Source of the DNA: Alphaproteobacteria bacterium
GTDB lineage: Bacteria; Pseudomonadota; Alphaproteobacteria; Rs-D84
DNA: 64,000 nt
Assembly (NCBI GenBank): GCA_017535105.1
Contig: JAFXUI010000004.1
Location: 62,001-126,000, forward strand
Direction: 5' to 3'
Shown one piece after another: positions 1 through 64,000 of this stretch. The translations under genes were made by a program, and so were the position numbers. A model generated the notes under the pieces. The model saw nothing but the letters and a program-made list of their open reading frames with translations, did not search any database and was not told where the DNA came from. The first letter of the stretch is position 1. Each line of letters begins with the position of its first letter.

Positions 1-456
1 GAATTGCGTTATGCGCCAATGGAAAATGTTTCGTTAAAGTTGCGTGGAACGTATGCACATACAGAAACATCTGCGAACGGTCTGTTTATAACCGATGTTT
101 CGGCGATTGAATCAAATGCGGTTGCGTTTGGTGCCGACATTGGTAATTTCAGTTTCGCAATTGCGCGTCCGTTGGCGGCATATAACGGTGGGATAAAATA
201 CGCATATGCGAACTATGCGATTATTGACAATGACAACGGTTCGTATGGCATAGACGTCACAGATTCTGGAATCAGAACCTTGCGGTTTGGTTCCGATAAA
301 CGAGAATTGCGTTTTTCGGGCGAATATCGTCATAACTTTGGTGAGTTTACTGACGGTGCGTTCGGGTTTATCTATCGCGTAAATCCAAACAATACTGATG
401 AATTTGGCAATGAATCAATATTTATGCTGAAAATGACCCATCGTTTGGGTATTTAA
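1..456 (+). CDS. C-terminal fragment of an outer-membrane autotransporter-like beta-barrel
   Basis: The frame is open to the left edge, so only the last 152 codons are present and the true start lies outside the window. The visible part is a run of alternating polar/hydrophobic strands with aromatic residues, as in an outer-membrane barrel: segments around residues 8-20, 40-60 (FSFAIARPLAAYNGGIKYAY) and 100-125, followed by YRVNP and a last strand MLKMTHRLGI. The ARPL...G...Y arrangement and the final YRxNP block resemble the barrel of subtilase-type (S8) autotransporters. That assignment is by eye; a plain porin is an alternative. The last residue is Ile rather than the usual Phe. The passenger or catalytic part, if any, cannot be seen. 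Confidence 0.5.
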   Translation, partial: ELRYAPMENVSLKLRGTYAHTETSANGLFITDVSAIESNAVAFGADIGNFSFAIARPLAAYNGGIKYAYANYAIIDNDNGSYGIDVTDSGIRTLRFGSDKRELRFSGEYRHNFGEFTDGAFGFIYRVNPNNTDEFGNESIFMLKMTHRLGI

Positions 457-460
457 TATC

Positions 461-488
461 TTGACAACTTATATTTTTTGTCTATAAT
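461..488 (+). promoter_or_regulatory. Sigma-70-type promoter of the 520-954 gene
   Basis: A perfect -35 box TTGACA (461-466) and a perfect -10 box TATAAT (483-488) are separated by 16 bases, just downstream of the barrel gene stop. Transcription should start near 495, leaving a leader of about 25 bases before the ATG at 520. Confidence 0.75.
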
Positions 489-519
489 TTCTCCGAGTAA
501 TATAAACAGGGCATAATTT

Positions 520-954
520 ATGAAAATCATAGAGCGGATGAAAAATATTTTTGCAAAGCCGGAATTGTTGCCGGAAGGTTTTGTGCGTGACCCAGAATAC
601 GATATGGTATTTTGGTATGATACTTTTGGTAGTGCGCCCAATATTGTAAGGGCAAGAAACGGTCGTCAATATGTTTATTTTGAAGATGTTGATCCAGAAA
701 AATTAGATATTGCTCGTAAAATGGGCTTTCGGTTGCGCAGTCATAAAAGCCGCAAATATACACCAGCAAAACGCATCTATCGTGCATTGATTACTCGTGA
801 TTTGTCGGACGATGCTTTGACATTCTTGTGGAGAATGAATGGGTTGATGTCTTTGTCGGCGCTCGATTTGCGAACAGAAAGCAATAAACATAACAAGGAT
901 TCAAAATATCAGAAATATATTGCGGTATACAAATCAAATCAAAAGACAAAATAA
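520..954 (+). CDS. Hypothetical cytoplasmic protein, 144 aa
   Basis: I do not recognise this protein. It has no signal peptide or membrane segment, is rich in Lys/Arg and aromatic residues, and carries a basic stretch near residues 70-90 (FRLRSHKSRKYTPAKR) and a Lys-rich tail. The middle (VRARNGRQYVYFEDVDPEKLDIARKMGF) looks like a small mixed alpha/beta domain. It has its own consensus promoter upstream (461-488) and a strong hairpin terminator at its 3' end, so it is a single-gene transcription unit. The start at 520 is the first ATG after that promoter and only a weak ribosome site (CAGGG) precedes it. It may be lineage-specific. Confidence 0.7.
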   Translation: MKIIERMKNIFAKPELLPEGFVRDPEYDMVFWYDTFGSAPNIVRARNGRQYVYFEDVDPEKLDIARKMGFRLRSHKSRKYTPAKRIYRALITRDLSDDALTFLWRMNGLMSLSALDLRTESNKHNKDSKYQKYIAVYKSNQKTK

Positions 955-955
955 A

Positions 956-981
956 AAACCGCCCAAATGGGCGGTTCTTTT
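956..981. terminator. Bidirectional hairpin terminator
   Basis: An inverted repeat AACCGCCC-AAAT-GGGCGGTT is preceded by an A run and followed by a T run, so it can end transcription of the 520-954 gene on the plus strand and of the hydrolase gene on the minus strand. Confidence 0.85.
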
Positions 982-2061
982 TTATTTCACACGTATCGGA
1001 ATAATTGTTTGGTCTTTGATAGCATCCAGTGGCGCATATTGAAAACGAACACTGGCAAAATCAATGTCGTTCATATCTATGGAGCGCACTGTGCGATTAT
1101 ACATTGTGTGATAGTACACAATTTTATTGCCCAAATCGGTCGCGATTGTCCACTGGGTCGCGGACGGCATATTGTTTGTTGCCTTGCCAGAATCAAATTC
1201 AACACTCAAAGGAACGTCCAAATTGTTCAACAAGTGAAAAGCCTTCATTACCGCGTCATAGCCGTTTGGTTGTTGAATTGAATAATTACTTAACAATGCT
1301 GCACGCACAAATCGTGATGGTGGTGTAAAGTCGCCGGGCAGCCCCAACATACCACTGTCGGAACCATACGCGCGCAGGGTGATGTTGCCAACTTTCTTTG
1401 GCTCTGAGGTTCCAGGTTTCAGATTGATATAATTGTTTAGGTTCATTACGTGCCACGGATAGTTCGGTGAATTTGCAATTGCACCAACAACGCTGTCGTA
1501 AAAATGCGCCGCGCCATCAACAAATTCCAAAATCACTTGTTTGCCGGTTGCATCGGTTATGCGCCAGTGTACCGTTGACGCCGATGGATCAACATTTGTG
1601 ACGGTTATGTATTTGATTGCTTCTTGGATTTCATCGATTGTGGCAAAGCGCGATAACATCCATGCGACTAACTCGAAATCAGCAATACTGTCAGATTTTC
1701 TGGTGGGGTTGTATGTCGGGTATTTGCCATAGTCCGGGAAATAAAACAGCCCGGCGGAAAGACCCGCTTCATTCGTGCCGTCGATTACAAAGTCTGGCGT
1801 TTGTACCGCAATGCCGACATAGCCATATACGGATGTGAATTTTAATCCGTCCATTTTACCGCCCGGGGTCAATGATGTCTGGGTATGGCCACGTGGCGCG
1901 ATAACGTACATGCTGTTCATTTCGTCACCATGCCAATCAACAGTTCGCGCAACAATCGTATCGCCATCGCGCGCGTGCAGTGTCAGCCCCGTACATGCGT
2001 GACCGTGATTTACGATTCCAAGTATCCCCGCAAGAGTAATTGCAAATAGTTTTATATTCAT
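982..2061 (-). CDS. Secreted choloylglycine hydrolase / penicillin V acylase family protein (Ntn-hydrolase)
   Basis: This is a linear-amide C-N hydrolase of the Ntn superfamily (bile salt hydrolase/penicillin V acylase family), 359 aa. A signal peptide (residues 1-22, ending HGHA) leaves Cys23 as the new N-terminus, which is the catalytic nucleophile of this family. Arg39 and Asp42 in ARTVDW match the usual Arg and Asp, NEAGLSAG and NSPNYPWH give the conserved Asn blocks, and PSRFVRAA supplies the second Arg. Such enzymes cleave amides such as conjugated bile acids, penicillin V or acyl-homoserine lactones. Substrate cannot be told from sequence; periplasmic members from Gram-negative bacteria often act on penicillin V or AHLs rather than bile salts. 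The gene is monocistronic, sharing a terminator with the convergent 520-954 gene. Confidence 0.88.
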   Translation of the reverse strand: MNIKLFAITLAGILGIVNHGHACTGLTLHARDGDTIVARTVDWHGDEMNSMYVIAPRGHTQTSLTPGGKMDGLKFTSVYGYVGIAVQTPDFVIDGTNEAGLSAGLFYFPDYGKYPTYNPTRKSDSIADFELVAWMLSRFATIDEIQEAIKYITVTNVDPSASTVHWRITDATGKQVILEFVDGAAHFYDSVVGAIANSPNYPWHVMNLNNYINLKPGTSEPKKVGNITLRAYGSDSGMLGLPGDFTPPSRFVRAALLSNYSIQQPNGYDAVMKAFHLLNNLDVPLSVEFDSGKATNNMPSATQWTIATDLGNKIVYYHTMYNRTVRSIDMNDIDFASVRFQYAPLDAIKDQTIIPIRVK

Positions 2062-2176
2062 TTTGTTCCCCCCGTTTTATGTTTATATTATGTTGTTTTT
2101 GCGTGCGAATATGCCACAGGAACAAAAGCAAAATCCGTTGTTTGTTTTCCCATTTTTTTGTGATAGAATAGGGGGC

Positions 2177-2713
2177 ATGAACATACCAATCGAAGACATT
2201 TACGAATTTCACCGCGTGCGTACCGCATGCCATATCGAATGTATGAATTACTTTGCGGGGCTGTTAGGTTATCATTTTCCAGAACACGATAATGACAAGG
2301 GAATTGAGCCAATGCGCACCGGATACGCATATAAAAACTATGCGAAATATCACCCCGATTATAATTTGCCCGATAACTATGAAGAACTGGCAAAGATTGC
2401 GATTTCAACACATCACGAACACGCATCGCACCACGTTGATTTTTATGGCGGTGACGTTTCCAAGATTCCAGATGTTCACGTAATGGAAATGGTTGCCGAT
2501 TGGGCAAGTGCGAATTTCGAGCAATTATACGTCTTGCGCGATTGCCCGTATAATACGGTTTTGGAGTGGTTTAACGCGGTGATGGGAAACAAGAATTGGT
2601 CGCAAGCCCAATTGAATATGATTCATACGGCGATGAAAACCATAGAAGAAAAAATGGACCAAGAAGCCGTAATGAAAATCTGGGAACCCACGCTTGCGAT
2701 AAGCGCACTGTGA
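2177..2713 (+). CDS. DUF5662-like (HD-like) protein, 178 aa
   Basis: The start at 2177 (MNIPIEDIYEFHRVRTACH) is chosen because a -10-like TAGAAT (2164-2169) lies just upstream, which makes a longer N-terminus unlikely and points to a leaderless or near-leaderless transcript. The protein is His-rich with helical blocks: EFHRVRTACH, STHHEHASHHVDFYGG, then VMEMVADWASANFEQ. The spacing of His residues and the MVADW block match my memory of DUF5662, a small HD-like family with no established reaction. There is no signal peptide. It is followed directly by the tRNA-Gln gene. A metal-dependent phosphohydrolase activity is possible but not shown. Confidence 0.7.
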   Translation: MNIPIEDIYEFHRVRTACHIECMNYFAGLLGYHFPEHDNDKGIEPMRTGYAYKNYAKYHPDYNLPDNYEELAKIAISTHHEHASHHVDFYGGDVSKIPDVHVMEMVADWASANFEQLYVLRDCPYNTVLEWFNAVMGNKNWSQAQLNMIHTAMKTIEEKMDQEAVMKIWEPTLAISAL

Positions 2714-2720
2714 TTTTTAT

Positions 2721-2748
2721 TTGCAAATTGTAAAAAGGTAGATATAAT
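2721..2748 (+). promoter_or_regulatory. Promoter of tRNA-Gln
   Basis: TTGCAA (2721-2726) and TATAAT (2743-2748) are separated by 16 bases, ending 14 bases before the mature tRNA. Confidence 0.7.
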
Positions 2749-2762
2749 ACAAGGGCACGTCT

Positions 2763-2836
2763 TGGGGCATAGTTTAATGGTAGAACATCGGACTCTGACT
2801 CCGCTAGTGTTGGTTCGAATCCAGCTGCCCCAACCA
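2763..2836 (+). tRNA. tRNA-Gln (anticodon CTG)
   Basis: The acceptor stem TGGGGCA/TGCCCCA closes with discriminator A and an encoded CCA (2834-2836). The D arm is intact, the anticodon loop is CTCTGAC (U33, anticodon CUG), and the T loop TTCGAAT sits on a stem with one G-U pair. The total is 74 nt including CCA. It is a complete, normal gene with its own promoter upstream and a terminator hairpin downstream. Confidence 0.95.
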
Positions 2837-3019
2837 AGATAAAATCAAAATGTCCCAGCGGGGCATTTTTATTTTATCAGGGGCAGCTGGATACGCCAGA
2901 GCGAAGCGCATGGCGAATACGCAGATGAACAATTAGGAAAATCATAAAAATGGAGTTGTTTAATACGAGTTTTTATAGATTTTGATTATTGTTTATCAAG
3001 GAATCAGCTGCCCCAACCA
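2818..3019 (+). repeat. Partial copies of the tRNA-Gln 3' end around a gene-free gap
   Basis: The last bases of tRNA-Gln, CAGCTGCCCCAACCA (2823-2837), occur again in direct orientation at 3005-3019, and the inverse GGGGCAGCTGGAT lies near 2880-2892. The 180 bases between hold no gene. Short repeats of a tRNA 3' end are what an integrated element leaves as att sites, or a tRNA remnant; no integrase is nearby. Confidence 0.6.
2850..2872 (+). terminator. Terminator of tRNA-Gln
   Basis: Stem ATGTCCC-AGC-GGGGCAT (one G-U pair) followed by a T-rich run. Confidence 0.75.
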
Positions 3020-3026
3020 AAAATTC

Positions 3027-3054
3027 AACCGCCGTTTCAGGCGGTTTTATTTTT
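3027..3054. terminator. Bidirectional hairpin terminator
   Basis: AACCGCC-GTTTCA-GGCGGTT with T run on the plus strand and an A/T-rich run on the other side. It overlaps the stop codon end of the minus-strand kinase gene. Confidence 0.75.
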
Positions 3055-3769
3055 TTACTGGGTGGGTGTTTTTGTATATTGTCCACAGATTTTCAAAACT
3101 GGCTTTATCGATGTTGGGGTCGGGTACGATTTGTAAAGAGTCCCAGTCAATTACACTTATTACGTTATATTTGTTGTCTAATAATAAATTGCTGGCATTC
3201 AAGTCCAAGTGTGCCAGAACCGATTTTTTTGTTATACGTGGGTGCGCGGGCAACTTGTCTTGTAAGCCATATAAAAAACGCGTATTGTCGGGAATCGACT
3301 TAACCGGAATCGACTGCATATCGTCAATCATTTTTATAACCGCCGATTTGATTTTCTTTTCGTGCTTTAATATTTGGACAACGTCCATATCGCGCAAATC
3401 GACACCGGGCAATTTATCCGCCACATACATCGGAATATGTTTTGCGACAAAAACGTTCGGTATATTCACAGACAAATGTGGTCGTACCAAATTCATTAGA
3501 AATTGGAAATTGTTTAGTCGTTCAATTGATACGTCACGAAAGACTTTTACATAATAACGATTATTCACAACACATGTCATACGATTGACACTGACCTGGC
3601 GCACGAAACGAATTGTTTTTGCGCGCACGCCGTATGTTTTGCGAATAAACCGCGCGATTGGAATATAGAAAAAGAATACATTTATCGCACCACGAACACG
3701 GCGGCGACGTTTGCGTCCCGGAATAATGAACGATATAAATGTTCCGATAAAAAACGGTATTCTGTACAT
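3047..3769 (-). CDS. APH-fold small-molecule/sugar kinase, 240 aa
   Basis: The protein has the layout of the aminoglycoside phosphotransferase/choline kinase fold. YYVKVFRD (near residue 75) offers the ATP-binding Lys, HLDLNASNLLL (near 187-197) is the catalytic loop with H-x-D and the metal-binding Asn at the normal +5 spacing, and VIDWD is the DFG-equivalent. The N-terminus is hydrophobic then strongly basic (PGRKRRRRVRG), which could bind membrane. Two further paralogs lie at 4853 and 5595, and a GT8 glycosyltransferase is divergently transcribed next door, so phosphorylation or decoration of a surface glycan or lipid is the likely job (inference). Of the three kinases this one alone keeps a canonical catalytic loop. 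Confidence 0.75.
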   Translation of the reverse strand: MYRIPFFIGTFISFIIPGRKRRRRVRGAINVFFFYIPIARFIRKTYGVRAKTIRFVRQVSVNRMTCVVNNRYYVKVFRDVSIERLNNFQFLMNLVRPHLSVNIPNVFVAKHIPMYVADKLPGVDLRDMDVVQILKHEKKIKSAVIKMIDDMQSIPVKSIPDNTRFLYGLQDKLPAHPRITKKSVLAHLDLNASNLLLDNKYNVISVIDWDSLQIVPDPNIDKASFENLWTIYKNTHPVKK

Positions 3770-3840
3770 TTTTGACTTTCGTTTTCGGTATTATAGCACA
3801 GGTAAATAAAAAATATAAAGCAATATTGTTATTTGCTTTT

Positions 3841-3870
3841 TTGTTTGGTTTAGGCTAATCTTCATATACA
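3841..3870 (+). promoter_or_regulatory. Probable promoter of the GT8 gene
   Basis: TTGTTT (3841-3846) and TATACA (3865-3870), 18-base spacer. A good ribosome site AGGGGGA precedes the ATG at 3898. Confidence 0.5.
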
Positions 3871-3897
3871 GATTATAAAAAGACACAGGGGGAATTT

Positions 3898-4812
3898 ATG
3901 TATAAATATGGATTTTTTCGGCGTGTTGCATCAAGCGTTGCGGGGTGCTTTGGTCGTTCGCGTCCGCAAAGACGACTGAATCGCGATCTTATTCGTTATC
4001 ACGGTTTGATTGCTACTGTGGGTCAAACAAAAATTCCACGTCAAAAATATCCGACAAAAATTCCAATGGCGTTTTGCTTTGATGCGCGTGGCGCAAAAAT
4101 GGCGGCGGTGACGATGAAGTCGTTGCTGATGGCATCGGACGGTCGTTGCGATTATGATATTTATTGCGTGATTGGCGAAGATGTTGATAAGTCCGTGTGT
4201 GATATGGTACGCGGTGTCGCGAAACCATATAAATCATCGGTGCATTTTGTTCATGGCAACCACGACTTTGATGAATCAAAACGGCGTAAGTGGCCAATTG
4301 CGATGTGGTATCGTTTGATGTTGCCAAAGTTGTTACCAAATGTTTCGCGTATTATCTATGCCGATATGGATATGATATTCTTTAACGACTTGATTGATAT
4401 TTATGAATATGATTTGGGTAAAAATGTAATTGCGGCGGTTCCAACGCGCCCGGACAATTATATCAATTCCGGATTTTTGTTGATGGACTTGGATAAAATC
4501 CGCAAGGAAAAAATTTATGAAAAATGGATTCGCGCATCGCAAGAAAACGATTATTACAACCCCGACCAAGACGTGTTGAATTACACGTTACAGGGTCGAA
4601 TTGCGTTTTTGCCGTTGCGCTATAACTTCCAGATTTCACATGGGTCGCGTATATTCAAATTGTATTCCAAAACACAAATTGACGATTTAAAACATAATCT
4701 GGTTTGTTTACATTATTCCGACTATGTAAAACCATGGAGTAATGGCGTTCGTCCGGTGTTTTCGGAATATTGGTGGAATGTTGCACGGCAAACGGGGCTT
4801 TATAAAGACTAA
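3898..4812 (+). CDS. GT8-family glycosyltransferase, 304 aa
   Basis: This is a retaining glycosyltransferase of the lipopolysaccharide galactosyl/glucosyltransferase type (GT8, RfaI/RfaJ-like). It begins the domain at MAFCFDARGAKMAAVTMKSL (residue ~58), has the metal-binding DxD in YADMDMIFF (~155-160), the acceptor-side INSGFLLMDL and the DQDVLN block, and ends with LHYSDYVKPW, the equivalent of the H-x-G-x-x-KPW motif of the family. There is no signal peptide; the enzyme should work at the inner face of the membrane using a UDP-sugar. An extra basic N-terminal 40 residues precedes the fold. It is followed by two APH-fold kinases on the same strand. The acceptor is unknown. Confidence 0.88.
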   Translation: MYKYGFFRRVASSVAGCFGRSRPQRRLNRDLIRYHGLIATVGQTKIPRQKYPTKIPMAFCFDARGAKMAAVTMKSLLMASDGRCDYDIYCVIGEDVDKSVCDMVRGVAKPYKSSVHFVHGNHDFDESKRRKWPIAMWYRLMLPKLLPNVSRIIYADMDMIFFNDLIDIYEYDLGKNVIAAVPTRPDNYINSGFLLMDLDKIRKEKIYEKWIRASQENDYYNPDQDVLNYTLQGRIAFLPLRYNFQISHGSRIFKLYSKTQIDDLKHNLVCLHYSDYVKPWSNGVRPVFSEYWWNVARQTGLYKD

Positions 4813-4815
4813 TGG

Positions 4816-4844
4816 TTGCGCGGGTGTAAAAAAAGTCATAGAAT
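4816..4844 (+). promoter_or_regulatory. Promoter of the tandem kinase pair, leaderless type
   Basis: TTGCGC (4816-4821) and TAGAAT (4839-4844), spacer 17. Expected transcript start is about 4851, only two bases before the ATG at 4853, so the mRNA is probably leaderless; no Shine-Dalgarno is present. Confidence 0.55.
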
Positions 4845-4852
4845 AAAACATT

Positions 4853-5602
4853 ATGTTACATTTTATATCTAATATTATTTGCTTTGTTATTCCGAACAAA
4901 AAACTTCGGGATAAAGTGCGCGTGATGATTCGTTATCCGCGTGTGTTTGGTTATGTTCGCTTTGTGCGGAATTATGCTCGTAATATGAAGAAGCGCGATA
5001 TACAAACACGGGTGGGGCGGGGCTGTAAAAACTTTGTCGTGTTGTTAAACGATAAATATGTGTTTAAGTTCCCGTTGATGTCGGACGGTGTTGCGGTTGC
5101 GCAACGTGAAAAGCGCATAACTGATGCGTTGCGCCCGATTTCACCAATTAAAATTCCAGATATGAAAATAATGACACACAATGGAATTGCGGTTCGCCGT
5201 TATGAATTTGCACATGGAACATTGTTGTCCGATGTTGAGCCACGTGTGTTTGCCGTGCATCGTGATAAAATCGCAAAACAAATTGCAAAAATGATTTATA
5301 CAATCGGTGAATCTGACCCGGAATCAATTCGCGATTTAAAACCAACGCCAAATGCAAAGCCAGATTATCTGTATGGCTGGTTCCAGGGCGATATTTGGCA
5401 AAACTTTATGTTGGACGATGATTTTAATATAACATATTTTATTGATTGGGAAGATACCGCGTTTCAAAGTTTTCTGCCGGCGTTATATGTCGCAACGCGT
5501 ACCTGGGAAAAGCGCGGATACGCGTATATGGGGGTCAGTGTTATGGCCGAATATTCCAAACTGTATTTCAAAAATCACAAGCGGGCAAAAAGCAATGCGT
5601 AG
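4853..5602 (+). CDS. APH-fold kinase-like protein with altered catalytic loop, 249 aa
   Basis: Paralog of the gene at 5595: both share the stretch KYVFKFP (ATP Lys), then REKRITDALRPISPIKIP and AVRRYE. The catalytic loop reads WFQGDIWQNFML and is followed by FIDWED. Compared with the canonical H-G-D-x4-N, the His is Gln and the Asn sits at +4 from the Asp rather than +5. Thus it may be a divergent kinase or a pseudokinase. No signal peptide. The gene overlaps the next one by 8 bases, so the two are translationally coupled and probably act together. Context (GT8 upstream) suggests a glycolipid or lipopolysaccharide substrate. Confidence 0.75.
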   Translation: MLHFISNIICFVIPNKKLRDKVRVMIRYPRVFGYVRFVRNYARNMKKRDIQTRVGRGCKNFVVLLNDKYVFKFPLMSDGVAVAQREKRITDALRPISPIKIPDMKIMTHNGIAVRRYEFAHGTLLSDVEPRVFAVHRDKIAKQIAKMIYTIGESDPESIRDLKPTPNAKPDYLYGWFQGDIWQNFMLDDDFNITYFIDWEDTAFQSFLPALYVATRTWEKRGYAYMGVSVMAEYSKLYFKNHKRAKSNA

Positions 5603-6299
5603 GGTTTTAGCAAATATCATTTCTGGTTTGATTCCGGGGCGCAGAAATCGTCATTATGTTCGTGCGCGCCTTAAAACACCGATTCATAAATACATTCGGT
5701 TCGTTAAAAAGTTTTCTGCGTTGCGTCACCCAAAAGTGCGAAAAGTATTCGGTTATCGCTGTGCGAATTTTGTTGTGATACTGGATAATAAATATGTTTT
5801 CAAGTTCCCGATTCGTAATGATGGTCGCGTGGTGTCGGAACGCGAAAAGCGCATAACCGATGCGTTGCGTCCAATATCGCCAATTAAAATTCCAAAAATG
5901 GAAATCTTTGATTGCGATGGTGTTGCTGTGCGCCGCTATGAATACATTGCGGGCGTGGGATATCATGCGCTGGACGAACAAACGCAAATGAAATATGCGG
6001 ATAAAATAGCAAAACAAATCGCAAAGTTTTTGTATGTCACGGGTGGTGCGGATCCGGTTGAAATTCGTGATTTGAAGACGGTGCGTTCTGAACGCGCACG
6101 GGTAATGCACGGTTGGAATATATGTGATTTGTGGGAAAACATAATATTGGACCCAAAGACAATGGACGTTAGTGCGGTCATTGATTGGGAGGGTGCAAAG
6201 TTCTGTGACTTTCATACACTGTTCACGCAGGGGCGGCGTAATACGATTTGCCAAACACCGCTTTTGCGTGAGTATTTGAAATATTATATCAAGAAATAA
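5595..6299 (+). CDS. APH-fold kinase-like protein, tandem paralog, 234 aa
   Basis: The start at 5595 (MRRVLANIISGLIPGRR) is chosen because it overlaps the upstream stop by 8 bases (ATGCGTAG) and aligns with the N-terminus of the upstream paralog; a longer in-frame extension to 5442 only shadows that gene. KYVFKFP gives the ATP Lys, the shared block REKRITDALRPISPIKIP is identical to its neighbour, and the loop GWNICDLWENIIL then AVIDWEG contains the Asp and Asn but no His, with Asn again at +4. The tandem pair is a recent duplication. Role inferred as above: modification of a surface glycan, or a regulatory pseudokinase partner. Confidence 0.75.
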   Translation: MRRVLANIISGLIPGRRNRHYVRARLKTPIHKYIRFVKKFSALRHPKVRKVFGYRCANFVVILDNKYVFKFPIRNDGRVVSEREKRITDALRPISPIKIPKMEIFDCDGVAVRRYEYIAGVGYHALDEQTQMKYADKIAKQIAKFLYVTGGADPVEIRDLKTVRSERARVMHGWNICDLWENIILDPKTMDVSAVIDWEGAKFCDFHTLFTQGRRNTICQTPLLREYLKYYIKK

Positions 6300-6348
6300 G
6301 TTTCCTTATTTATATAACAAAAAATAACCATTGTTATGAAGCGCTCCA

Positions 6349-6385
6349 GTGTTGTCATACTGGTCTTTCGCTGGTATGACAACAC
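6349..6385. repeat. 12-bp perfect inverted repeat in the gap before the adhesin gene
   Basis: GTGTTGTCATAC (6349-6360) and GTATGACAACAC (6374-6385) form a hairpin with a 13-base loop. There is no T run on the plus side, so it is a weak terminator at best. The GTCATAC/GTATGAC ends match one end of the repeat elements at 29355 and 29964. The rest of the 6300-6455 gap holds nothing else I can identify. Confidence 0.6.
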
Positions 6386-6455
6386 CTTTATCGTGATGAT
6401 AAAAAGGAAAGTTTTCATAATGCGCAAATAAATTCAAAAAATAAAAAATTTTTAG

Positions 6456-6483
6456 TTGATTTATAAAAATGATTTACTAGAAT
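6456..6483 (+). promoter_or_regulatory. Promoter of the giant adhesin gene
   Basis: TTGATT (6456-6461) and TAGAAT (6478-6483), spacer 16; followed by a purine-rich leader with a strong ribosome site AAAGGAGA before ATG 6521. Confidence 0.7.
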
Positions 6484-6520
6484 CTTAATTACTAAAAGGA
6501 AAAAGAAAAGGAGAGCTTTC

Positions 6521-9500
6521 ATGTCTATTACCACCAAAATACTGTCAAATTCTTTAATCGGCTTGGTTTCCGTATTGCCTGCATTGCTTGTTATGCCGGC
6601 GGTTGCTGGTGATCCGTATATGGCTGGTGACGCGTTTGTGTTCGGCGATATCGTTGTGGACGGAACAAATGGCACATTGATTGATAATATGGCGATGGGT
6701 GGTCGTCGTATGACGGGTGATGGTGTACACAATGGATATAATAATGTGTTTCCTAATTACAGTATGTATGGCAGTTCAATTGAGGTTCAGACACCAACAT
6801 CGGGAACAAATCTTTTGTATGTTGGACCAGTGTCTTTGACGCTTGGTGATTTGGGTGAAAAGGCTTTCAGATATAATTTCCAAAAGAACGATAACGATAT
6901 TGATATGGCAGCCACTGGCGGTATTGTATGGAACGAAGAAATTGGTAATGGTACAGACGGACAGTTGTTGGCTAAGGTTGCCTCTGTGACGGAAGATTTG
7001 GTGGCCGCGGGTCAATCTGTTGGTGGTGTATATCTGTATTCGCGTAAGGGCGATGGCAGTAAATCTGGTACATTGTCATTGGCAAAAACAAATGCACAAA
7101 TTGATGGTGCGACAGTAAACGCAAAATCAATTTCTGTTGCCGGAAATTCAAAGGTTGATATCGTAAAACAAGATACAAGTGTACTTAACACGGCGGAAAG
7201 ATTTTATACGTCGGCTGGCGATATTGCAAATGCCTCTGGCATTACAACATTAAGCGCGACAGACACAATCAATATTGATGGTTCGCAAGTGAATGTTGGT
7301 GCGGGCACAACATTGGCATTGAATTCTGGTAATGATGCCGAAGACGGTACGACATTCCAAAATCTTGCCAGTGATACAGGTGCGTTGTCTGTCATAGATG
7401 GTTCTGTGACAACAAGTGGTAAATCATTAGTGTTTGCGGATAATACATCGTCATCACATGGTGCGGGGCTTTATTATAAAACTACGGCAAGTGGTGTAGC
7501 TTCGTCAGTCGTGTTGAATTCTGATTCAGTAACGTTCAGCAATAATACATCAGATTATTCTGCCAGCAGTGGCGGTGCATTGTTTAATTCTGGTGGTGAT
7601 GTTTCGATTCTGGGTGATACAAGTACGTTTACGGAAAACAAAACCTTGGGAACAGGATCAAAGTTGTACAAGCGTGGTGGTGGTGCGATTGCCAACCAGT
7701 CTTATGAATCTGAAGCCGCTGCAAATAAGGTCGGTTTGAATGCCACAATGGTTATTGGCGATGCCAACAGCGTGAATTCATTTACCAGCAACACTTCGTC
7801 TATGAACGGTGGTGCGATTATGAATCGTGCAGTTGATACCGATGGCGATGCATCATTGACAATCAATGGAACAACAGCCTTTACTGGAAATTCCGCAGCA
7901 GGAAAGGGTGGTGCAATTTATAATATGCGCGAGTTGTTGACGTTTGAACCAGGTGAACACGTTGCGGATGTCACAATCAATGGTGTGTCAAATTTCGCAA
8001 ATAATACAGCTGGTCAAACTGGAGGTGCTATTTATAACTCTGGTAATATGACAATAGCTAATTCAACATTTACTGGAAACAGAACGACATCTATAAACTT
8101 TGCGACTGATGCAGAAGACCCGACAAATGATCCAGCACAAGGTGGCGCTATCTATAATTCTGGAAGTGATGTTGTTTGGGAATGGGACTCTGATGCTAAA
8201 TTCTCATACAATGGTGTGTTGAATATTTCTAATACGAATTTTGGTCTTAAAGAAGACGTGGCATCTGGAAACCAATCTTTACAAGGTGGTGCGATTGCTA
8301 ATGCCAGAGCTAACGGTTTAGATGGTGAGGTGACTTTAACCAATACAAACTTCTATAATAACAAGGCATATGCCGATACAGATGACTCTGATGGGTATAC
8401 GTCATCTTTGGGTGGTGCTATATGGAATCAGGGTGTTATGACCATCAATGGTGATACAGAATTTAAGGGTAATACAGCCGAAGGTTATAATGTAGAAGGT
8501 GGTGCGATTTACAATAGTGGCACATTAACTATTAATGATATGGCTGTATTTGATTCCAACACTGCTACAGATATAAATTCTGGTAATGGCGCGTACGGTG
8601 GTGCCATATCAAATGCTTATAACAAGAGTATTACATTCAAAGATGAGGTAACATTTACAAACAATAAAGCACTGAGTAGCGCTGATAAAGGAACACAGGG
8701 TGGTGCTATTTATAATGCTGACGATGCAACTGTGACATTTGAAAAAGCTGCATTATTCAGTGGTAATGAAGCAACCTATGGTGGTGCATTGTTTAATGAT
8801 GATGGCGCAACTATAAATTTAATAGATGCTTCGTTTACAAATAATACTGCAGGTGATGAAGGTGGTGCAATATTCCAGATATTTGGTACAACAAACATCA
8901 ATGCAGTTGATAGTGATGTTTTGTTCAGTGGTAATACGGCAAATGGTGTCGCAAATGATATCACTAACTATGGTGGTACAATAAATCTTGATGCGGCTGC
9001 TGGGCGCACAATTTCGATGAACGGCGGTATAACGGGTCATTCGTCTTTGGCTGGCATGAGCGAGATTAATATTGTTGGCACAGGAACGGTTGAAACGTCG
9101 ACAATCAAAAATCAGACTGTTGCGGTTGACGCTGGTGAATTGCACTTGGTCAATGGTGCGGCTGATGGTTCGAACTTGTTGGGTTCAACAATCACGGTTG
9201 CAGATGGTGCAACAATCAACACGATTGATAACCTGATTAACGATTATACTGGTGTGATTACTCTGAATGACGGTGCGCGTGTCAAAGGTGAATTGAACTT
9301 TATCGACGGAACCGCCGACAGATACAGTGGTGACAGTGGTACAATATATTACCAAGTTGCAAAATTGCTTGGCAATATCGGTTCTGGAACGAAAACAATT
9401 CAGATTGCCGAAGCTGGTTCAACAATTGATGTTGCTGGGGCGTCTGCATTATTCAACACAGATACAGGTATGACATTGGCAAGTTCGGGTAATGCCGATG

Positions 9501-12358
9501 GTAAATTGAGTGTCACAGGTATTGCTGGTGGTATTACAAGCGCAGTCGAGGCAACTGAAAATTATAACAATGTTCAGTATGATATGACGGCTAATGATGC
9601 TATTACTACTGCGCAAACCGTTCACCAAGATATGGTTATGAATGGTGCGGGTACTGAATCGACAGATCCAAAGTTGGCAATCAATCAGGACTTGACTGTT
9701 GGTGACGGTTCGACAGACAAACCAACAGCCGAAATCAATGAAATGAACATTGATATTGCTTCGGATAAAAAGTTGACTGTTGAACAGGGTGCAACGATGG
9801 CACTTAATGATTCCAATGTAATTGGTGATGGCGCTATCCTTAACAAGTTGGGTGCTACAACCAAGGTTAAAAACTCAACAATTGATGTTGATGTTAATAC
9901 CGCTGGTACGTGGGAATCTGACCCAACGATTTATTCGGGAACGGTCAACAACACTGGTATTGCTTCGTTCGATGAAGATACATTTACATCTACTGGTGTG
10001 TTGAATAATACGGGCAGCGCGTTCTTGATGCGTGGTGTTACGTTTGATAACGGTGCAACAATCACTGGCAATGGCACAACAACATTGACGGCGGGGTTGA
10101 CACACTTTGACGACACAACGGGCACGTCAAACGAAAACACTATTTCGTTGGCGCGTGGTGCAACATTTGATGGTAAATTGGCAAATGCTTTGACCGGTGT
10201 GTTGGATACACGTAATGGTGGTATCGACACTGGTTTGGGTACTGTCACCGGTGGCAAGGTTTATGTTGATGCTGATTATGTTGCGAACAAGATAGATTCG
10301 TTTGCCGGTGCGACAACCCTTGATAAAATCAACCTTATCAATTCTGAATATGGCACGGCAGAAACGGCTAATTTAGATTTGGGTGGCGCTTCATTGGCAT
10401 CGGGCGCCAAATTCTCGGGCGGGTATTATACAGCGATGACTGACAATGGTGATGGCACAGTTACATTCAGCGATAAATTGCTGAATACATCTGGCTTTTA
10501 CTCCAAGTTGGGTTCATGGGTCGATGGCAATAATATCAAGCAAAGTTCAAGTATGGACCATGCCGCAGACGGAACGACATATATGAGTGTCGGTCAGGCG
10601 CTGACAGCGTTGGATAATGCGATTGGTGACAGATTGTACGTAACAAATGGTGGTTATGCTGGCACATTGTTATCAGACAGCCAATCTGTTGCAGCATCGA
10701 TATTGGCAATTGCTAACCAGACAGACGTGAACACAACCGATATTGCGGGTAAGCAAGCGCAATTGATGAACAATGCTGGAACACCGGCGGCAATCAGTTC
10801 GACAGTGTTAACGTCAATCAATATGACACCTGCATCTGCATCTGATACTGCGCTGGTCACAGAAAAGGCGATAAGCACAGCGTTGAGTACAAAGTTGGAT
10901 ACAGCAACGGCGTTGACAACGTATGCGGCTTTGGCAAATGATAATACGTTTGTTGGTTCACAATCGATTGTGAACAACAAGGATTCTGTGGGTGTTGGAA
11001 CAACAGCATTCACTGTTTCTGCAATGGATACCGATGCGGCAAATGGTGGTACAAATGCTTCTGCGGCGACATTCACTGTGAATTCACAAGGTGTATCGGT
11101 CTTTGGTGGTTTCACAACGGACACATTGGCAACCACGGGTGATGCAACAGTTGGTGGCAATTTGACAACAACTGGTAACGCAACAGTACATGGCAATGCG
11201 ACAATCGATGGAACATTGACCGCCGGTCAAACAACGATTTCCAAAGTTGCGGCTGACGACAGTGCGACAACAGCAATGACTGTGACAGCCGGCAATACCG
11301 AAGCCACTCACACATTGATTGTTTCAACAGCAGGTGTCACGGTTGACGGCAACGCGGTGTTGACCAGTGCAAGTGAATTGGGGACGGGCAACATTGCCGA
11401 TGATGCGGTTACATTAGACAAGATTGCTGATGCAGCGATGACTTCATCTGCGGTTGCTGCAAACAGCACAGGCACCAAGTTGGTGAACGAATCATCTTTG
11501 GCGGCCACACGTCAAGCAATCGACAGCGATGCAAATGCTGTCTTGGGTGGTGTGTATAACATTGATGGAACAACCAAGGCGGTATCTTATGACGCGTCTG
11601 CGTTGAACAGCAATTTGTATAAAGCCAATGGCTCTGGTGATGCTTCGGCAAACTTGACAAGTGCTATGAACAACATGGCGACAAATGTCCAAGCAATTAC
11701 CGGTGGTTCTATGTCGAACACAGGTACAGTTGTGACAGACTATGCAAGCAACAACTATGTGGCTGATAACACATCTTTGGTCACAGCGGTTGGTGCGTTG
11801 GATACAGCAGTCAAAGCAAATGCTAATACAATTGGTGACGTAGATTATTCAGACGAAGCAGCAGTCGCGGGTTCGTTCCTGTCGGTTGGTGGTACAGGTA
11901 CAACAACCGTACGTGGTGCCTTAGATGTTTTGGATACTGCGGTCAGCACACACGAAACAACGTTGGGTAATATGAATGCGTTGACTGGCGCACATGTCAC
12001 AAGTGGTGCTTCGGTTGCATCGAACCTTGACCAATTAAGTTTGGCAATTGACGCGGCGACAACAACCGCAGTGAACCAAGCGGCGACATATACCGACCAA
12101 CGTATCGAATCCATTGACAAGAACTTGTCAGCGGGTGTCGCAGGTGCAGTTGCGTTGTCTTCGGTCGCGGTGTCGGGTGTTGAACGTGGCGAAGTATCGG
12201 TTGGCGCAGGTTATGGTTACTTTAACGGTCAATCGGCGGCAGCATTTGGTGCGGCAATGGGATTGTCGAACCGCTGGTCCGTCAATGCGGGTGCCGGTAT
12301 ATCTAATTCAGATGTATCGTTCCGCGCCGGTACAAACTATAAGTTCAAATTGTTCTAA
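6521..12358 (+). CDS. Giant surface adhesin: Pmp-like GGAI-repeat passenger with YadA-type trimeric anchor, 1945 aa
   Basis: A secreted surface protein. Residues 1-29 form a signal peptide ending AVA. Residues ~345-785 hold about a dozen GGAI[YFWM]N / GGALFN repeats alternating with F-x-x-N-x-A blocks, the pattern of chlamydial polymorphic membrane proteins and related beta-helices. Residues ~830-1480 continue as Thr/Gly/Asn-rich beta-helix-like repeats. Residues ~1580-1650 resemble tail-fibre or trimeric-adhesin stalk (TTGDATVGGNL-type repeats). The last 83 residues (from ESIDKNLSAGVAGAVALSS to the terminal Phe) are a YadA-like membrane anchor with a coiled-coil lead-in and four beta-strands. 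YadA anchors trimerise and export the passenger (type Vc). Combining that anchor with Pmp repeats is unusual. Monocistronic, with its own promoter and terminator. Confidence 0.85.
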   Translation: MSITTKILSNSLIGLVSVLPALLVMPAVAGDPYMAGDAFVFGDIVVDGTNGTLIDNMAMGGRRMTGDGVHNGYNNVFPNYSMYGSSIEVQTPTSGTNLLYVGPVSLTLGDLGEKAFRYNFQKNDNDIDMAATGGIVWNEEIGNGTDGQLLAKVASVTEDLVAAGQSVGGVYLYSRKGDGSKSGTLSLAKTNAQIDGATVNAKSISVAGNSKVDIVKQDTSVLNTAERFYTSAGDIANASGITTLSATDTINIDGSQVNVGAGTTLALNSGNDAEDGTTFQNLASDTGALSVIDGSVTTSGKSLVFADNTSSSHGAGLYYKTTASGVASSVVLNSDSVTFSNNTSDYSASSGGALFNSGGDVSILGDTSTFTENKTLGTGSKLYKRGGGAIANQSYESEAAANKVGLNATMVIGDANSVNSFTSNTSSMNGGAIMNRAVDTDGDASLTINGTTAFTGNSAAGKGGAIYNMRELLTFEPGEHVADVTINGVSNFANNTAGQTGGAIYNSGNMTIANSTFTGNRTTSINFATDAEDPTNDPAQGGAIYNSGSDVVWEWDSDAKFSYNGVLNISNTNFGLKEDVASGNQSLQGGAIANARANGLDGEVTLTNTNFYNNKAYADTDDSDGYTSSLGGAIWNQGVMTINGDTEFKGNTAEGYNVEGGAIYNSGTLTINDMAVFDSNTATDINSGNGAYGGAISNAYNKSITFKDEVTFTNNKALSSADKGTQGGAIYNADDATVTFEKAALFSGNEATYGGALFNDDGATINLIDASFTNNTAGDEGGAIFQIFGTTNINAVDSDVLFSGNTANGVANDITNYGGTINLDAAAGRTISMNGGITGHSSLAGMSEINIVGTGTVETSTIKNQTVAVDAGELHLVNGAADGSNLLGSTITVADGATINTIDNLINDYTGVITLNDGARVKGELNFIDGTADRYSGDSGTIYYQVAKLLGNIGSGTKTIQIAEAGSTIDVAGASALFNTDTGMTLASSGNADGKLSVTGIAGGITSAVEATENYNNVQYDMTANDAITTAQTVHQDMVMNGAGTESTDPKLAINQDLTVGDGSTDKPTAEINEMNIDIASDKKLTVEQGATMALNDSNVIGDGAILNKLGATTKVKNSTIDVDVNTAGTWESDPTIYSGTVNNTGIASFDEDTFTSTGVLNNTGSAFLMRGVTFDNGATITGNGTTTLTAGLTHFDDTTGTSNENTISLARGATFDGKLANALTGVLDTRNGGIDTGLGTVTGGKVYVDADYVANKIDSFAGATTLDKINLINSEYGTAETANLDLGGASLASGAKFSGGYYTAMTDNGDGTVTFSDKLLNTSGFYSKLGSWVDGNNIKQSSSMDHAADGTTYMSVGQALTALDNAIGDRLYVTNGGYAGTLLSDSQSVAASILAIANQTDVNTTDIAGKQAQLMNNAGTPAAISSTVLTSINMTPASASDTALVTEKAISTALSTKLDTATALTTYAALANDNTFVGSQSIVNNKDSVGVGTTAFTVSAMDTDAANGGTNASAATFTVNSQGVSVFGGFTTDTLATTGDATVGGNLTTTGNATVHGNATIDGTLTAGQTTISKVAADDSATTAMTVTAGNTEATHTLIVSTAGVTVDGNAVLTSASELGTGNIADDAVTLDKIADAAMTSSAVAANSTGTKLVNESSLAATRQAIDSDANAVLGGVYNIDGTTKAVSYDASALNSNLYKANGSGDASANLTSAMNNMATNVQAITGGSMSNTGTVVTDYASNNYVADNTSLVTAVGALDTAVKANANTIGDVDYSDEAAVAGSFLSVGGTGTTTVRGALDVLDTAVSTHETTLGNMNALTGAHVTSGASVASNLDQLSLAIDAATTTAVNQAATYTDQRIESIDKNLSAGVAGAVALSSVAVSGVERGEVSVGAGYGYFNGQSAAAFGAAMGLSNRWSVNAGAGISNSDVSFRAGTNYKFKLF

Positions 12359-12375
12359 GGAACTTAGAAATAAAA

Positions 12376-12403
12376 ACGCCGCCCAAGTGGGCGGTGTTTT
12401 TTA
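12376..12403. terminator. Bidirectional terminator between adhesin and ccrM
   Basis: GCCGCCC-AAGT-GGGCGGT stem flanked by A5 and T6 runs, serving both convergent genes. Confidence 0.85.
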
Positions 12404-12416
12404 TATTCTTTTTTTA

Positions 12417-13517
12417 TTATGCGGCTTGTTTCATATCGCGTTTAATGTCGCGGACGTATTTACGTAATTCATCAATTGGAACCAATGTGCCATCGCGCTT
12501 TTGTGCCGACCAATAATCCCAACCATTAAAACTGACGCAATTTTGTATGCGGGCCGCCATAACGTGAATTGATGCCTTGCCATACAGGGTGTGTACCAAT
12601 TGCCCATCATGTGAAATCATAACGCGATCGCCACGTGGCCCAACCAACGTTTGTCCGACATATAATAATCCCGCGTCAATAAGTTCACGGAACGCAACAC
12701 GTGGTTCGGCACGTTTGGGCGCGGAAACCTCTATATCCGACAAATCAATTGGGGTGACATTCGCAACGCGTTCACGTGCCGCAGACACGTATGATTCTTC
12801 GCGGTCAATGGCGATAAAGTTGCGGCCCAATTCACGTGCCGCCGCCGCCGTTGTTCCCGAACCAACAAATGGGTCCAAAATAATATCGCCGGGCTTGGTC
12901 GATGCCAAAATTACACGGCGCAATAAATCCAGTGGCTTTTGTGTATTGTGTAAACTTTTACCATTGGCATCTTTGATACGTTCTTCGCCCAGACAGATAT
13001 TGATACCCCAATCAGAACGCATTTGTTTGCCGCCGTTTAACTTCTTCATCGTTTCGTAATTAAACGTATATTTGCCAGTCTTACGCGGGGTCGCCCAAAT
13101 AAGCGTTTCGTGGGCATTTGTGAATCGGGTGCCACGGAAGTTTGGCATCGGGTTTGTTTTTACCCAAACAATGTCGTTCAATATCCAAAAACCAAGATCT
13201 TGTAAGATTGCGCCAATGCGGAAAATATTATGATAACTGCCGATTGTCCAAAAAGAACCGTCGGGCTTTAATACGCGTTTACATTCTGCGACCCAACGGC
13301 GTGTAAATTCATCATATTCTTTGGAATCTGCGAAAGAATCCCATTCGTCACGAACAGCACGTGCCGCGGTTTGATCTTCGGGTCGATAAAGCGTTTTTGC
13401 GCCCAATTGTAAATTATATGGCGAGTCCGCAAATACCGCGTCAACCGATGCGTCCGGTATGCCACGCATAACGTCAATACAGTCACCCGATAAAATCTTA
13501 TTCAGGTATTTATCCAT
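12417..13517 (-). CDS. ccrM: Cell-cycle-regulated DNA adenine methyltransferase (GANTC)
   Basis: The enzyme methylates adenine in GANTC and is a hallmark of Alphaproteobacteria, where it helps time the cell cycle. The 366-aa protein matches CcrM along its length: the catalytic motif near residue 32 followed by YNLQLG, the conserved GSYHNIFRIGAILQDLGFWILNDIVW, NPMPNFRGTRFTNAHETLIWA, then HNTQKPLDLL and the S-adenosylmethionine motif DPFVGSGTT. The C-terminal DNA-recognition domain (from RAEPRVAFRELIDAGLL) with FNGWDYW is present. The catalytic motif reads D-S-P-Y instead of the usual D-P-P-Y. No restriction partner is nearby, as expected for this orphan methylase. I see no convincing CtrA box upstream. 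Confidence 0.95.
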   Translation of the reverse strand: MDKYLNKILSGDCIDVMRGIPDASVDAVFADSPYNLQLGAKTLYRPEDQTAARAVRDEWDSFADSKEYDEFTRRWVAECKRVLKPDGSFWTIGSYHNIFRIGAILQDLGFWILNDIVWVKTNPMPNFRGTRFTNAHETLIWATPRKTGKYTFNYETMKKLNGGKQMRSDWGINICLGEERIKDANGKSLHNTQKPLDLLRRVILASTKPGDIILDPFVGSGTTAAAARELGRNFIAIDREESYVSAARERVANVTPIDLSDIEVSAPKRAEPRVAFRELIDAGLLYVGQTLVGPRGDRVMISHDGQLVHTLYGKASIHVMAARIQNCVSFNGWDYWSAQKRDGTLVPIDELRKYVRDIKRDMKQAA

Positions 13518-13616
13518 TCTCTCGCGTCTTTTAACACATATATTTTATCATATTTCGTGGTAATTAAAAAGCGGAGTGCAAGGGGAGAAATGAAAATAAA
13601 ACTCTTGATTTTTATA

Positions 13617-13632
13617 AAAAATGCATTTTTTC
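13617..13632. other. A6TGCAT6 palindrome in the ccrM-nrdR gap
   Basis: A perfect 16-base palindrome of six A, TGCA, six T lies in the divergent gap between ccrM and nrdR, followed by a G run and T run. It could be a terminator remnant or a protein site. Nothing else is evident in 13518-13680. Confidence 0.35.
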
Positions 13633-13695
13633 GGGGGGCTTTTTTTATAAATTATGCTTGCGCGCAGTGCTTTTGATTGCTACTGTTATATAATC

Positions 13696-14196
13696 ATGAG
13701 ATGCCCATATTGTAATTCTAGTGATAGTCGTGTTGCGGACTCGCGCCCAGACATAGGAGACGCGGTTATCCGCCGTCGTCGCGTTTGTAACCAGTGCGGC
13801 GCAAAATTCACAACGGTTGAACGTGTACAAATGCGCGATTTGACGGTGCGCAAGAACAGTGGAAAACTTGAACCGTTCGATCGTGAAAAGTTGGCGCGCA
13901 GTATTAAATTGGCATGTCGCAATCGTGATGTTGGTGATGACCAGATTGATAAATTGGTGACATCGATTCATCGCCGCTTGGAAACAGAAACCGCGGACGA
14001 TATTGTACCCAGCAGTTTGGTCGGCCAAATGGTTTCCGATTCGTTGCTGAACCTGGACCCAATTGCGTTTGTGCGCTTTGTTTCGGTGTATCGTAAGTTT
14101 TCAAAAATATCTGACTTTAAGAAGATTATTGACCAAATACCAGAGGATGATGAGGGAGCAGTGGTCTGTAAGTTACCGAAAACCTCACTGTTTTGA
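13696..14196 (+). CDS. nrdR: Transcriptional repressor NrdR
   Basis: NrdR is the ATP/dATP-sensing repressor of ribonucleotide reductase genes. The start at 13696 gives the invariant N-terminus MRCPYC. The zinc ribbon uses Cys3, Cys6, Cys31 and Cys34 around RRRRVCNQCGAKFTTVER, and the ATP-cone runs from about residue 46 (VRKNSGKLEPFDREKLARSI) to FVRFVSVYRKF. The 166-residue length is typical, with a slightly long tail. A TATAAT (13689-13694) abuts the start codon, so the real promoter may be a different one or the transcript is leaderless. Only one base separates its stop from the next gene start, so nrdR, slt, rnhB and pgk look like one operon. No nrd gene is in the window. Confidence 0.95.
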   Translation: MRCPYCNSSDSRVADSRPDIGDAVIRRRRVCNQCGAKFTTVERVQMRDLTVRKNSGKLEPFDREKLARSIKLACRNRDVGDDQIDKLVTSIHRRLETETADDIVPSSLVGQMVSDSLLNLDPIAFVRFVSVYRKFSKISDFKKIIDQIPEDDEGAVVCKLPKTSLF

Positions 14197-14197
14197 T

Positions 14198-15910
14198 ATG
14201 AAAAAAATCATTGGGATTTTTGTCGCAATGTTTTTGCCTTTTGCTGCGTATGCGTCGGGGACGTTGGACGTTTTGTCCGATGCAGATGCAAGTTTATACA
14301 CACAAATCTTTATCTTGCAAGATAACGAAAAAATAGATACGGCAATAAAATTACAAAAACAGTTACAAGATAATTTGCTGTTGAACGAAGTTTTATATCA
14401 ACGTTATACGTCCAAGACATATCATACCAAAGGGGCCGAGGTCGTTGATTGGATGAATAAATACTATGATATGCCGGGCGCGGACCGTATGTCCAAATTG
14501 GCGAATATCAAAAAAGTGACTGTGCGCAAACCCGCGTTGCCAAGTTCAATTTCGGGCAGTGAATCAATTGAAACCGCACAATCGGAAACGTGGACCGCAA
14601 AGCAATATTCGGGCAGTGTTGATAAAAAAGTTTCGCAATTTAAAAAAGCGATTCGCAGTGGCAGTACAAAGGCCGCACGTCAGATTTTGGAAGATAATTC
14701 GTTTAAGAAAAAATTGACCGAATCAGATTATGGCCGCTTGGCTGGGCGTTTGTCTTATATCTATTACACAAATGGCGAATATGAATTGGCAAAAAAGTGG
14801 GGTTTTGTTTCATCAGACGCAAAGTCCGAATATGGTTTGTGGACAATGGGCTTGATTTATTTCAAGGAAGAAAAATACGCCGAAAGTCAAAAATATTTTT
14901 CACGTATTCTTGATTTGCACCAGATAAATAATGCACGCAAGACTGAGGCTGCTTTCTGGGCGGGGCGTGCGGCGGACGCAAATGGTGAAAGAAGCGAAGC
15001 AAAAAAATTCTGGAAAATTTCGGCGGCACACCCAATGGCGTTTTATGGCGCGTTATCTGCAACTATGTTGGGTGATACACCGGAATATGAATTTTTTGAA
15101 CAAGATTGTACCGATGAAGATATCGATGAATTGCGCGGTTTAAAATACGGCAAGAAAGCATTGGCATTGCTTCAGGTTGGAAACAAGGACAGAGCAGAGC
15201 AATACTTGAAATATTTAATTACATCGCGTGCATCGGACCGCACATTACACGCGGTAAATTCGGTTGCAACGGCATATGGTTTGCCACGTGTGTCGATTCA
15301 AGCGTCCAGTGTAATTCGCGACCGCGGTATTTTGGAAATTGATGATGATATTATTTATTCGGCGCAATATCCGTTGCCCGATTGGGAACCAATGGGCGGT
15401 TGGTCAATTGACCGTGCGTTGTTGTTGGCAATTACAAAACAAGAAAGTGGGTTTAAGGCTTCGGCTAAATCGGGGGCGGGCGCAAATGGTTTAATGCAAA
15501 TTATGCCCAGTACCGCAAAGCGTGTCGCACGTCGCAACAATGTGAAAATGTCTGACATCGATATGTCAAAGCCCGAGCATAATATGTTCCTGGGACAACA
15601 ATATATTGTTGATTTGTTGTCGCACCCGAATATCCAAAACAACATTATCAAAATGTTGGTTGCGTATAATGCGGGTATGGGGAACCTTGTAAAATTTGAA
15701 AAGACGTTCAAGACGTCCGACCCGTTATTGTACATTGAAAGTTTTCCGGCATATGAAACACGTAATTATATTAAACGTGTAATGTCTAATTTGTGGCTGT
15801 ATCGTGCGAAATTAAATCAGCCGTTATCGTCTATGGAAGATTTGGCAGGGGGGCAATGGCCGCTGTATAACAGCGAAGATGAATATGTCCAAAACCGTTT
15901 GTCAATATAA
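14198..15910 (+). CDS. slt: Soluble lytic murein transglycosylase (GH23, Slt70-like)
   Basis: Periplasmic enzyme cutting peptidoglycan glycan strands to anhydro-muropeptides. The start at 14198 follows the nrdR stop by one base and gives a clean signal peptide (MKKIIGIFVAMFLPFAAYASG). Residues ~25-400 are helical repeats forming the superhelical U domain typical of Slt70. The catalytic domain begins near 405: ALLLAITKQESGF with the catalytic Glu (~416), then GANGLMQIMPSTA and NIIKMLVAYNAGMGN, all GH23 signatures. Length 570 aa fits the family. The stop overlaps the rnhB start (TAATG). Confidence 0.92.
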   Translation: MKKIIGIFVAMFLPFAAYASGTLDVLSDADASLYTQIFILQDNEKIDTAIKLQKQLQDNLLLNEVLYQRYTSKTYHTKGAEVVDWMNKYYDMPGADRMSKLANIKKVTVRKPALPSSISGSESIETAQSETWTAKQYSGSVDKKVSQFKKAIRSGSTKAARQILEDNSFKKKLTESDYGRLAGRLSYIYYTNGEYELAKKWGFVSSDAKSEYGLWTMGLIYFKEEKYAESQKYFSRILDLHQINNARKTEAAFWAGRAADANGERSEAKKFWKISAAHPMAFYGALSATMLGDTPEYEFFEQDCTDEDIDELRGLKYGKKALALLQVGNKDRAEQYLKYLITSRASDRTLHAVNSVATAYGLPRVSIQASSVIRDRGILEIDDDIIYSAQYPLPDWEPMGGWSIDRALLLAITKQESGFKASAKSGAGANGLMQIMPSTAKRVARRNNVKMSDIDMSKPEHNMFLGQQYIVDLLSHPNIQNNIIKMLVAYNAGMGNLVKFEKTFKTSDPLLYIESFPAYETRNYIKRVMSNLWLYRAKLNQPLSSMEDLAGGQWPLYNSEDEYVQNRLSI

Positions 15911-16530
15911 TGAAAGTAAATCCAGATTTTTCGTTGGAAATTGCACATGGCGGAATAATCGCCGGTGTCGATGAGGCGGGGCGCGGTCCATTGTGCGGGC
16001 CAGTGGTGGCGGCGGCGGTCGTGTTCCCAAGTTTTGATATGGATATTCCGGTTGTTATTCGCGATTCAAAACAGTTAAGTCCGCATCAACGTGCGGTGGC
16101 GTACGATTGGATTGTCGCAAACACAACATGGGCGGTGGGGCAATGCAGTCCCGCGGAAATAGATGAATTAAATATTTTGTGGGCATCGATGCGGGCGATG
16201 GAACGCGCGGTGGCGGGTTTGTCGCGCGCACCAGAATATTGTTTAATTGATGGTAATCGGGTTCCAAAAAACCTTATCGGCGAATCGGTGGTTAAGGGGG
16301 ACGCAAAGTCGTTATCGATTGCGGCGGCGTCCATAATTGCCAAAGAAACGCGTGATAAACTTATGCACGATTTGGCGGAAAAATACCCGCAATATGACTG
16401 GGATAAAAATGCGGGATATCCAACAAAATCACATTTACAGGCAATCGAAAAATATGGTATAAATGAACATTATAGAAAGAGTTATGGCCCGGTAAAAGAA
16501 AGGATAAAAAATGAAACTTCGCACGATTGA
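15910..16530 (+). CDS. rnhB: Ribonuclease HII
   Basis: Cuts RNA in RNA/DNA hybrids and removes misincorporated ribonucleotides. The N-terminal GVDEAGRGPLCGPVVAAAVV (catalytic Asp21 and Glu22) is diagnostic. IRDSKQLSP and the later CLIDGN (third Asp) follow, and the C-terminus has HLQAIEKYGINEHYRKSYGPV. Length 206 aa is normal. The start overlaps the slt stop by one base, and the 3' end overlaps pgk by 20 bases, so the operon is tightly packed. Confidence 0.95.
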   Translation: MKVNPDFSLEIAHGGIIAGVDEAGRGPLCGPVVAAAVVFPSFDMDIPVVIRDSKQLSPHQRAVAYDWIVANTTWAVGQCSPAEIDELNILWASMRAMERAVAGLSRAPEYCLIDGNRVPKNLIGESVVKGDAKSLSIAAASIIAKETRDKLMHDLAEKYPQYDWDKNAGYPTKSHLQAIEKYGINEHYRKSYGPVKERIKNETSHD

Positions 16531-17677
16531 TAATTTAGATGTTCGTGGCAAGTATGTATTGTTGCGTGATGATTTTAATGTGCAAATTGTTGATGGAAAA
16601 ATCACAGATGCTTTCCGTATTGAACAGAGTATGCCGACAATAAACGCGCTTAAAAACGCGGGCGCGCGAATCGCAATTGTCGCACACCTTGGGCGGCCAA
16701 AGGGTACGCGGAATATGGAATACACATTAAAGCCAGTTGCGGAATATATGGGTGTTCCGCTGATTCCCGATTGCTTGGATAAATCGTTTTTGTCCGATAT
16801 GAAAGACGGTGATGTTGTGCTGTTGGAAAACGTGCGCTTTTATTCGGGCGAAGAAGAAAACGATTCGGAATTTGCGAAAAAATTGGCGGACGGTTTTGAT
16901 TTGTTTGTGAATGATGCGTTTGCGGTGTCGCATCGTGCGCACGCATCAACGGTTGGTGTTACAGAATTTTTGCCATCGTATGCTGGAAAATTATTGGCAT
17001 CTGAAATTGAACAATTAAGTGCGGTTATGGAAAATCCGGCACGTCCATTGGTTGCGATTGTTGCGGGTTCCAAAGTTTCAACAAAAATTGGTGTGTTGAA
17101 AGCGTTGGCGCGTTTGGCGGATAAACTGATTATTGGTGGTGCATTGGGAACAACGTTTGACTATGCCACTGGCGCACACGTTGGAAACTCTCTTTATGAA
17201 CCAGACCAAAAAGATACTGCGCTGGAAATTATGGAATATGCGCGTGCAAATAATTGCGAAGTGTTTATCCCACTGGACAAGGGGGTTGGTCCCGAATTTT
17301 CGCGTGATGCCACGCGTGTGGATAAAACATTTGATGAAATAACAGACGATGATGTTATTTTGGACGCGGGCGCATTGACAACCGCGCGTGATGTTGATGT
17401 GATTAAATCGGCGGCAACGGTGATTTGGAACGGAACAGTTGGTATGGCGGAATGGATGCCGACATGGTCGGTGGGGTCTTTTGCGCTGGCACGTGCGATT
17501 GCCGAAGAAACACGCAACGGAAAAATGAAAAGTATTGTCGGTGGTGGCGACACGGTTGCCGCGCTTGAAGCGTGCGGGGTCAAAGACGACATTTCGTATG
17601 TTTCCACCGGTGGTGGCGCGTTTCTGGAATTTATCGAAGGGCGCGATTTACCCGGAATTTCGGCCCTGGCGGAATAA
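16511..17677 (+). CDS. pgk: Phosphoglycerate kinase
   Basis: Glycolytic enzyme transferring phosphate between 1,3-bisphosphoglycerate and ADP. The N-terminal RDDFNV block, AHLGRPKG, LLENVRFYSGEEEND, then NDAFAVSHRAHAS and the nucleotide-binding GGGDTVAALE and STGGGAFLEF near the C-terminus are all family signatures. Length 388 aa is typical of bacterial enzymes. The usual RxDFNVP reads DFNVQ here. The start at 16511 lies inside rnhB, 20 bases before its stop, with AAGGA upstream as ribosome site, so translation is likely coupled. A separate promoter follows for clpP. Confidence 0.95.
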   Translation: MKLRTIDNLDVRGKYVLLRDDFNVQIVDGKITDAFRIEQSMPTINALKNAGARIAIVAHLGRPKGTRNMEYTLKPVAEYMGVPLIPDCLDKSFLSDMKDGDVVLLENVRFYSGEEENDSEFAKKLADGFDLFVNDAFAVSHRAHASTVGVTEFLPSYAGKLLASEIEQLSAVMENPARPLVAIVAGSKVSTKIGVLKALARLADKLIIGGALGTTFDYATGAHVGNSLYEPDQKDTALEIMEYARANNCEVFIPLDKGVGPEFSRDATRVDKTFDEITDDDVILDAGALTTARDVDVIKSAATVIWNGTVGMAEWMPTWSVGSFALARAIAEETRNGKMKSIVGGGDTVAALEACGVKDDISYVSTGGGAFLEFIEGRDLPGISALAE

Positions 17678-17755
17678 ATTTTAGCATTTTTTAATGGGAT
17701 ATCTTGTAAAATCGGGAAAATTCCCTATATTTTGTGTACAAAACGCTATGAAAAT

Positions 17756-17784
17756 TCGCGAATCGGGTTTTTATATGGTATAAT
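17756..17784 (+). promoter_or_regulatory. clpP-clpX promoter
   Basis: A perfect TATAAT (17779-17784) with only a weak -35 match (TTCGCG, 17756-17761, spacer 17), about 28 bases before the clpP ATG. A weak -35 box leaves room for an activator or an alternative sigma factor. Confidence 0.55.
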
Positions 17785-17812
17785 AGACAAATGTTAACAT
17801 AGAGGTTTTGGT

Positions 17813-18394
17813 ATGGCATTGATACCTATGGTTATCGAAGAATCACCACGCGGTGAGCGTTCGTTCGACATTTATTCAAGACTGCTGCGCGATCGTATTA
17901 TTATGGTCGGTGGCGAAATTGAACCAAATATGGCAAACAGTATTGTTGCCCAATTATTGTTTTTGGAATCTGAAAATCCAAACGCTGATATTTCAATGTA
18001 CATAAATTCACCAGGCGGTGATGTTTCGGCCGGGTGGGCGATTATGGACACTATGCAGTATATCAAGGCACCGGTTTCAACAATCGGTATGGGCTTGGTT
18101 GCGTCAATGGGTTCGGTTTTGTTGGCTGCGGGTGAAAAGGGTAAACGTTTCGTTTTGCCAAATACCCAGGTTATGATTCATCAACCAATGGCTGGTGCCC
18201 AGGGCCAGATTACCGATATGGAAATTCAATTAAATCAATTCCAAAAGAATAAAAAATCTTTGGTCAAACAAATGGCAGAATTTACCGGCCGTAAAGAAAA
18301 AGAAGTCTTTGACGCGATGGAACGCGATAATTGGATGACTCCGGCTGAGGCTAAAGAGTTCGGTTTGATTGATAATGTTTTGGTAAGAAAATAG
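17813..18394 (+). CDS. clpP: ATP-dependent Clp protease proteolytic subunit
   Basis: The barrel-shaped serine peptidase of the ClpXP protease. The catalytic triad is visible as Ser98 (GLVASMGS), His123 (MIHQPMAG) and Asp172 (ERDNWMT), matching the standard positions. [22 protein letters not shown] forms the substrate-side loop. Length 193 aa is normal. ClpX follows 22 bases downstream on the same strand, the usual arrangement, so the two subunits are made together. In Alphaproteobacteria ClpXP degrades cell-cycle regulators such as CtrA. Confidence 0.97.
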
Positions 18395-18416
18395 TTTTCT
18401 TCGTGGGGTGTAGGAA

Positions 18417-19685
18417 ATGAGTGACGATAAAACAAAAGATACAAACACAAACGCAGATAATCAACAGTTCTGCAGTTTCTGTGGCAAGGCCGTGTATGAA
18501 GTGAAAAAACTGGTCAGCGGTCGTGGCGTTTGTATTTGTGATGAATGTATCGCATTGTGTAACGATATTATGACCGATGAACGTGTTGATGAAATACACA
18601 AAGACGCGGCCAAGTTGCCGACACCACACCAAATCTATAATTTCTTGAACGACTATATTATTGGTCAAGATGACGCGAAACGTTCATTGTCGGTGGCGGT
18701 GTATAATCACTATAAACGTCACAGCGTTTCTGCATCGACCAAGGTTGAAATCCAAAAATCAAACGTGTTGCTGATTGGGTCCACAGGTACGGGTAAAACA
18801 TTGTTTGCGCAAACGTTGGCGCGTATTTTAGATGTGCCGTTTGCAATTGCCGATGCAACCACTTTGACCGAAGCGGGCTATGTTGGTGATGACGTTGAAA
18901 GTGTTTTGACACGTTTATTACAAAATGCGAATTTTGATGTTGAACGTGCGCAACGCGGAATTATTTATCTGGACGAAATCGATAAAATTGCACGTAAGTC
19001 GGAAAACCCTTCGTTGACGCGTGACGTTTCTGGCGAAGGTGTACAACAGGCTTTATTGAAATTGGTTGAAGGTACCGTTGCGAATGTTCCAGCCGGTGGG
19101 GCGGGGCGTAAGCATCCGGGTGAAGCGACCGTTCAATTAGATACAAGCAAGATTTTATTTATCTGTGGTGGTGCGTTTGATGGTCTGAACAAGATTATTG
19201 CGAATCGTACAAACGAACGCCGCGGTATTGGTTTCGGCGCAAATGTCGAATCAAAAGAAGCGCGCGAATCCAAGAATTATTTACACGATGTTCAACCAGC
19301 AGACCTGGTGAAGTTTGGAATTATTCCAGAATTAGTTGGTCGTTTGCCGGTGATAACAACATTGCAAGATTTAGATGAAGATGCGTTGGTAAAGATTTTA
19401 ACCGAACCGAAAAATGCTATCGTTAAACAGTTCGTTGCGATGATGGAAATGGACGGTGTGAAATTAAATATCAAAGAAGATGCGTTACGTGAAATTGCGA
19501 AAGTGGCGGTGGAACGTAAAACGGGTGCACGTGGTTTGCGTGGAATTTTGGAAAAGATTTTGTTGCAACCAATGTTTGATGCGCCAGATAAAGACGGATT
19601 AAAAGAAATCGTCATTGATAAAAATGTTGTCGCGGGCAAAAAGGCACCAATGGAAATATTTGCTGATGCTAAAAAAGCGGCATAA
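18417..19685 (+). CDS. clpX: ATP-dependent Clp protease ATP-binding subunit ClpX
   Basis: Unfoldase that feeds proteins to ClpP. The N-terminal zinc-binding domain has Cys19, Cys22, Cys41 and Cys44 (FCSFCGK and CDECIALC). AAA+ motifs follow: Walker A GSTGTGKT (~residue 120), pore loop GYVGDD, Walker [10 protein letters not shown] and the LVGRLPVI box. Length 422 aa is standard. A strong terminator follows at 19698. Confidence 0.97.
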
Positions 19686-19697
19686 TAATATAAAACA

Positions 19698-19731
19698 AAA
19701 ACACCCGCCGTTTTGGCGGGTGTTTTTTATT
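19698..19731. terminator. Bidirectional terminator after clpX
   Basis: ACACCCGCC-GTTTT-GGCGGGTGT stem with A and T runs, shared by clpX and the convergent cysteine-rich gene. Confidence 0.88.
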
Positions 19732-19739
19732 GAATTTTT

Positions 19740-20471
19740 TTAGTTGTTGTTCAACACGATGTTATTTGCGGCACGCGCATTTTGTGCGGCGGTCACCAAT
19801 GTTTGAAAATAATTATTTGCCTGGGTGTCGGTGATGTATTCCGAATCGGAATTATCGTCCCAATCGGTCGCGCCATTTAAGACAATCAATGTAGCATTGT
19901 CACTATTACACTGGATAGCATATTCAGATGAGTTATAACGTTTGCCATAGCATTTGCCATTTAATACATCAACATATCCGCGTTCCGCTAAATCAGAACA
20001 ATGTTGAGTTGTCGTGGTAAATACACCGTTTTCAACAATGTTGTCTTCGTTCACATCTTCAATTGCGCCATTACACCAGACCTTTACATAACTGCCATTC
20101 ACAGAAACCATTGCACCGTTAGATTTTGTTTTGCGGGCACCAAAGCAATCACCATTCAATTTTGCCAAATCAAAATCTTGGGAATTTACAACGCTTGTGT
20201 TTGCAATGTCGTTGCGTTCAAGTGCAACGCGTTCATCAATGTTTGGATCTTTTACCGCGTCCGGACAAACATACTTTTTTCCCCAACAATATGATGTTGC
20301 GTCCCAACTGCCAGAATCAGATGTGTTATAAAAATAACCAATGCCCATATTGGAATAACATGTAGCGGGACTGGGGTAGCAAATATTGTCATATTTCCAC
20401 CATGGCGTTGCAGCATTTGCACCACCAAATAACAACAAAGAAACAACAGAAAATAAAAACGTTCTTGTCAT
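19740..20471 (-). CDS. Secreted cysteine-rich protein, 243 aa
   Basis: No family recognised. The start at 20471 (MTRTFLFSVVSLLLFGGANAA) gives a clear signal peptide of about 20 residues; an upstream in-frame extension has no such feature. The mature protein holds about ten cysteines and looks like a tandem of one small domain: LNGDCFGAR...VKVWCNG and LNGKCYGKRY...AIQCNSD repeat the pattern L-N-G-x-C-[FY]-G-x-R...C-N. Near the start is CYPSPATCYSN. It lies 80 bases downstream of the type-A cysteine-rich protein gene on the same strand, so they are probably co-transcribed and co-exported. Disulfides are expected in the periplasm or outside. Confidence 0.75.
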   Translation of the reverse strand: MTRTFLFSVVSLLLFGGANAATPWWKYDNICYPSPATCYSNMGIGYFYNTSDSGSWDATSYCWGKKYVCPDAVKDPNIDERVALERNDIANTSVVNSQDFDLAKLNGDCFGARKTKSNGAMVSVNGSYVKVWCNGAIEDVNEDNIVENGVFTTTTQHCSDLAERGYVDVLNGKCYGKRYNSSEYAIQCNSDNATLIVLNGATDWDDNSDSEYITDTQANNYFQTLVTAAQNARAANNIVLNNN

Positions 20472-20551
20472 ATTCTTTTTCTCGCTTCCTTTTATTTTAT
20501 CAGAAATCCGCCCCCCAGGCAAGTTATGATTGTTCAATATTACAGATATGC

Positions 20552-23176
20552 CTAGTTGCCGCTTTGTTCAGAAGATGTGATTGTCGTTGTGTTGCCGTAA
20601 TAGTTTGCTGCCGCGGTTGGATCTGCACAATACCCCCATTTTTTGTTTGCACCAGTTTCGTTATAGAAACGTGGCCATATTGTAAGATTACTTGCAGATG
20701 TGTTTTGGTTTTGTTGTGTTGTTTCCTGGTACGGTGTTGCAACCCAATAGCCGCCCAAACGTTCGCACTCTGTTTTAAGAGATGCCGACATTTCAGAACG
20801 AACAGAATCCATTGTTGTATTGACGGCCTGTAATACTTCGTCTGATATGGGTGTTGACGTGCCGTCGATGACAGAATCTGTTTCAGATGGACGCATACAT
20901 GTTTGCATTGCATAACGTGTGACAGACTGGTACAAACTGCCTACGTAATCGGAGCAGGTATCGTCCATTGTTTTGGATATTGGGCAATACCCATTACCAG
21001 GACATGTTGCCCCAGCTGGACATGGCAAACAAGCGTTGCCGACACTGGGGCCAGCCCCGCAAGCATTGCCTTGCATTTGCGCCAGTTCGCCTGTTGCGTA
21101 AAAATCTGTGCAGCCTTCCCGTCCTGGTAAATCACAGTCAGACAGGTAAGAATTTTGATAGCATTCGATATACTTTACAGCATAGCCAGTCGTTTGCAAT
21201 GGACGTGCGTTTTCGTTTTCATAAACGTTACATACATAACCAGATCGTACATCTTTGGAGTATTTTGCATCAGCTGCGTGGATGGCACTGCCATACGATA
21301 ATTGTTGACGTCTGTTGACGGGCTGGTTCTGACACTGCCAGATTGTTGCGTATTGGCGTTCGCCCGGTGCATACACACGACATGCGTATGGATATAAATG
21401 CAGGGTATCGTTGGATGGTACAGCGCACATGGTGTGTACATAGTCTTTCAGTGTGTTAAGGCAGTCTTGGGAAATCTTTTGACTGGTTATATCGTGCAAC
21501 ATTGTATCAATCAGTTGTTGCATACCAGCAGTACCACCGCCGTACAAGTTGCTGCATGTGGAAAGTTTTTCACGACACAATTGTTCTGATAATTCTAATT
21601 GCGAACCCAACAAAAGTTGTTCTTTGGTGTTGGTAAAATCACGCAAAGATGCGGTTTGGGAATCATAACATTTGTTCACAACATCTAAACATTCGTCTTT
21701 GACTTGGCGAATACGAGTATGTTGCCCCTGGTATATTTCGGTGATTGACTGGCGCATAAATTCGTCCCAGACTTCGTCCGCCAAATCTTGACAGGTCGAA
21801 AGACTACCTTCGGCAAAGACACGCATACGATTTAGTTCCGCAACCAGCATACGATTTGTTTGATTGGTCAATACGTCACCAGACAAAGATACCATCTTTT
21901 CCAATTGATAAAAGTTAGATGAATATATCGGTTCACCAGTAACCTTGTTCAAGTACAAGCCCGATATGTCAAGACAATGTACATAGTCGCTACCGCATGC
22001 CGTATCGGCGGTAACATCCGCGCGTACCTTGGCTACACAGTCGTTAATGGATGTTGAATTATGTGCATTGTAATTTTCAAGACGAGCTGTTTGCATTTGG
22101 CGTTCTGTTTCACGTATGGTGCCTTGGGTATTGTTTTTCTGTTTATCAAGTGTGTTTGCCAATAATGAGCAATCATTTTCGATATACATAGCATAGGCAG
22201 AGATTACCATGTTAAACGTTGAGGCGTTTCCGCACTGGTCAGATACCAAATCTGCACATTGAGAATGAACCGCGTTGTACAATGCTTCGCCAGTCAGGTT
22301 CGCAAGATTTACACCCGATGCCAAATCAGTGGTTGCCCAAATTGCATTTATGTCGCCCGCGATATCCAATGTTCCAGATGTGGACAGCGAACGTGCTTTT
22401 GTGCTTGCCAACACTGTACTGATTCCTTCAAGTTGTTGCGCAGAATTAGATGTGTCTTTGCTAGTTGTGGCAGCATATTCCCCACGGGACGCTGTTACCA
22501 TGGCGTTTACTTCGGCGGCGGTTTTTGGTATGGCTTCGATATTCAGATCTTGGAAATCCTGAATTTGATCAGCGGCATCGCTTAGCGCAAGTTGTTTCTT
22601 TTTGATTTCGGTTAAGCGCGATGAGCAAATACAACGGCGATAAGTATCGTTTGCGGTGGCACAAAACTGATCCATACACGTAAAGTATGCGTCGTGGCAA
22701 GAATTATATCCCGCACTGTATGATTGAGTCATTGCGCCAGCGCGCGCCATATTTGTTTTTGCGCCTGTTGTTGCGGCGCGTGATACGTTGGTTTTTGAGG
22801 TGGACTTGGTTGCGCTGCGCGTTCCAGATGTACCCGATTTTTTTACCGTTGTTTGTGTAGTTGTGCCAGGACGTGTAGTGGTTATGCGTTGTGTTGTTGT
22901 GCGCGATATTGTTTGTGGGGCAGGTTTTCGCGATACAGTTGCGCGTTGCACACTGTCGTTTGAACGTGTTGTTACATTACGTGTTGTTGTGGTACCCGAA
23001 TTACGTGTGGTGTTTGTTACTGCGTTACCACGTGATGCAGTACTGCGGGTTTGGGATTGTGCCACAACGACAGTGTTATTGCCTCGTGCGTTGGTTTTTG
23101 TTGTAGCACGAGCAGCAGCATCGGCGCCGCCGATGCACAAGAACCATACCGCTAAAAAGGGCAGTATTCTTCTCAT
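20552..23176 (-). CDS. Secreted cysteine-rich family protein, type A, copy 1 (874 aa)
   Basis: One of four paralogs in the window; no named family recognised. Signal peptide: residues 1-20 (ending ADA). Residues ~22-150 are a Thr/Arg/Ser/Asn-rich low-complexity linker. Then comes the family fingerprint with Cys160, 167, 172, 182 and 184 (CMDQFC ... CICSSR), spacing C-x6-C-x4-C-x9-C-x-C. Further conserved blocks are GEALYNAV...C, IENDC.....LDKQ, CGSDYVHCLDISG and CQDLADEVWDEFM, all with counterparts in the copy at 53323. The C-terminal third is cysteine-dense (NACLPCPAGATC block). No enzymatic motif is visible; long helical stretches between cysteines suggest a rigid extracellular or periplasmic scaffold. 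A 14-base motif at 23193-23206 upstream is shared with the other type-A gene. Confidence 0.8.
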   Translation of the reverse strand: MRRILPFLAVWFLCIGGADAAARATTKTNARGNNTVVVAQSQTRSTASRGNAVTNTTRNSGTTTTRNVTTRSNDSVQRATVSRKPAPQTISRTTTQRITTTRPGTTTQTTVKKSGTSGTRSATKSTSKTNVSRAATTGAKTNMARAGAMTQSYSAGYNSCHDAYFTCMDQFCATANDTYRRCICSSRLTEIKKKQLALSDAADQIQDFQDLNIEAIPKTAAEVNAMVTASRGEYAATTSKDTSNSAQQLEGISTVLASTKARSLSTSGTLDIAGDINAIWATTDLASGVNLANLTGEALYNAVHSQCADLVSDQCGNASTFNMVISAYAMYIENDCSLLANTLDKQKNNTQGTIRETERQMQTARLENYNAHNSTSINDCVAKVRADVTADTACGSDYVHCLDISGLYLNKVTGEPIYSSNFYQLEKMVSLSGDVLTNQTNRMLVAELNRMRVFAEGSLSTCQDLADEVWDEFMRQSITEIYQGQHTRIRQVKDECLDVVNKCYDSQTASLRDFTNTKEQLLLGSQLELSEQLCREKLSTCSNLYGGGTAGMQQLIDTMLHDITSQKISQDCLNTLKDYVHTMCAVPSNDTLHLYPYACRVYAPGERQYATIWQCQNQPVNRRQQLSYGSAIHAADAKYSKDVRSGYVCNVYENENARPLQTTGYAVKYIECYQNSYLSDCDLPGREGCTDFYATGELAQMQGNACGAGPSVGNACLPCPAGATCPGNGYCPISKTMDDTCSDYVGSLYQSVTRYAMQTCMRPSETDSVIDGTSTPISDEVLQAVNTTMDSVRSEMSASLKTECERLGGYWVATPYQETTQQNQNTSASNLTIWPRFYNETGANKKWGYCADPTAAANYYGNTTTITSSEQSGN

Positions 23177-23192
23177 CCTTACTTTCTGATAA

Positions 23193-23206
23193 AAATGTTA
23201 GCAAAA
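23193..23206 (-). promoter_or_regulatory. Conserved 14-base upstream motif of type-A genes
   Basis: Read on the minus strand, TTTTGCTAACATTT lies 17 bases before the start codon. The same 14 bases occur at 56076-56089, 12 bases before the start of the other type-A gene. It may be a shared leader or regulator site, or simple inheritance from gene duplication. Confidence 0.45.
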
Positions 23207-23248
23207 AAGATTATTTTGGGGCAAGTGCTATTTACGTAAAAAAATAAA

Positions 23249-23276
23249 AAAATCCGCATTTTTTGCGGACTATTTT
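23249..23276 (-). terminator. Terminator of infA
   Basis: GTCCGCAAAAAATGCGGAT hairpin (minus strand) followed by seven T. Confidence 0.75.
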
Positions 23277-23525
23277 TTATGCATGATTTTGGTCGGTTGG
23301 CGCGTGACTTCGTTCAACGAAAGTTATGCGTCCTTTGTCCAAATCATATGGTGTCATTTCGACATTAACGTGTTCACCAACATTGACCCAAATGCGGTTT
23401 TTACGCATCTTGCCACATACTGTTGCCAGAATTTCGTGTCCGTTTTCGAGTTTTACGCGAAACATAGTGTTCGGTAACTTGTCTTCGACAACACCACTGA
23501 ATGTAATTACATCATCTTTTGCCAT
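23277..23525 (-). CDS. infA: Translation initiation factor IF-1
   Basis: An S1/OB-fold protein that binds the ribosomal A site during initiation. The 82-residue sequence has the invariant features [57 protein letters not shown] and the end of the OB fold (ITFVER). It carries a ten-residue polar tail ([10 protein letters not shown]) longer than the E. coli protein. It is a single gene flanked by cysteine-rich family genes, with its own terminator, which is not the usual neighbourhood for infA. Confidence 0.96.
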
Positions 23526-23668
23526 ATTTTGCCTTTATGTATTTTCAGATTTTTTATGGCAGATATGATATTGCGATGAACAAAAAATTGCAAGATTTTT
23601 TTAATGCCGCTTGCACGTGGGGGTAATATATGATAAAATTAAACATAATAATGTAGGGGTGTGCCAAT

Positions 23669-25780
23669 ATGAAAATCAGGATTTTTGCCTTGTTGTTTTG
23701 CATCGTGCCGGCGGTTGCGGGTGCGATTTCTGTGCAAACTAAAAATACGCAAGCGGGGGTAAGTCGTGTGTCGATGGCGGTGGCGCCAAGTGCCGGCATT
23801 AAAAGTGTGAAAATTGCCGAAGATGCTGTTGCGCCGGAAACGTTTACGTTAACAATGGGTGGAAATGAACACGTTGTAACCCCAACAACAAATAAACCAA
23901 AAAAATCTGGTGATTGTCGCAAAAGTTATAGAGCGTGTATGGACGAGTTTTGTTTGTTGGACGAAAGTGAGGGCGAACGTTGCGCGTGTTCATCAAACAT
24001 CAACAAATCAAAAAGTTTGATAAAAGAAATTCAAGATATCCAAGCAGAAGCGGATAAGTTGTATACCGAAGGTGTCGAACGTGAACAGCTGGGGGCCAAG
24101 GCCAGATTGGTGTTCGGTGAATCTGAATCTGCGAAAAAAGCATCACGTGCATCGGGTTTAAGTTTTACACAATGGTTAAACGGTGATGACGAAGATGGTT
24201 TGTCTGCGGACGACGATATTGGTGATGGATTGTACGCGATGGCGGCGGAATATTGTGCCGATGAACTGGACGCGTGTGGTGACAAGGCAGATATGGAAGA
24301 AATGTTATATGGTCGTCAAATTGTCGCAGATTGCAAGGCGTTTGATTCATACTTGGTTGATCAAAAGGCAAACGCGTTGGCAAATAAACGTACGGCTGAA
24401 TCTGCGGTGCGCAAAGCGCGTTTGGAAATGTTGGACACAACAAACAAATACAATCGTGGCGAATGTTTGTTGGCATATCGTGCGTGTATTTCGGACAAGG
24501 GTGGTTGTGGTTCTAACTTTGAGAATTGTTTAGATGCGGATTTGTTATCACGTCGTGCAAATGCGTGTGAAAACGTGTTGGATCAATGTATGGCGGTGCG
24601 TAATGATGTTCTGTCTGATTGGGAGATGGAGGCAGAAAGCATCTTGGTTGATGCGACAAAATATGCCGATAAATATGCGCGTCAGACTTGTTTGGCACGA
24701 ATCCAAGACTGTTTGGAAATTGGCTGTTCGACCGAAACGAATTCGGCGTGTTTAACGAACGTCAATGTTGCGGCGGGTGTGTGTCCGGTGATTGATGAAT
24801 GTAACGAAATGATTCCGGGTATCAAGTCGGTTGTGAACGACAAATTGGGTTATTTGCGGACTCAGTTTTGCCAGAACGATGTTGATAAATGTTTGCGTAA
24901 TAAATGCGGTGAAAACTTTACTGCGCCAGAATGTGTTGGCAAAAAGACATCTGAAATTACGGCATTGTGTCCACAAACAATGTTCCCATCGTGTAAGAAC
25001 GAAAATCAATTTGACATAATTGTCCAAGCGGCTTTGTTGCAGATGGACTATCAAATGATGCAGGGTTGCTTGAATCATTTTGGCGAAGAATTGGGCAAGG
25101 TTTGTGGTACGGATATGGCGTGCTTGCCATCTGATTCAACGGTTGAATCATTAAAGAAGTTACCAAATTCAGAGGCGAAAATGATAGCGTTGCGTCAAAC
25201 GGTGCGTGATAATGCGTCCGCGGCGGTTGATGAATTCTTTAAGCAGTTTGAAAAAGATATTACGGTTGCGGCATGTCGCGACAGTCAAAAACCGGCGGGT
25301 CGCAGAAGTTTGGGCGACAGTGTGTTTAACAGTGCAAAGTTAATCGCTCATATCAGTGCGGAAAATCGTGCGTTGCGTGCGTTGGAATCAAAAATTGCAG
25401 AATTGTCGCGTGAACAAGATATCGAAACCGCGCGCCAAGCATGCTTGACAACGTACAAGGTTGAAAAGAAAGAAACAGGAAAGAAGAATTACAGTTATAT
25501 CCGCAGTGTTTCGTTCGAACCAGACCTGCGTAATTGCCACGTGTGCCGTATGCAACAAGTTTGCGAAACGGGTGGCGAAACCAAAGCAACATCGGCGTTG
25601 AAATCGGCGGCGGGTGGTTTGTCGGCGGGTGCTGCGGCGGGTACGATGGTGAATCCGGGTTGGGGTACAGTCATCGGTGGCGTTGTTGGTGCGGTTGGTG
25701 CCGGCGTTATGGGTGCGGTATCTGGCGGCGAAGAAGAATTCTGTCAAGAAATTGAATCTTGCGAAGATGTAAATATGTAA
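23669..25780 (+). CDS. Secreted cysteine-rich family protein, type B, copy 1 (703 aa)
   Basis: Signal peptide at residues 1-19 (ending AGA). After a short linker comes the family fingerprint at Cys83, 90, 95, 105 and 107 (CMDEFC ... CACSSN) with the same spacing as the other three copies. Downstream blocks GDGLYAMAAEYC, IVADCKAF...DQK, CGSNFENCLD and CENVLDQCMAVRNDVLSDW match the sister at 25809. The C-terminal part holds RNCHVC, then a Gly/Ala-rich hydrophobic stretch (residues ~647-687, AGAAAGTM...GGVVGAVGAG), probably a membrane-inserting glycine zipper, then the tail CQEIESCEDVNM. The glycine zipper is absent from the sister. The gene is 28 bases upstream of the sister; type B differs from type A in lacking the long Thr/Arg linker. 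Confidence 0.8.
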   Translation: MKIRIFALLFCIVPAVAGAISVQTKNTQAGVSRVSMAVAPSAGIKSVKIAEDAVAPETFTLTMGGNEHVVTPTTNKPKKSGDCRKSYRACMDEFCLLDESEGERCACSSNINKSKSLIKEIQDIQAEADKLYTEGVEREQLGAKARLVFGESESAKKASRASGLSFTQWLNGDDEDGLSADDDIGDGLYAMAAEYCADELDACGDKADMEEMLYGRQIVADCKAFDSYLVDQKANALANKRTAESAVRKARLEMLDTTNKYNRGECLLAYRACISDKGGCGSNFENCLDADLLSRRANACENVLDQCMAVRNDVLSDWEMEAESILVDATKYADKYARQTCLARIQDCLEIGCSTETNSACLTNVNVAAGVCPVIDECNEMIPGIKSVVNDKLGYLRTQFCQNDVDKCLRNKCGENFTAPECVGKKTSEITALCPQTMFPSCKNENQFDIIVQAALLQMDYQMMQGCLNHFGEELGKVCGTDMACLPSDSTVESLKKLPNSEAKMIALRQTVRDNASAAVDEFFKQFEKDITVAACRDSQKPAGRRSLGDSVFNSAKLIAHISAENRALRALESKIAELSREQDIETARQACLTTYKVEKKETGKKNYSYIRSVSFEPDLRNCHVCRMQQVCETGGETKATSALKSAAGGLSAGAAAGTMVNPGWGTVIGGVVGAVGAGVMGAVSGGEEEFCQEIESCEDVNM

Positions 25781-25808
25781 GTTTTTCAGAGTACAGGGGA
25801 GAGAAAAA

Positions 25809-28430
25809 ATGATGTCACGTGCATTATTCGTTGTTATTATTGGCGCGTTGTGTGCGGGTGGTGCAGATGCCGCGGTTGCGAAAAAGCAATCGGCAATACA
25901 AAATGGCACCACTATTCGTGCGCGGGTTGAGGCCAAGGGTGTTTATAACCAAGAATGCTATGATGCATATTATGGTTGTATGGATCAATTCTGTATTGCT
26001 GAAAATGAAAATGGTGGCAGTTGTTCGTGCAGTGATAAAAATGCCGAATATGAAAGTCAGTTGGCGGATATCCAAAAGATTTTGAATGAAGCAAATCGTA
26101 TCAGCACCGAAGAAGTTGAAAAGATTCAAGCGGGCGCAAATGCCGACATTATATTTAATGGCACACGTCAATATGACGAATATGGAAACATTGTGTCAGT
26201 TGATGCGCAAAATAAATCTGCGCAACAATCAAAAGAAAAAAAACGTGCCGATTTGTTGTCGTTGTGGGACAGCAACTTTGATGACGAAGACGAAATCGAC
26301 ACAATAGCAGATAAAACTGGCAACGCATTGTTCAGTGCGGCACATAATTTATGTGTTGCACAAATGGACGATGCGTGTGATAAAGACATAAACTTTTTAC
26401 ACCAGGTTTATGCCCGCCAAATTACATCCGACTGTAAAGCGTTTGAAAACAGTATTGCAAAACAAAAATCAAATGCCGATTTGGCACTGGCAAATGCCAA
26501 GGCCGATGTACGCAGTGCGTTGCGTGACAGTCTGAACGAGGCGAATAAGTACGATTTGGGTCAGTGTATGGTTGAGTTTAAGAAATGTATGTTGACCGAA
26601 GACGCCTGTGGTAAAGATTGGACGAATTGTGTATCCACTGTTGCGTCCACGAACATGCAAAACAATGCGGCGGTCAGTACCGCCAAAACCAAGGCGGCAA
26701 CGGTTGCTACATATGATATTACCGCACCAACAATGGAAATTTTATCAACCAAACGTACAATTTGTGAACGTGTGTTGAACAGTTGTGTTGCGGTGCGTGA
26801 TATGGTTTGGCCGGCATTTTTGAAAGAAGCCGCACCAACAATTCGTTTGGCGGAAAGCAATGCGGAATCTAAATTCCGTCAGTCTTGTTTGTCCACCATT
26901 TCAAGTTGTATCCAAAAAGCGTGTAAAGATGATATAGCGGGCAAGGGTGTTGCAACAATGGACGCGTGTTTATCACGTCCGGATATGGCGCGCAGTTTTT
27001 GTAAGGTTGAAATAGACCCATGTGAACGTATGGAACCGCTGATTTGGGGTTATGTGACGGATAAGTTGGCAGCAATGCGTGTTGACGCGTGTACCGAAGA
27101 AGTCAAAGCATGCTTTACCGACGACAACCGTTGTGGCGCAGACTTTTCTAAATGTATCGGTATGGATTACAACTATATCCACGACATTTGCCCGATTGAC
27201 AAGTTAGTGGTGTGCAAGGCGAACAACCCGAAATTCAGTATGACAGATTTGGATTCTATGTTGATGGGATTGTATCTGAATATAGACAATTCGGCACTGG
27301 AAACATGTCAGAATTTGGCGGAAGCCAAGATGTTGGAAATCTGTGGTTCAACAACCGATTGTAATAAGTTTGCCGCAGACGAAACAATGGGTACGGGCAG
27401 TTTGCAGTATCAAAAAGATGGTGCAATTCATAGATTGACTGGTATGATTTCGTTCGGCAAGGTAAATGTTGGAATGGATAAAGAAAACGCAGGTTTGATT
27501 GATATACAAGATTATGTAAATTTCTTGTCCGAGGCAAAAGTTGTGCCACGGGAATATGGTGCGGTTGCAGATACTGTATTATATGAATTGGAAAACATAC
27601 AAGGAACAATAAATCGTGTTATTACGATGATTGAGCAAGATCCGGAAATTCAATTCTGTGTAAATGGACGCGATTTAAGTCAGATAAATGGTAAATCTGG
27701 TTCCAAGACAACAGGTCGTTTTCCAAACCTGTTAAACCAAGTAAAAATGCAAATTGCAATTGCGGCATTGCGTCAGGCACAAGATAATTATAATAAAAAA
27801 TATAACGAATACTTGGGCAAGGCAATGGATGGCGCAACAATTGATATGGCGAATTTAATGTGCAATAAGTTGCCGGCAGCGAATGGTACGGCTGCAGGTA
27901 TTTCTGCCCCGGAATTGAATACAAGTGTTATTCCAATGGGTGCGTTGGTTGCAGAATTTGGTGGGGTGTCAAATTCGTCTTTAGCAGCAGGCGGGACCCA
28001 CTCTTCACAAAGGTTGGGCGGTGCACGTATGTCCACAGCCAGTGGGGCTGCAGCGGGTGGTTCCGATGGTGGTGAAACAAGCACAATTACAAGTGGTGTG
28101 ATTTCATCTGGTCTTTCCAAGTTCCAGGCGATGGGCGGAAAATTTGCAATGTCGTTTAATCCTAATCCAACGGCGATGATAGCGGATGCAACAGTGAAGG
28201 CGGTTGTTGCATTAGCCTCTGATACATATTCGTCCGAATTTGATGGAGGAACTCGTGAAATGTGGTCAACATTTAACCGCGATACTCGTGTGTGTCATGT
28301 GTGTACATCAACTGTTACACAAGATTGCCATAATACTGGCAGTCGCGGATTCCTTGGACTTTGGGATTCTCGTGGTGTTTCTTGCACATCAAATGAACCG
28401 GTTGAAAAATGTGAAGATATACAAATGTAA
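25809..28430 (+). CDS. Secreted cysteine-rich family protein, type B, copy 2 (873 aa)
   Basis: Signal peptide at residues 1-21 (ending ADA). The fingerprint Cys50, 57, 62, 72 and 74 (CMDQFC ... CSCSDK) comes only 30 residues later. Conserved blocks GNALFSAAHNLC, ITSDCKAFENSIAKQK, CGKDWTNC and CERVLNSCVAVRDMVWPAF follow in the same order as in the upstream copy. A Ser/Gly/Ala-rich region (~690-770) replaces the glycine zipper. Near the C-terminus are RVCHVC and the tail C-x-S-N-x-P-V-E-K-C-E-D-I-Q-M, matching the CEDxxM ending of the sister. Two start codons are adjacent (25809, 25812). It is 12 bases from mscS downstream, so the three genes probably form an operon. Confidence 0.8.
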   Translation: MMSRALFVVIIGALCAGGADAAVAKKQSAIQNGTTIRARVEAKGVYNQECYDAYYGCMDQFCIAENENGGSCSCSDKNAEYESQLADIQKILNEANRISTEEVEKIQAGANADIIFNGTRQYDEYGNIVSVDAQNKSAQQSKEKKRADLLSLWDSNFDDEDEIDTIADKTGNALFSAAHNLCVAQMDDACDKDINFLHQVYARQITSDCKAFENSIAKQKSNADLALANAKADVRSALRDSLNEANKYDLGQCMVEFKKCMLTEDACGKDWTNCVSTVASTNMQNNAAVSTAKTKAATVATYDITAPTMEILSTKRTICERVLNSCVAVRDMVWPAFLKEAAPTIRLAESNAESKFRQSCLSTISSCIQKACKDDIAGKGVATMDACLSRPDMARSFCKVEIDPCERMEPLIWGYVTDKLAAMRVDACTEEVKACFTDDNRCGADFSKCIGMDYNYIHDICPIDKLVVCKANNPKFSMTDLDSMLMGLYLNIDNSALETCQNLAEAKMLEICGSTTDCNKFAADETMGTGSLQYQKDGAIHRLTGMISFGKVNVGMDKENAGLIDIQDYVNFLSEAKVVPREYGAVADTVLYELENIQGTINRVITMIEQDPEIQFCVNGRDLSQINGKSGSKTTGRFPNLLNQVKMQIAIAALRQAQDNYNKKYNEYLGKAMDGATIDMANLMCNKLPAANGTAAGISAPELNTSVIPMGALVAEFGGVSNSSLAAGGTHSSQRLGGARMSTASGAAAGGSDGGETSTITSGVISSGLSKFQAMGGKFAMSFNPNPTAMIADATVKAVVALASDTYSSEFDGGTREMWSTFNRDTRVCHVCTSTVTQDCHNTGSRGFLGLWDSRGVSCTSNEPVEKCEDIQM

Positions 28431-28442
28431 TAGGCGCGAAAA

Positions 28443-29330
28443 ATGAACCCGAACGAGATTATTGAAAACACAACCGAGATTTTACAGAATCCAAAAGAAT
28501 TATTAAATGTTGAGGTGTCCAGTATAGATGCCGCTATACAATCGCTGATTCAGTCGGCGATTGATTTCGGTATCAAAATGCTGGTTGCAATTTTAATCTT
28601 TTGTGCGGGGATGTGGCTTGCCAATCGTATTACGCGTTCATTAAAGGCTATTATGGAACGCCGTAAATTTGACCCGTCATTAAAATCTTTCTTGGCGTCT
28701 TTTGTAAATATCGTATTGAAAGTATTTGTGTTCATTATCGTACTTACCACCGTTGGTGTACAAATGACGTCCATTGTTGCGGTGTTGGGCGCGGCATCAT
28801 TGGCGGTTGGTTTGGCACTTCAGGGGACATTACAAAACTTTGCAGGCGGAATAATTATTTTAATGCTTAAACCGTTTCGGGTCGGGGACGCAATTGAAAC
28901 CGCCAGTGGCAAGGTTGGTGTAGTTAAAAAAATTATGATGTTCACAACCGAACTTCATACGTTTGATAACCAGGTTCTGTTTTTGCCGAATGGTGCGTTG
29001 GCAAACGGAATTATTACTAATATGTCCAAAGAGGGTGACCGCCGTACCGATATGAACATAAGTATTTCGTATGGTGACGATGTTGATGTCGCGCGCAAGG
29101 CGATATTGGAAGTGCTGAAAAAAGACAAGCGTATCATGAATAAACCAGAGCCGATTGTGTATGTGTCAAACTTGGGCGACAGTGCGGTTGTTTTGTCGGT
29201 GCGTTTTTGGACGTCATATGATGATATGTTTGCGACACGTGGCGATGTGTTGGAAAAGTTATATGTGGCTTTGCCAAAAAAGAAAATTCATTTCCCATAT
29301 CCACAAATGGATGTTCACGTGAAAAAATAA
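28443..29330 (+). CDS. mscS: Small-conductance mechanosensitive channel
   Basis: Membrane channel that opens under tension to release solutes. After a polar N-terminus (~35 residues) three membrane segments are seen at ~38-60, ~80-105 and ~108-140. The third contains the Gly/Ala-rich pore helix with LGAASLAVGLALQGTLQNFAGGIIILMLKPFRVGD, the family hallmark. The cytoplasmic cage domain follows. Length 295 aa is close to E. coli MscS. Located 12 bases after a type-B cysteine-rich gene. Confidence 0.93.
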   Translation: MNPNEIIENTTEILQNPKELLNVEVSSIDAAIQSLIQSAIDFGIKMLVAILIFCAGMWLANRITRSLKAIMERRKFDPSLKSFLASFVNIVLKVFVFIIVLTTVGVQMTSIVAVLGAASLAVGLALQGTLQNFAGGIIILMLKPFRVGDAIETASGKVGVVKKIMMFTTELHTFDNQVLFLPNGALANGIITNMSKEGDRRTDMNISISYGDDVDVARKAILEVLKKDKRIMNKPEPIVYVSNLGDSAVVLSVRFWTSYDDMFATRGDVLEKLYVALPKKKIHFPYPQMDVHVKK

Positions 29331-29335
29331 TTTGC

Positions 29336-29354
29336 CCGCGTTCGCGGTTTTTTT
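29336..29354 (+). terminator. Weak terminator after mscS
   Basis: A short CCGC-GTTC-GCGG stem followed by seven T, at the edge of the repeat element that begins at 29355. Confidence 0.45.
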
Positions 29355-29462
29355 GTCATTCCCGCGCAGGCGGGAATCTATTGCCACGCAGTGCCCACAT
29401 GTTCGCCGAACAATCGGCGAATTGCCTGCGACGCATTGGATACCCACCTTCGTGGGTATGAC
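29355..29462 (-). repeat. 108-bp inverted copy of an intergenic repeat element
   Basis: Both ends are hairpins: ATTCCCGC-GCAG-GCGGGAAT at one end and ATACCCAC-CTTC-GTGGGTAT at the other, flanked by GTCAT/ATGAC. The reverse complement of the whole element matches 29964-30060 apart from an 11-base insertion in the middle and about five substitutions. No coding content. The architecture is that of a miniature non-autonomous element. Confidence 0.85.
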
Positions 29463-29553
29463 AAAGTTGTTTTCCTTTCGTTCCTAGTCATTTTTATTGT
29501 GTGGGGTGGTATAATTGTTGTGGCGGATGTAACAATAAACAATGGGGGAAAAT

Positions 29554-29916
29554 ATGAAGAAAATATCAATCTTGGTAATCGCGTGTGCCGCCATATCGGG
29601 CGCGGCAAATGCAGCAATGAACGGCGGTATGGGGCAGGGCGGTTTCGCCGGTGGCGAAAACGTCATTTTGACAGTAGACCAGGTCAAAAATATGAACGAT
29701 AACTCAAAGGTATGGGTAGAAGGTGTAATCTTGCAGAAAAATGGTGATGAAACCTATATGTTCCAAGATTCAACTGGGACAATTATGGTTGAAATAGACG
29801 ATGACGCATGGCACGGATTGGTCGTTGGTCCAACCGACACCGTCCGTATCTTTGGCGAAGTTGACCATGGTTTATTCACAACCGAAATAGATATAGATTA
29901 CATTGAAAAGTTGTAA
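29554..29916 (+). CDS. Secreted BOF (OB-fold) family protein, YgiW/YdeI-like
   Basis: Periplasmic OB-fold protein of the YgiW/YdeI (BOF) family, linked in enterobacteria to stress tolerance. The start at 29554 (MKKISILVIACAAISGAANA) gives a clear signal peptide and follows the ribosome site GGGGGA; an ATG four codons earlier overlaps that site and is unlikely. Signature blocks: VWVEGVILQKNGDETYMFQDSTGTIMVEIDDDAWHG and VRIFGEVDHGLFTTEIDIDYIEKL. Mature size ~100 aa is normal. The gene sits alone between two inverted copies of the same repeat element. Confidence 0.85.
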   Translation: MKKISILVIACAAISGAANAAMNGGMGQGGFAGGENVILTVDQVKNMNDNSKVWVEGVILQKNGDETYMFQDSTGTIMVEIDDDAWHGLVVGPTDTVRIFGEVDHGLFTTEIDIDYIEKL

Positions 29917-29920
29917 AAGA

Positions 29921-29944
29921 AAACGCCCAAGCGGGCGTTTCTTG
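29921..29944 (+). terminator. Terminator after the BOF gene
   Basis: AAACGCCC-AAGC-GGGCGTTT stem followed by a short T-rich run. Confidence 0.75.
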
Positions 29945-29963
29945 TTGAATATTATACTAATTT

Positions 29964-30060
29964 GTCATACCCACGAAGGTGGGTATCCAATGCGCCGCAG
30001 GCAATTCGGTGAACGTGTGGACACTGCGTGGCAATAGATTCCCGCCTGCGCGGGAATGAC
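29964..30060 (+). repeat. 97-bp copy of the intergenic repeat element
   Basis: Same element as 29355-29462 but in opposite orientation and lacking 11 middle bases. Begins GTCATACCCAC and ends GCGGGAATGAC. Together with the first copy it brackets the BOF gene with a long imperfect inverted repeat. Confidence 0.85.
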
Positions 30061-30069
30061 ATTTGATTT

Positions 30070-31140
30070 TTATCTGTTTGTCAGTTTCAATTCAATGCGG
30101 CGATTCTTTTGTAAATCGGCCGGGGAGTTACCCAATTCAACTGGGAACAATTCGCCAAAGCCACTGGGCAGTAAACGACGTTTTGATACACCGTTGTTGG
30201 ACAATTCATTTGCAACCGCGGTTGCGCGCAATAATGACAACTGCATATTGTTGCGATATGCGCGTGTTCCCGGTATGACCGCCTTTTTGTCGGTATGACC
30301 GTCAACACGAACAATCCAGTCTATGTTTGATGGAATCTTGTTCTCAAAATCTTTAATCACGTTGGCGATTAAGCGTAATTGGTTTTTACCATCTGCCGAC
30401 AGAGTGTACGAACCACTGGGGAACAAAATGTCGCTTGAAATAATAAAGCGGTCACCATCGGCTTGTAATGTTGTGCGGTTACCCAACGCTTCCTTTATCG
30501 CGCGATAGAATTCTGATTGATACTGGGCCACCTTGTTCAATTCGGCAACCTTGTCCGCCAACGCCTTGTTCAGACGATTTGACATTTCAACATACTGAAT
30601 TTCCTGGGCGCGTGATTTTTCTTCGGCGGCATCCAGGGCGGCCTGTAATTTCGCGATTTGTTCCGCCAATTCCGCACGTTGCGATGACATTTCATCGTGC
30701 AGGGCCGCGCGTTCGCGTTCCAGATTGGTAATTTGTTCCTTGGTCATATTCGCCATATTTAATTGTTCGGTCAATTCGTTGACTTGTGCCTCATACGCGT
30801 TGACAAGGTCTTGGATACTTAAATCAGTTTCATTTAATTCGTTGATAAGTTCCGCATTGTCGTTGCCCAATGTTTCCAATTCGTTACGCGCCGCAATAAG
30901 CAGTTGTTTTGCCTCTTGCTCATCAGCGCGCATTTGGTCAATGGTCAAAGCCTGTTCGGCATTTGTCGCCTTTAACTCAGCAACAGTTTTTGCGCCACTT
31001 TTCTTGTTAAACACACTTGTCGTGGTCCACAAAAATACGAACATAATAAGTAAAAATATAAGTATAATCACCAAATTAGAAAACAAGTCCACAAATCCGG
31101 GCCATGTACTTGTATTCTCGCGATAACGAACGTTCATCAT
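30070..31140 (-). CDS. Inner-membrane OmpA/MotB-domain protein, partner of a TolQ/MotA-like channel
   Basis: 356 aa. One membrane segment at residues ~17-40 (SNLVIILIFLLIMFVFLW), a long coiled coil of about 160 residues (~50-210), then a C-terminal OmpA-like peptidoglycan-binding domain (~240-350) with ILFPSGSYTLSADGKNQL, VRVDGHTDKKAV and LLPSGFGELFPV. This is the layout of MotB-type stators, but the coiled coil is far longer and no flagellar genes are present. It lies 27 bases downstream of the MotA/TolQ/ExbB gene, forming an operon. Such pairs are recurrent in Alphaproteobacteria and probably couple proton flow to work on the cell wall; the exact function is unknown. Confidence 0.85.
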   Translation of the reverse strand: MMNVRYRENTSTWPGFVDLFSNLVIILIFLLIMFVFLWTTTSVFNKKSGAKTVAELKATNAEQALTIDQMRADEQEAKQLLIAARNELETLGNDNAELINELNETDLSIQDLVNAYEAQVNELTEQLNMANMTKEQITNLERERAALHDEMSSQRAELAEQIAKLQAALDAAEEKSRAQEIQYVEMSNRLNKALADKVAELNKVAQYQSEFYRAIKEALGNRTTLQADGDRFIISSDILFPSGSYTLSADGKNQLRLIANVIKDFENKIPSNIDWIVRVDGHTDKKAVIPGTRAYRNNMQLSLLRATAVANELSNNGVSKRRLLPSGFGELFPVELGNSPADLQKNRRIELKLTNR

Positions 31141-31167
31141 GGTGTTTTTCTCCCTCTGTTTTTTATT

Positions 31168-31932
31168 TTATTCCCAACGCGAAACCGTTTTATCAAATCG
31201 CTGGACGGTTTTGTTTAATGCGCGTGCCGCCGAACCGATTTGCGCCATTGTCACATCCGGTGTTGCGGTATGCGTATGCGCCGCAAAGTAATCTTCGACG
31301 TCGTGCAAGATTGAATTTTGGACCAATTGAACCTGAATCCCCAAAAAGCCGACAATCAAACTGCCGCCCAGGCCCAATATCGAACTGGTAAATGCGGTTG
31401 CCATACCCGCCAATGGTCGTGCCAGACCCGACTGCATTGATTCCAGTACCATTTCATCCGCCATATTCAGACCGCCAATGATGTCGGCAAAACCGCCAAC
31501 CGTCAGAAGCAAGCCCCAAAATGTACCCAACAACCCCAAGAATACCAACAAATTAGTCACATAACGCACCGATTCCCGGTCGTCTTCGAACCGTAACAAA
31601 ATCATATCCAATATGTTTTGCAGTGCCGATGCCGAAATGCGTGTCGGACGTGGCGACAACATTTGCGCAACCGGACGCAACACACGCGGGGGCAGGTCGG
31701 CATTACGCTTGCCATTACGATATTCGTACAGCCAGCGATATTCGGGCAACAACCGGAACATCTTTACAAAACACAGTCCGATACCGAACAACGTTGTGCC
31801 AATAATAATGCCGTTCAGCCAGATATTCGCCGTTGCAATCTGCATAAATGGGTCGAAAAACAGCACCAGTCCCGCAATCATCAGGGCCACAAAAAGCGTC
31901 ATCCGGTTAAGGTTCAAGTGAAATGTGTTCAA
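31168..31932 (-). CDS. MotA/TolQ/ExbB-family proton channel protein
   Basis: 254 aa with four predicted membrane segments (~10-28, ~33-55, ~125-150, ~170-200). The core TNLLVFLGLLGTFWGLLLTVGGF followed by GLARPLAGMATAFTSSILGLGGSLIVGFL is the MotA/TolQ/ExbB signature. The next gene, 27 bases downstream, encodes a single-pass OmpA/MotB-domain protein, its likely partner. The anti-phage Zorya ZorA/ZorB pair has the same fold, but no ZorC, ZorD or ZorE gene is present. Confidence 0.85.
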   Translation of the reverse strand: MNTFHLNLNRMTLFVALMIAGLVLFFDPFMQIATANIWLNGIIIGTTLFGIGLCFVKMFRLLPEYRWLYEYRNGKRNADLPPRVLRPVAQMLSPRPTRISASALQNILDMILLRFEDDRESVRYVTNLLVFLGLLGTFWGLLLTVGGFADIIGGLNMADEMVLESMQSGLARPLAGMATAFTSSILGLGGSLIVGFLGIQVQLVQNSILHDVEDYFAAHTHTATPDVTMAQIGSAARALNKTVQRFDKTVSRWE

Positions 31933-31997
31933 CTGTAATCCCTCTTAATACTAAAAAGGGTAGTAAAATTTTTACGGGCAAGTCAATACGAAAAAAC

Positions 31998-32025
31998 TTG
32001 ATTTTGTTAAAAAAATGGGCATAAT
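31998..32025 (+). promoter_or_regulatory. Ribosomal protein operon promoter and leader
   Basis: TTGATT (31998-32003) and CATAAT (32020-32025), spacer 16. The leader that follows (about 32032-32084) can pair CAAC...GTTG around an inner TGCTGGCAGCA palindrome; S6/S18 leaders are often autoregulatory, but I cannot confirm the motif. Confidence 0.6.
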
Positions 32026-32084
32026 GGACAACGTTCCTGCTGGCAGCATGGGGTTGTCGGCTGATATAAACCAAAGGAAATAAA

Positions 32085-32423
32085 ATGGCTTATTATGAAA
32101 GCGTCTTGGTTTTCCGCCAGGACTTGACCGAACCGCAGGTCAAAGAAAAAGCGGCTAAATTTACAGAAATTATCAAAGAACTGGGTGGCGATGTTAAATC
32201 TTCAGAGTTCTGGGGATTGAAAAATTTGGCATACGTTATTCGTAAAAACCGCAAGGCTCACTATGTCATGTTGAACATTGAATTGCCGGGTGCCCAGATC
32301 GCAGAATTGGAACGTCGTTCCCGCATTGACGAAGACGTTATCCGTTTCTTGAATGTACGTGTGGACGAATTGGCAACAACGCCGTCCGTAATGATGAAAA
32401 AGAATACAGAGGAGGCAGAATAA
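32085..32423 (+). CDS. rpsF: 30S ribosomal protein S6
   Basis: Small-subunit protein that binds S18 in the 30S platform. Typical start [55 protein letters not shown] and [20 protein letters not shown]. 112 aa, with a short acidic tail. Stop and next start share one base (TAATG), and S6-S18-L9 is the standard operon order. Confidence 0.97.
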
Positions 32424-32650
32424 TGGCAGTTCGTGCAGCAATTTATCGTAAAAAATCAAACCCATTAAAGGGCAAGGTTATTGACTATAAAGATGTGAAA
32501 ATGTTGTCACACTATATCACAGAACGTGGTAAGATTGTGCCAAGTCGCATCAGCGGTGTTTCCCAGAAAGATCAACGTGCTTTGGCAACCGCCATTAAGC
32601 GTGCGCGTCATTTGGGTTTAATGCCGTTCGTAAGAAATAATTTGGGTTAA
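32423..32650 (+). CDS. rpsR: 30S ribosomal protein S18
   Basis: 75 aa; features [60 protein letters not shown] are the S18 core. Pairs with S6, whose gene it directly follows. No zinc cysteines, as in most proteobacteria. Thirty bases precede rplI. Confidence 0.97.
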
Positions 32651-32680
32651 ACCCTAACTTGAAACAAAGGACAGATTAAA

Positions 32681-33301
32681 ATGAAAGTTATTTTGACAGA
32701 AAAAATCACAAAATTAGGTAATATCGGCGATACAGTTGAAGTAAAAACTGGTTTCGCACGTAACTTCTTGTTGCCAATGGGCAAGGCTATGCGCTGGACA
32801 CGTGAAAATATCGCGTTGTTCGAAGCCAAAAAAGCCGAATTGGTTGCACGCGAAGCAGCGGCCAAGAAAACAGCAGAATCTTATGTTGATGCGGTAAAGT
32901 CTGCGAAGTTGTATATGATTCGCCAGGCGGGTGATACCGGTCAATTGTATGGTTCGGTTTCTTCACGTGATATCGCACGCACTTTGAAAGAAGTTGCAAA
33001 TGTTACCGTCACATCGGCCCAGGTTTTGTTGGGTTCGCCAATCAAATCGATTGGTGCATTTGACACACAAATCGCTTTGCACCCAGACGTTATCGTTCCG
33101 GTCAAGATTTATGTTGCTCAAACCCAAGACGAAATCGAAGCATTGGTTGCTGGTAAGGTTTTGACTTTCGGTACCAAGAAAGTTGAAGAAGAACCAGCCG
33201 AAGAAAAAACTGAAGAAGCAAAAGCCGAAGAAAAACCTGCGGAAGAAAAGCCAGCAGAAGAAGCAGCGGCAGAAGCAGAATCAGAAGCCAAGGCTGAATA
33301 A
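32681..33301 (+). CDS. rplI: 50S ribosomal protein L9 with an acidic C-terminal extension
   Basis: Large-subunit protein at the base of the L1 stalk. The N-domain MKVILTEKITKLGNIGDTVEVKTGFARNFLLPMGKA and the C-domain (GQLYGSVSSRDIARTL ... IGAFDTQIALHPDVIVPVKIYV) are complete by about residue 165. The remaining ~40 residues are a low-complexity Glu/Ala/Lys/Pro tail (repeated E-E-K-P-A). Such tails are not part of the normal ~150-residue protein. A strong terminator follows. Confidence 0.97.
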   Translation: MKVILTEKITKLGNIGDTVEVKTGFARNFLLPMGKAMRWTRENIALFEAKKAELVAREAAAKKTAESYVDAVKSAKLYMIRQAGDTGQLYGSVSSRDIARTLKEVANVTVTSAQVLLGSPIKSIGAFDTQIALHPDVIVPVKIYVAQTQDEIEALVAGKVLTFGTKKVEEEPAEEKTEEAKAEEKPAEEKPAEEAAAEAESEAKAE

Positions 33302-33326
33302 GATTGGTTGTTTGGTTAGACACAGA

Positions 33327-33353
33327 GTCCCACGTTATCGTGGGACTTTTTTT
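33327..33353 (+). terminator. Terminator of the rpsF-rpsR-rplI operon
   Basis: GTCCCACG-TTAT-CGTGGGAC with a T8 run. Confidence 0.92.
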
Positions 33354-33377
33354 GTCGCATATATTTTATGGGTGCGC

Positions 33378-33383
33378 TATAAT
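33378..33383 (+). promoter_or_regulatory. -10 box of recO
   Basis: Perfect TATAAT; expected start about 33390, three bases before the recO ATG at 33393, so the message is nearly leaderless. No clear ribosome site. Confidence 0.5.
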
Positions 33384-33392
33384 CGGTTTGAT

Positions 33393-34046
33393 ATGAAATT
33401 AGAATCAACGGGTATTTTAATTGGGTTGCAACCAATCAACGAACGCGATTCGGTGGGGCATATTTTTACGCGCGATTTTGGAATGCTGCACGGTGTTATG
33501 CGTGGTGCGGTTGTTGCGCGAAAAAATAAACCATTGGTGGCACAGGTTGGGGCGGTTTCATGGAATGCGCGCCTGGATTCGCAACTGGGGGCGTTTCATT
33601 GGGAATCGACCGAAAACTTATCGGCGTCGTTGATGAATAATATGCGTGCGCTGGCGTGTATGAATGCGGCATTTGCGTTGTTGGATACATTGTTGCCCGA
33701 ACGCGAGCCGTATATGAATTTGTATGATTCGACAATTACGTTGTTGCGCGATTTGGGTGGCGATGATTCAATGGAAAAATATCAGAATTGGGAAATAGGA
33801 TTGTTGGGCGAATTGGGGTATGCGCTGGATTTGTCGCGTTGTTCGGGTTGCGGTTGTACCAACAATTTGAATTATTTGTCACCAAAAACGGGGCGGGCGG
33901 TGTGCGATGACTGTGCGGCCCCATATATAAATAAGTTGTATAAATTGCCGATAAACCTGGATACAACAATGCGTTTTATATCGGGCATTTGTGCACAACA
34001 GGGGACGACCATTCCGCCGGCACGACTGTATTTATCACGTATGTAA
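33393..34046 (+). CDS. recO: DNA repair protein RecO
   Basis: RecO helps load RecA on SSB-coated gaps in the RecFOR pathway. The start at 33393 (MKLESTGILIGLQPINERDSVGHIFTRDFG) marks the OB-fold; the longer in-frame reading from 33183 runs through the end of rplI in another frame and is an artefact. ARKNKPLVAQVG and the central helical domain follow, then a zinc site CSGCGC...CDDC near residues 150-180. At 217 aa it is slightly short of the usual ~240. It is alone on its unit. Confidence 0.9.
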   Translation: MKLESTGILIGLQPINERDSVGHIFTRDFGMLHGVMRGAVVARKNKPLVAQVGAVSWNARLDSQLGAFHWESTENLSASLMNNMRALACMNAAFALLDTLLPEREPYMNLYDSTITLLRDLGGDDSMEKYQNWEIGLLGELGYALDLSRCSGCGCTNNLNYLSPKTGRAVCDDCAAPYINKLYKLPINLDTTMRFISGICAQQGTTIPPARLYLSRM

Positions 34047-34135
34047 ATTTTTTTCATAAAAGTAATATTTATTCCTTGCGAAAACGAAATTTTTTGTCTA
34101 TGGTAAAACACGTTCAATAAGCAAAGGAGAAAACA

Positions 34136-34960
34136 ATGACTTGGACAATACTGATCTTGTTATTGGCAATTGCGTTGTTCTTGTTCGGCGGTATGCTGAT
34201 TAAGGCTGATGCAAAGAAACCAACAATGGGTCTTATGATTTGTAAAAAATCAATCAAATTGGTTGCTATTGTTTTGATTGCTGGCTGTGTCACACGCTTG
34301 TACACACCATACTATCTTACAAATGTCAACCCTGTTATCGTGAAAGATATGATAACTGCTATGCAGGCGCAAGAACAGGTTGAAAAGAACAAAGCCGTTC
34401 GTGCATACGTTCGTTCAAACGCAGCAAAGATGATGGCTGATGCCCCAATTTTGGGTAATCGTGATGCCAAGAAAACAATCTTTGTTTGGACAGACTTCAG
34501 CTGCCCATTCTGCCGCCGTGTTCATGGCGAATTGGCACGTGTTTTGGATGAACGTGACGATGTTCGCGTAGTTATCAAGAACTTCTCGATTCACGGCGCA
34601 TTGTCCGATGGTCCAGCAAAGGCTGCAATTGCTGCAAAAATGCAAGATGCAGACAAAGCTGCTGTTTTTGTTGACATGATGATGACACGTGACTTTTACA
34701 GCCAAGAAGATATGAAAGATCAATCGAAATTGGCGGGCAAGGTCGAAGCAAACATCATGAAGATGGCAAAAGAAGCTGGTTTGGATACAGACAAGCTGAA
34801 AGCCGACATGAAGAACGAAATTGTTTCTCGTGAATTGGCAAATGTTCGTGATTTGGCACAACGTTTTGAAATCAACGGTACACCATTCTTGGTTATCGGT
34901 GACGAAGCGTTCCCAGGTGCAATTCCATATGAACAAATCATGAAAGCATTGGATAAATAA
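34136..34960 (+). CDS. Membrane-anchored DsbA-like thiol oxidoreductase
   Basis: 274 aa. Two hydrophobic segments near the N-terminus (~4-22 and ~40-60) anchor it to the inner membrane. The thioredoxin fold begins at ~105 with FVWTDFSCPFCRRVHGE: active site Cys123-P-F-Cys126. The cis-Pro loop GTPFLVIGD (~255) and DsbA/Com1-type helical insertion are present. Enzymes with CPFC can form disulfide bonds in exported proteins. It is probably relevant to the several cysteine-rich secreted proteins in this window, though not adjacent to them. No DsbB is in the window. Flanked by its own terminator. Confidence 0.88.
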   Translation: MTWTILILLLAIALFLFGGMLIKADAKKPTMGLMICKKSIKLVAIVLIAGCVTRLYTPYYLTNVNPVIVKDMITAMQAQEQVEKNKAVRAYVRSNAAKMMADAPILGNRDAKKTIFVWTDFSCPFCRRVHGELARVLDERDDVRVVIKNFSIHGALSDGPAKAAIAAKMQDADKAAVFVDMMMTRDFYSQEDMKDQSKLAGKVEANIMKMAKEAGLDTDKLKADMKNEIVSRELANVRDLAQRFEINGTPFLVIGDEAFPGAIPYEQIMKALDK

Positions 34961-34982
34961 TTGTTCAATGTCGGAAATTAAA

Positions 34983-35009
34983 AACCACCGCAATCGCGGT
35001 GGTTTTTTT
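34983..35009 (+). terminator. Terminator after the DsbA-like gene
   Basis: AACCACCGC-AATC-GCGGTGGTT followed by seven T. The rest of the gap (35010-35240) holds no gene; a weak TTGACA (35129-35134) with TTAAAA (35152-35157) may drive the next gene. Confidence 0.9.
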
Positions 35010-35240
35010 GTACGGTACAGAGTGTTATTCCAAATGACATCCGCCATTGCGGGCAAAGAGAGCAATCGTAAATAACAGTTGCAAAAAGTGTTTGTTTTTG
35101 ATGATGACAGATTTGAACGTTTTTATAATTGACAAAGTGCCAAGATGCTTATTAAAATCACTGCAGGAAGGTGTAAAAATCTAGTCATCCCCAGATTTGA
35201 TGAACGCTGGGCGTCGGACTTTTGGGGAAAGGGGAATAAA

Positions 35241-37052
35241 ATGAATCGGAATAAAAGCCGTTTTTTGACGCTTGTTTTTTCATGTTTCTTTGCGATGTTT
35301 ATGGTTGGTAATGCATTTGCTATCAAGTGCAGCACAGGTCAGTATGTGAGTCCTAGTGGTCATTATTGCCTATCATGTGACATGGCTGGCCCCTCGGGTT
35401 CATATACATGTAATAACAATTATACTGTTTCATGTAAAGAGGGTTATGTCTGGACGTCCAGCCGTATTTATTATCACTATAGCAGTGGCTCTTTAGAAGC
35501 AACATATTGTTGCCCGCCGGCAGACGTATATCAGGATATTGCTGGGTACAGCCGCTGTTTATCCCAATGGTCTAATTATGGTGGCGACTACAAGCAGGGT
35601 ACAGAGTACGACAATGGCGCAACGGTTGTTAATCATGAGTATACATGTCCGTCGGGGTATACGCGCGTAATGAAACCATTTGTCGGGTGGGGTGATAGTG
35701 GGGGTGGTTCTGGAAAAGCGAAGTATTATAATAATATTCCGCAATATGCATGCTGTTTAAACGAACATACATATTTGGGCCCGGACGGTACAACCAAGTT
35801 CTGTGCCGATGATAAAACAAATTTGTATTCGTCTCGTGACGAAAGAATAGCATTTATTGAAGAAAAATCAGATGGCACCAAAGAGTTCAAGTGTCTTGCA
35901 ACTGGGTGGACGAACTATGGCAATCGTAACTTTCGTGCGGCAATAATGAATCGTGACCACATTGACACGCCAAACGCTCGGTCGTATTGGGCTTGTCAGT
36001 CAGTTTTGTATTACAGCAATCAACCCTGTTCAAGTTCCTACTCGCCACCGGAAATTAGCTGTGGCGGTAGTGACGGTTTTACAGTAAGTTGTTACAATCC
36101 GATAACGGACGAAAGTTCTGGCAAGGTGACAGGTTATAACAATAACAAATCGGGATATCCAATGGATGGTACCTCGTACCGGGGATGCGAAGTAGATGTG
36201 GCGGTATCGGGTAAAACGGGTTGTAAAGATAACAAAGTTATATATCGTTATGATTTAAGCACAAGTGGCAGTTATGCACCAAGTTCTATTAATTATACCA
36301 GTACGGGATATGATACGGTGATGGGCACATTTTTTGATTCTTCCTATGCAGAAACAGCGGATTGGGTGCTGAAAGAGCGCATATTTTCTGCGCAACCGGG
36401 ATATTACATGAGCGGACTGGATACGTGTGCACAATGTGATGACAAGACTTATTCTAAGGGTGGTAATGTCAGAAGTTGTAAACAATGTCCATATTATGGT
36501 GGACATACATGGTTGATAGAAGACTTGACTTCAGATACAGAGGGGGAATTTATTGCATATCCAGAAAGGTTGTTTGTTGGTGCCTTGGACGGTGGTACCC
36601 AGGTAGATGACAATAACAATCAATCTTGCAAGTTTCCCGCAGACAATATCACAAGAATTGGCGGAACGTACACAAATCAACGATGTACATTTGACGATAC
36701 TGGCGCAACGTACAATGTCGAATTACCTTTTTATTCGGGAGATAACTGTTCTTGTGAATATGTCTATGACTATAATGGATATTCTGGCTGTAAGGCACTT
36801 TTTGTTAGGGGATTAGAAGAAAAGATGGATGAGGTATGTCGTGAAGGTGGAGAAGATGAATGTGGGCTTCGTTTTTACGATGAAGGACATTGGCCGTTAT
36901 ACTATAATGCCACTAGTCTTGGTGCATCTGATGATCCTAGTGACCTTGAATTCACAACGCTGTATGATGCCCAAATGTTTGTTCGTGATGTTGTGGAAGA
37001 GTTTGGTGTGCCAATTGGGTGCTTGAGTTTTAGTATTGAATATGCCCAATAA
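35241..37052 (+). CDS. Large secreted cysteine-rich protein, 603 aa
   Basis: No family recognised. The start at 35241 has a strong purine-rich ribosome site and gives a signal peptide (MNRNKSRFLTLVFSCFFAMFMVGNAFA). The mature protein is full of cysteines, Tyr, Gly and Ser. The first segment CSTGQYVSPSGHYCLSC and a later one PGYYMSG..TCAQCDDKTYSKGGNVRSCKQCP look like growth-factor-receptor/TNFR-type modules (C-x-x-C-x-n-G-x-Y), commonly disulfide-linked. It does not carry the C-x6-C-x4-C-x9-C-x-C fingerprint of the main family. Probably extracellular. Single gene. Confidence 0.75.
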   Translation: MNRNKSRFLTLVFSCFFAMFMVGNAFAIKCSTGQYVSPSGHYCLSCDMAGPSGSYTCNNNYTVSCKEGYVWTSSRIYYHYSSGSLEATYCCPPADVYQDIAGYSRCLSQWSNYGGDYKQGTEYDNGATVVNHEYTCPSGYTRVMKPFVGWGDSGGGSGKAKYYNNIPQYACCLNEHTYLGPDGTTKFCADDKTNLYSSRDERIAFIEEKSDGTKEFKCLATGWTNYGNRNFRAAIMNRDHIDTPNARSYWACQSVLYYSNQPCSSSYSPPEISCGGSDGFTVSCYNPITDESSGKVTGYNNNKSGYPMDGTSYRGCEVDVAVSGKTGCKDNKVIYRYDLSTSGSYAPSSINYTSTGYDTVMGTFFDSSYAETADWVLKERIFSAQPGYYMSGLDTCAQCDDKTYSKGGNVRSCKQCPYYGGHTWLIEDLTSDTEGEFIAYPERLFVGALDGGTQVDDNNNQSCKFPADNITRIGGTYTNQRCTFDDTGATYNVELPFYSGDNCSCEYVYDYNGYSGCKALFVRGLEEKMDEVCREGGEDECGLRFYDEGHWPLYYNATSLGASDDPSDLEFTTLYDAQMFVRDVVEEFGVPIGCLSFSIEYAQ

Positions 37053-37116
37053 AACCCATCGGCCCAGTTGGAAGCACAGGGTGTTTTTGTATATGAATTT
37101 AGGATACTTTGTGGTT

Positions 37117-37845
37117 TTACATTACAAAGTCTTCGCCCAGATAGACCTTTTTAACCATTTCGTCGTTGATGATTTCTTTGGTGGTGCCTTGCTTTAATAT
37201 TTTTCCATCGTGCAAGACGTAACTGCGGTCGGTAATCCCCAACGTTTCGCGAACATTGTGGTCGGTGATAATCACGCCCAAACCGCGATTTTTTAATTGC
37301 GACACCAGCGAACGAATTTCATTAACAGCAATTGGGTCAATTCCGGCAAATGGTTCGTCCAACAAAATAAACTTTGGGTCGTTTGCCAACGCGCGCGCAA
37401 TTTCCACACGGCGCCGTTCACCACCCGACAATGCCGTTGCCGGACTGTTCCGCAGTGATGATATAGCAAATTCTTCCAATAACGCATCTAACTTTTGTTT
37501 GCGTTTTTTCTTGTCCGGTTCAACAACTTCCAAAATCGACATAATGTTTTGTTCAACCGTCATGCCACGGAAAACACTGTTTTCCTGGGGTAAATAACCA
37601 ATGTGCAAACGGGCACGCTGATAGAACGGCAGATGGGTAATATCCTGGGAATTCAAAAATATTTGTCCGCCGGTGGCATTTAACTGGCCCGTTATACAAT
37701 AGAACGCGGTTGTTTTTCCCGCACCGTTTGGCCCAAGCAAGCCGACCGATTCGCCCTGGCGTGCGTACATTGATATGTCACGCAGAACCATGCGTTTGCC
37801 ATACGACTTTGATAAATGTTCAACACGTAATTCAGATTGCTTCAT
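37117..37845 (-). CDS. lptB: Lipopolysaccharide export ABC transporter ATP-binding protein
   Basis: ATPase that powers LPS extraction from the inner membrane by LptBFG. Walker A GPNGAGKTT (~38-46), Q-loop YLPQENSVF, signature LSGGERRRVEIARA, Walker B FILLDEPFAGIDP and ITDHNVRETL with the switch His are all clear. Length 242 aa is standard. The start overlaps the stop of lptC by 4 bases (ATGA), so LptC and LptB are translationally coupled. No lptA or rpoN is next to it here. Confidence 0.96.
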   Translation of the reverse strand: MKQSELRVEHLSKSYGKRMVLRDISMYARQGESVGLLGPNGAGKTTAFYCITGQLNATGGQIFLNSQDITHLPFYQRARLHIGYLPQENSVFRGMTVEQNIMSILEVVEPDKKKRKQKLDALLEEFAISSLRNSPATALSGGERRRVEIARALANDPKFILLDEPFAGIDPIAVNEIRSLVSQLKNRGLGVIITDHNVRETLGITDRSYVLHDGKILKQGTTKEIINDEMVKKVYLGEDFVM

Positions 37846-38321
37846 AGTTTTATCACCAATTCATCTGTTAATATTTTGTCGTTTGTTGTTGAATCAACAT
37901 GTACGTTTCCCGTCAGCGTAATAGAACGCTTTTGTATGTCATAACGGCCCGAACGCGCAGAAAGTTTTGTTGTTTCGTTTTTGCCGTCAACTGGGCGTGT
38001 AATTGTTCCAGATACCACGTCCAAGAAAACAATATTTGGGTTATCATATTCTTTGCGGGCGGTGTTTGCGTGAATCTGAAACGGGTTGCCGTCACGGTCG
38101 ATGCCGGTAAATGCCGCGTTCGTCATCTTGAATTGATTTGTCGCGATATCCTGCATATTTATTGCGGATATCGGGGTCCATAACAATTGGTGCGTGAACA
38201 ATGCGCCCGCAACCAATGCGGCCACCATTATCAAGCCCCAGCCCGTGAAAAAGAACTGCCACAGACGTTGCAGGCGGCGATGTTTTGTAAATATAATAAA
38301 TGTACGGCGATCCGTTGTCAT
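37842..38321 (-). CDS. lptC: Lipopolysaccharide export protein LptC
   Basis: Bitopic protein that receives LPS from LptB2FG. The start at 38321 (MTTDRRTFIIFTKHRRLQRL) is chosen over a 12-codon-longer reading because the next hydrophobic segment then sits at ~25-48 as expected. The periplasmic part has NAAFTGIDRDGNPFQIHANTARKEYDN, ARSGRYDIQKRSITLTGNVHVDS, the OstA/LptA-like beta-jellyroll repeats. Length 159 aa is normal. It heads the lptC-lptB operon. Confidence 0.85.
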   Translation of the reverse strand: MTTDRRTFIIFTKHRRLQRLWQFFFTGWGLIMVAALVAGALFTHQLLWTPISAINMQDIATNQFKMTNAAFTGIDRDGNPFQIHANTARKEYDNPNIVFLDVVSGTITRPVDGKNETTKLSARSGRYDIQKRSITLTGNVHVDSTTNDKILTDELVIKL

Positions 38322-38366
38322 ATTACATACTTTAACGCGACCGGCAACAAAAAGCAATTTTTATAT

Positions 38367-38394
38367 TTGTTTGACGTCTGTTTTGTGATATAAT
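38367..38394 (+). promoter_or_regulatory. Extended -10 promoter of the 38409 gene
   Basis: TTGTTT (38367-38372), spacer 16, then TATAAT (38389-38394) preceded by TG at the extended -10 position. Confidence 0.65.
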
Positions 38395-38408
38395 ATTACG
38401 CAAGAGAG

Positions 38409-39215
38409 ATGAAAAAAGCCTTATTTGCTATTGCTGGGTTGGTTTCGTGCATGACCGCGACTGTGGCCATGGGTGCGGTTACTGTCAAAAAAGCGGCCCC
38501 AGTTGCAACCCAGGCGGCATCAACAACCAATAGCGCGGGCAGTTTGGTTCCTACGGTTTTATCACTTGTTTCCAATGTTCAACAACTGACGTCAAAACAA
38601 AATGACATGATGATTGAATGTGTACCGTCAAGTGCGGAAATAACATTTGTTAATAATATTGTGAAAGAGTGGGCCAAGACCGGTGCAATGTCTGCCAAGG
38701 ATGTTCAGAAAAAACTTAAACGTAAACCTTGTGCGGGTGGTTCGGGATATGCGTTTGATATAGAGTATAATGCGGCGACTGGTCTGGACGATGTTTGTTA
38801 CGATTATTTTGTCGGGTATGGTAATGAAGGAATGGTTTGGTATGGTTTTCCAAAGGTCGGCAAAACCGAATACTGTGATGACGGTTCTAAAAACTGTAAA
38901 AATAAAAAGACGGCTTCGGACATATATGAAATATTCGATTTAGTTGATTTTGGTTATGCTGATTATACCAAGGCAGAGGCAACAATGGCGGCAAAACTGA
39001 TTGCCAAGGTCGATGAATGTACCGATAAAAAACTTAGCCAAAAGAAGCGCGAAATGTGGGGTGAATTTTTGACTACAACGATTGGTGGGGTCGGTCAAAA
39101 AACAAATACCTCTGCGATTATGGATACTGTTGGCGGTATTACTAAGGGTGGCACGAACGTATCAAGTGGTCTGTCGTCACTGGGGTCGGTCGCAACACAG
39201 TTTTTGAATAAATAA
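38409..39215 (+). CDS. Secreted hypothetical protein, 268 aa
   Basis: No family recognised. Signal peptide residues 1-22 (ending AMGA). The mature protein is Ala/Thr/Ser-rich at first, then has six to eight cysteines (IECVPSS, RKPCAGG, DVCYDYF, EYCDDGSKNC, DECTDKK), and a Gly/Ser/Thr-rich C-terminus ending in LGSVATQFLNK, which could form a glycine-rich anchor. Next gene starts 81 bases on with its own -10 box, so it is a separate unit. The 1:1 pairing with an OmpA-like lipoprotein suggests an envelope role. Confidence 0.7.
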   Translation: MKKALFAIAGLVSCMTATVAMGAVTVKKAAPVATQAASTTNSAGSLVPTVLSLVSNVQQLTSKQNDMMIECVPSSAEITFVNNIVKEWAKTGAMSAKDVQKKLKRKPCAGGSGYAFDIEYNAATGLDDVCYDYFVGYGNEGMVWYGFPKVGKTEYCDDGSKNCKNKKTASDIYEIFDLVDFGYADYTKAEATMAAKLIAKVDECTDKKLSQKKREMWGEFLTTTIGGVGQKTNTSAIMDTVGGITKGGTNVSSGLSSLGSVATQFLNK

Positions 39216-39262
39216 TATTTAATGTGTTGTTTTTTCTGCTGGACTCGTTTTACGAAAAATCG

Positions 39263-39268
39263 TATAAT
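39263..39268 (+). promoter_or_regulatory. -10 box of the OmpA-like lipoprotein gene
   Basis: TATAAT 28 bases before the start codon at 39296. Confidence 0.5.
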
Positions 39269-39295
39269 ATGGAATACAAGGGAAAGGGGACGTTA

Positions 39296-40843
39296 ATGAA
39301 AGTAACATCTTGTACTTCAACATATTTATTAATGGCGGTTTGTGCGTTGGGACTGGCGGGTTGCGCCGGTAATTCGGACGACAATGTGCGTGGCAATGTT
39401 GTTACGCCAACGGTCGATTATGTTGAGAGGTTAGACGTGTATTCTGCACCACATCAAGATTCTTTCTTGAATCAGTTGGCAATGAATTATCGTTCGTACG
39501 CAATATACAATGCGCGCACAAGTGGCTATCCGGAAATGGGCGAATTGTTTGCACAAAAAGCGGTCGCTGCTTTTTCGGGTGAAGTTCCATTCCCAGAAAC
39601 AATGGAAAATTGGCCGGTTGATGACGAAGATACGTCCTTTGAATTGTACACTGCGTACAGCGATTTGATGGAACAATTGCAAAATGATGCAAGTTATAAT
39701 CAGCCAGAATTATCGGCCGAAGTTCAAGCCAAATATGATTGCTGGTTGTCGGCAACTTCTACGGGCCAATATGCAACCGCCGCTCAGTGCAAGGAAAGAT
39801 TTGAAAAATCTTTGGCCGCATTGCGTGATTGTAAGGGTGGCAAGGTTATAAATAAAAAACCGGCATCGCCAAAAGTTGTTGCAGATGTCAAAGTTGGTGA
39901 AACAGAAACGATTGTCCAAGAATCATCAACAACATATTATCCAGAAACACGTTCAATGACCGCTATGCGTGGGGCGGGGGCGCCGGCACGTGAAGGGGTT
40001 ATTATTGTGAACAATGTGAATGTTCCAGAACATTTGATAAATCCAGTTCCTGTTCAGCCAATGGTGTTTAACCAAAATATCTATGGCGGCAGCAAGAGCG
40101 TCAGCAACAGTGGTAATTCACTGGACGCGCGCCGTTTGGGTGTTGTTAATGCGGTGTCGGGTAATTGCCCATGTGCCGCGGCAAAGCAGTGTGATGCAGA
40201 AGTACAGCCATGCCCACTGGCCGAAGAATCTGTGCCGTGTGATTGCGAATTTGTCGAAGAAGAACCAGTTGTCGAAGAAGTCCCAATGATTTCCGAAGAA
40301 TTGGTCACTCGTGAAGAATTCATCAATATGATGATGGCAATGCGTGAAGAATTGGCGGCTATAAACGCACGCTTGGATAAATTACAGGCAGCGGCCGGTG
40401 AAAAGACAATGATAAAGGTTCAACAGATTCCGCTGGAACCAAAACAGCACGTTATGGAAGAAGTGTTCGAAGTTCGCTTTGATTTCAACAAGGCAACAAT
40501 CAAACCAGAATATCGCGATTTGATTGAAAAGTTGGCCACTGCGACCCAGGAAAACAAGAATATCAAGGTTTCGGTTGTTGGACATACAGATACATCTGGA
40601 ACCAAGAGTTATAACTATGCTTTGGGCGGTCGTCGTGCCGAAGCGGTCCAAAAGATGCTGATTGAATATGGTATCCCGGCAAGCCAGATTGTCGCGGTAT
40701 CATCGGGCGAAGAAGATTTGGCGGTACCAACCCCAGATAACACGCCGAACGCGGAAAACCGCCGTGTGCGCGTTGTCAAAGAAACATACTATACCCAAAA
40801 CGAACCAGCCGGCACACCGGTCGCGATCGAAGTTGGGGAATAG
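39296..40843 (+). CDS. OmpA-family lipoprotein with a long cysteine- and acid-rich linker, 515 aa
   Basis: The start at 39296 gives a lipoprotein signal peptide with lipobox LAGC (Cys23). Residues ~30-230 are a soluble domain, ~230-400 a long linker that includes a cysteine cluster CPCAAAKQCDAEVQPCPL..CDCEF and an acidic Pro/Val/Glu-rich segment. The C-terminal ~120 residues are an OmpA/Pal-type peptidoglycan-binding domain: VRFDFNKATIKPEYRDLIEKLA, VSVVGHTDTSGTKSYNYALGGRRAEAVQKML and NRRVRVV. It thus tethers the outer membrane to the wall. The cysteine-rich linker is unusual for Pal-like proteins. Confidence 0.88.
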   Translation: MKVTSCTSTYLLMAVCALGLAGCAGNSDDNVRGNVVTPTVDYVERLDVYSAPHQDSFLNQLAMNYRSYAIYNARTSGYPEMGELFAQKAVAAFSGEVPFPETMENWPVDDEDTSFELYTAYSDLMEQLQNDASYNQPELSAEVQAKYDCWLSATSTGQYATAAQCKERFEKSLAALRDCKGGKVINKKPASPKVVADVKVGETETIVQESSTTYYPETRSMTAMRGAGAPAREGVIIVNNVNVPEHLINPVPVQPMVFNQNIYGGSKSVSNSGNSLDARRLGVVNAVSGNCPCAAAKQCDAEVQPCPLAEESVPCDCEFVEEEPVVEEVPMISEELVTREEFINMMMAMREELAAINARLDKLQAAAGEKTMIKVQQIPLEPKQHVMEEVFEVRFDFNKATIKPEYRDLIEKLATATQENKNIKVSVVGHTDTSGTKSYNYALGGRRAEAVQKMLIEYGIPASQIVAVSSGEEDLAVPTPDNTPNAENRRVRVVKETYYTQNEPAGTPVAIEVGE

Positions 40844-40887
40844 GTTGGGTGGTATAAAATAAACTTGACAAAATCTGGAAATAGTAC

Positions 40888-40915
40888 TTGACAATTGGTT
40901 TTGTGAGTATATACT
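40888..40915 (+). promoter_or_regulatory. Strong promoter of the 43-aa gene
   Basis: Consensus TTGACA (40888-40893) and TATACT (40910-40915), 16-base spacer; another TTGACA lies at 40865-40870. Confidence 0.75.
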
Positions 40916-40954
40916 GGGGGTTGTCAGAGAGATGTTTTGAATAGAGGTAAAAAC

Positions 40955-41086
40955 ATGACTGATAAGGCAAAATCATTCAAGGCGGGTTCCCGAGGTGTCG
41001 GTTTCAAGAAGGCGACCCAAGCGGTGAATTTGCAGAAGGCATTTGAACCATACGGTATCGTTTTCTCTGACGAGAACGAGAAGTAA
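40955..41086 (+). CDS. Small basic protein, 43 aa, unknown
   Basis: A short frame, not long enough for routine gene calling, but well supported. It has a strong consensus promoter 40 bases upstream, a ribosome site AGAGGT at eight bases, an ATG start, and a strong hairpin terminator 30 bases after the stop. The peptide begins MTDKAKSFKAGSRG and ends FSDENEK; the N-terminal half is basic and the C-terminal end acidic, with a short hydrophobic stretch in the middle. No signal peptide or membrane segment. I do not recognise a family; a nucleic-acid- or protein-binding role would be a guess. Confidence 0.65.
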   Translation: MTDKAKSFKAGSRGVGFKKATQAVNLQKAFEPYGIVFSDENEK

Positions 41087-41114
41087 TTTATCGAAACATT
41101 TGAAACACTATTTT

Positions 41115-41151
41115 ATGATGGGGATGCGTTGCGCGTTCCCATCATTTTTTT
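41115..41151. terminator. Terminator after the 43-aa gene
   Basis: ATGATGGG ... CCCATCAT with a 14-base loop and a T7 run; it also lies at the 3' end of the convergent 41150-41335 gene. Confidence 0.8.
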
Positions 41152-41335
41152 ATTTTACAGTTGAACGAAATAATGACCAAAGCCACGCAATTACCGTCCA
41201 GCCCAACAACCAACTGGCACAACGAATACGGGTTGTGTTTGTTTTGTCTTGTTCTGTTTTGCCGGCAAGGTATGATGGCATAATGATAACCAAAGCCAGC
41301 AGTAAAATCGCAATAATATACTTTACAATAACCAT
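41150..41335 (-). CDS. Small membrane protein, superinfection-immunity-like (61 aa)
   Basis: Two hydrophobic segments (~4-24 and ~38-56) joined by a polar loop with TNTTRIRCASWLLGWTVIAWLWSLF. The LLGWTxIxW block resembles the Imm_superinfect family of small membrane proteins found in many bacteria and in T4; the family has no agreed function outside phage. It lies on the minus strand downstream of eno, after a hairpin terminator, so it may be expressed by read-through or from a promoter I cannot see. A short, plausible gene. Confidence 0.55.
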   Translation of the reverse strand: MVIVKYIIAILLLALVIIMPSYLAGKTEQDKTNTTRIRCASWLLGWTVIAWLWSLFRSTVK

Positions 41336-41341
41336 TTTCTA

Positions 41342-41370
41342 AAAATAAACGGGGGTTTTGCCCCCGTTTC
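41342..41370 (-). terminator. Terminator of eno
   Basis: AAACGGGGG-TTTTG-CCCCCGTTT hairpin, T-rich run on the minus strand. Confidence 0.88.
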
Positions 41371-41386
41371 CCTTTTATTTATGTCC

Positions 41387-42649
41387 TTATATACCATATT
41401 TTGCGGATTTGTCCAGTTCTTCTTCAATTCTTATTAACTGGTTATATTTTGCCATACGGTCGGTGCGTGACATAGAACCTGTTTTTATTTGTCCCGCATT
41501 TGTTGCGACCGCCAAGTCTGCGATTGTGGTATCTTCGGTTTCGCCACTGCGGTGTGAAACGATTACACCGTATTTCGCATCTTGGGCCATTTTAATTGCA
41601 CGCAGAGTTTCGGTCAGTGTGCCGATTTGATTTACCTTTATCAAAATAGCATTTGCGACGTGTAATTTAATTCCGCGTTCCAATCGTGCCGGATTTGTCA
41701 CGAATAAATCATCGCCAACCAATTGGCACTTGTCGCCGATTTTTGCGGTCAATTTTTCCCAACCAGCCCAATCTTCTTCGGCCAGTGCGTCTTCGATAGA
41801 AATGATTGGGTATTCAGATATCAATTTTTCATAGTATGCAATCATTTCGTCTGATGATAATTTTTGACCTTCGAACGAATAAACACCGTTATCAAAAAAT
41901 TCAGATGACGCAACGTCCAAACCGATGGAAACGTCCACACCCGGTTTATAATCCGCGGCGTTTATTGCGGAAATGATTGTATCCAGTGCTTCGCGACAAG
42001 AATGAAAGTTTGGCGCAAAGCCACCTTCGTCACCGACATTGGTTGAATTGCCACCGCGTTTCAATATTGTTTTTAAATTATGGAAAATCTCGGATCCCAT
42101 ACGGACCGCTTGGAATTCTGATTTTGCACCGTTTGGAATAATCATAAATTCCTGGGCGTCCAGTCCGTTGTCGGCGTGTGCGCCACCGTTAATTATGTTC
42201 ATCATGGGGCGGGGCAGAACGCATGGGTTATCGTTGCCGTATATTTTTGCGATATATTTGTACAATGGTAATTTCATTGCGTTTGCGGCCGCGTGCGCGA
42301 TTGCCAATGACACAGACAATATTGCGTTGGCACCCAATTTTTCTTTGTTTTGTGTACCATCAATTTGCAACATTTTTTCATCGATTTCTGATTGATGTGT
42401 TGCGTTCATACCAACGATTTTTGGGGCAATAATTTCGTTCACATTTTTGACGGCGGTTAAAACACCACGACCCATATATTCGGTTCCGCCATCGCGTAAT
42501 TCCAGTGCTTCGAATTGTCCAGTTGATGCACCCGATGGTACCGCCGCGCGACCAAATGCGCCACCGTTTAACGTCACATCGCATTCGATTGTTGGGTTGC
42601 CACGACTGTCCATTATCTGACGTGCAAAGATTTTTTCTATTTCGTACAT
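41387..42649 (-). CDS. eno: Enolase
   Basis: Glycolytic enzyme converting 2-phosphoglycerate to phosphoenolpyruvate, Mg-dependent. Start at 42649 ([22 protein letters not shown]) follows GGAGAAA; an eight-codon longer reading has no role. [39 protein letters not shown] and [17 protein letters not shown] are the catalytic/metal blocks, and [17 protein letters not shown] binds phosphate. Length 420 aa is standard. The gene is divergent from the autotransporter at 42744. Confidence 0.97.
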
Positions 42650-42678
42650 ATTTTTTTCTCCATTGTAATACAAAAGGT

Positions 42679-42707
42679 TTGTTTAAGGGGTCAATTTATG
42701 GTATAAT
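42679..42707 (+). promoter_or_regulatory. Promoter of the 1737-aa autotransporter
   Basis: TTGTTT (42679-42684) and a perfect TATAAT (42702-42707), spacer 17. The leader (to 42744) is A-rich with no Shine-Dalgarno, so initiation relies on an unstructured A/U-rich leader. Confidence 0.65.
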
Positions 42708-42743
42708 ATAAACACAAATACGATAATAAAAAAACAAAAAAAT

Positions 42744-45700
42744 ATGGTAAAAAAGATACTGCCGTTTTTGTGTAGTTTGGCGCCATTGTATGCGTTTGGT
42801 GCCGATATTGTTGATATTCCAGCCAGTACAGATACTATAAATCTGACGACAAATAAGTATGCTGTGATTACTGCGGGAACGGGTGTAAATGTCACAAATA
42901 CTGTCGATATTGATGGGTTCCTTAGTGTTCTTAATGTGGCAAGTGTTACCCCACCGGTCAGTGCGGGTGGCGATTTATATGTTTTGAATACGGCGGGCTC
43001 GGCGGCGGGTGTGTTCGGCCTTACCAGTGGTGGCGCGATGTCTATTGACGGTGATGTCAGTATTGATGCAACGCGCGGTTTAAGTTTAAATGGCAGTGTG
43101 CCTGTGGCGATGACGATTGGTGGTGATGTTGCCGCAAATGGTTCGTTTACGGTCGCAAATGCAACAAATTTTTCTTCGGGTGCAATAACATCTGCGGACG
43201 TGTTGTCGATTGATGCAACAAGTATTACAAGTGGAAATATTGTTTCGTCAAATGGAGCTTCGCACGTTGTTGCGACCGGTGCTTTGAATATCGGTGGATT
43301 TAAAACCCAGGGAACATCGGGTAACACAACTATTGGTGGTGCAACAATTGCAACGGGTGATATACAGAATGCTGTTGGCACAATGACAATTACATCGGGC
43401 GGTGTGTTTACTGGCTCGGGCAGTATCGAAAATTCTGGTACCAAGTTGGAAATTGATGCGGGCGCAATGACAATTGCGGGTACACTGAAAAACGATGCAA
43501 CAAATGGCACGTTGGATATAGCAGCAACATTGTTAACGGTAAATGGTGGTGACGCAAATAATTCTTCGTTTGTGAATACTGGGGTTGCGGTATTTAATGT
43601 TACGGGTGCGACCACGTTTGCAAATGGTATGAATTTGTCGGGTATGGTAAATAACGGCACGACACAAACAGACAGTTTGACTCTGAATACCGGAACATTG
43701 TCGTTGGGTACAGATACAATAATCGCAAATGATAATGCGGTTGTAAATATAACGGTGAACAATGGTGTGTTGGGTAATGTGACAACGCCAACAATCGCGA
43801 TTTCTAATGGTGATCCAGAGGATACTAATGCACACAATAACGCGCAAATGACGTTAAGTGGTCGTGGTGTTGGTGTGACAACGGTTTATAACAATGGTGG
43901 TACACTTACCATTGGTACGGGTGGCAATACCAACAGTGATGTTATCAAGATTTCTGGTGGTGTCACCGCATTGGCGGGTACGACAACAAACATTGGTACT
44001 GAAAATAACACCCAGGCATTAAATATTGGTGGTAATGTTTCTAATGCTGGAACGATGAAGTTGTATGGCAAAGATATAACTTTGGCGGGTGTTTCTAACA
44101 ATGGTGCAAATTCCAGTTTGATTATCAGTGCGCCGACCAGCAACGGTTCGGTGACTATCAATAATGCAATTACAAATGCGGTTGGTACAACATCTATTAC
44201 TGCAAGGGACGTAACATTGCATGGTGTTACAAATACAAGTGGTACATTTAATATCACTGGTTCGGACAGCGCGGGTGTTGCGCTTTCATCGGGTGCAATC
44301 ACTGTTGATGGCGGTGTAATGAACCTGAATGCATGGGCCGGTGGTGTTTCTGCGGATTCTGTTGCGGTAAACGGTGGTGTGTTAAATCTTGGTAATTCTG
44401 TATATGGTTTAACATCGGCGGGCAATATCAGTGTTGCCGGTAATGTGAACTTGGCGCCGGCTGGTGCAACGGGCGCGGGTGATGTTTATTTAACCGCAAC
44501 CGGCAGTAATATATCATTCTCGTCAACTGGTGGTGATGTAACGGTTGGTGGAAACATTGTCGCAACGGCAAACGACAGTATCCGTTCTGCAACATTTGAT
44601 GGTACAACAATAAAAGTGTTGGGTGCCAATGGGGTCAGCGCCCAGAACAAAGGTCGTGTTGTTTTTGGAACTGCGGGCACGACATCAACACTGAATATTA
44701 CGAATGCTTTAAGTGCTACGAATGGTGGTCGTGTTGATATTTATTCTGGGACATCAACGGCGGCATCTGTTACGCAATCGGGTACGGGTATAATTGCAGC
44801 GCATAAAGATAGTGGAAGCATTGTTGCGAACAATGGTGCGATAAATATTTCAAATGGTGTTTGGTTTGATTCAACGGCGACTGCAACCAGTGGTTTGTTT
44901 GTTGATACAACTTCTGTAGATGCGTTTACATTAAAAACAGATGCAACGGCGGCGGGTACCGATATCACAATAAACAATGGAATGTCGGTGGCCAGTGGTA
45001 AAACATTAAGTTTAGATTCCGCGCACGATGTGTCGATTGCAGGTAACGTTGGGTTGGCGGGTGTATTAGATGTTGATGCGGTAAATGCGGCAACGTTTAA
45101 TGGTGCGGTCACAACAAGCGGTGGTTTTGATGTTGTGGCCAAGACAATAAAGGTTGCAGATGTCACAAATAATGCGGGTACGGTATCATTAGACGCAAGT
45201 GTTGTCGATGGTTTAATTACATCGTTTGCAAATAATACGATAACAAACAGTGGTAACTTTACCGCAAATGCCGACAAAAATATTGACTTTGGTACGTTTG
45301 GTTCAACGGCGGGTACCGTTACAATAAATTCGGCAAATGGTAATGTCACGACTGGTGCGTTTTCTGTATCGGGCGGTACAGCGGCGGTGACTGGCGCGGT
45401 TGTGAATTTGGCGTCGCTGAATTTAACTGCGGGTGAAACAACAATCACAAGTGATGATATCAATATTACTGGTGCGGCCAACATTACCGGTAATATGATT
45501 CAGGGTGGGGCGGTGGCCAGTGCTTTACAGTTGGTGAACACATCAACATTTGATGCGACAAGTTTGACAATTACATCGGGTGGATTTACCGCAAGTACCG
45601 GTGCAACAACATATACTATTGCTGGTTTGGCTGATATGGGTACAGGTATTACAGTTGCAAATAACGCAACGGCAAATATTATCAGTACAAACAATGCGAT

Positions 45701-47957
45701 TACTACATCGGGCGATATTACAAATAATGGTGTGTTGTCGTTGGTAGCATCAGGGGTAACAGCCAATGACATTATCAACAACAAGACATTGTCTGTTGAT
45801 ATCGGCACAGGTGTATTGGGTGCCACATCGTTCGCAAATAACACGGGTGCAACAGCTGTCTTGACTGGTACGGGTATGAACTTGACCGGAACAACGACAA
45901 TCGCTGGTAATTTGTATCAGAATTATGCGGGTGCGTTGGCATCGGGTGATGTAAATATCGATACAAACAATTATACGATTACTACATCGAATCTTGCGGT
46001 GACAAGTGATATCAATCAAACTTCGTCTGCTTTGATTGTGAACAGCAGTGATGTTTCGGTTGGTGGCAACATTATCGCAACAGATTTAACTATCAATGCA
46101 GATCCAACAACGACTTGGTCAACAATTGCTGTGACTGGTAATGTTTCGGGCAATGTAAAAATACGTGGTCTGAAACGTATGACGATTGGTGGCAATTATC
46201 TGTATGATGATAACAGTATGTTACATGCGGCGATTTTGCCATATCCGACATTGAACTATTGGGCAGATGTTTCGTTGGCTGATGATGATACGTTGGGTCA
46301 AATTACAAACCGTGACAATGACCCGCACAATGCGTTGATTTATGTTGGTGGTCGTTTCGCAAGCGATATATCAATAAACAATCTGGGTGACGATTTGAAC
46401 AGTGAACCATTGGTTGCACCACAAATGGGAATCAATTTGTACAGTGTTGTTGACCAGGGTTCTGCGATTTGGTTGTTGTATGCCGATGGTGGTTTAAGTG
46501 ATTTGGCAACCAAGATTCGTAATTTGAAGGTTAATTTCTGTAATGCCGATGGTTCAAAATGTTTCAATTACTTTGACTCATTCTCTACGGTTGGTGTTGT
46601 GAACCCAGCGAACAGCGCAACCGAAGACGATTTGCCAATTTATCTGTCGGTGCGTGATTATGATAATGATGGTGTGAACGACAGTTTGTATATCGTGTTT
46701 GATCCACGCTTTGGTGGGCCGGTGAAAGTGTTTGATACCGAATCGATTGTTGATCGTGTGACCGACAGTACCGATGGCGAAGTCATGTCCGCAAATGCGA
46801 TTGATGAAATGATTGCTGGTCAATTGTTGGATAGCGGTTTTGCAACTGATTCACCAATTGAAGCAATACCAATTGCCTTTGCTGATACGAATTTGTCGGA
46901 TTTGGCGAACGAATTGTATGACCGTATGGAACAGTATGTTATTGACCATAATGGTACATCGTTGGCAAGAATGGCGCGCTTGTTACAGCCACGTGAAATT
47001 GAACAGTTTGCTGGTGATGTTGCGTTAAATGAACATACAACTTTCCGTGGATTCGAAGACCACATGTTTGATGAATTTATTTGGAATCGTAATCGTAACC
47101 TGAAAAAAGCATGGTTCGATGTTGATTTCGGAATGTTCCGTCATGACGTATCTGATAATAAAACATTATTGGGTAATCGCTTTAATGTCACTGCGGGCTT
47201 TGATTGGAAGTCTTCATCAAAATCTGTATTAGGATTGGCGGCACACGTTTCGCACATGGTGTCGAAAAATTCTGATGATATGGATTTGGGCTATATGCCG
47301 GGTGTTTCTATTGCAGGACATAACAGCACAGAAGTTGCCGATACAAATATCGGAATTGGTGGCTATTTAATGCACACATTGGGGACCAAGGCTCGTGTTT
47401 ATGGAAATGCCTTTATCGACATGCATTTGTTTGATGTTTCACGCCAAGAAAACTATGTTTCCGATATTGATGGATTTGGTACCGCGTTCAGTTTGATTTC
47501 GGAATGGGGCTTGATGCACGATTGGTTGAATCAATACGTTGTTGGTAATTTGTATGCGCGTGTCGGATATAACTTTGGATTCTCGGTACGTGAAGATGCA
47601 GATGATGAAGAATATATGCATTTGACATCTGACGGTTATGCGATATTCACACCGGGTTATTCATTGATTGCCCAGAAACGTATTTATACATCGCCATGGT
47701 TCCAAATTCGTCCGTATGCATCAATTGGTGTTGAATATGACGTGTTGGGAATGCCAGATGTTACAAAATACAAATTCGCATCGGCAAGATCGTATACCGA
47801 ATATGAAATCGACCACGATCCATTGTGGACAAATATCGGTTGCGGTTTAGAGATGTTGTCTGCGGGTGGGTACCAGGTTGGATTTGATTATCGCTATCAA
47901 TATAACGAGTTCTTACAGATTCATAACTTGCGCCTGTCGGGTTCATACAGATTCTAA
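42744..47957 (+). CDS. Autotransporter with beta-helix passenger and C-terminal barrel, 1737 aa
   Basis: Classical type Va autotransporter. Signal peptide residues 1-19 (ending AFGA). From ~25 to ~1150 the passenger is a Gly/Asn/Thr/Ser-rich repeat of beta-helix rungs (ITNNG, NGGVL, GGNI-type repeats); no protease or known binding motif is seen. Residues ~1150-1440 form a junction (FDPRFGGPVKVFDTESIV, then an alpha-helical stretch). From ~1455 (WFDVDFGMFRHDVSDN) a 12-strand-type barrel runs to the end, finishing LRLSGSYRF with the final aromatic. Passenger is likely surface displayed, perhaps an adhesin. Bracketed by its own promoter and a bidirectional terminator with polA. Confidence 0.88.
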   Translation: MVKKILPFLCSLAPLYAFGADIVDIPASTDTINLTTNKYAVITAGTGVNVTNTVDIDGFLSVLNVASVTPPVSAGGDLYVLNTAGSAAGVFGLTSGGAMSIDGDVSIDATRGLSLNGSVPVAMTIGGDVAANGSFTVANATNFSSGAITSADVLSIDATSITSGNIVSSNGASHVVATGALNIGGFKTQGTSGNTTIGGATIATGDIQNAVGTMTITSGGVFTGSGSIENSGTKLEIDAGAMTIAGTLKNDATNGTLDIAATLLTVNGGDANNSSFVNTGVAVFNVTGATTFANGMNLSGMVNNGTTQTDSLTLNTGTLSLGTDTIIANDNAVVNITVNNGVLGNVTTPTIAISNGDPEDTNAHNNAQMTLSGRGVGVTTVYNNGGTLTIGTGGNTNSDVIKISGGVTALAGTTTNIGTENNTQALNIGGNVSNAGTMKLYGKDITLAGVSNNGANSSLIISAPTSNGSVTINNAITNAVGTTSITARDVTLHGVTNTSGTFNITGSDSAGVALSSGAITVDGGVMNLNAWAGGVSADSVAVNGGVLNLGNSVYGLTSAGNISVAGNVNLAPAGATGAGDVYLTATGSNISFSSTGGDVTVGGNIVATANDSIRSATFDGTTIKVLGANGVSAQNKGRVVFGTAGTTSTLNITNALSATNGGRVDIYSGTSTAASVTQSGTGIIAAHKDSGSIVANNGAINISNGVWFDSTATATSGLFVDTTSVDAFTLKTDATAAGTDITINNGMSVASGKTLSLDSAHDVSIAGNVGLAGVLDVDAVNAATFNGAVTTSGGFDVVAKTIKVADVTNNAGTVSLDASVVDGLITSFANNTITNSGNFTANADKNIDFGTFGSTAGTVTINSANGNVTTGAFSVSGGTAAVTGAVVNLASLNLTAGETTITSDDINITGAANITGNMIQGGAVASALQLVNTSTFDATSLTITSGGFTASTGATTYTIAGLADMGTGITVANNATANIISTNNAITTSGDITNNGVLSLVASGVTANDIINNKTLSVDIGTGVLGATSFANNTGATAVLTGTGMNLTGTTTIAGNLYQNYAGALASGDVNIDTNNYTITTSNLAVTSDINQTSSALIVNSSDVSVGGNIIATDLTINADPTTTWSTIAVTGNVSGNVKIRGLKRMTIGGNYLYDDNSMLHAAILPYPTLNYWADVSLADDDTLGQITNRDNDPHNALIYVGGRFASDISINNLGDDLNSEPLVAPQMGINLYSVVDQGSAIWLLYADGGLSDLATKIRNLKVNFCNADGSKCFNYFDSFSTVGVVNPANSATEDDLPIYLSVRDYDNDGVNDSLYIVFDPRFGGPVKVFDTESIVDRVTDSTDGEVMSANAIDEMIAGQLLDSGFATDSPIEAIPIAFADTNLSDLANELYDRMEQYVIDHNGTSLARMARLLQPREIEQFAGDVALNEHTTFRGFEDHMFDEFIWNRNRNLKKAWFDVDFGMFRHDVSDNKTLLGNRFNVTAGFDWKSSSKSVLGLAAHVSHMVSKNSDDMDLGYMPGVSIAGHNSTEVADTNIGIGGYLMHTLGTKARVYGNAFIDMHLFDVSRQENYVSDIDGFGTAFSLISEWGLMHDWLNQYVVGNLYARVGYNFGFSVREDADDEEYMHLTSDGYAIFTPGYSLIAQKRIYTSPWFQIRPYASIGVEYDVLGMPDVTKYKFASARSYTEYEIDHDPLWTNIGCGLEMLSAGGYQVGFDYRYQYNEFLQIHNLRLSGSYRF

Positions 47958-47960
47958 TAA

Positions 47961-47988
47961 AAAAACGTCCAATCGGGCGTTTTTTATT
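47961..47988. terminator. Bidirectional terminator between autotransporter and polA
   Basis: AAACGTCC-AATC-GGGCGTTT (one G-U pair) with A/T runs on both sides. Confidence 0.75.
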
Positions 47989-50767
47989 TTCCCCATTTGG
48001 TTCCGATAACATATTCGGCAACCAATGGTACAGATATTTTTGTAACGTTTTCCATTGCGTATTTAATCTTTTTCGCAAATTCATCAGCACGTTCTTCGGC
48101 GCATTCGAAAATAATTTCATCGTGAACCTGCATAATCATTGATATAACGTCATTGTTCGGTACGACAATATTGTTATACACATCGACCATTGCACGGCGG
48201 ACGATATCGGCCTCAAAACCCTGAATTGGTGCGTTGACGGCGGCACGCATTGCGTACGCACGCATACGCGGGTTTTTGACGTCTGGTAATTCAATACGGC
48301 GACCCCACGGGGTATAAACACAAGCGTGTTTTGAAACAAAGTCGTGGACGTCATCGATATATTTTCTTATTTCCGGTATGCCCGCCATATATGAATTGAT
48401 AATATCGTTTGCGGCGTTGCGTGATATACCAAGTTGACCCGATAAACCGAAAGACGATATGCCATAGATAATCGAGAAATTGACCGTTTTGGCGGCGCGG
48501 CGCATTTCTTTTGGTACCGGCGCACCCGCGGCAATTCCGAAAATCTTGCGCGCGGTCTGTTCGTGAATATCATCGCCGTTGTTAAATGTTTCACGGAATG
48601 TCGCAACGTTCGCAACGTCTGCCAACAATCGCAATTGAATTTGCGAATAGTCCACCGATATCAATACGCGGCCCGCGGGCGCAACAAAACATTTTCGTAT
48701 CTCTTCACCCAGTTCGGTTTTAATCGGAATGTTTTGTAAGTTTGGATCGCGACTGGACAGGCGGCCCGTGTTCGTGCTGGTCTGTAAATATGTTGTGTGA
48801 ATACGGCCATCGGCGGCGATTTGTTTTGGCAACGCGTCCGCATATGTGCCGGCAAGTTTTGCGATTGAACGCCAAGATAAAATCTTTTCGATAATCGGGT
48901 GCGCGTCAACCATATCGTTCAGTGTTTCGGCATCGGTGGAACGTTTGCGATTTTCAGGCAGTTTTAATTCATCAAATAATACAGCACCTAATTGTTTTGG
49001 ACTTGCGATATTAAATTCGTGACCGGCCAATTCCCAGATTTCATTTTCTAATTTTTGTAACTGGTCGTGAAATGCGCCCGATAAACTCTGGAGGCCCGCG
49101 CGATTTACCAACACACCATTACATTCCATACGCATTAAAATCGGCATCAATGGCAAATCACACGTTTCATATAATTTGCGCAGTTTTTCATTTGCGTTTA
49201 ATTCGGGGCGCATAAGTTTATACAGTGCCATACAAACCGAAGCGTCTTCGGCGGCATACGGTGCGGCAACATTTATGTCCAGCATATCAAAATGTCGGTC
49301 TGCATCACGCATGGTTGCCGGGAAAAGTGAAGCAAAAGAAATATTGTTATGCCCAAGGTATTTTGTCGCCAATTCATCAAGTCCATGTCCGTGTAACGAA
49401 CCGTGTAATGCGTACGACAATAACATTGTATCATCAATCGGACGAATCGCCGATGTATCCCAACTCTCGTTTTCCAAAATATGTAAATCGTATTTCAGAT
49501 TATGTCCAACCTTTGTAATATTGGGGTTTGTGAAAATCGGCCATAAATGTTCGCGTACCGTTTTGATATCCAATTGATTTGGCGCAATCGTATTTGTCGC
49601 GAATAAATCGCCCGCAGACGTGATATGCCGAATCGGAATATATGCGCCACGTGTCGAATCGGTGGCAATTGATATGCCGACAACTTTATCGGTTATCTGG
49701 TCCAGTCCGGTTGTTTCGGTGTCAAACGCGATAACGTCTTTTACGCCTGACAAAAATTCGTCCAGTTCCGAAGCAGTGCGAATTATCACAAACTCACTTG
49801 CGATTTTGTTTTGTGCGGTGGGCGCGGCTGGGGTGGGGGCGTTCGGTTCAATATCGGTTGGACACGCGGACCCCGGAAACACCATTGTTGGTGCGACCGC
49901 GTCTGGATTGAATTTCGACAATGGAAAAAGTTTTTCTATCTTTGCCGCCAATGATGCGCTTTCAATTTGTTCGCGCACAAACTTCAATGCCATGGGTGTA
50001 TTAAATACCATTGGCGCAAGGACAAGTCCGTTTAAATCAACATCTGTTTTCAATGTCACCAGTTGGCGTGATATGTATGCCATTTCACGATTGTCACGCA
50101 GCATATTTCGCACGCGTTCATTTTCAACATCGTCAATGTGCGCATATAAATTATCAAGCGAACCGAATCGGTTGATAAGTTCGGTTGCTTTTTTTGGACC
50201 AATGCCACGTACGCCCGGAACATTGTCGGTTGAATCGCCCATTAATGATTGTACATCGATAACTTGGTCGGGACGGACACCAAACTTTTCGAATACTTCG
50301 GGTTCGTGAATTTCGTGTGCCTTCATACCGTCATATAAAAACACGCGGTCATTCACCAATTGCATTAAATCTTTATCACTGGTGATAATGCGGGTTTTGT
50401 CGTTGGTATTTATCTGGGCCAGTGTGGCGATAACATCATCGGCCTCAACCCCCGGAATACATAAAACAGGAATGCCCATATCGGCAAGTCCGGTACGAAT
50501 CATAACACCCTGGGCAACCAGGTCCGCCGGTGTTTCACTGCGGTTCATTTTGTATTCGGGGTAAATGTCTTGGCGGAAAGAAATTCGTGATGCGTCAAAA
50601 ACGCATACAAACGAATCGTTTGGTTTTGCGGCGGCGAACACCGGTAAAACCATATTGAAAAATCCGTATACTGCACCGGTTGGGGTTCCGTCCGTGCGTG
50701 TCAGGCGACTGTGCACACCATAGTACGCGCGAAATAACAAAGAATTACCATCAATCAGTGTCAGCAT
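47984..50767 (-). CDS. polA: DNA polymerase I
   Basis: Repair and Okazaki-fragment polymerase, 927 aa with all three domains: 5'-3' exonuclease (residues ~1-285; DGNSLLFRAYYG, VEADDVIATLA, GDSTDNVPGVRGIGPKKA), an intact 3'-5' exonuclease (FDTETTGL with both acidic residues) and the polymerase (~520-927). Motif B is RRAAKTVNFSIIYGISSFGLS and motif C MQVHDEIIFE. Motif A reads VDYSQIQLR; the Glu normally at the steric gate (E710 in E. coli) is Gln711 here. It is a single gene. Confidence 0.96.
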   Translation of the reverse strand: MLTLIDGNSLLFRAYYGVHSRLTRTDGTPTGAVYGFFNMVLPVFAAAKPNDSFVCVFDASRISFRQDIYPEYKMNRSETPADLVAQGVMIRTGLADMGIPVLCIPGVEADDVIATLAQINTNDKTRIITSDKDLMQLVNDRVFLYDGMKAHEIHEPEVFEKFGVRPDQVIDVQSLMGDSTDNVPGVRGIGPKKATELINRFGSLDNLYAHIDDVENERVRNMLRDNREMAYISRQLVTLKTDVDLNGLVLAPMVFNTPMALKFVREQIESASLAAKIEKLFPLSKFNPDAVAPTMVFPGSACPTDIEPNAPTPAAPTAQNKIASEFVIIRTASELDEFLSGVKDVIAFDTETTGLDQITDKVVGISIATDSTRGAYIPIRHITSAGDLFATNTIAPNQLDIKTVREHLWPIFTNPNITKVGHNLKYDLHILENESWDTSAIRPIDDTMLLSYALHGSLHGHGLDELATKYLGHNNISFASLFPATMRDADRHFDMLDINVAAPYAAEDASVCMALYKLMRPELNANEKLRKLYETCDLPLMPILMRMECNGVLVNRAGLQSLSGAFHDQLQKLENEIWELAGHEFNIASPKQLGAVLFDELKLPENRKRSTDAETLNDMVDAHPIIEKILSWRSIAKLAGTYADALPKQIAADGRIHTTYLQTSTNTGRLSSRDPNLQNIPIKTELGEEIRKCFVAPAGRVLISVDYSQIQLRLLADVANVATFRETFNNGDDIHEQTARKIFGIAAGAPVPKEMRRAAKTVNFSIIYGISSFGLSGQLGISRNAANDIINSYMAGIPEIRKYIDDVHDFVSKHACVYTPWGRRIELPDVKNPRMRAYAMRAAVNAPIQGFEADIVRRAMVDVYNNIVVPNNDVISMIMQVHDEIIFECAEERADEFAKKIKYAMENVTKISVPLVAEYVIGTKWGK

Positions 50768-50783
50768 ACAGATTTAACCCATA

Positions 50784-51359
50784 TTAAAATATGTAACGCA
50801 ATTTAACGCGAGCGTCATAATGCAGGGCACTTATGCTGTCGTCAATTGGTGCCGGAATGTCGATAAGCGCAGATGTGTACAATACGCGACCTTCGACATC
50901 AATTTTGAACGGCAATGCTGGGATATCCAGTGTCGCACCCAACATACCTTGGTACACTGGTTTACCAGATTTATCATAGTCAAATGTTGCGCCGATTTCG
51001 TCTTTGTCCATATCAACGTTCAATACCATACCAATACCACCACCGATATATGGTGTCAAAACAACCAAGCCCGGCATTTTTACGTACGCGTTGATTGCCG
51101 CAATTTGTGTGTCGGCATATTTCCCGTCCAGATAGTTATATTCGGCTTCCAATCTTATAACCGGAATATCAACACCGGCCACGATGCCGTATGATTGGGC
51201 GGCAGCCTTGTATTCATCAACGTGTTCAAGTTTCAATTCTTGACGACCAAAGCCCGCAGTTGCACCGGTATAGAAATCAAATACCAGTCCCGCGTTAGCA
51301 TTTGCCATGCCAACCATCAAAGTTGCAATGGTTAAAATTGATGCAGATTTTAATTTCAT
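50784..51359 (-). CDS. Outer-membrane beta-barrel protein, 191 aa
   Basis: The start at 51359 (MKLKSASILTIATLMVGMANANA) gives a signal peptide; a longer reading runs into the pth promoter region. The mature ~168 residues are alternating strands: FDFYTGATAGFGRQEL, YGIVAGVDIPVIRLEAEYNYL, LTPYIGGGIGMVL, YQGMLGATLDIPALPFKIDVEGRVLYT and the last strand ARVKLRYIF with terminal Phe. This fits an eight-stranded OmpX/OmpA-barrel or opacity-like protein. It is divergent from pth with about 46 bases between. Confidence 0.8.
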   Translation of the reverse strand: MKLKSASILTIATLMVGMANANAGLVFDFYTGATAGFGRQELKLEHVDEYKAAAQSYGIVAGVDIPVIRLEAEYNYLDGKYADTQIAAINAYVKMPGLVVLTPYIGGGIGMVLNVDMDKDEIGATFDYDKSGKPVYQGMLGATLDIPALPFKIDVEGRVLYTSALIDIPAPIDDSISALHYDARVKLRYIF

Positions 51360-51405
51360 ATTTTTCTCCTTTGTGTGATAATATAGTAAAAAAAGAGACA
51401 TAACT

Positions 51406-51927
51406 ATGCAAGAAAATAAACCCATAATGGTCGTTGGCTTGGGGAACCCAGGCAGCGAATATGAACGCACAAGACATAATGTCGGCTTTATGGCGGTGAC
51501 GCACTTAGCGGGCGAAAACGCGACTTGGAAACGTGAACACGATGCGTTGACATCGCGTGCGGTTGTTGGTGATGCGCGTGTGCTGTTTGTCCAGCCAATG
51601 ACTTTTATGAATTTGTCGGGTAATGCGGTTGGTGCGCTGGCGCGGTTCTATAAAATACCAACGGAAAACATTGTCGTTATTCACGATGATATGGATATTC
51701 CGGTCGGCACGATTCGGGAAAAGATTGGCGGGGGCAGTGCGGGTCACAACGGCATTAAATCAATCGATTCGGCGGTGGGTACGGAATATCGCCGCATACG
51801 CATTGGTATCGGTCACCCACGTGATTTTGGGTTAAAAATAGACCCTGCGGACTGGGTGCTGGGTCGATTTAATGACGAAGACTTTGCCAAAATAGAATCA
51901 GCAATCAAAACGATTAAGATGCAATAA
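51406..51927 (+). CDS. pth: Peptidyl-tRNA hydrolase
   Basis: Recycles peptidyl-tRNA dropped from ribosomes. GLGNPG with Asn14, TRHNVGF with catalytic His24, QPMTFMNLSG, HDDMDIPVG with the Asp, and GSAGHNGIKSI are all present. Length 173 aa is a little short because the C-terminal tail is trimmed. The -10 is probably TATAGT (51382-51387), with AAAGAGA as ribosome site. Confidence 0.95.
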   Translation: MQENKPIMVVGLGNPGSEYERTRHNVGFMAVTHLAGENATWKREHDALTSRAVVGDARVLFVQPMTFMNLSGNAVGALARFYKIPTENIVVIHDDMDIPVGTIREKIGGGSAGHNGIKSIDSAVGTEYRRIRIGIGHPRDFGLKIDPADWVLGRFNDEDFAKIESAIKTIKMQ

Positions 51928-51935
51928 TAAAGGTA

Positions 51936-52460
51936 TTATTCTTGGGTTGATTGGGTTTGAACCGCATCTGCTGCTGCCTTGTGCAACATTTTAGACAGAT
52001 AGATTTTAGCGGCGCTAGTGATATTGTACAGATCTTGGTAATTATTTTGTGGATCTGTAATTTTTGTGGGCTCTGCCGATGTTCCACGTCTCCAATAACA
52101 GTCATAACCATTATTTGTTCCGTCTGATGTTGAACTTGCGGGACATTTTACACATCTTTGGGAGGTTGCATAATAAAAATAACCAGCGGCGCAAGGTTCA
52201 CATGCTGTGTTATCCGAATTTTTCTTGTAACCATTTATACAATCCCATGGACAGTTGTCTTGATTGAAACCAGAGCCAGGGCCAGTATTTGTGGCATTAG
52301 CACGAGATGTACAGGCAGAACAAATTTTACTGCTGCCCATTCCTTGTTTACAGTATTCTCCAGAGCCGCAGTCGGCAGATGTTTCGCATGCTAGAGCCCC
52401 TAAAGATATAAATAGCACACAAGTAAGAGATAGAAATATTGTTTTAATATTTGTCCACAT
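51936..52460 (-). CDS. Secreted cysteine-rich protein, 174 aa
   Basis: Signal peptide residues 1-24. The mature protein begins CETSADCGSGEYC and has about twelve cysteines in pairs (CSAC, CPWDC, CEPC, CVKC, GYDC) with Gly/Tyr/Asn spacers, resembling a growth-factor-receptor or TNFR-type module (CEPCAAGYFYYATSQRCVKCP). No known family assigned. It is the last gene of the minus-strand operon 56064 (type A) - 53288 (lipoprotein) - 52460, with only 9 bases to the gene upstream, so it is co-expressed with a type-A cysteine-rich family protein. Confidence 0.75.
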   Translation of the reverse strand: MWTNIKTIFLSLTCVLFISLGALACETSADCGSGEYCKQGMGSSKICSACTSRANATNTGPGSGFNQDNCPWDCINGYKKNSDNTACEPCAAGYFYYATSQRCVKCPASSTSDGTNNGYDCYWRRGTSAEPTKITDPQNNYQDLYNITSAAKIYLSKMLHKAAADAVQTQSTQE

Positions 52461-52469
52461 GTGTAAACC

Positions 52470-53288
52470 TTATCGTTGAAAATTCTCGTTATAGCGTATG
52501 GTCCCAAAAGAAAATCCAAAATTAGATAATTTGATGCTATCTTGAATATCTTGTTGATTTGCCATTCCTACTTCATTTAATGTGCCGGAACCTTTGACTT
52601 TATAACGATTTGCAGGTGTTACAGATTCTACAATCATGTTCATGTAGGTCATGATGTCGCGTGTACGGATTCCACCCAATGATTTGCCGTCGTTTTTCAA
52701 ATATACGTTATCAACCAATGTTGAATCAGCGGATGCGGCAACTTTGTCTGCTGGCCATACCGCATCCCAATTATTGTCGCCCCAAATATATGTCGTGTTG
52801 TGGTGAGGAATTGCGGGCTTTTCGATATACACCGTATCAGGTTTAAGATAGATTGTGTCTGGTTTTGACGGAGTATAAACAGTATCTGGTTTTGACGGAG
52901 TATAAACAGTATCTGGTTTTGACGGTGTATAAACCGTATCTGGTTTTAAATAGATTGTATCTGGCTTTGCGAATATCGTATCTCCCGGAAGATAAATTGT
53001 GTCACGTGGTGTGAAAATTGTGTCGCCCGGAAGATAAATCGTATCGCCCGGAAGATAAATGGTATCCCCAGGAACAAACAGTGTGTCCGCCGGAATATAT
53101 ACCGTATCGGGTCTTAACGTGTCGGGTTTATTGACATATACGGTATCGTGTTTGGTTTCGGTTCGTATTTGCGTCTTGAAATCATCTTCTTTTTCACAAC
53201 CAACCGTACCCAATGCGGTGATACCGGCAATTCCCAACATTGGGAATAACCGTCTAAGTTTATAAGATTGTACCCTGCGAAACTTCAT
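52470..53288 (-). CDS. Repeat-rich probable lipoprotein with DT[IV]Y repeats, 272 aa
   Basis: The start at 53288 gives a signal sequence ending TALGTVGC, an imperfect lipobox with Cys31. Residues ~46-150 contain fifteen D-T-x units, most of the form [KG]-P/G-D-T-[IV]-[YF], with three identical copies of a nine-residue unit T-P-S-K-P-D-T-V-Y. The rest (~155-272) is a globular domain with WGDNNWDAVWP and no cysteine. The repeat probably forms an extended stalk. Such DTVY/DTIY stalks recall lipoproteins of Bacteroidota, so exchange with gut neighbours is possible (inference). Middle gene of the operon with 53323 and 51936. Confidence 0.75.
   Translation of the reverse strand: MKFRRVQSYKLRRLFPMLGIAGITALGTVGCEKEDDFKTQIRTETKHDTVYVNKPDTLRPDTVYIPADTLFVPGDTIYLPGDTIYLPGDTIFTPRDTIYLPGDTIFAKPDTIYLKPDTVYTPSKPDTVYTPSKPDTVYTPSKPDTIYLKPDTVYIEKPAIPHHNTTYIWGDNNWDAVWPADKVAASADSTLVDNVYLKNDGKSLGGIRTRDIMTYMNMIVESVTPANRYKVKGSGTLNEVGMANQQDIQDSIKLSNFGFSFGTIRYNENFQR
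52861..52941 (-). repeat. Three tandem copies of a 27-base unit
   Basis: 27-base unit (nine codons) repeated three times, the third with small changes, inside the lipoprotein gene. Such tandem repeats can change copy number by slippage and alter stalk length. Confidence 0.8.
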
Positions 53289-53322
53289 TTTGCGTCCTTT
53301 TGTTTCACGCCCACAATACTTA

Positions 53323-56064
53323 TTATAGTGCATCAAATACAATTGTCCAGTTTTGTGGAGTAACAGTACATGGTTGGTTGCTCCCTTGTTGTTTCCAAGT
53401 GCCGCTGTCTAGTTTGCATTGACCTTGTTCTGTCATAATGTTGCTAAATACATAATTTGTGTAATAATAAGCTTCAACCTTGTTACTGTTAGTAAGTGAT
53501 ACGAACACCAAATGACCCGTGCAGTGTGGTTTGTCATCTAATGTTTCCATATGTCCGCCATCGCATATCAGGACCCAATTTGGGTTACCAGATGTGCCTT
53601 GCGTTATTCGTGTGACAATTTGACTGTTGCTTGCGTCGGATACACAGAAGTATGTATTTGAGTCAATGTCGGCAATTCTTTGGCCATTTGCGCAACAATT
53701 ACCACCAGAATCTTTTGCGCCTTGGGGGCAACAATTACAACGTGGGACATTTCCCGTTTCTGCAATAGAAATTTTATCATTCGGACATATATTCAAGTCG
53801 GAACTGTTATAATTTGCAAAACAAGCATCAGAATTATCAATACAGGTAAGAGCGCCGTCATCATCATACCATGCAAGTTTACCAGCGCCACATGCATAGG
53901 TGCGACAACTGTCTCTTTCCTTGTCGGTGCCAGTATTGACCGCAAACCAATATAATAATGTTGATGAAACGGTATCAATTGGTTGTTTAATTTGATTTTC
54001 AGAATCTTCATTAGCCAAGAAAGTTGTTGGTGCCTGTTCGCAGTTACCCCAAATACTTTCAGCCAAACGGCATACACGACAATCAAATAATGATGAATCA
54101 TTACCGCATTCGGTACGACACATAGAATACACCATATTAGTATTTTCATACATCGTGGAATAGAAATCAAAGTTTTTGTCGTTATCGGCTTTGCCCAATT
54201 GTTTAATAATCTCGTTAATTGAGCTTTCACCAACGCTGGCGATACAATCTTTGACTTCGTTCCAACAAACCGTATTGTTCAAGATAGATTTACGGTTGAC
54301 CGAATTAGATATACTTTCGCACAAGCCAAAGTTGCCAGATGTCGATGTACAAACCTGGATAATACATGCGCGCCCAACCTGGCGACAGGTTTGCATCATC
54401 GTTTCGTATGTCGTGTCGGTTACAATACTGGATACGCCGGTTTTCCAATCGGTATTACCTGTTTCACCCATCAACGCAGTACATGCGTTTATAACATCGG
54501 AACACATTGCGTTGACAGTTTTATCGGCGACAATACCGAATGTTGACAGCGCGCGCGCATCAAAGTTTTTGATTGATTCGGACGCATCAGATAAACACTG
54601 GGACGTCAGTTTAGTACAACTTTGGCGGACTTCTTCTAACTTGGCTTCTTGGGCCAATTTGATTTGTGATAATGCGTCTTCGACAAAGGCGGTCCATACA
54701 CTGTCCGCGATGTCTTGGCATTGTTCCATTGCGGGTTCCAAAAACTTTTTCTTGGAATTCAAGAACGAAACAAATGACGCATTCCCCGATGCCCCAGACC
54801 AAGTGCCATCGCCAGTGGGGCGGGTCAATAATTTATCAAGATATACCAGGTCAGGTGATAGAAATGCCTGGCCAGTTGATGGATCAATGTAACGTCCAGT
54901 CACGTCCAAACATTTACCCAGACCATCACCGCAAACCGTGGAATTGGTCAACATGTCCAGCATCTTTTTCTTGCATGTCAAAATATCATCAGAATTGCGC
55001 TGTTGATAAATGTTCAGTCGCGACATATCAAGCAGTGCGCTGCTTTCCAGAACCTGGGCACGCGCGTGATCCGTTTGTGACTTATAGGTTTTGGCAACGG
55101 TGTTACAATCTTGCTCAATCAATGCCTGGTATCCACCTTCGGCAATAGAAATGTCAGATTCTGCGCAAACCTCGGCCGCCATTTCACGACAAACCGGCAG
55201 TGCCGCCGAATATAATGCTGTTCCGGTCTTGGTGGTGGTTGATGCGCCACGTAATGAATCAACGGTGTCAAATGCACTGTCGATATCAAGTGACCACGAA
55301 AGCGCGTTCATACTGGCATTATCAAAGTTGCTGGAATCAAAACTGGTATTCAATTTTTTGGCAATTGCGTCCAATGTACGTTTTGATGCCGATGTATCCT
55401 TGGTCGCCAAGAATGCTGTTTCGCCTTCGGTCGCGACATTCAGTGCGGCCGCATCTTCTTTTTCCATGCTGACGGTCAACAGGCGTTGGTTAAAGTCCAA
55501 CATTTTGTCATCGACCGCCTCAAGTTGTTTTTTCACAGAGTCAAATTCGTGGATTCGTGACGAACAAGCGCAACGTTTTAACTGAGCATCTTTGTTCGCA
55601 CAGAATTCGTCCATACATTCGAAAAACACAGTTTTACATTTGGAATAGTCGCGCGACATAACTTCTTCACGTGTGACGGTGTTGGTTGCCGCACGTGAAA
55701 CAGTGCGTGACGAAATGCGTGTTGGTTGGGTGCTGGTGGCGCGGGACGTGGTCGTACGCGTGTTTGTTGCGTTGCGCGAAACAAGGTTGTTTGCCGGTGT
55801 ACGCGGAACAACCGTGGTTTGTGTGTTGCGTGTGTTCACCGTACGTAATGCAGTTGTTCGTGCGCCCGTATCAACAACACGACCAAACGTTGTTGTTTGT
55901 CTTTGATAGTTTGGGGTGTTCGCGGTGTTTGTGGAAATGGTCGTTGTGTCGGGTATCGCACGACGAACAGCGGCACGTGCAACGTCACCGCCGCCATCTG
56001 CATGTGCGCCATAAAACCCAAACGACACAAAGCATGCAGCCAAAATCAGCCTTAACTTTTTCAT
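53323..56064 (-). CDS. Secreted cysteine-rich family protein, type A, copy 2 (913 aa)
   Basis: Signal peptide ~1-22. A Thr/Ser/Arg/Asn-rich linker spans ~39-132. The family fingerprint follows: Cys143, 150, 155, 165 and 167 (CMDEFC ... CACSSR). Later blocks GTALYSAALPVC, IEQDCNTVAKTYKSQ, CGDGLGKCLDVTGRYI and CQDIADSVWTAFVEDAL match the type-A copy at 20552 in the same order. A C-x-V-C motif (DCRVC, ~685) is shared with both type-B copies. The C-terminal 300 residues hold more cysteine clusters (CNCCPQGAKDSGGNCC). No enzymatic motif. It starts 72 bases after tRNA-Leu, with a TATAAT (minus strand, 56089-56094) in between, and heads a three-gene operon. Confidence 0.8.
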   Translation of the reverse strand: MKKLRLILAACFVSFGFYGAHADGGGDVARAAVRRAIPDTTTISTNTANTPNYQRQTTTFGRVVDTGARTTALRTVNTRNTQTTVVPRTPANNLVSRNATNTRTTTSRATSTQPTRISSRTVSRAATNTVTREEVMSRDYSKCKTVFFECMDEFCANKDAQLKRCACSSRIHEFDSVKKQLEAVDDKMLDFNQRLLTVSMEKEDAAALNVATEGETAFLATKDTSASKRTLDAIAKKLNTSFDSSNFDNASMNALSWSLDIDSAFDTVDSLRGASTTTKTGTALYSAALPVCREMAAEVCAESDISIAEGGYQALIEQDCNTVAKTYKSQTDHARAQVLESSALLDMSRLNIYQQRNSDDILTCKKKMLDMLTNSTVCGDGLGKCLDVTGRYIDPSTGQAFLSPDLVYLDKLLTRPTGDGTWSGASGNASFVSFLNSKKKFLEPAMEQCQDIADSVWTAFVEDALSQIKLAQEAKLEEVRQSCTKLTSQCLSDASESIKNFDARALSTFGIVADKTVNAMCSDVINACTALMGETGNTDWKTGVSSIVTDTTYETMMQTCRQVGRACIIQVCTSTSGNFGLCESISNSVNRKSILNNTVCWNEVKDCIASVGESSINEIIKQLGKADNDKNFDFYSTMYENTNMVYSMCRTECGNDSSLFDCRVCRLAESIWGNCEQAPTTFLANEDSENQIKQPIDTVSSTLLYWFAVNTGTDKERDSCRTYACGAGKLAWYDDDGALTCIDNSDACFANYNSSDLNICPNDKISIAETGNVPRCNCCPQGAKDSGGNCCANGQRIADIDSNTYFCVSDASNSQIVTRITQGTSGNPNWVLICDGGHMETLDDKPHCTGHLVFVSLTNSNKVEAYYYTNYVFSNIMTEQGQCKLDSGTWKQQGSNQPCTVTPQNWTIVFDAL

Positions 56065-56075
56065 TCTCTGTAATC

Positions 56076-56089
56076 AAATGTTAGCAAAA
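56076..56089 (-). promoter_or_regulatory. Conserved 14-base upstream motif of type-A genes, second copy
   Basis: TTTTGCTAACATTT on the minus strand, 12 bases before the start, identical to 23193-23206. A TATAAT (56089-56094) lies just 5' of it, so the motif would sit at the beginning of the transcript. Confidence 0.45.
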
Positions 56090-56135
56090 TTATAAAACGG
56101 CGGGCAAGCATAAAATGCCGAAAAAATCAAATTTT

Positions 56136-56220
56136 TGGTGCGACCAGGGGGACTTGAACCCCCAAGGATTTCTCCACAGCATCCTTAGTGCTGCGCGTAT
56201 ACCAATTCCGCCATGGTCGC
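56136..56220 (-). tRNA. tRNA-Leu (anticodon AAG)
   Basis: Class II tRNA of 85 nt with a long variable arm. Acceptor GCGACCA/TGGTCGC, discriminator A, encoded CCA. Anticodon stem CAGCA/TGCTG encloses the loop CTAAGGA, giving anticodon A34-A35-G36 for Leu codons CUU/CUC. The T arm is GGGGG-TTCAAGT-CCCCC. Most bacteria use GAG for this box; AAG would need deamination to inosine by TadA to read CUC. Confidence 0.9.
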
Positions 56221-56325
56221 ATGTCACGATGTGATTATGCACCGCCTTATTGTTGCAGGTTGTGTTTTGATTTTCAAGATTTTTGTGATAAAATATGTAC
56301 ATTATAGAGTCCAGGGGGGGAACAA

Positions 56326-57744
56326 GTGTCCAAAAAACTATCACGCATAATGATGAATTGTTTGGCAGTGTTGGGTTTGCCGACATTGGCAAGTGCCGCC
56401 GGTACATACTATACGGGTGCGGGGTACCAACAACCGGGCCAATATCGTTATGGCCAAGCGGGCACATACGCAACATCTCGCGGTACGACAAATTCTATGG
56501 CCAGTATACGAAACCCCGGATATACACAACAAAATCCGAATGTGCGGTACCAGGTTGGAAGTATGGAACCGCAACGCCAGGTGACATCAAATACACAACA
56601 AAAAACATCTTCAAGAAGCGGTTTTTATGCCAATGCGGGTATTACGCACGAAAGCGCAATGTGGCGGTTTGAAATGAAAAACCTTGCGAACTCTATATTG
56701 CATTATGACAACTTGTCTTGGAATGTGCTGGATTTAAATGGCGGATATATCTTTGATTTGGGCAACGTTAAGATACAGGCAGATGCCGGCATCAAATATG
56801 GTATGCAGTGGGGCGAAGCGAGCATGGTTGATGATGATATTACAAATGGTGGCTATGGTGCGTACACATACGATGTGGCAACGGTTGTGGGTCACGGTTT
56901 ATCAATCGGAACAAGTCAAGACGGTTCGATGTTTGGTTTTAATGTCGGGTTGGGTTTAACCGACTTTATGAAGATTGGAAATATCAAATTGACCCCATCG
57001 ATTGGGTATCGATATATGAAGACATCGCTGGAAACGAAAAATAATTATGGAATGTTGATGGATACGGTTGATGGTGGTTGTCTGACTGGTGATGGTGAAT
57101 CCCAGTGTGGTGTTGCGTTGTTGTTCTATACCAACACAAGTGACTCACAACCCGCCGCAATTGTGCCGGCAAATGATGTTATAAATATTTCTGCGATGCC
57201 ACATTACATCAGTGCCACAGATTCATATTACTATGAACAACTTGGCACCAGTCATTCGTACGATGTTGAATGGTCGGGACCGTATATCGCATTGGATATG
57301 TTATACGACATAAACCAAAACAACACGGTCAATGGTCGTGTGGAATTGGGTTTTCCGGGTTACACCGCGACGGGTGACCAACCATATCGTTGGGATTGGG
57401 CACACCCGAAAAGTGTACAAGATACCGCGGGTATGTTTTCCGCTTTCCATATTGGTTTAGCATCCAGTTGGCATACAGCACTGACAAATGCTGTCGCATT
57501 ATCTGTTGGTGTGACGTATGATTATTACACGGTTGGTAATGCAGATACAGAAACATACTTGAATCAAGGTTTATATAATCAGTTGATGGCCAAAGATGAT
57601 AAATCAGACAATGATTTATGGGTCATTGGTCAACTGGAAGCAAAACATAATTCTTGTGGTGGTTGGGTGTGTAAGTCCACAAAAGAAGTAGATTCCGTAT
57701 ATAAATCTATGGGTTTGCGCATCGGTTTAGACGCAAGATTCTGA
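56326..57744 (+). CDS. Outer-membrane beta-barrel protein, 472 aa
   Basis: The start is GTG at 56326 after a G7 run that serves as ribosome site. Signal peptide residues 1-24 (ending ASA); residues ~25-95 are Gln/Tyr/Thr/Gly-rich and flexible. The barrel starts near 98 (GFYANAGITHESAMWRFEM) and ends with GLRIGLDARF, a terminal Phe. Strand content and the block YGMQWGEASMVDDDITNG recall omptin-type ten-strand barrels, but the catalytic pattern is not convincing. Function unknown; a large surface barrel with long loops. Its stop is 42 bases from the next gene. Confidence 0.75.
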   Translation: MSKKLSRIMMNCLAVLGLPTLASAAGTYYTGAGYQQPGQYRYGQAGTYATSRGTTNSMASIRNPGYTQQNPNVRYQVGSMEPQRQVTSNTQQKTSSRSGFYANAGITHESAMWRFEMKNLANSILHYDNLSWNVLDLNGGYIFDLGNVKIQADAGIKYGMQWGEASMVDDDITNGGYGAYTYDVATVVGHGLSIGTSQDGSMFGFNVGLGLTDFMKIGNIKLTPSIGYRYMKTSLETKNNYGMLMDTVDGGCLTGDGESQCGVALLFYTNTSDSQPAAIVPANDVINISAMPHYISATDSYYYEQLGTSHSYDVEWSGPYIALDMLYDINQNNTVNGRVELGFPGYTATGDQPYRWDWAHPKSVQDTAGMFSAFHIGLASSWHTALTNAVALSVGVTYDYYTVGNADTETYLNQGLYNQLMAKDDKSDNDLWVIGQLEAKHNSCGGWVCKSTKEVDSVYKSMGLRIGLDARF

Positions 57745-57786
57745 TAAGTGTTGCAGAAAAGTTTTTTTAAGGTTATCATGTGCAAT

Positions 57787-58392
57787 ATGAAAAAATTACT
57801 TGTTGTTTTTGCGTTGTGTTTTTATGGTGGCATTGCGTTTGGCGCCGATTTAATTGGTTCGGCACATGTCAGCATGACCAGTGATACTTCGGCCACCGCC
57901 AAAACAATGGCATTAAATGATGCGCGCCGTCAGATTATTACCGACAAATTGAAATCATACGCGATGACCGACCAATTGTTGCCCGCGATTAAAGAGGCAA
58001 AAAATGCCGATTTAGTACCACTGATTTCCGAAACAAATATTGATAAAGAAAAAATTTCCGATACCGCATATTCTGCGAAAATCACAATGACAATTGATAA
58101 AGTTGCTGCGCGTGCGTGGATGAATGAAAACAATGTCCAAAATTGGCTGAACGATGGCACGTCAACCGATATGTTTGTTGCACAAATTGTGTTAAAAGAC
58201 GCGATACCAGAATGGGCCGATTTTAATCGTGTTATGCGTACGGAACGCGTTGATGCAATAACAAAATATATTTCTGGAACGACCGTGACGGTGGAATTGC
58301 CGGCGGCTTCGCGTGCATCATTGACAATCGCGTTGCGGCGTGCGGGGTGGCATACGGCTGCGGCGGACGATGTTTTGCGCGTTTGGAAATAA
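57787..58392 (+). CDS. Secreted hypothetical protein, 201 aa
   Basis: Signal peptide MKKLLVVFALCFYGGIAFGA (start at 57787; another ATG three codons earlier is possible). The mature part has ATAKTMALNDARRQIITDKLKSY, recalling the N-terminal domain of FlgT/LPP20-like proteins, and later NNVQNWLNDG and LRRAGW. No named function. Between two outer-membrane proteins and 19 bases before the next gene, so it may be a periplasmic partner of them. Confidence 0.65.
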   Translation: MKKLLVVFALCFYGGIAFGADLIGSAHVSMTSDTSATAKTMALNDARRQIITDKLKSYAMTDQLLPAIKEAKNADLVPLISETNIDKEKISDTAYSAKITMTIDKVAARAWMNENNVQNWLNDGTSTDMFVAQIVLKDAIPEWADFNRVMRTERVDAITKYISGTTVTVELPAASRASLTIALRRAGWHTAAADDVLRVWK

Positions 58393-58410
58393 AAAGAAAA
58401 GGGCGGATAA

Positions 58411-59280
58411 ATGAAAAAAGTTTTCTTGTCATTGTTTGTTGCTATGTTGCCATGTTTGGCATATGCGGACGGGGACAGTGAATTATACTTGAATATTCGC
58501 CGTATTGGGTTGGATTTGTCCAAAACCGATGTACATAATGCTGGTGATTATCAAAATTCGCCGGTTACCGCACTGCGTGCCGATGACCAAGAGTTTATAA
58601 AGGGTGTTTGGGATACCGCGCTGGAATACAAGGCGGGCGACTTGAACTGGGATAACAGTTTGTTTATGGAATATGGCAAAACATCGTTGCACCCGCTTAA
58701 TGCACCAAGCGTTGTCAATGAAAATGCCGACAAGATTTTGTTAACGTCTGATTTGGCGTGGGCGCGTTGGCACATTGGCGAAGATTTGAAATTCGGGCCG
58801 TTGGTGCGTGCGGCATATCAAACAGAGTTCAAAGCAAATCCGGGTGCGGAACGTATGAACGTTGTGCGTGTGAATGCTGGTTTGTCGTTGTTTGACCACC
58901 CAATTATCAAAAGTTTGTATGTAACAGGGCTTTACGAATACGACTTTACATATACCGATGAACCTGTAAATAAAAGCGCGGTTGAAGGTGGCTGGCGTTT
59001 GGAATATGAAATTCGTGACGGTGTGAAGTTTTCGACAAATGGTTACTATCGTGAATATCTGTCTTACTCACGCGATGTGCCAATTGACTTAAAGCGTGAT
59101 TTCAGTGCGGAATTGCGTATGGATACGAACCTGTGGAACAATTTTACAATGGGGCCGTATGTTCAATATCGCCGTGCCAAGGCGCGTGATATCAAAGAGT
59201 ATGGCAGCAACCTTATGATTGGTATATCGTTCAACTATATCGTGAAATACGATTTGATGAATTACGATTCCGAAGAATAA
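58411..59280 (+). CDS. Outer-membrane beta-barrel protein, 289 aa
   Basis: Signal peptide MKKVFLSLFVAMLPCLAYAD. Mature strands include DNSLFMEYGKTSL, LTSDLAWARWHIGEDLKFGPLVRAAYQTEF, LYVTGLYEYDFTYTDE, GGWRLEYEIRDGVKFSTNGYYREYLSY and FTMGPYVQYRRAKARD, with aromatic girdles. It resembles DUF3078/DUF481-type outer-membrane proteins, but the assignment is by eye. The C-terminus ends in DSEE after the last strand. Third gene of a run (56326, 57787, 58411) that may be co-transcribed; a terminator follows. Confidence 0.72.
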   Translation: MKKVFLSLFVAMLPCLAYADGDSELYLNIRRIGLDLSKTDVHNAGDYQNSPVTALRADDQEFIKGVWDTALEYKAGDLNWDNSLFMEYGKTSLHPLNAPSVVNENADKILLTSDLAWARWHIGEDLKFGPLVRAAYQTEFKANPGAERMNVVRVNAGLSLFDHPIIKSLYVTGLYEYDFTYTDEPVNKSAVEGGWRLEYEIRDGVKFSTNGYYREYLSYSRDVPIDLKRDFSAELRMDTNLWNNFTMGPYVQYRRAKARDIKEYGSNLMIGISFNYIVKYDLMNYDSEE

Positions 59281-59283
59281 ACA

Positions 59284-59310
59284 AAACCGCCAATTTGGCG
59301 GTTTTTATTT
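59284..59310. terminator. Bidirectional terminator between the barrel gene and pbpC
   Basis: AAACCGCC-AATTT-GGCGGTTT with A and T runs. Confidence 0.85.
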
Positions 59311-61683
59311 TATCACACTGAATTTATTTATTGTTCCAACACCATTTTCATCAATCGCGCGAACAACGTGTGCGCCCATCGGAACGGTGACGGTAAATGT
59401 TTCGCCCGATTTTGTTGTGCCAATTGTCGCATCGTCCATAAACCAGAATATTTTTGCGTTTTGATTTTCAGAAATCGCGTTAAATGAAACGGTTGCTGTA
59501 TCTTTCGCATCAGTTATAACAATGCGTGTTGAATCGGCGGGCGATGTTATTATTATCGGTGTTTCAGATTCGTTTTCGGTCGTGGCGTTACAACCCGGTG
59601 CAAATGGGGGCGGGGTGTTGCGGTGAATTCCGGCACGTTTGAACATATCCAGATATTCAGAATCCCAAAATTCATATACCGCCATGTGTGTTGTCTTTGG
59701 ATCGCGTGAACATGCGCGCAGTCCAGTTTTATTATCAATTGGAATTTCGCGATAAACCGATGAAGTTTCAATCGGTGATTTGCCCGGGATAAAATAGGCA
59801 AGTGTGGTTTTTGGACAATTTTTGCCGGCCAGTCCGCCAACCCCGTCACACATTTCGATTTGTGAAATGTTCAAATCATCGCGCATAAAGTTATTATTCT
59901 TCACTGGGGTTGCGGTGTGTGCATAATAATCGGTAATTGTGTCGGCCAATGCAAAGTATATCGGGGCCGCGACACGTGCGCCACTGAACGCATTGTTGGG
60001 TGTGCCATCAAAATTTCCAACCCATACGATTAAAACATAGTCGCCAAAAATACCCGCCGTCCACGCATCACGATACGATGATGAAGTGCCGGTCTTCCAC
60101 ATATGTGTAATTTTGGGTGTGGTGGTTTTTGTAAATGGAATTTTTACCGTTGGGGTGCCTTGGTGTGCCAACATATCCAGTGTGATAAAGAATGCTTCGG
60201 GGCTTAAAACGTTGGTTGGTGTTGTTGGTTTTGCTCTTATATCTGTTTGTATTTCGTTATATTGCCCCAGATTTGCCATTGTCGCATATATGCCGGCCAG
60301 TTCACGCATTGAAACCTCGGCCCCGCCAAGCGCAACAGAGATGCCGTAATGTTCGGGCGACTTCAGACCCGTTACACCACAATCGGTCAACGTTTTATAA
60401 AAATTTCGTGTGCCAATTTTACGTACCAGATTGATTGCCGGGATATTACGCGAATGTGTTAATGCATCACGCGCAAGTACCGGGCCAAAGAATTCGTTGT
60501 CTGAATTTTCGGGGGCATATACACCAAAGTTTATTTTTGCGTCTTTTAACAATGTCATTGAATGAATCAGCCCCATATCAACCGCGGCCGCATATATCAG
60601 TGGTTTCAGTGTTGAACCCGGACTGCGCCGCGCGGTAACCCCATCATTTTCGCCAAATATAGATTCATCAAAATAATCGACTGAGCCGATGTGGGCGATT
60701 TCTTGCATTGTTTTATAGTTTACCAAAATTGCCGCCGCGTTTTGTATCCCGATATTTTTACGTTTGGCAATTTCTGTTTTTAAGCGCGCCTCAAGTTTTG
60801 TTTGTAAATCAATATCAATTGTGGTTGTAGTGGTATGTTTTCCGTTTTTATTTGATAATTGCCGGTCGATAAAGTGCGGTGCCAAAAACGGCAAATCGTG
60901 CACGCCAAATGCGGACAATGGCATATGGGCAAACGTAGTTAGTGACGATTCAGAGTCGGGGTATTCGTGTGTCCAACGGCGGACCAAATCGGCGCGCATT
61001 TGTTGCATTTGTTCAATGCCGGTTGCGGTATTTAATCCGCGCTTTGTCGGGTTTTGTGGAATTGTGGACAGTGTAATTGATTCAATGGTTGTTAAATCTT
61101 TGGCGCGTTTATGAAAATAGATTTGTGATGCGGCGGGGACGCCTTCGATATTTCCGCCATATGGCGCAAGGTTCAGGTATGCTTCTAAGATTTCGTCTTT
61201 GGAATAAAAAGCGTCAATGTAAAGTGCCGCAAAAACCTGGGCGATTTTGCCCGTCGGTCGTGTCGTGTCCATGTTGTATTTTATGCGCGCAACCTGCATC
61301 GTTATTGTTGATGCGCCGGCGGGGTGGGGTGCGCCCGAAAAATAATTGCGTGTTGCGCGTACCAGTGCGATTGGGTTTATGCCGGGGTGATATCTGAAAT
61401 ATTTATCTTCGTATAAAACAGTTGCACGTTGGACAGATTCGCTGATTTCATTTAGCGGGGCATAAATTCTGTATTTGTCATCGGCGGACAGCGTTATGCG
61501 TAACAGTTTCCCATTTCTGTCATAAAAAACGCGGGAAAAATGCGTGTCGCTTAAAAGTGGTGGCGTAAAAAACAATCGCACAATGAAATATACCAATAAC
61601 AATATGCCGATAATATTACAGCCACGCGGGTGATTGTGGTAAAATCGAATCGTTTTAGATTTAAGATTATTCACTAAACGCAT
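59305..61683 (-). CDS. pbpC: Penicillin-binding protein 1C
   Basis: Bifunctional peptidoglycan synthase, 792 aa. Membrane segment at ~22-42. GT51 glycosyltransferase with EDKYFRYHPGINP and GASTITMQVARI; transpeptidase with SPGSTLK (catalytic Ser, ~354), SRN and KTGTSSSYRDAW (~528). The C-terminal ~80 residues are the BiPBP_C domain typical of PBP1C. Start overlaps the upstream A2M gene by 17 bases, the classic yfhM-pbpC arrangement. Confidence 0.94.
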   Translation of the reverse strand: MRLVNNLKSKTIRFYHNHPRGCNIIGILLLVYFIVRLFFTPPLLSDTHFSRVFYDRNGKLLRITLSADDKYRIYAPLNEISESVQRATVLYEDKYFRYHPGINPIALVRATRNYFSGAPHPAGASTITMQVARIKYNMDTTRPTGKIAQVFAALYIDAFYSKDEILEAYLNLAPYGGNIEGVPAASQIYFHKRAKDLTTIESITLSTIPQNPTKRGLNTATGIEQMQQMRADLVRRWTHEYPDSESSLTTFAHMPLSAFGVHDLPFLAPHFIDRQLSNKNGKHTTTTTIDIDLQTKLEARLKTEIAKRKNIGIQNAAAILVNYKTMQEIAHIGSVDYFDESIFGENDGVTARRSPGSTLKPLIYAAAVDMGLIHSMTLLKDAKINFGVYAPENSDNEFFGPVLARDALTHSRNIPAINLVRKIGTRNFYKTLTDCGVTGLKSPEHYGISVALGGAEVSMRELAGIYATMANLGQYNEIQTDIRAKPTTPTNVLSPEAFFITLDMLAHQGTPTVKIPFTKTTTPKITHMWKTGTSSSYRDAWTAGIFGDYVLIVWVGNFDGTPNNAFSGARVAAPIYFALADTITDYYAHTATPVKNNNFMRDDLNISQIEMCDGVGGLAGKNCPKTTLAYFIPGKSPIETSSVYREIPIDNKTGLRACSRDPKTTHMAVYEFWDSEYLDMFKRAGIHRNTPPPFAPGCNATTENESETPIIITSPADSTRIVITDAKDTATVSFNAISENQNAKIFWFMDDATIGTTKSGETFTVTVPMGAHVVRAIDENGVGTINKFSVIK

Positions 61684-64000
61684 TTTTTACTGTAAATGTT
61701 TTGCCGACTTCACCGGTTGCATTTATTTGTGGGTTGTATAACGATGCCGCGTAAATCGGCGGAATTTGGAACGAGCCTGCAACACCGACATTAGCATTGT
61801 ATGTTATTGTTTGCCCATCACGTGTGATGTCGGTGAATATCAGTACCCGGTCTTCGTGTGGTTCGGCAAATGTTATGTCGCCCGTTGGGTCGCCCGCGAT
61901 AAAGCCGCCCGGTACTAAATCAGTAATCACAACGTTTGGAATAACGTCGCCACGGCGCGAACGCACAAATATTTTTACGGTAATTGTATCACCAACCTTG
62001 GCCGATGTTATGCGGTTGCCGTCCGCATCAAAATATTCACGTGATATTTCAATGCCGTTTGAATCAGACTTTGCGTTGGTCGGGAATCCGCCCGATATGG
62101 TTGTGAAATATAACGGGGTTTTGCGGTCGCATTTTCTGCATTTGACGGTCATTTGACGCGCGGTTTGTGGTACGGTCGCAACAATATTTCCGTTGTCATT
62201 GTGCAAATCAATCGTTGCGCCATCGGCGGTTACGGTTACATCATCAGCAGCAATTTGAGTCGCAGATATATTGCCGGCCGCGCCCATAATAATCACAGCG
62301 GCGGTATATGAAGAATAGTTGCCACCATTGATATACTCGGTAATCGTATCGCCCAAACCATCGGTTGATATTGCGCGGAAATAGTTGTTGATTAAATATG
62401 CGTACATTGCATCATCGGCGACATTGCTGCGGAACATATTTGTCGCATCAATTTTAGAGCGGGTTGATGAACGATATTTCGTGATAAGCGAATTTGCCTT
62501 GGTATCTTGCTTCAGCAATTTATATGCGGTGGCGATATATGCGCCCATTAAATCATATTTCCAGTTTTTGATGTTTTCGTTGGCATATTCTTCGAATGCA
62601 TCAATGTATCCGGTGGTGATATAACCGTTTTCGGTCAATACATATATCACAAATGCGTGTGTGGCCGCATCAGTATCACTTGTAATGTGCGTGCCCGCAT
62701 ATGTGCGCAGGAAATCAAGTGCGCGTGAAATCATATTTTTGGGTACATCAAATCCAGACTTTTTCGCAATACCCAAAAACATCGTGACGTATGCGGTCAA
62801 ATATGCCGCATTGGCATTGTATTCGTTGCCGCGCGCCATATCGCTACCCGCCCACAAATCAAACGAACCATCATCGTTCTGACGGTTTTTCAGGGTTGCG
62901 ATTGTATTGCCAACTTTTGTTTTTGATTCCGCGTATGTTGTACCCAAAACATCGTTTGTTGGTATTATCGCATATGGCATGGTGGTTGATACCAATTGTT
63001 CGGTACATGGATATTCATATTTGTTCAGGTATTGGAACAGTGGGCGCGCAATAATCGCATTGTTCGAGGATAGGTACAATTTTGTATCGGCAAATTCGGG
63101 GTACATGTCGGTTGTGAAATTGCGTATGGTTATTGTTGACGATTTTACCACACCTGTCTTTATAATGGTTTGGTATGTTGTAATTGGACGTACAGACAAA
63201 CTGGACGATGTGGCGCGGGTTGACAGCACCGTATCCGAACCATCGCGAATTTCGGTTGATGTTTTGATTTCAGCATTGCCCAAATCATTTGATGTTCGAA
63301 CGGCAAAAGACCACGTCTTTTCGGCGCCGTATGGAATTGATAATGACTGGGTTGTGTCCGTTGTAATGGCCAAGTTTGGTGATACTTCGGCACTTATGTC
63401 GGCCACCGCGGTTGCAGTTGTGCCATTTGTCATGTTTGTTATGGTTGTTCCAACATCAAATGTGTCGCCAGGCGCAACGACCAGTGGTGCAGTTGTCGAA
63501 ACGATAATCGGACTTTGTACACGCGTTTCGGTGTCTGTGGAACCAACGGCGGTATCACTTGCCGCGACAGCAAAGACGCGAATTGCACCGTTAAAGTATT
63601 CGGGTATGTCGAATATAATTGTGTCTGATGTTCCGGCGCGTGCGCTGATTATGCCCGAATAAAACGCGATTGGTTTGTTTGTACGGTGGGCAAATGGATT
63701 GGTCAGTGCGATGCCGATGCCAGACTCCATTTCCGCAAAATCGCCACCACCAGTTTTTGCGAATTCGCTTAAAATCTTGTATTCTGGTAACAGCAACGAC
63801 AAAATTTGGTACGTTTCAACCTGGAGCGCGGATTTCTGGAAAAAGTGCGCCAACGGGTTTGGCAATTTATACTTTGCGACCTGTAATATTCCAGTATTTA
63901 CCGCAAAAATCATAAGTTTCGAATTTTGTGAAACATTATATGTAATTGGTAATTTGTTGTCGGTAATTGTTTCGGGAACTGATAATTCGATATTTATTTT
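61667..64000 (-). CDS. Alpha-2-macroglobulin family protein, C-terminal part
   Basis: The frame is open to the right edge, so the start is missing and at least 778 codons are present. Visible are the A2M domain (FDIPEYFNGAIRVFAVAASD...G), a thioester motif YPCTEQL at about 62993-63012 with Cys and Gln in C-x-E-Q, and the toroid-type repeats after it (NDDGSFDLWAGSD). Bacterial A2M proteins sit in the periplasm and trap proteases, protecting the cell; they are usually encoded next to pbpC, as here. In E. coli the pair is YfhM-PbpC. Confidence 0.9.
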   Translation of the reverse strand, partial: KINIELSVPETITDNKLPITYNVSQNSKLMIFAVNTGILQVAKYKLPNPLAHFFQKSALQVETYQILSLLLPEYKILSEFAKTGGGDFAEMESGIGIALTNPFAHRTNKPIAFYSGIISARAGTSDTIIFDIPEYFNGAIRVFAVAASDTAVGSTDTETRVQSPIIVSTTAPLVVAPGDTFDVGTTITNMTNGTTATAVADISAEVSPNLAITTDTTQSLSIPYGAEKTWSFAVRTSNDLGNAEIKTSTEIRDGSDTVLSTRATSSSLSVRPITTYQTIIKTGVVKSSTITIRNFTTDMYPEFADTKLYLSSNNAIIARPLFQYLNKYEYPCTEQLVSTTMPYAIIPTNDVLGTTYAESKTKVGNTIATLKNRQNDDGSFDLWAGSDMARGNEYNANAAYLTAYVTMFLGIAKKSGFDVPKNMISRALDFLRTYAGTHITSDTDAATHAFVIYVLTENGYITTGYIDAFEEYANENIKNWKYDLMGAYIATAYKLLKQDTKANSLITKYRSSTRSKIDATNMFRSNVADDAMYAYLINNYFRAISTDGLGDTITEYINGGNYSSYTAAVIIMGAAGNISATQIAADDVTVTADGATIDLHNDNGNIVATVPQTARQMTVKCRKCDRKTPLYFTTISGGFPTNAKSDSNGIEISREYFDADGNRITSAKVGDTITVKIFVRSRRGDVIPNVVITDLVPGGFIAGDPTGDITFAEPHEDRVLIFTDITRDGQTITYNANVGVAGSFQIPPIYAASLYNPQINATGEVGKTFTVKNAFSE

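Follow-up and report, generated by a model that had tools for sequence, protein, structure and literature searches.

A Pmp-repeat passenger on a YadA-like anchor recurs in gut Alphaproteobacteria and suggests translocator exchange at one chromosomal site

Introduction

Type Va and type Vc autotransporters are regarded as distinct classes, each with its own passenger folds. A large autotransporter review groups the Pmps with the classical autotransporters, and the literature searched, which covered the field partially, held no description of a Pmp-repeat or beta-helix passenger combined with a trimeric anchor. An open-reading frame in a 64,000-nucleotide stretch of an Alphaproteobacteria bacterium genome (contig JAFXUI010000004.1, hereafter the window) seems to join the two, which raises the questions of whether the combination is real, where else it occurs and how a type Va passenger could come to sit on a type Vc anchor.

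Results and discussion

Domains of two secretion classes on one polypeptide

The gene (6521..12358, + strand) is an uninterrupted 1945-aa open-reading frame from ATG to stop, with PF02415 and PF03895 both above their cut-offs, and an intrinsic-terminator-like stem and T-run, read from the sequence, follows right after the stop codon (12376..12404, + strand). All parts of the protein are given on the same strand. It starts with a Sec-type signal peptide, read by eye (aa 1-29, ...LIGLVSVLPALLVMPAVAG; 6521..6607), whose VLPALL(V/I)MPA core is also the opening of several of the type Va Pmp proteins in this genus, followed by the part of the passenger ahead of the repeats (aa 30-333; 6608..7519), which by BLAST shares 35-39% identity with some other hybrids. 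The Pmp-repeat region, a predicted right-handed beta-helix (aa 334-815; 7520..8965), holds 13 GGA[ILFVM] motifs at aa 351-781, spaced 27-48 aa apart, whilst 2000 shuffles of the protein gave a mean of 0.95 such motifs and a maximum of 5. An earlier note on this DNA had seen about a dozen GGAI-type repeats at residues ~345-785, a range that proved right, and had called them Pmp-type, as HMM search also does: Chlam_PMP (PF02415) matches with an E-value of 6.2e-27 and 91 bits against a cut-off of 20.6, in seven stretches at aa ~351-785 (Pfam), and POMP_repeat (NCBIfam) with 2.3e-8. A chlamydial origin, as the note's term "chlamydial-type" might suggest, is not apparent, with Pmp repeats present in 85 of the 142 genomes of the window's own family.

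Beyond the repeats lie a conserved module that the earlier note had overlooked (aa 816-1370; 8966..10630) and a variable stalk (aa 1371-1874; 10631..12142), which in BLAST and hybrid comparisons shows little similarity between hybrids except in its final ~100 aa. These include a YxD motif (YTD, aa 1857-1859; 12089..12097) that lies at the neck above the anchor and is invariant in all five hybrids aligned. The protein ends in a YadA-like four-strand trimeric anchor with a terminal Phe (12143..12355), the type Vc C-terminus that had been proposed, correctly, for the last 83 residues: PF03895 (YadA_anchor) matches aa 1890-1942 (12188-12346) with an E-value of 1.8e-9 and 37.9 bits against a cut-off of 22.7 (Pfam), and aa 1843-1938 match the solved trimeric autotransporter AtaA (9vnj, E-value 1.2e-4). 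Signal peptide (by eye) and anchor thus stand on one polypeptide, as type Vc requires. Pfam found neither a PF03797 barrel nor a known type Vc head or stalk family in the protein, and Pfam and NCBIfam gave no enzyme family match. This is the sole YadA anchor in the 870-kb genome, which encodes one Omp85/BamA-like protein.

The hybrid recurs in two families

Repeats in metagenome assemblies may produce false joins, and the gene might in principle be an assembly or gene-calling chimera of a type Va Pmp gene and a YadA gene. We give this a negligible chance, and it was ruled out because hybrids recur in other genomes: the identical domain order, in one open-reading frame, is found in eleven others of varied samples, and the hybrids have in common the intermediate module and the flanking synteny.

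Taking PF02415 and PF03895 in a single open-reading frame, each above its Pfam cut-off, as the mark of a complete hybrid, we count 12 further hybrid genes, 11 of them complete (L040, L041, L042, L043, L044, L061, L063, L065, L086, L087 and L110; L043 only barely exceeds the PF02415 cut-off, at 20.7 bits) and one ended by a contig edge (L111, with repeats and module, whose contig ends before any anchor). Under L060, L062, L066 and L069 stand the genes also listed as L040, L044, L042 and L041, respectively; each was counted once. The hosts, represented by sequence data mostly from metagenome-assembled genomes, are gut and rumen Alphaproteobacteria of Ca. Enterousia and of a second family of the class, f91 (L086, L087 and L110), from samples that include sheep, yak and water buffalo. 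A published survey assigns Enterousia to the order Rs-D84 and puts its genome size at about 0.75-1.0 Mb (PMC12306168). To judge by its anchor, synteny and size, the window's own genome probably belongs to Enterousia as well. Of the 142 genomes of the window's family, 58 have YadA anchors, and those Pmp proteins of the genus whose type was determined with Pfam are mostly on type Va barrels (PF03797).

In class-wide samples no genome outside these two families held PF02415 and PF03895 together, and no YadA-like C-terminus was seen on the Pmp-repeat open-reading frames inspected in other classes of the phylum and in two other alphaproteobacterial families, some of which were incomplete at the end. 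Viral contigs yielded no relatives of the anchor, and against phages and plasmids the only matches to the whole protein were plasmid repeats of Methanosphaera, at 31%. The unusual architecture named in the earlier note, Pmp repeats on a YadA anchor, is therefore a real and recurrent combination, and a rare one.

A conserved module marks the hybrids

The region between repeats and stalk (aa 816-1370) is conserved among hybrids at 38-46% identity, the f91 hybrid L087 included, and used as a BLAST query it matched hybrid open-reading frames only. A local scan of all fetched open-reading frames with a 524-position profile of the module likewise placed it in hybrids only. In full length it is present in seven of 134 genomes of the window's family and in three of 43 f91 genomes, besides one short partial match in the latter (the L086 match has an internal gap). 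Every open-reading frame with the full-length module has Pmp repeats, and also the YadA anchor unless a contig end removes it. Elsewhere among 316 genomes of the class no full-length module was found, the other matches being N-terminal pieces of 54-73 residues in three open-reading frames of other genomes (E-values about 1e-5). As only N-terminal pieces were found elsewhere, the module is similar to the common Pmp helix in its first rungs, and the remainder marks the hybrids. Phages and plasmids gave no relatives of the module.

Predicted fold of passenger and module

AlphaFold modelled the module, with a mean pLDDT of 84.6, as a right-handed beta-helix with a C-terminal cap, the beta-solenoid ending near residue 505 of the 570 residues modelled and giving way to low-confidence helices at the start of the stalk. 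In VIA-align the module model is closest to Vag8 (Z 19.3 over 267 residues), then to a tailspike and pertactin (Z 17.5). The passenger (aa 30-1000) was modelled with a pLDDT of 80.0, its initial ~150 residues poorly, and counts pertactin (Z 19.9), UpaB (Z 19.0) and a phage tail protein among its neighbours. These models are of single chains and derive from shallow alignments of 8 rows. Foldseek returned weak E-values and low TM-scores, so the fold assignments rest on pLDDT and the VIA-align Z-scores. On that footing a single long right-handed helix, of the kind seen in type Va, is predicted for each chain, and the module is predicted to be a pertactin/Vag8-type right-handed beta-helix that leads into the stalk.

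Since the type Vc passengers described in a review are trimeric (PMC6555100), and GGAI-type repeats alone are no proof of a monomer helix, the trimer might instead be intertwined throughout, with the Pmp-like repeats forming a trimeric or interdigitated solenoid as in other type Vc heads. We consider this unlikely: the single-chain models are confident right-handed helices whose neighbours include pertactin, UpaB and Vag8, and the passenger is homologous, from its signal peptide onwards, to one that a type Va protein carries on a single barrel (see below). Three monomer helices standing side by side, the arrangement that we prefer, would be an extrapolation with its precedent in phage tailspikes.

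Proposed exchange of the translocator at one site

The window hybrid sits between genes for a GT8 glycosyltransferase and APH-like kinases on one side and, on the other, a convergent gene for a CcrM-like adenine methyltransferase (12417..13517, - strand; PF01555, E-value 2.2e-64), then nrdR. The methyltransferase gene is the conserved neighbour that marks the site in synteny comparisons, and the upstream markers are the GT8 gene and two APH-like kinase genes (3898..6299, + strand; PF01501 and PF01636), the second of which has no Pfam match and is a BLAST relative of the first. The usual arrangement at hybrid sites is nrdR-ccrM-[adhesin]-kinases-CBAH. The ccrM side is retained in L060, L061, L062, L063, L065 and L066, where the downstream neighbours are 73-97% identical to those of the window, and in L147 too; in L069 the CBAH gene is present and ccrM does not adjoin the hybrid. 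In most of the other relatives that were examined, the site lacks an adhesin.

Two genomes, G090 (locus L131) and G100 (locus L146), carry a 1076-aa protein at this same site, with the same neighbours on both sides. In L131 it combines PF02415 repeats with a PF03797 type Va barrel (Pfam); the L146 copy was identified by length, repeats and C-terminal motif. The two proteins look alike and may represent one event. Over the first ~600 aa, signal peptide included, the type Va protein of the site shares 39% identity with L066, 36% with L065 and 32% with the window protein, and the alignments with hybrids end at about type Va residue 620, near the start of the module. Because a type Va protein with a homologous passenger occupies the same site, and the alignment ends near the module, we read this as translocator exchange: the comparison is best explained by one or more swaps of the translocator beneath a homologous Pmp passenger at one chromosomal site, presumably towards the trimeric anchor.

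A tree of 44 anchors placed the hybrids in two clades with a very long branch between them, one a group of eight hybrids with Enterousia-type anchors and the other L043 with the f91 hybrids, so the same module is found on two unlike anchors. With ~43% identity between the modules of the two families, the hybrid type may predate the genus, and a good many relatives lack an adhesin at the site; both points fit a history of two unrelated acquisitions, in which the hybrids are an old separate family and the G090/G100 type Va gene arrived by chance at a hotspot with no exchange. Such a history deserves some weight, yet it is the less likely one given that the N-terminal ~600 aa align between type Va protein and hybrids from the signal peptide onwards (39% with L066), that the alignment ends close to the module start and that both flanks share their neighbours. 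We therefore retain exchange as the preferred reading of the site.

Other genes of the site were noted in passing. GT8 and several APH-like kinase genes (window 3047-6299) are kept beside the adhesin in several hybrid loci, and the APH-like kinases are kept in type Va loci also; their products could modify lipopolysaccharide or the adhesin. The CBAH gene (choloylglycine hydrolase family; window 982-2061, - strand; PF02275, E-value 1.1e-58), found in most hybrid neighbourhoods, possibly encodes a bile-salt or amide hydrolase of a gut alphaproteobacterium. In L065 the hybrid is followed directly, before ccrM, by a type Va-like Pmp gene (10255-14187, + strand) that has a TTG start and a signal peptide of its own, so that Vc and Va adhesins stand in tandem.

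How the hybrid may work

YadA-type barrels are built of four strands from each of three chains, with the Bam complex assisting insertion, and in the type V route hairpins pass out and the stalk folds (PMC6555100, PMC8151025). YxD-type motifs are described in the coiled coils of trimeric autotransporters (PMC6555100). From these parallels we infer trimerisation and the following course of export and folding for the hybrid. The signal peptide would direct Sec export, three anchors of four strands each would assemble with BamA into a single 12-strand barrel, the chains would pass out and the stalk would coil outside. The module (aa 816-1370) would then fold to give each beta-helix its lower part and cap, joining three independent helices to the trimeric stalk, whilst the N-terminal Pmp-repeat helix would fold last and form a binding surface for host or microbial surfaces. 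Following the putative exchange, the passenger would have diversified strongly whilst anchor and neighbours stayed conserved.

We regard it as probable that the protein is an outer-membrane surface protein displaying three type Va-like beta-helices by the trimeric (type Vc) route, likely an adhesin, and that it arose via translocator exchange. The same display might serve a non-adhesin, be it a structural, enzyme-like or phage-receptor surface protein, and polysaccharide lyases and trimeric phage tailspikes do figure among the beta-helix neighbours of the models. That function appears unlikely, because a strongly diversified passenger beside conserved neighbours is often seen in surface binding proteins, adhesin functions are described for essentially all type Vc proteins studied (PMC6555100), and Pfam and NCBIfam assigned no enzyme family; adhesion thus stays the favoured role.

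A more far-reaching reading, to which we lean by a little, is that the hybrids form a distinct type V subclass in which a trimeric anchor exports and holds three independent helices via a dedicated adapter module, with Va and Vc translocators exchangeable under a homologous passenger at one site. If true, the adapter would reconcile monomer helices with a trimeric stalk despite their mismatch in symmetry.

Relation to known systems

The Pmps of Chlamydia and of the same genus (type Va, PF02415 with PF03797) share with the window protein the signal peptide and a beta-helix passenger of GGAI/FxxN repeats; unlike them, it has no PF03797 barrel and has an extra beta-helix module, a stalk and a YadA anchor. 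With YadA and AtaA (type Vc) it shares the Phe-terminated anchor, the YxD neck motif and the stalk, whereas the prediction for its head, in place of a trimeric one, is a long right-handed beta-helix of the monomer type. The predicted fold of passenger and module resembles pertactin, Vag8 and UpaB (Z 17-20), which, in contrast, are on single-chain barrels. The tailspikes of phages P22 and CBA120 are right-handed beta-helices held as trimers and offer a physical precedent by fold similarity only; no membrane anchor serves for their export. The domains, the secretion route and the classes of fold are already known, and what appears new, within the literature searched, is their combination. A natural family that carries a Va-type helix over a Vc anchor and has Va relatives at its site makes it testable whether passenger folding is independent of the translocator type, and how three large beta-helices traverse one 12-strand barrel. 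It also illustrates the diversification of surface proteins in genome-reduced gut bacteria.

Other surface proteins

In the hybrids L060, L061, L063, L043, L111 and L087 a long N-terminal extension, MKQT(K/R)TTxKELTAxYRAVLRHGILCNAIALGLIATAPAMA, replaces the VLPALL signal peptide; hybrids of the two families thus share it with the type Va protein of L091, and it gave no ESPR match in Pfam. A second large surface protein of the window's reduced genome is encoded by a 1737-aa open-reading frame (42744-47957, + strand), which had no match in the Pfam protein scan and shows a weak C-terminal type Va barrel (PF03797, E-value 2.8e-6). Loci L026, L027, L028, L030, L072 and L073 hold very short open-reading frames (213-254 aa) that end with a YadA anchor and in several cases show a signal peptide; they would be unusually small trimeric autotransporters.

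Follow-up and report, generated by a model that had tools for sequence, protein, structure and literature searches.

What are the two inverted, hairpin-ended repeats that bracket a BOF gene in this alphaproteobacterial genome, and what, if anything, moves repeats of their kind? The window, by which we mean the whole 64,000-nt stretch of DNA that was analysed, lies within contig C5 of an 870-kb genome (six contigs, 96% complete). Element 1 (29355..29462, + strand, 108 bp) is a head-to-head dimer of two REPs of the CGTC-1 (dRS3) type: the left REP (29355..29377, +) carries a GTC tag and an 8-bp stem, ATTCCCGC/GCGGGAAT, around the loop GCAG, and the right REP (29440..29462, -) a GTC tag and the 8-bp stem ATACCCAC/GTGGGTAT around the loop GAAG. 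Element 2 (29964..30060, - strand, 97 bp) is of the same type in inverse orientation with an interior shorter by 11 nt, and its REPs have the stems ATACCCAC/GTGGGTAT (29964..29986, +) and ATTCCCGC/GCGGGAAT (30038..30060, -). The initial annotation had described two inverted, hairpin-ended elements of 108 and 97 bp that differ by an 11-base insertion and a few changes, and its positions and lengths are accurate: the inverted elements are 86.1% identical over 108 alignment columns, with most of the difference in a single 11-nt gap, and their inverted arms measure 57 and 53 nt at 94-95% identity. All four ends form perfect 8-bp stems with 4-nt loops next to the GTC tag (GTCATTCCCGC-GCAG-GCGGGAAT and GTCATACCCAC-GAAG-GTGGGTAT); the tag reads TGTC throughout, and the unpaired tail is CCA at two ends and CTA at the other two. 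The window has no other perfect GTCA-tagged hairpin with this geometry, and none turned up in 20 shuffled windows. Folded as single-stranded DNA, element 1 reaches -31.3 kcal/mol (z -5.2; equalled by none of 200 shuffles) and element 2 -22.2 kcal/mol (z -2.7; equalled by one of 200).

By every feature tested, namely tag, AT-starting 8-bp stem, 4-nt loop, tail and dimeric arrangement, the window elements are CGTC-1 REPs. The resemblance to dRS3 repeats that had been noted from the letters alone is thus correct, given that the dRS3 repeats of Neisseria have been equated with CGTC-1 REPs (PMC3733652). CGTC REPs, as defined by Di Nocera et al. (2013), are known from five phyla and include the RPE-4/6 repeats of Rickettsia (PMC3733652). 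A search of positions 28900-30600 against Rfam gave zero matches. Elsewhere in the window, at 52848-53100, lie direct repeats with spacings of 21 and 27 bp, both multiples of three, perhaps within a coding region.

Counted over the whole genome, REPs of this kind are present in low copy number: a strict search returned 13 ends, and with weaker ends added these form seven inward-facing pairs and one single end. Six of the pairs are short and gene-less, comprising window elements 1 and 2 (e1 and e2), e3 (C5:236655-236763), e4 (C2:5643-5757), e5 (C2:92619-92732) and e6 (C2:101652-101775). Full-length identity is 92.7% between e1 and e3 and 90.4% between e4 and e5, while the flanks differ. The seventh pair (C2:92788-93233, 446 bp) consists of inward CGTC hairpins around an open reading frame for a 106-aa GIY-YIG protein (PF01541, E 2.4e-13); the only other GIY-YIG match in the genome falls in a UvrC-sized frame of 507 codons. 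One end of each of e1-e5 matches the outer 37-44 nt of this gene-bearing copy at 95-97% identity, and one end of e6 matches the copy's other end at 95% over 39 nt. Because their ends are held in common with the gene-bearing copy, the short pairs look like gene-less derivatives of it. We think it probable that the repeats in the window derive from a small mobile element as its non-autonomous copies, and that the autonomous form combines CGTC hairpins with a GIY-YIG gene. At locus L005 on contig C2 of the same genome (G000), around 1486-1500 and 1655-1669 of that locus, a REP dimer adjoins the gene-bearing element, and about 15 bp of left flank, GGTATTCTTACTTGT, are common to both, as if one of the pair had arisen by local duplication.

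The neighbourhood of the window elements bears on how they came to lie on either side of one gene. Upstream, an MscS-type channel gene (28443..29330, +) is followed after its stop by a terminator-like hairpin with a T-run and then by element 1; the BOF gene (29542..29916, +; PF04076, E 2.3e-24) lies between the elements, and the stop of a convergent OmpA-domain gene downstream (30070..31140, -) is separated from element 2 by about 10 bp. One gene bracketed by two inverted copies some 500 bp apart had suggested a composite mobile unit carrying BOF, or a segment that the repeat pair could flip. The genus, however, carries the BOF gene in 57 of 59 genomes, and in the three closest relatives (G005, G008 and G021; BOF protein 78-85% identical) the MscS, BOF and OmpA-domain genes keep the same order and orientation although both repeats are absent. 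BOF is therefore a resident and not cargo, and the description of the repeats as hairpin-ended, multicopy and insertion-like holds, since they are missing at this locus from all three relatives. Element 1 also shows higher identity to a copy at a distance of 145 kb (92.7%) than to the neighbouring element 2 (86.1%), which, like the conserved gene order and BOF orientation around the missing repeats, argues for two separate insertions; on sequence comparison, this history appears to fit best. Recombination between the inverted elements is possible in principle, but the orientation of BOF is unchanged in the three relatives. We give the composite or invertible reading practically no credence.

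Could the repeats instead be settled 3' stem-loops, such as terminators or mRNA stabilisers, that function as RNA and no longer move? REPs have been found mostly downstream of genes (Di Nocera et al., 2013; PMC3733652), and a terminator-like hairpin, as judged by eye, lies within about 40 bp of six of the eight copies in this genome. A fixed role of this kind is at odds with the three relatives that lack the repeats at the locus and with the want of an Rfam match, and it leaves the nuclease gene unexplained; we regard it as highly improbable as a full account. A stem-loop function could be a secondary role, compatible with a mobile origin of the repeats.

Is the pairing of gene and hairpins general? 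For the survey of 398 Pseudomonadota genomes we used a profile of 15 sequences (A1), which was built from loci of relatives, many of them picked for their REP flanks, whereas the rows tested were chosen by protein score alone. The family occurs in 163 of the 398 genomes (E 1e-6), with up to eight copies per genome. Our sample comprised 30 loci and the next 80 rows by score which, minus the source genome's own locus and one already included, gave 108; removal of two duplicates and of four loci without 300-bp flanks left 102. Inward GTCA hairpins stand on both sides within 300 bp at 36 of these 102 loci, as compared to none of 204 positions shifted by 900 bp. A second set, made up of stand-alone GIY-YIG genes of at least 90 aa among the matches listed in 99 relatives, with UvrC-sized frames excluded, gave 21/50 against 0/100 shifted positions. 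Bracketing GTCA hairpins were found neither at UPF0213-like GIY-YIG genes of the same genomes (0/31) nor at BOF loci (0/28). When tags were compared, GTCA scored at 38 of 106 loci and six other tags at 0/106 each. With no tag assumed, exact inverted repeats of at least 12 nt connect the 250-bp flanks at 69/102 and 29/48 loci of the two sets (controls: 5/204, 1/92, 2/30 and 1/28), and 47 of the 69 and 21 of the 29 touch GTCA/TGAC; four loci of the second set that the tree puts beyond the family clade (L133, L180, L184 and L188) were removed from this test. Similarly, the near flanks of the 108 loci hold 173 perfect hairpins, compared to 8 in shuffled flanks and 16 in far windows, and 90 of the 173 follow GTC.

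The stems themselves vary between loci and yet match across the gene, so that left and right co-vary: their identity is 93% (46 pairs), as opposed to 54% in shuffles and a maximum of 66% in 10,000 shuffles. The association of the gene with the hairpins is strong, although the strict two-sided test is negative at 66 of the 102 loci, which counts against a mobile element defined by these ends. Relaxing the stem raised the two-sided count to 36/102 at k=6 (shifted positions 1/204, UPF0213-like genes 2/30) and to 42/102 at k=5 (4/204 and 2/30). Given that this relaxed test of 5-6 bp stems is less specific, our conclusions rest on the strict GTCA-hairpin and inverted-repeat tests. A tag-agnostic hairpin count found hairpins on both sides of 10/28 BOF genes and is noisy there because of terminators, which leaves the tag and inverted-repeat tests unaffected. 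At the level of whole genomes, the family (E 1e-10) was found in 18 of 23 genomes with the strict CGTC-1 pattern and in 22 of 76 without it (99 genomes; Fisher p 5e-5, kinship ignored); the 5/23 REP-positive genomes that have no family member speak against the gene as the general source of movement. A phage search with one family protein found no relative.

The 15 rows of A1 all retain the tyrosines of GIY and YIG together with one Arg, one His, one Glu and one Asn, residues that are catalytic in the GIY-YIG superfamily. A structural model of a related protein (L235; pLDDT 87.7) has as its nearest solved folds the UPF0213 protein BH0048 (1zg2, E 8e-4) and then Slx1 (6sei, E 7e-3), a branched-DNA nuclease. 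A quick tree of 196 rows recovers the family as a supported group with 159 rows; the UPF0213-like rows fall outside it with one exception, L216 (82 aa). Flanked and unflanked members are intermixed, and some subclades are wholly unflanked by the strict test, a further point against the mobile-element explanation. In part of one such subclade (L136, L141, L160, L182 and L189, all of the same genus), the flanks carry another GTC-tagged repeat, GTCATTGCGAG...GCAATCCAG, whose imperfect stems escape the strict test.

Among named organisms, a collection of plasmid records, several of them chromosome-sized, held 33 records with the family, and 13 loci were examined. Tight inward ends are present at six of these (Aeromonas caviae, Rhizobium CIAT894, Sinorhizobium meliloti, Azospirillum, Shinella and Sphingobium), the Photobacterium locus has hairpins on the downstream side only, and tight inward ends were not found at the Planktothrix, Novosphingobium, Spirosoma, Sinorhizobium C101 and R. 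tumorigenes loci. In a second collection, of genome contigs, inward ends lie on both sides within 350 bp at 8 of 17 loci (of 19 in all, L252 and L253 being left out), several of the loci being cut by contig ends. A genus-level member of the family matches MAGs of Candidatus Enterousia and of further gut Alphaproteobacteria. On a contig of a Candidatus Gracilibacteria MAG (L247, 3001-3294), a member of the family is likewise bracketed by inward CGTC hairpins; the frame contains two stops under table 11, perhaps because TGA is read as glycine in this lineage.

Comparison of orthologous sites reveals the gene in some strains and its absence in others, and it is here that the main rival to a mobile element has to be weighed. 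According to this alternative, the GIY-YIG gene is a homing invader and the REPs are its target; cleavage of a REP or a REP dimer would lead repair to copy the gene in, and the REPs themselves would spread by other means. GIY-YIG homing enzymes are a known kind, and several loci lend themselves to such a reading. In Azospirillum lipoferum 4B, the gene sits between sufB and sufC with a complete REP dimer on each side, and it is absent from A. oryzae, A. ramasamyi and strain B510, which are 95-96% identical at sufB-sufC. In Neisseria gonorrhoeae (L222, 2260-3620), a GIY-YIG gene with an apparently disrupted start lies inside a cluster of 11 dRS3 hairpins spanning about 1.4 kb, a position that favours homing; the lack of a tight end pair around it is awkward for a mobile element. 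At one Sphingobium fnrL site, the gene is found in seven records and missing from four, of which three occupied and the four empty ones were read. Two of the strains without the gene, TomTYG64 and TomTYG74 (L367 and L369), retain a single palindrome that is tagged at both ends; an untouched target and the scar of a deletion between the two hairpins would explain it equally. TomTYG72 and TomTYG65 have neither gene nor palindrome at the site, which counts against the homing of a gene into pre-existing REPs. In the source genome, 37-44 nt are common to the gene-less copies and the gene-bearing one, and full-length identity between elements 1 and 3 is 93% in different flanks, so that dimers also move as units. 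Homing into REPs that were already in place is thus in our view unlikely, yet it is the alternative that we take most seriously.

Genome G048 has two copies on different contigs that are 95.8% identical over 542 columns, a point in favour of a mobile element; the identity starts a single base before the tag at one end and extends about 55 bp past the hairpin at the other. No target duplication was recognised there, at the Azospirillum and Sphingobium sites or at the window flanks, where the empty sites are too diverged for a firm reading, and this weighs against a transposing unit. Such a duplication, with a matching transposase, would mark a MITE of a DDE insertion sequence. For the Rhizobium CIAT894 and R. 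tumorigenes loci, a clean empty site was not found among the matches listed.

A further possibility is that a RAYT or other transposase moves CGTC REPs in trans and that the GIY-YIG gene is a frequent passenger. REPs of the GTAG class are tied to RAYTs (PMC3733652; PMC8266576), the relation of such REPs to HUH enzymes being treated in PMC6006769 and PMC8266576, and RAYT genes are present in 3/23 REP-positive relatives. This frequency does not differ from that in genomes without the pattern (4/76, p 0.35; 7/99 genomes overall), and Di Nocera et al. (2013) found no transposase gene with CGTC REPs at its flanks (PMC3733652). Nor would the wide recurrence of a passenger gene with matched hairpins be expected. 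The source genome has zero matches to Y1_Tnp (PF01797) at E 1, which speaks against a RAYT as the local mobiliser, and we rate movement of CGTC REPs by a transposase of this or another type as very unlikely. At L096 (G029:C3, 1501-1854) there is a RAYT-type Y1 gene whose genome, also of this genus, lacks CGTC-1 REPs under the strict pattern.

We return to the small mobile element with its own nuclease. Its ends would be inward-facing CGTC-tagged hairpins, and its autonomous form would carry a single gene, for a free-standing GIY-YIG nuclease about 100 aa long. The nuclease may recognise the extruded hairpin together with the GTC tag, either in single-stranded form on the lagging strand or in a cruciform, and could cut at the foot of the hairpin; it might act in trans on gene-less copies, and host repair would then complete excision, copying or, conceivably, re-insertion. 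What the sequences show is the anatomy, the ends common to the copies of the source genome, the gene-hairpin association across Pseudomonadota, the matching left and right stems and the occupied and empty orthologous sites; cutting of the hairpin, action in trans and the route of re-insertion are inferred. GIY-YIG enzymes are hydrolytic and thus without the strand-transfer step of HUH transposases, a property that sits uneasily with this scheme. Whether the same holds for CGTC REPs in general, including dRS3 and RPE-4/6, is in our estimation evenly balanced: all of them may be footprints of minimal transposable elements with a GIY-YIG nuclease of about 100 aa as the sole enzyme. What, if anything, moves CGTC REPs was left as a question in 2013 (PMC3733652), and a GIY-YIG gene between tagged hairpins with co-changing stems is a specific and testable candidate. 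What is new is the bracketing of a GIY-YIG gene by CGTC hairpins: the term GIY-YIG is absent from the main text of Di Nocera et al. (2013; PMC3733652), and a literature search, with most subscription papers and bioRxiv outside its scope, found among the papers listed none tying GIY-YIG to REPs, dRS3 or CGTC; PMC9465073, in which 'GIY-YIG' and 'repetitive extragenic palindrom' occur once each in the text searched, was the sole paper found with both. If the proposal is true, it would also provide a role for what is annotated as 'GIY-YIG nuclease family protein', a widespread protein without an assigned function.

Several known systems resemble the element proposed here. With the CGTC-1 REPs and dRS3 repeats described previously it shares the GTC tag (here TGTC), the AT-starting 8-bp stem, the 4-nt loop, the CCA or CTA tail and the intergenic head-to-head dimers (PMC3733652); it differs in that a GIY-YIG gene lies between the same ends, whereas that study reports no associated transposase gene. 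UPF0213/YhbQ-type GIY-YIG proteins and Slx1 provide the solved folds closest to the L235 model, but the UPF0213-like genes belong to a separate branch (32/33) and have no two-sided GTCA hairpins (0/31). GIY-YIG homing endonucleases such as I-BmoI are likewise small selfish genes with a GIY-YIG catalytic domain. I-TevI is another enzyme of this class. In contrast to homing endonuclease genes, there is here no intron or intein, about 100 aa offer no room for a separate DNA-binding domain, and the gene comes with hairpin ends and gene-less derivatives. A parallel in architecture is the REPtron or REPIN-RAYT system, which also combines inverted pairs of tagged hairpins, many gene-less copies and one hairpin-bracketed enzyme gene (PMC3116915; PMC8266576), with a GTAG tag and a Y1 HUH enzyme in place of the GTC tag and GIY-YIG protein found here. 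If our explanation is true, minimal GIY-YIG elements would be the counterpart of RAYT/REPIN systems built on an unrelated catalytic fold, and two unrelated nuclease folds would serve tagged-hairpin repeats, Y1-HUH for the GTAG class and GIY-YIG for the CGTC class.
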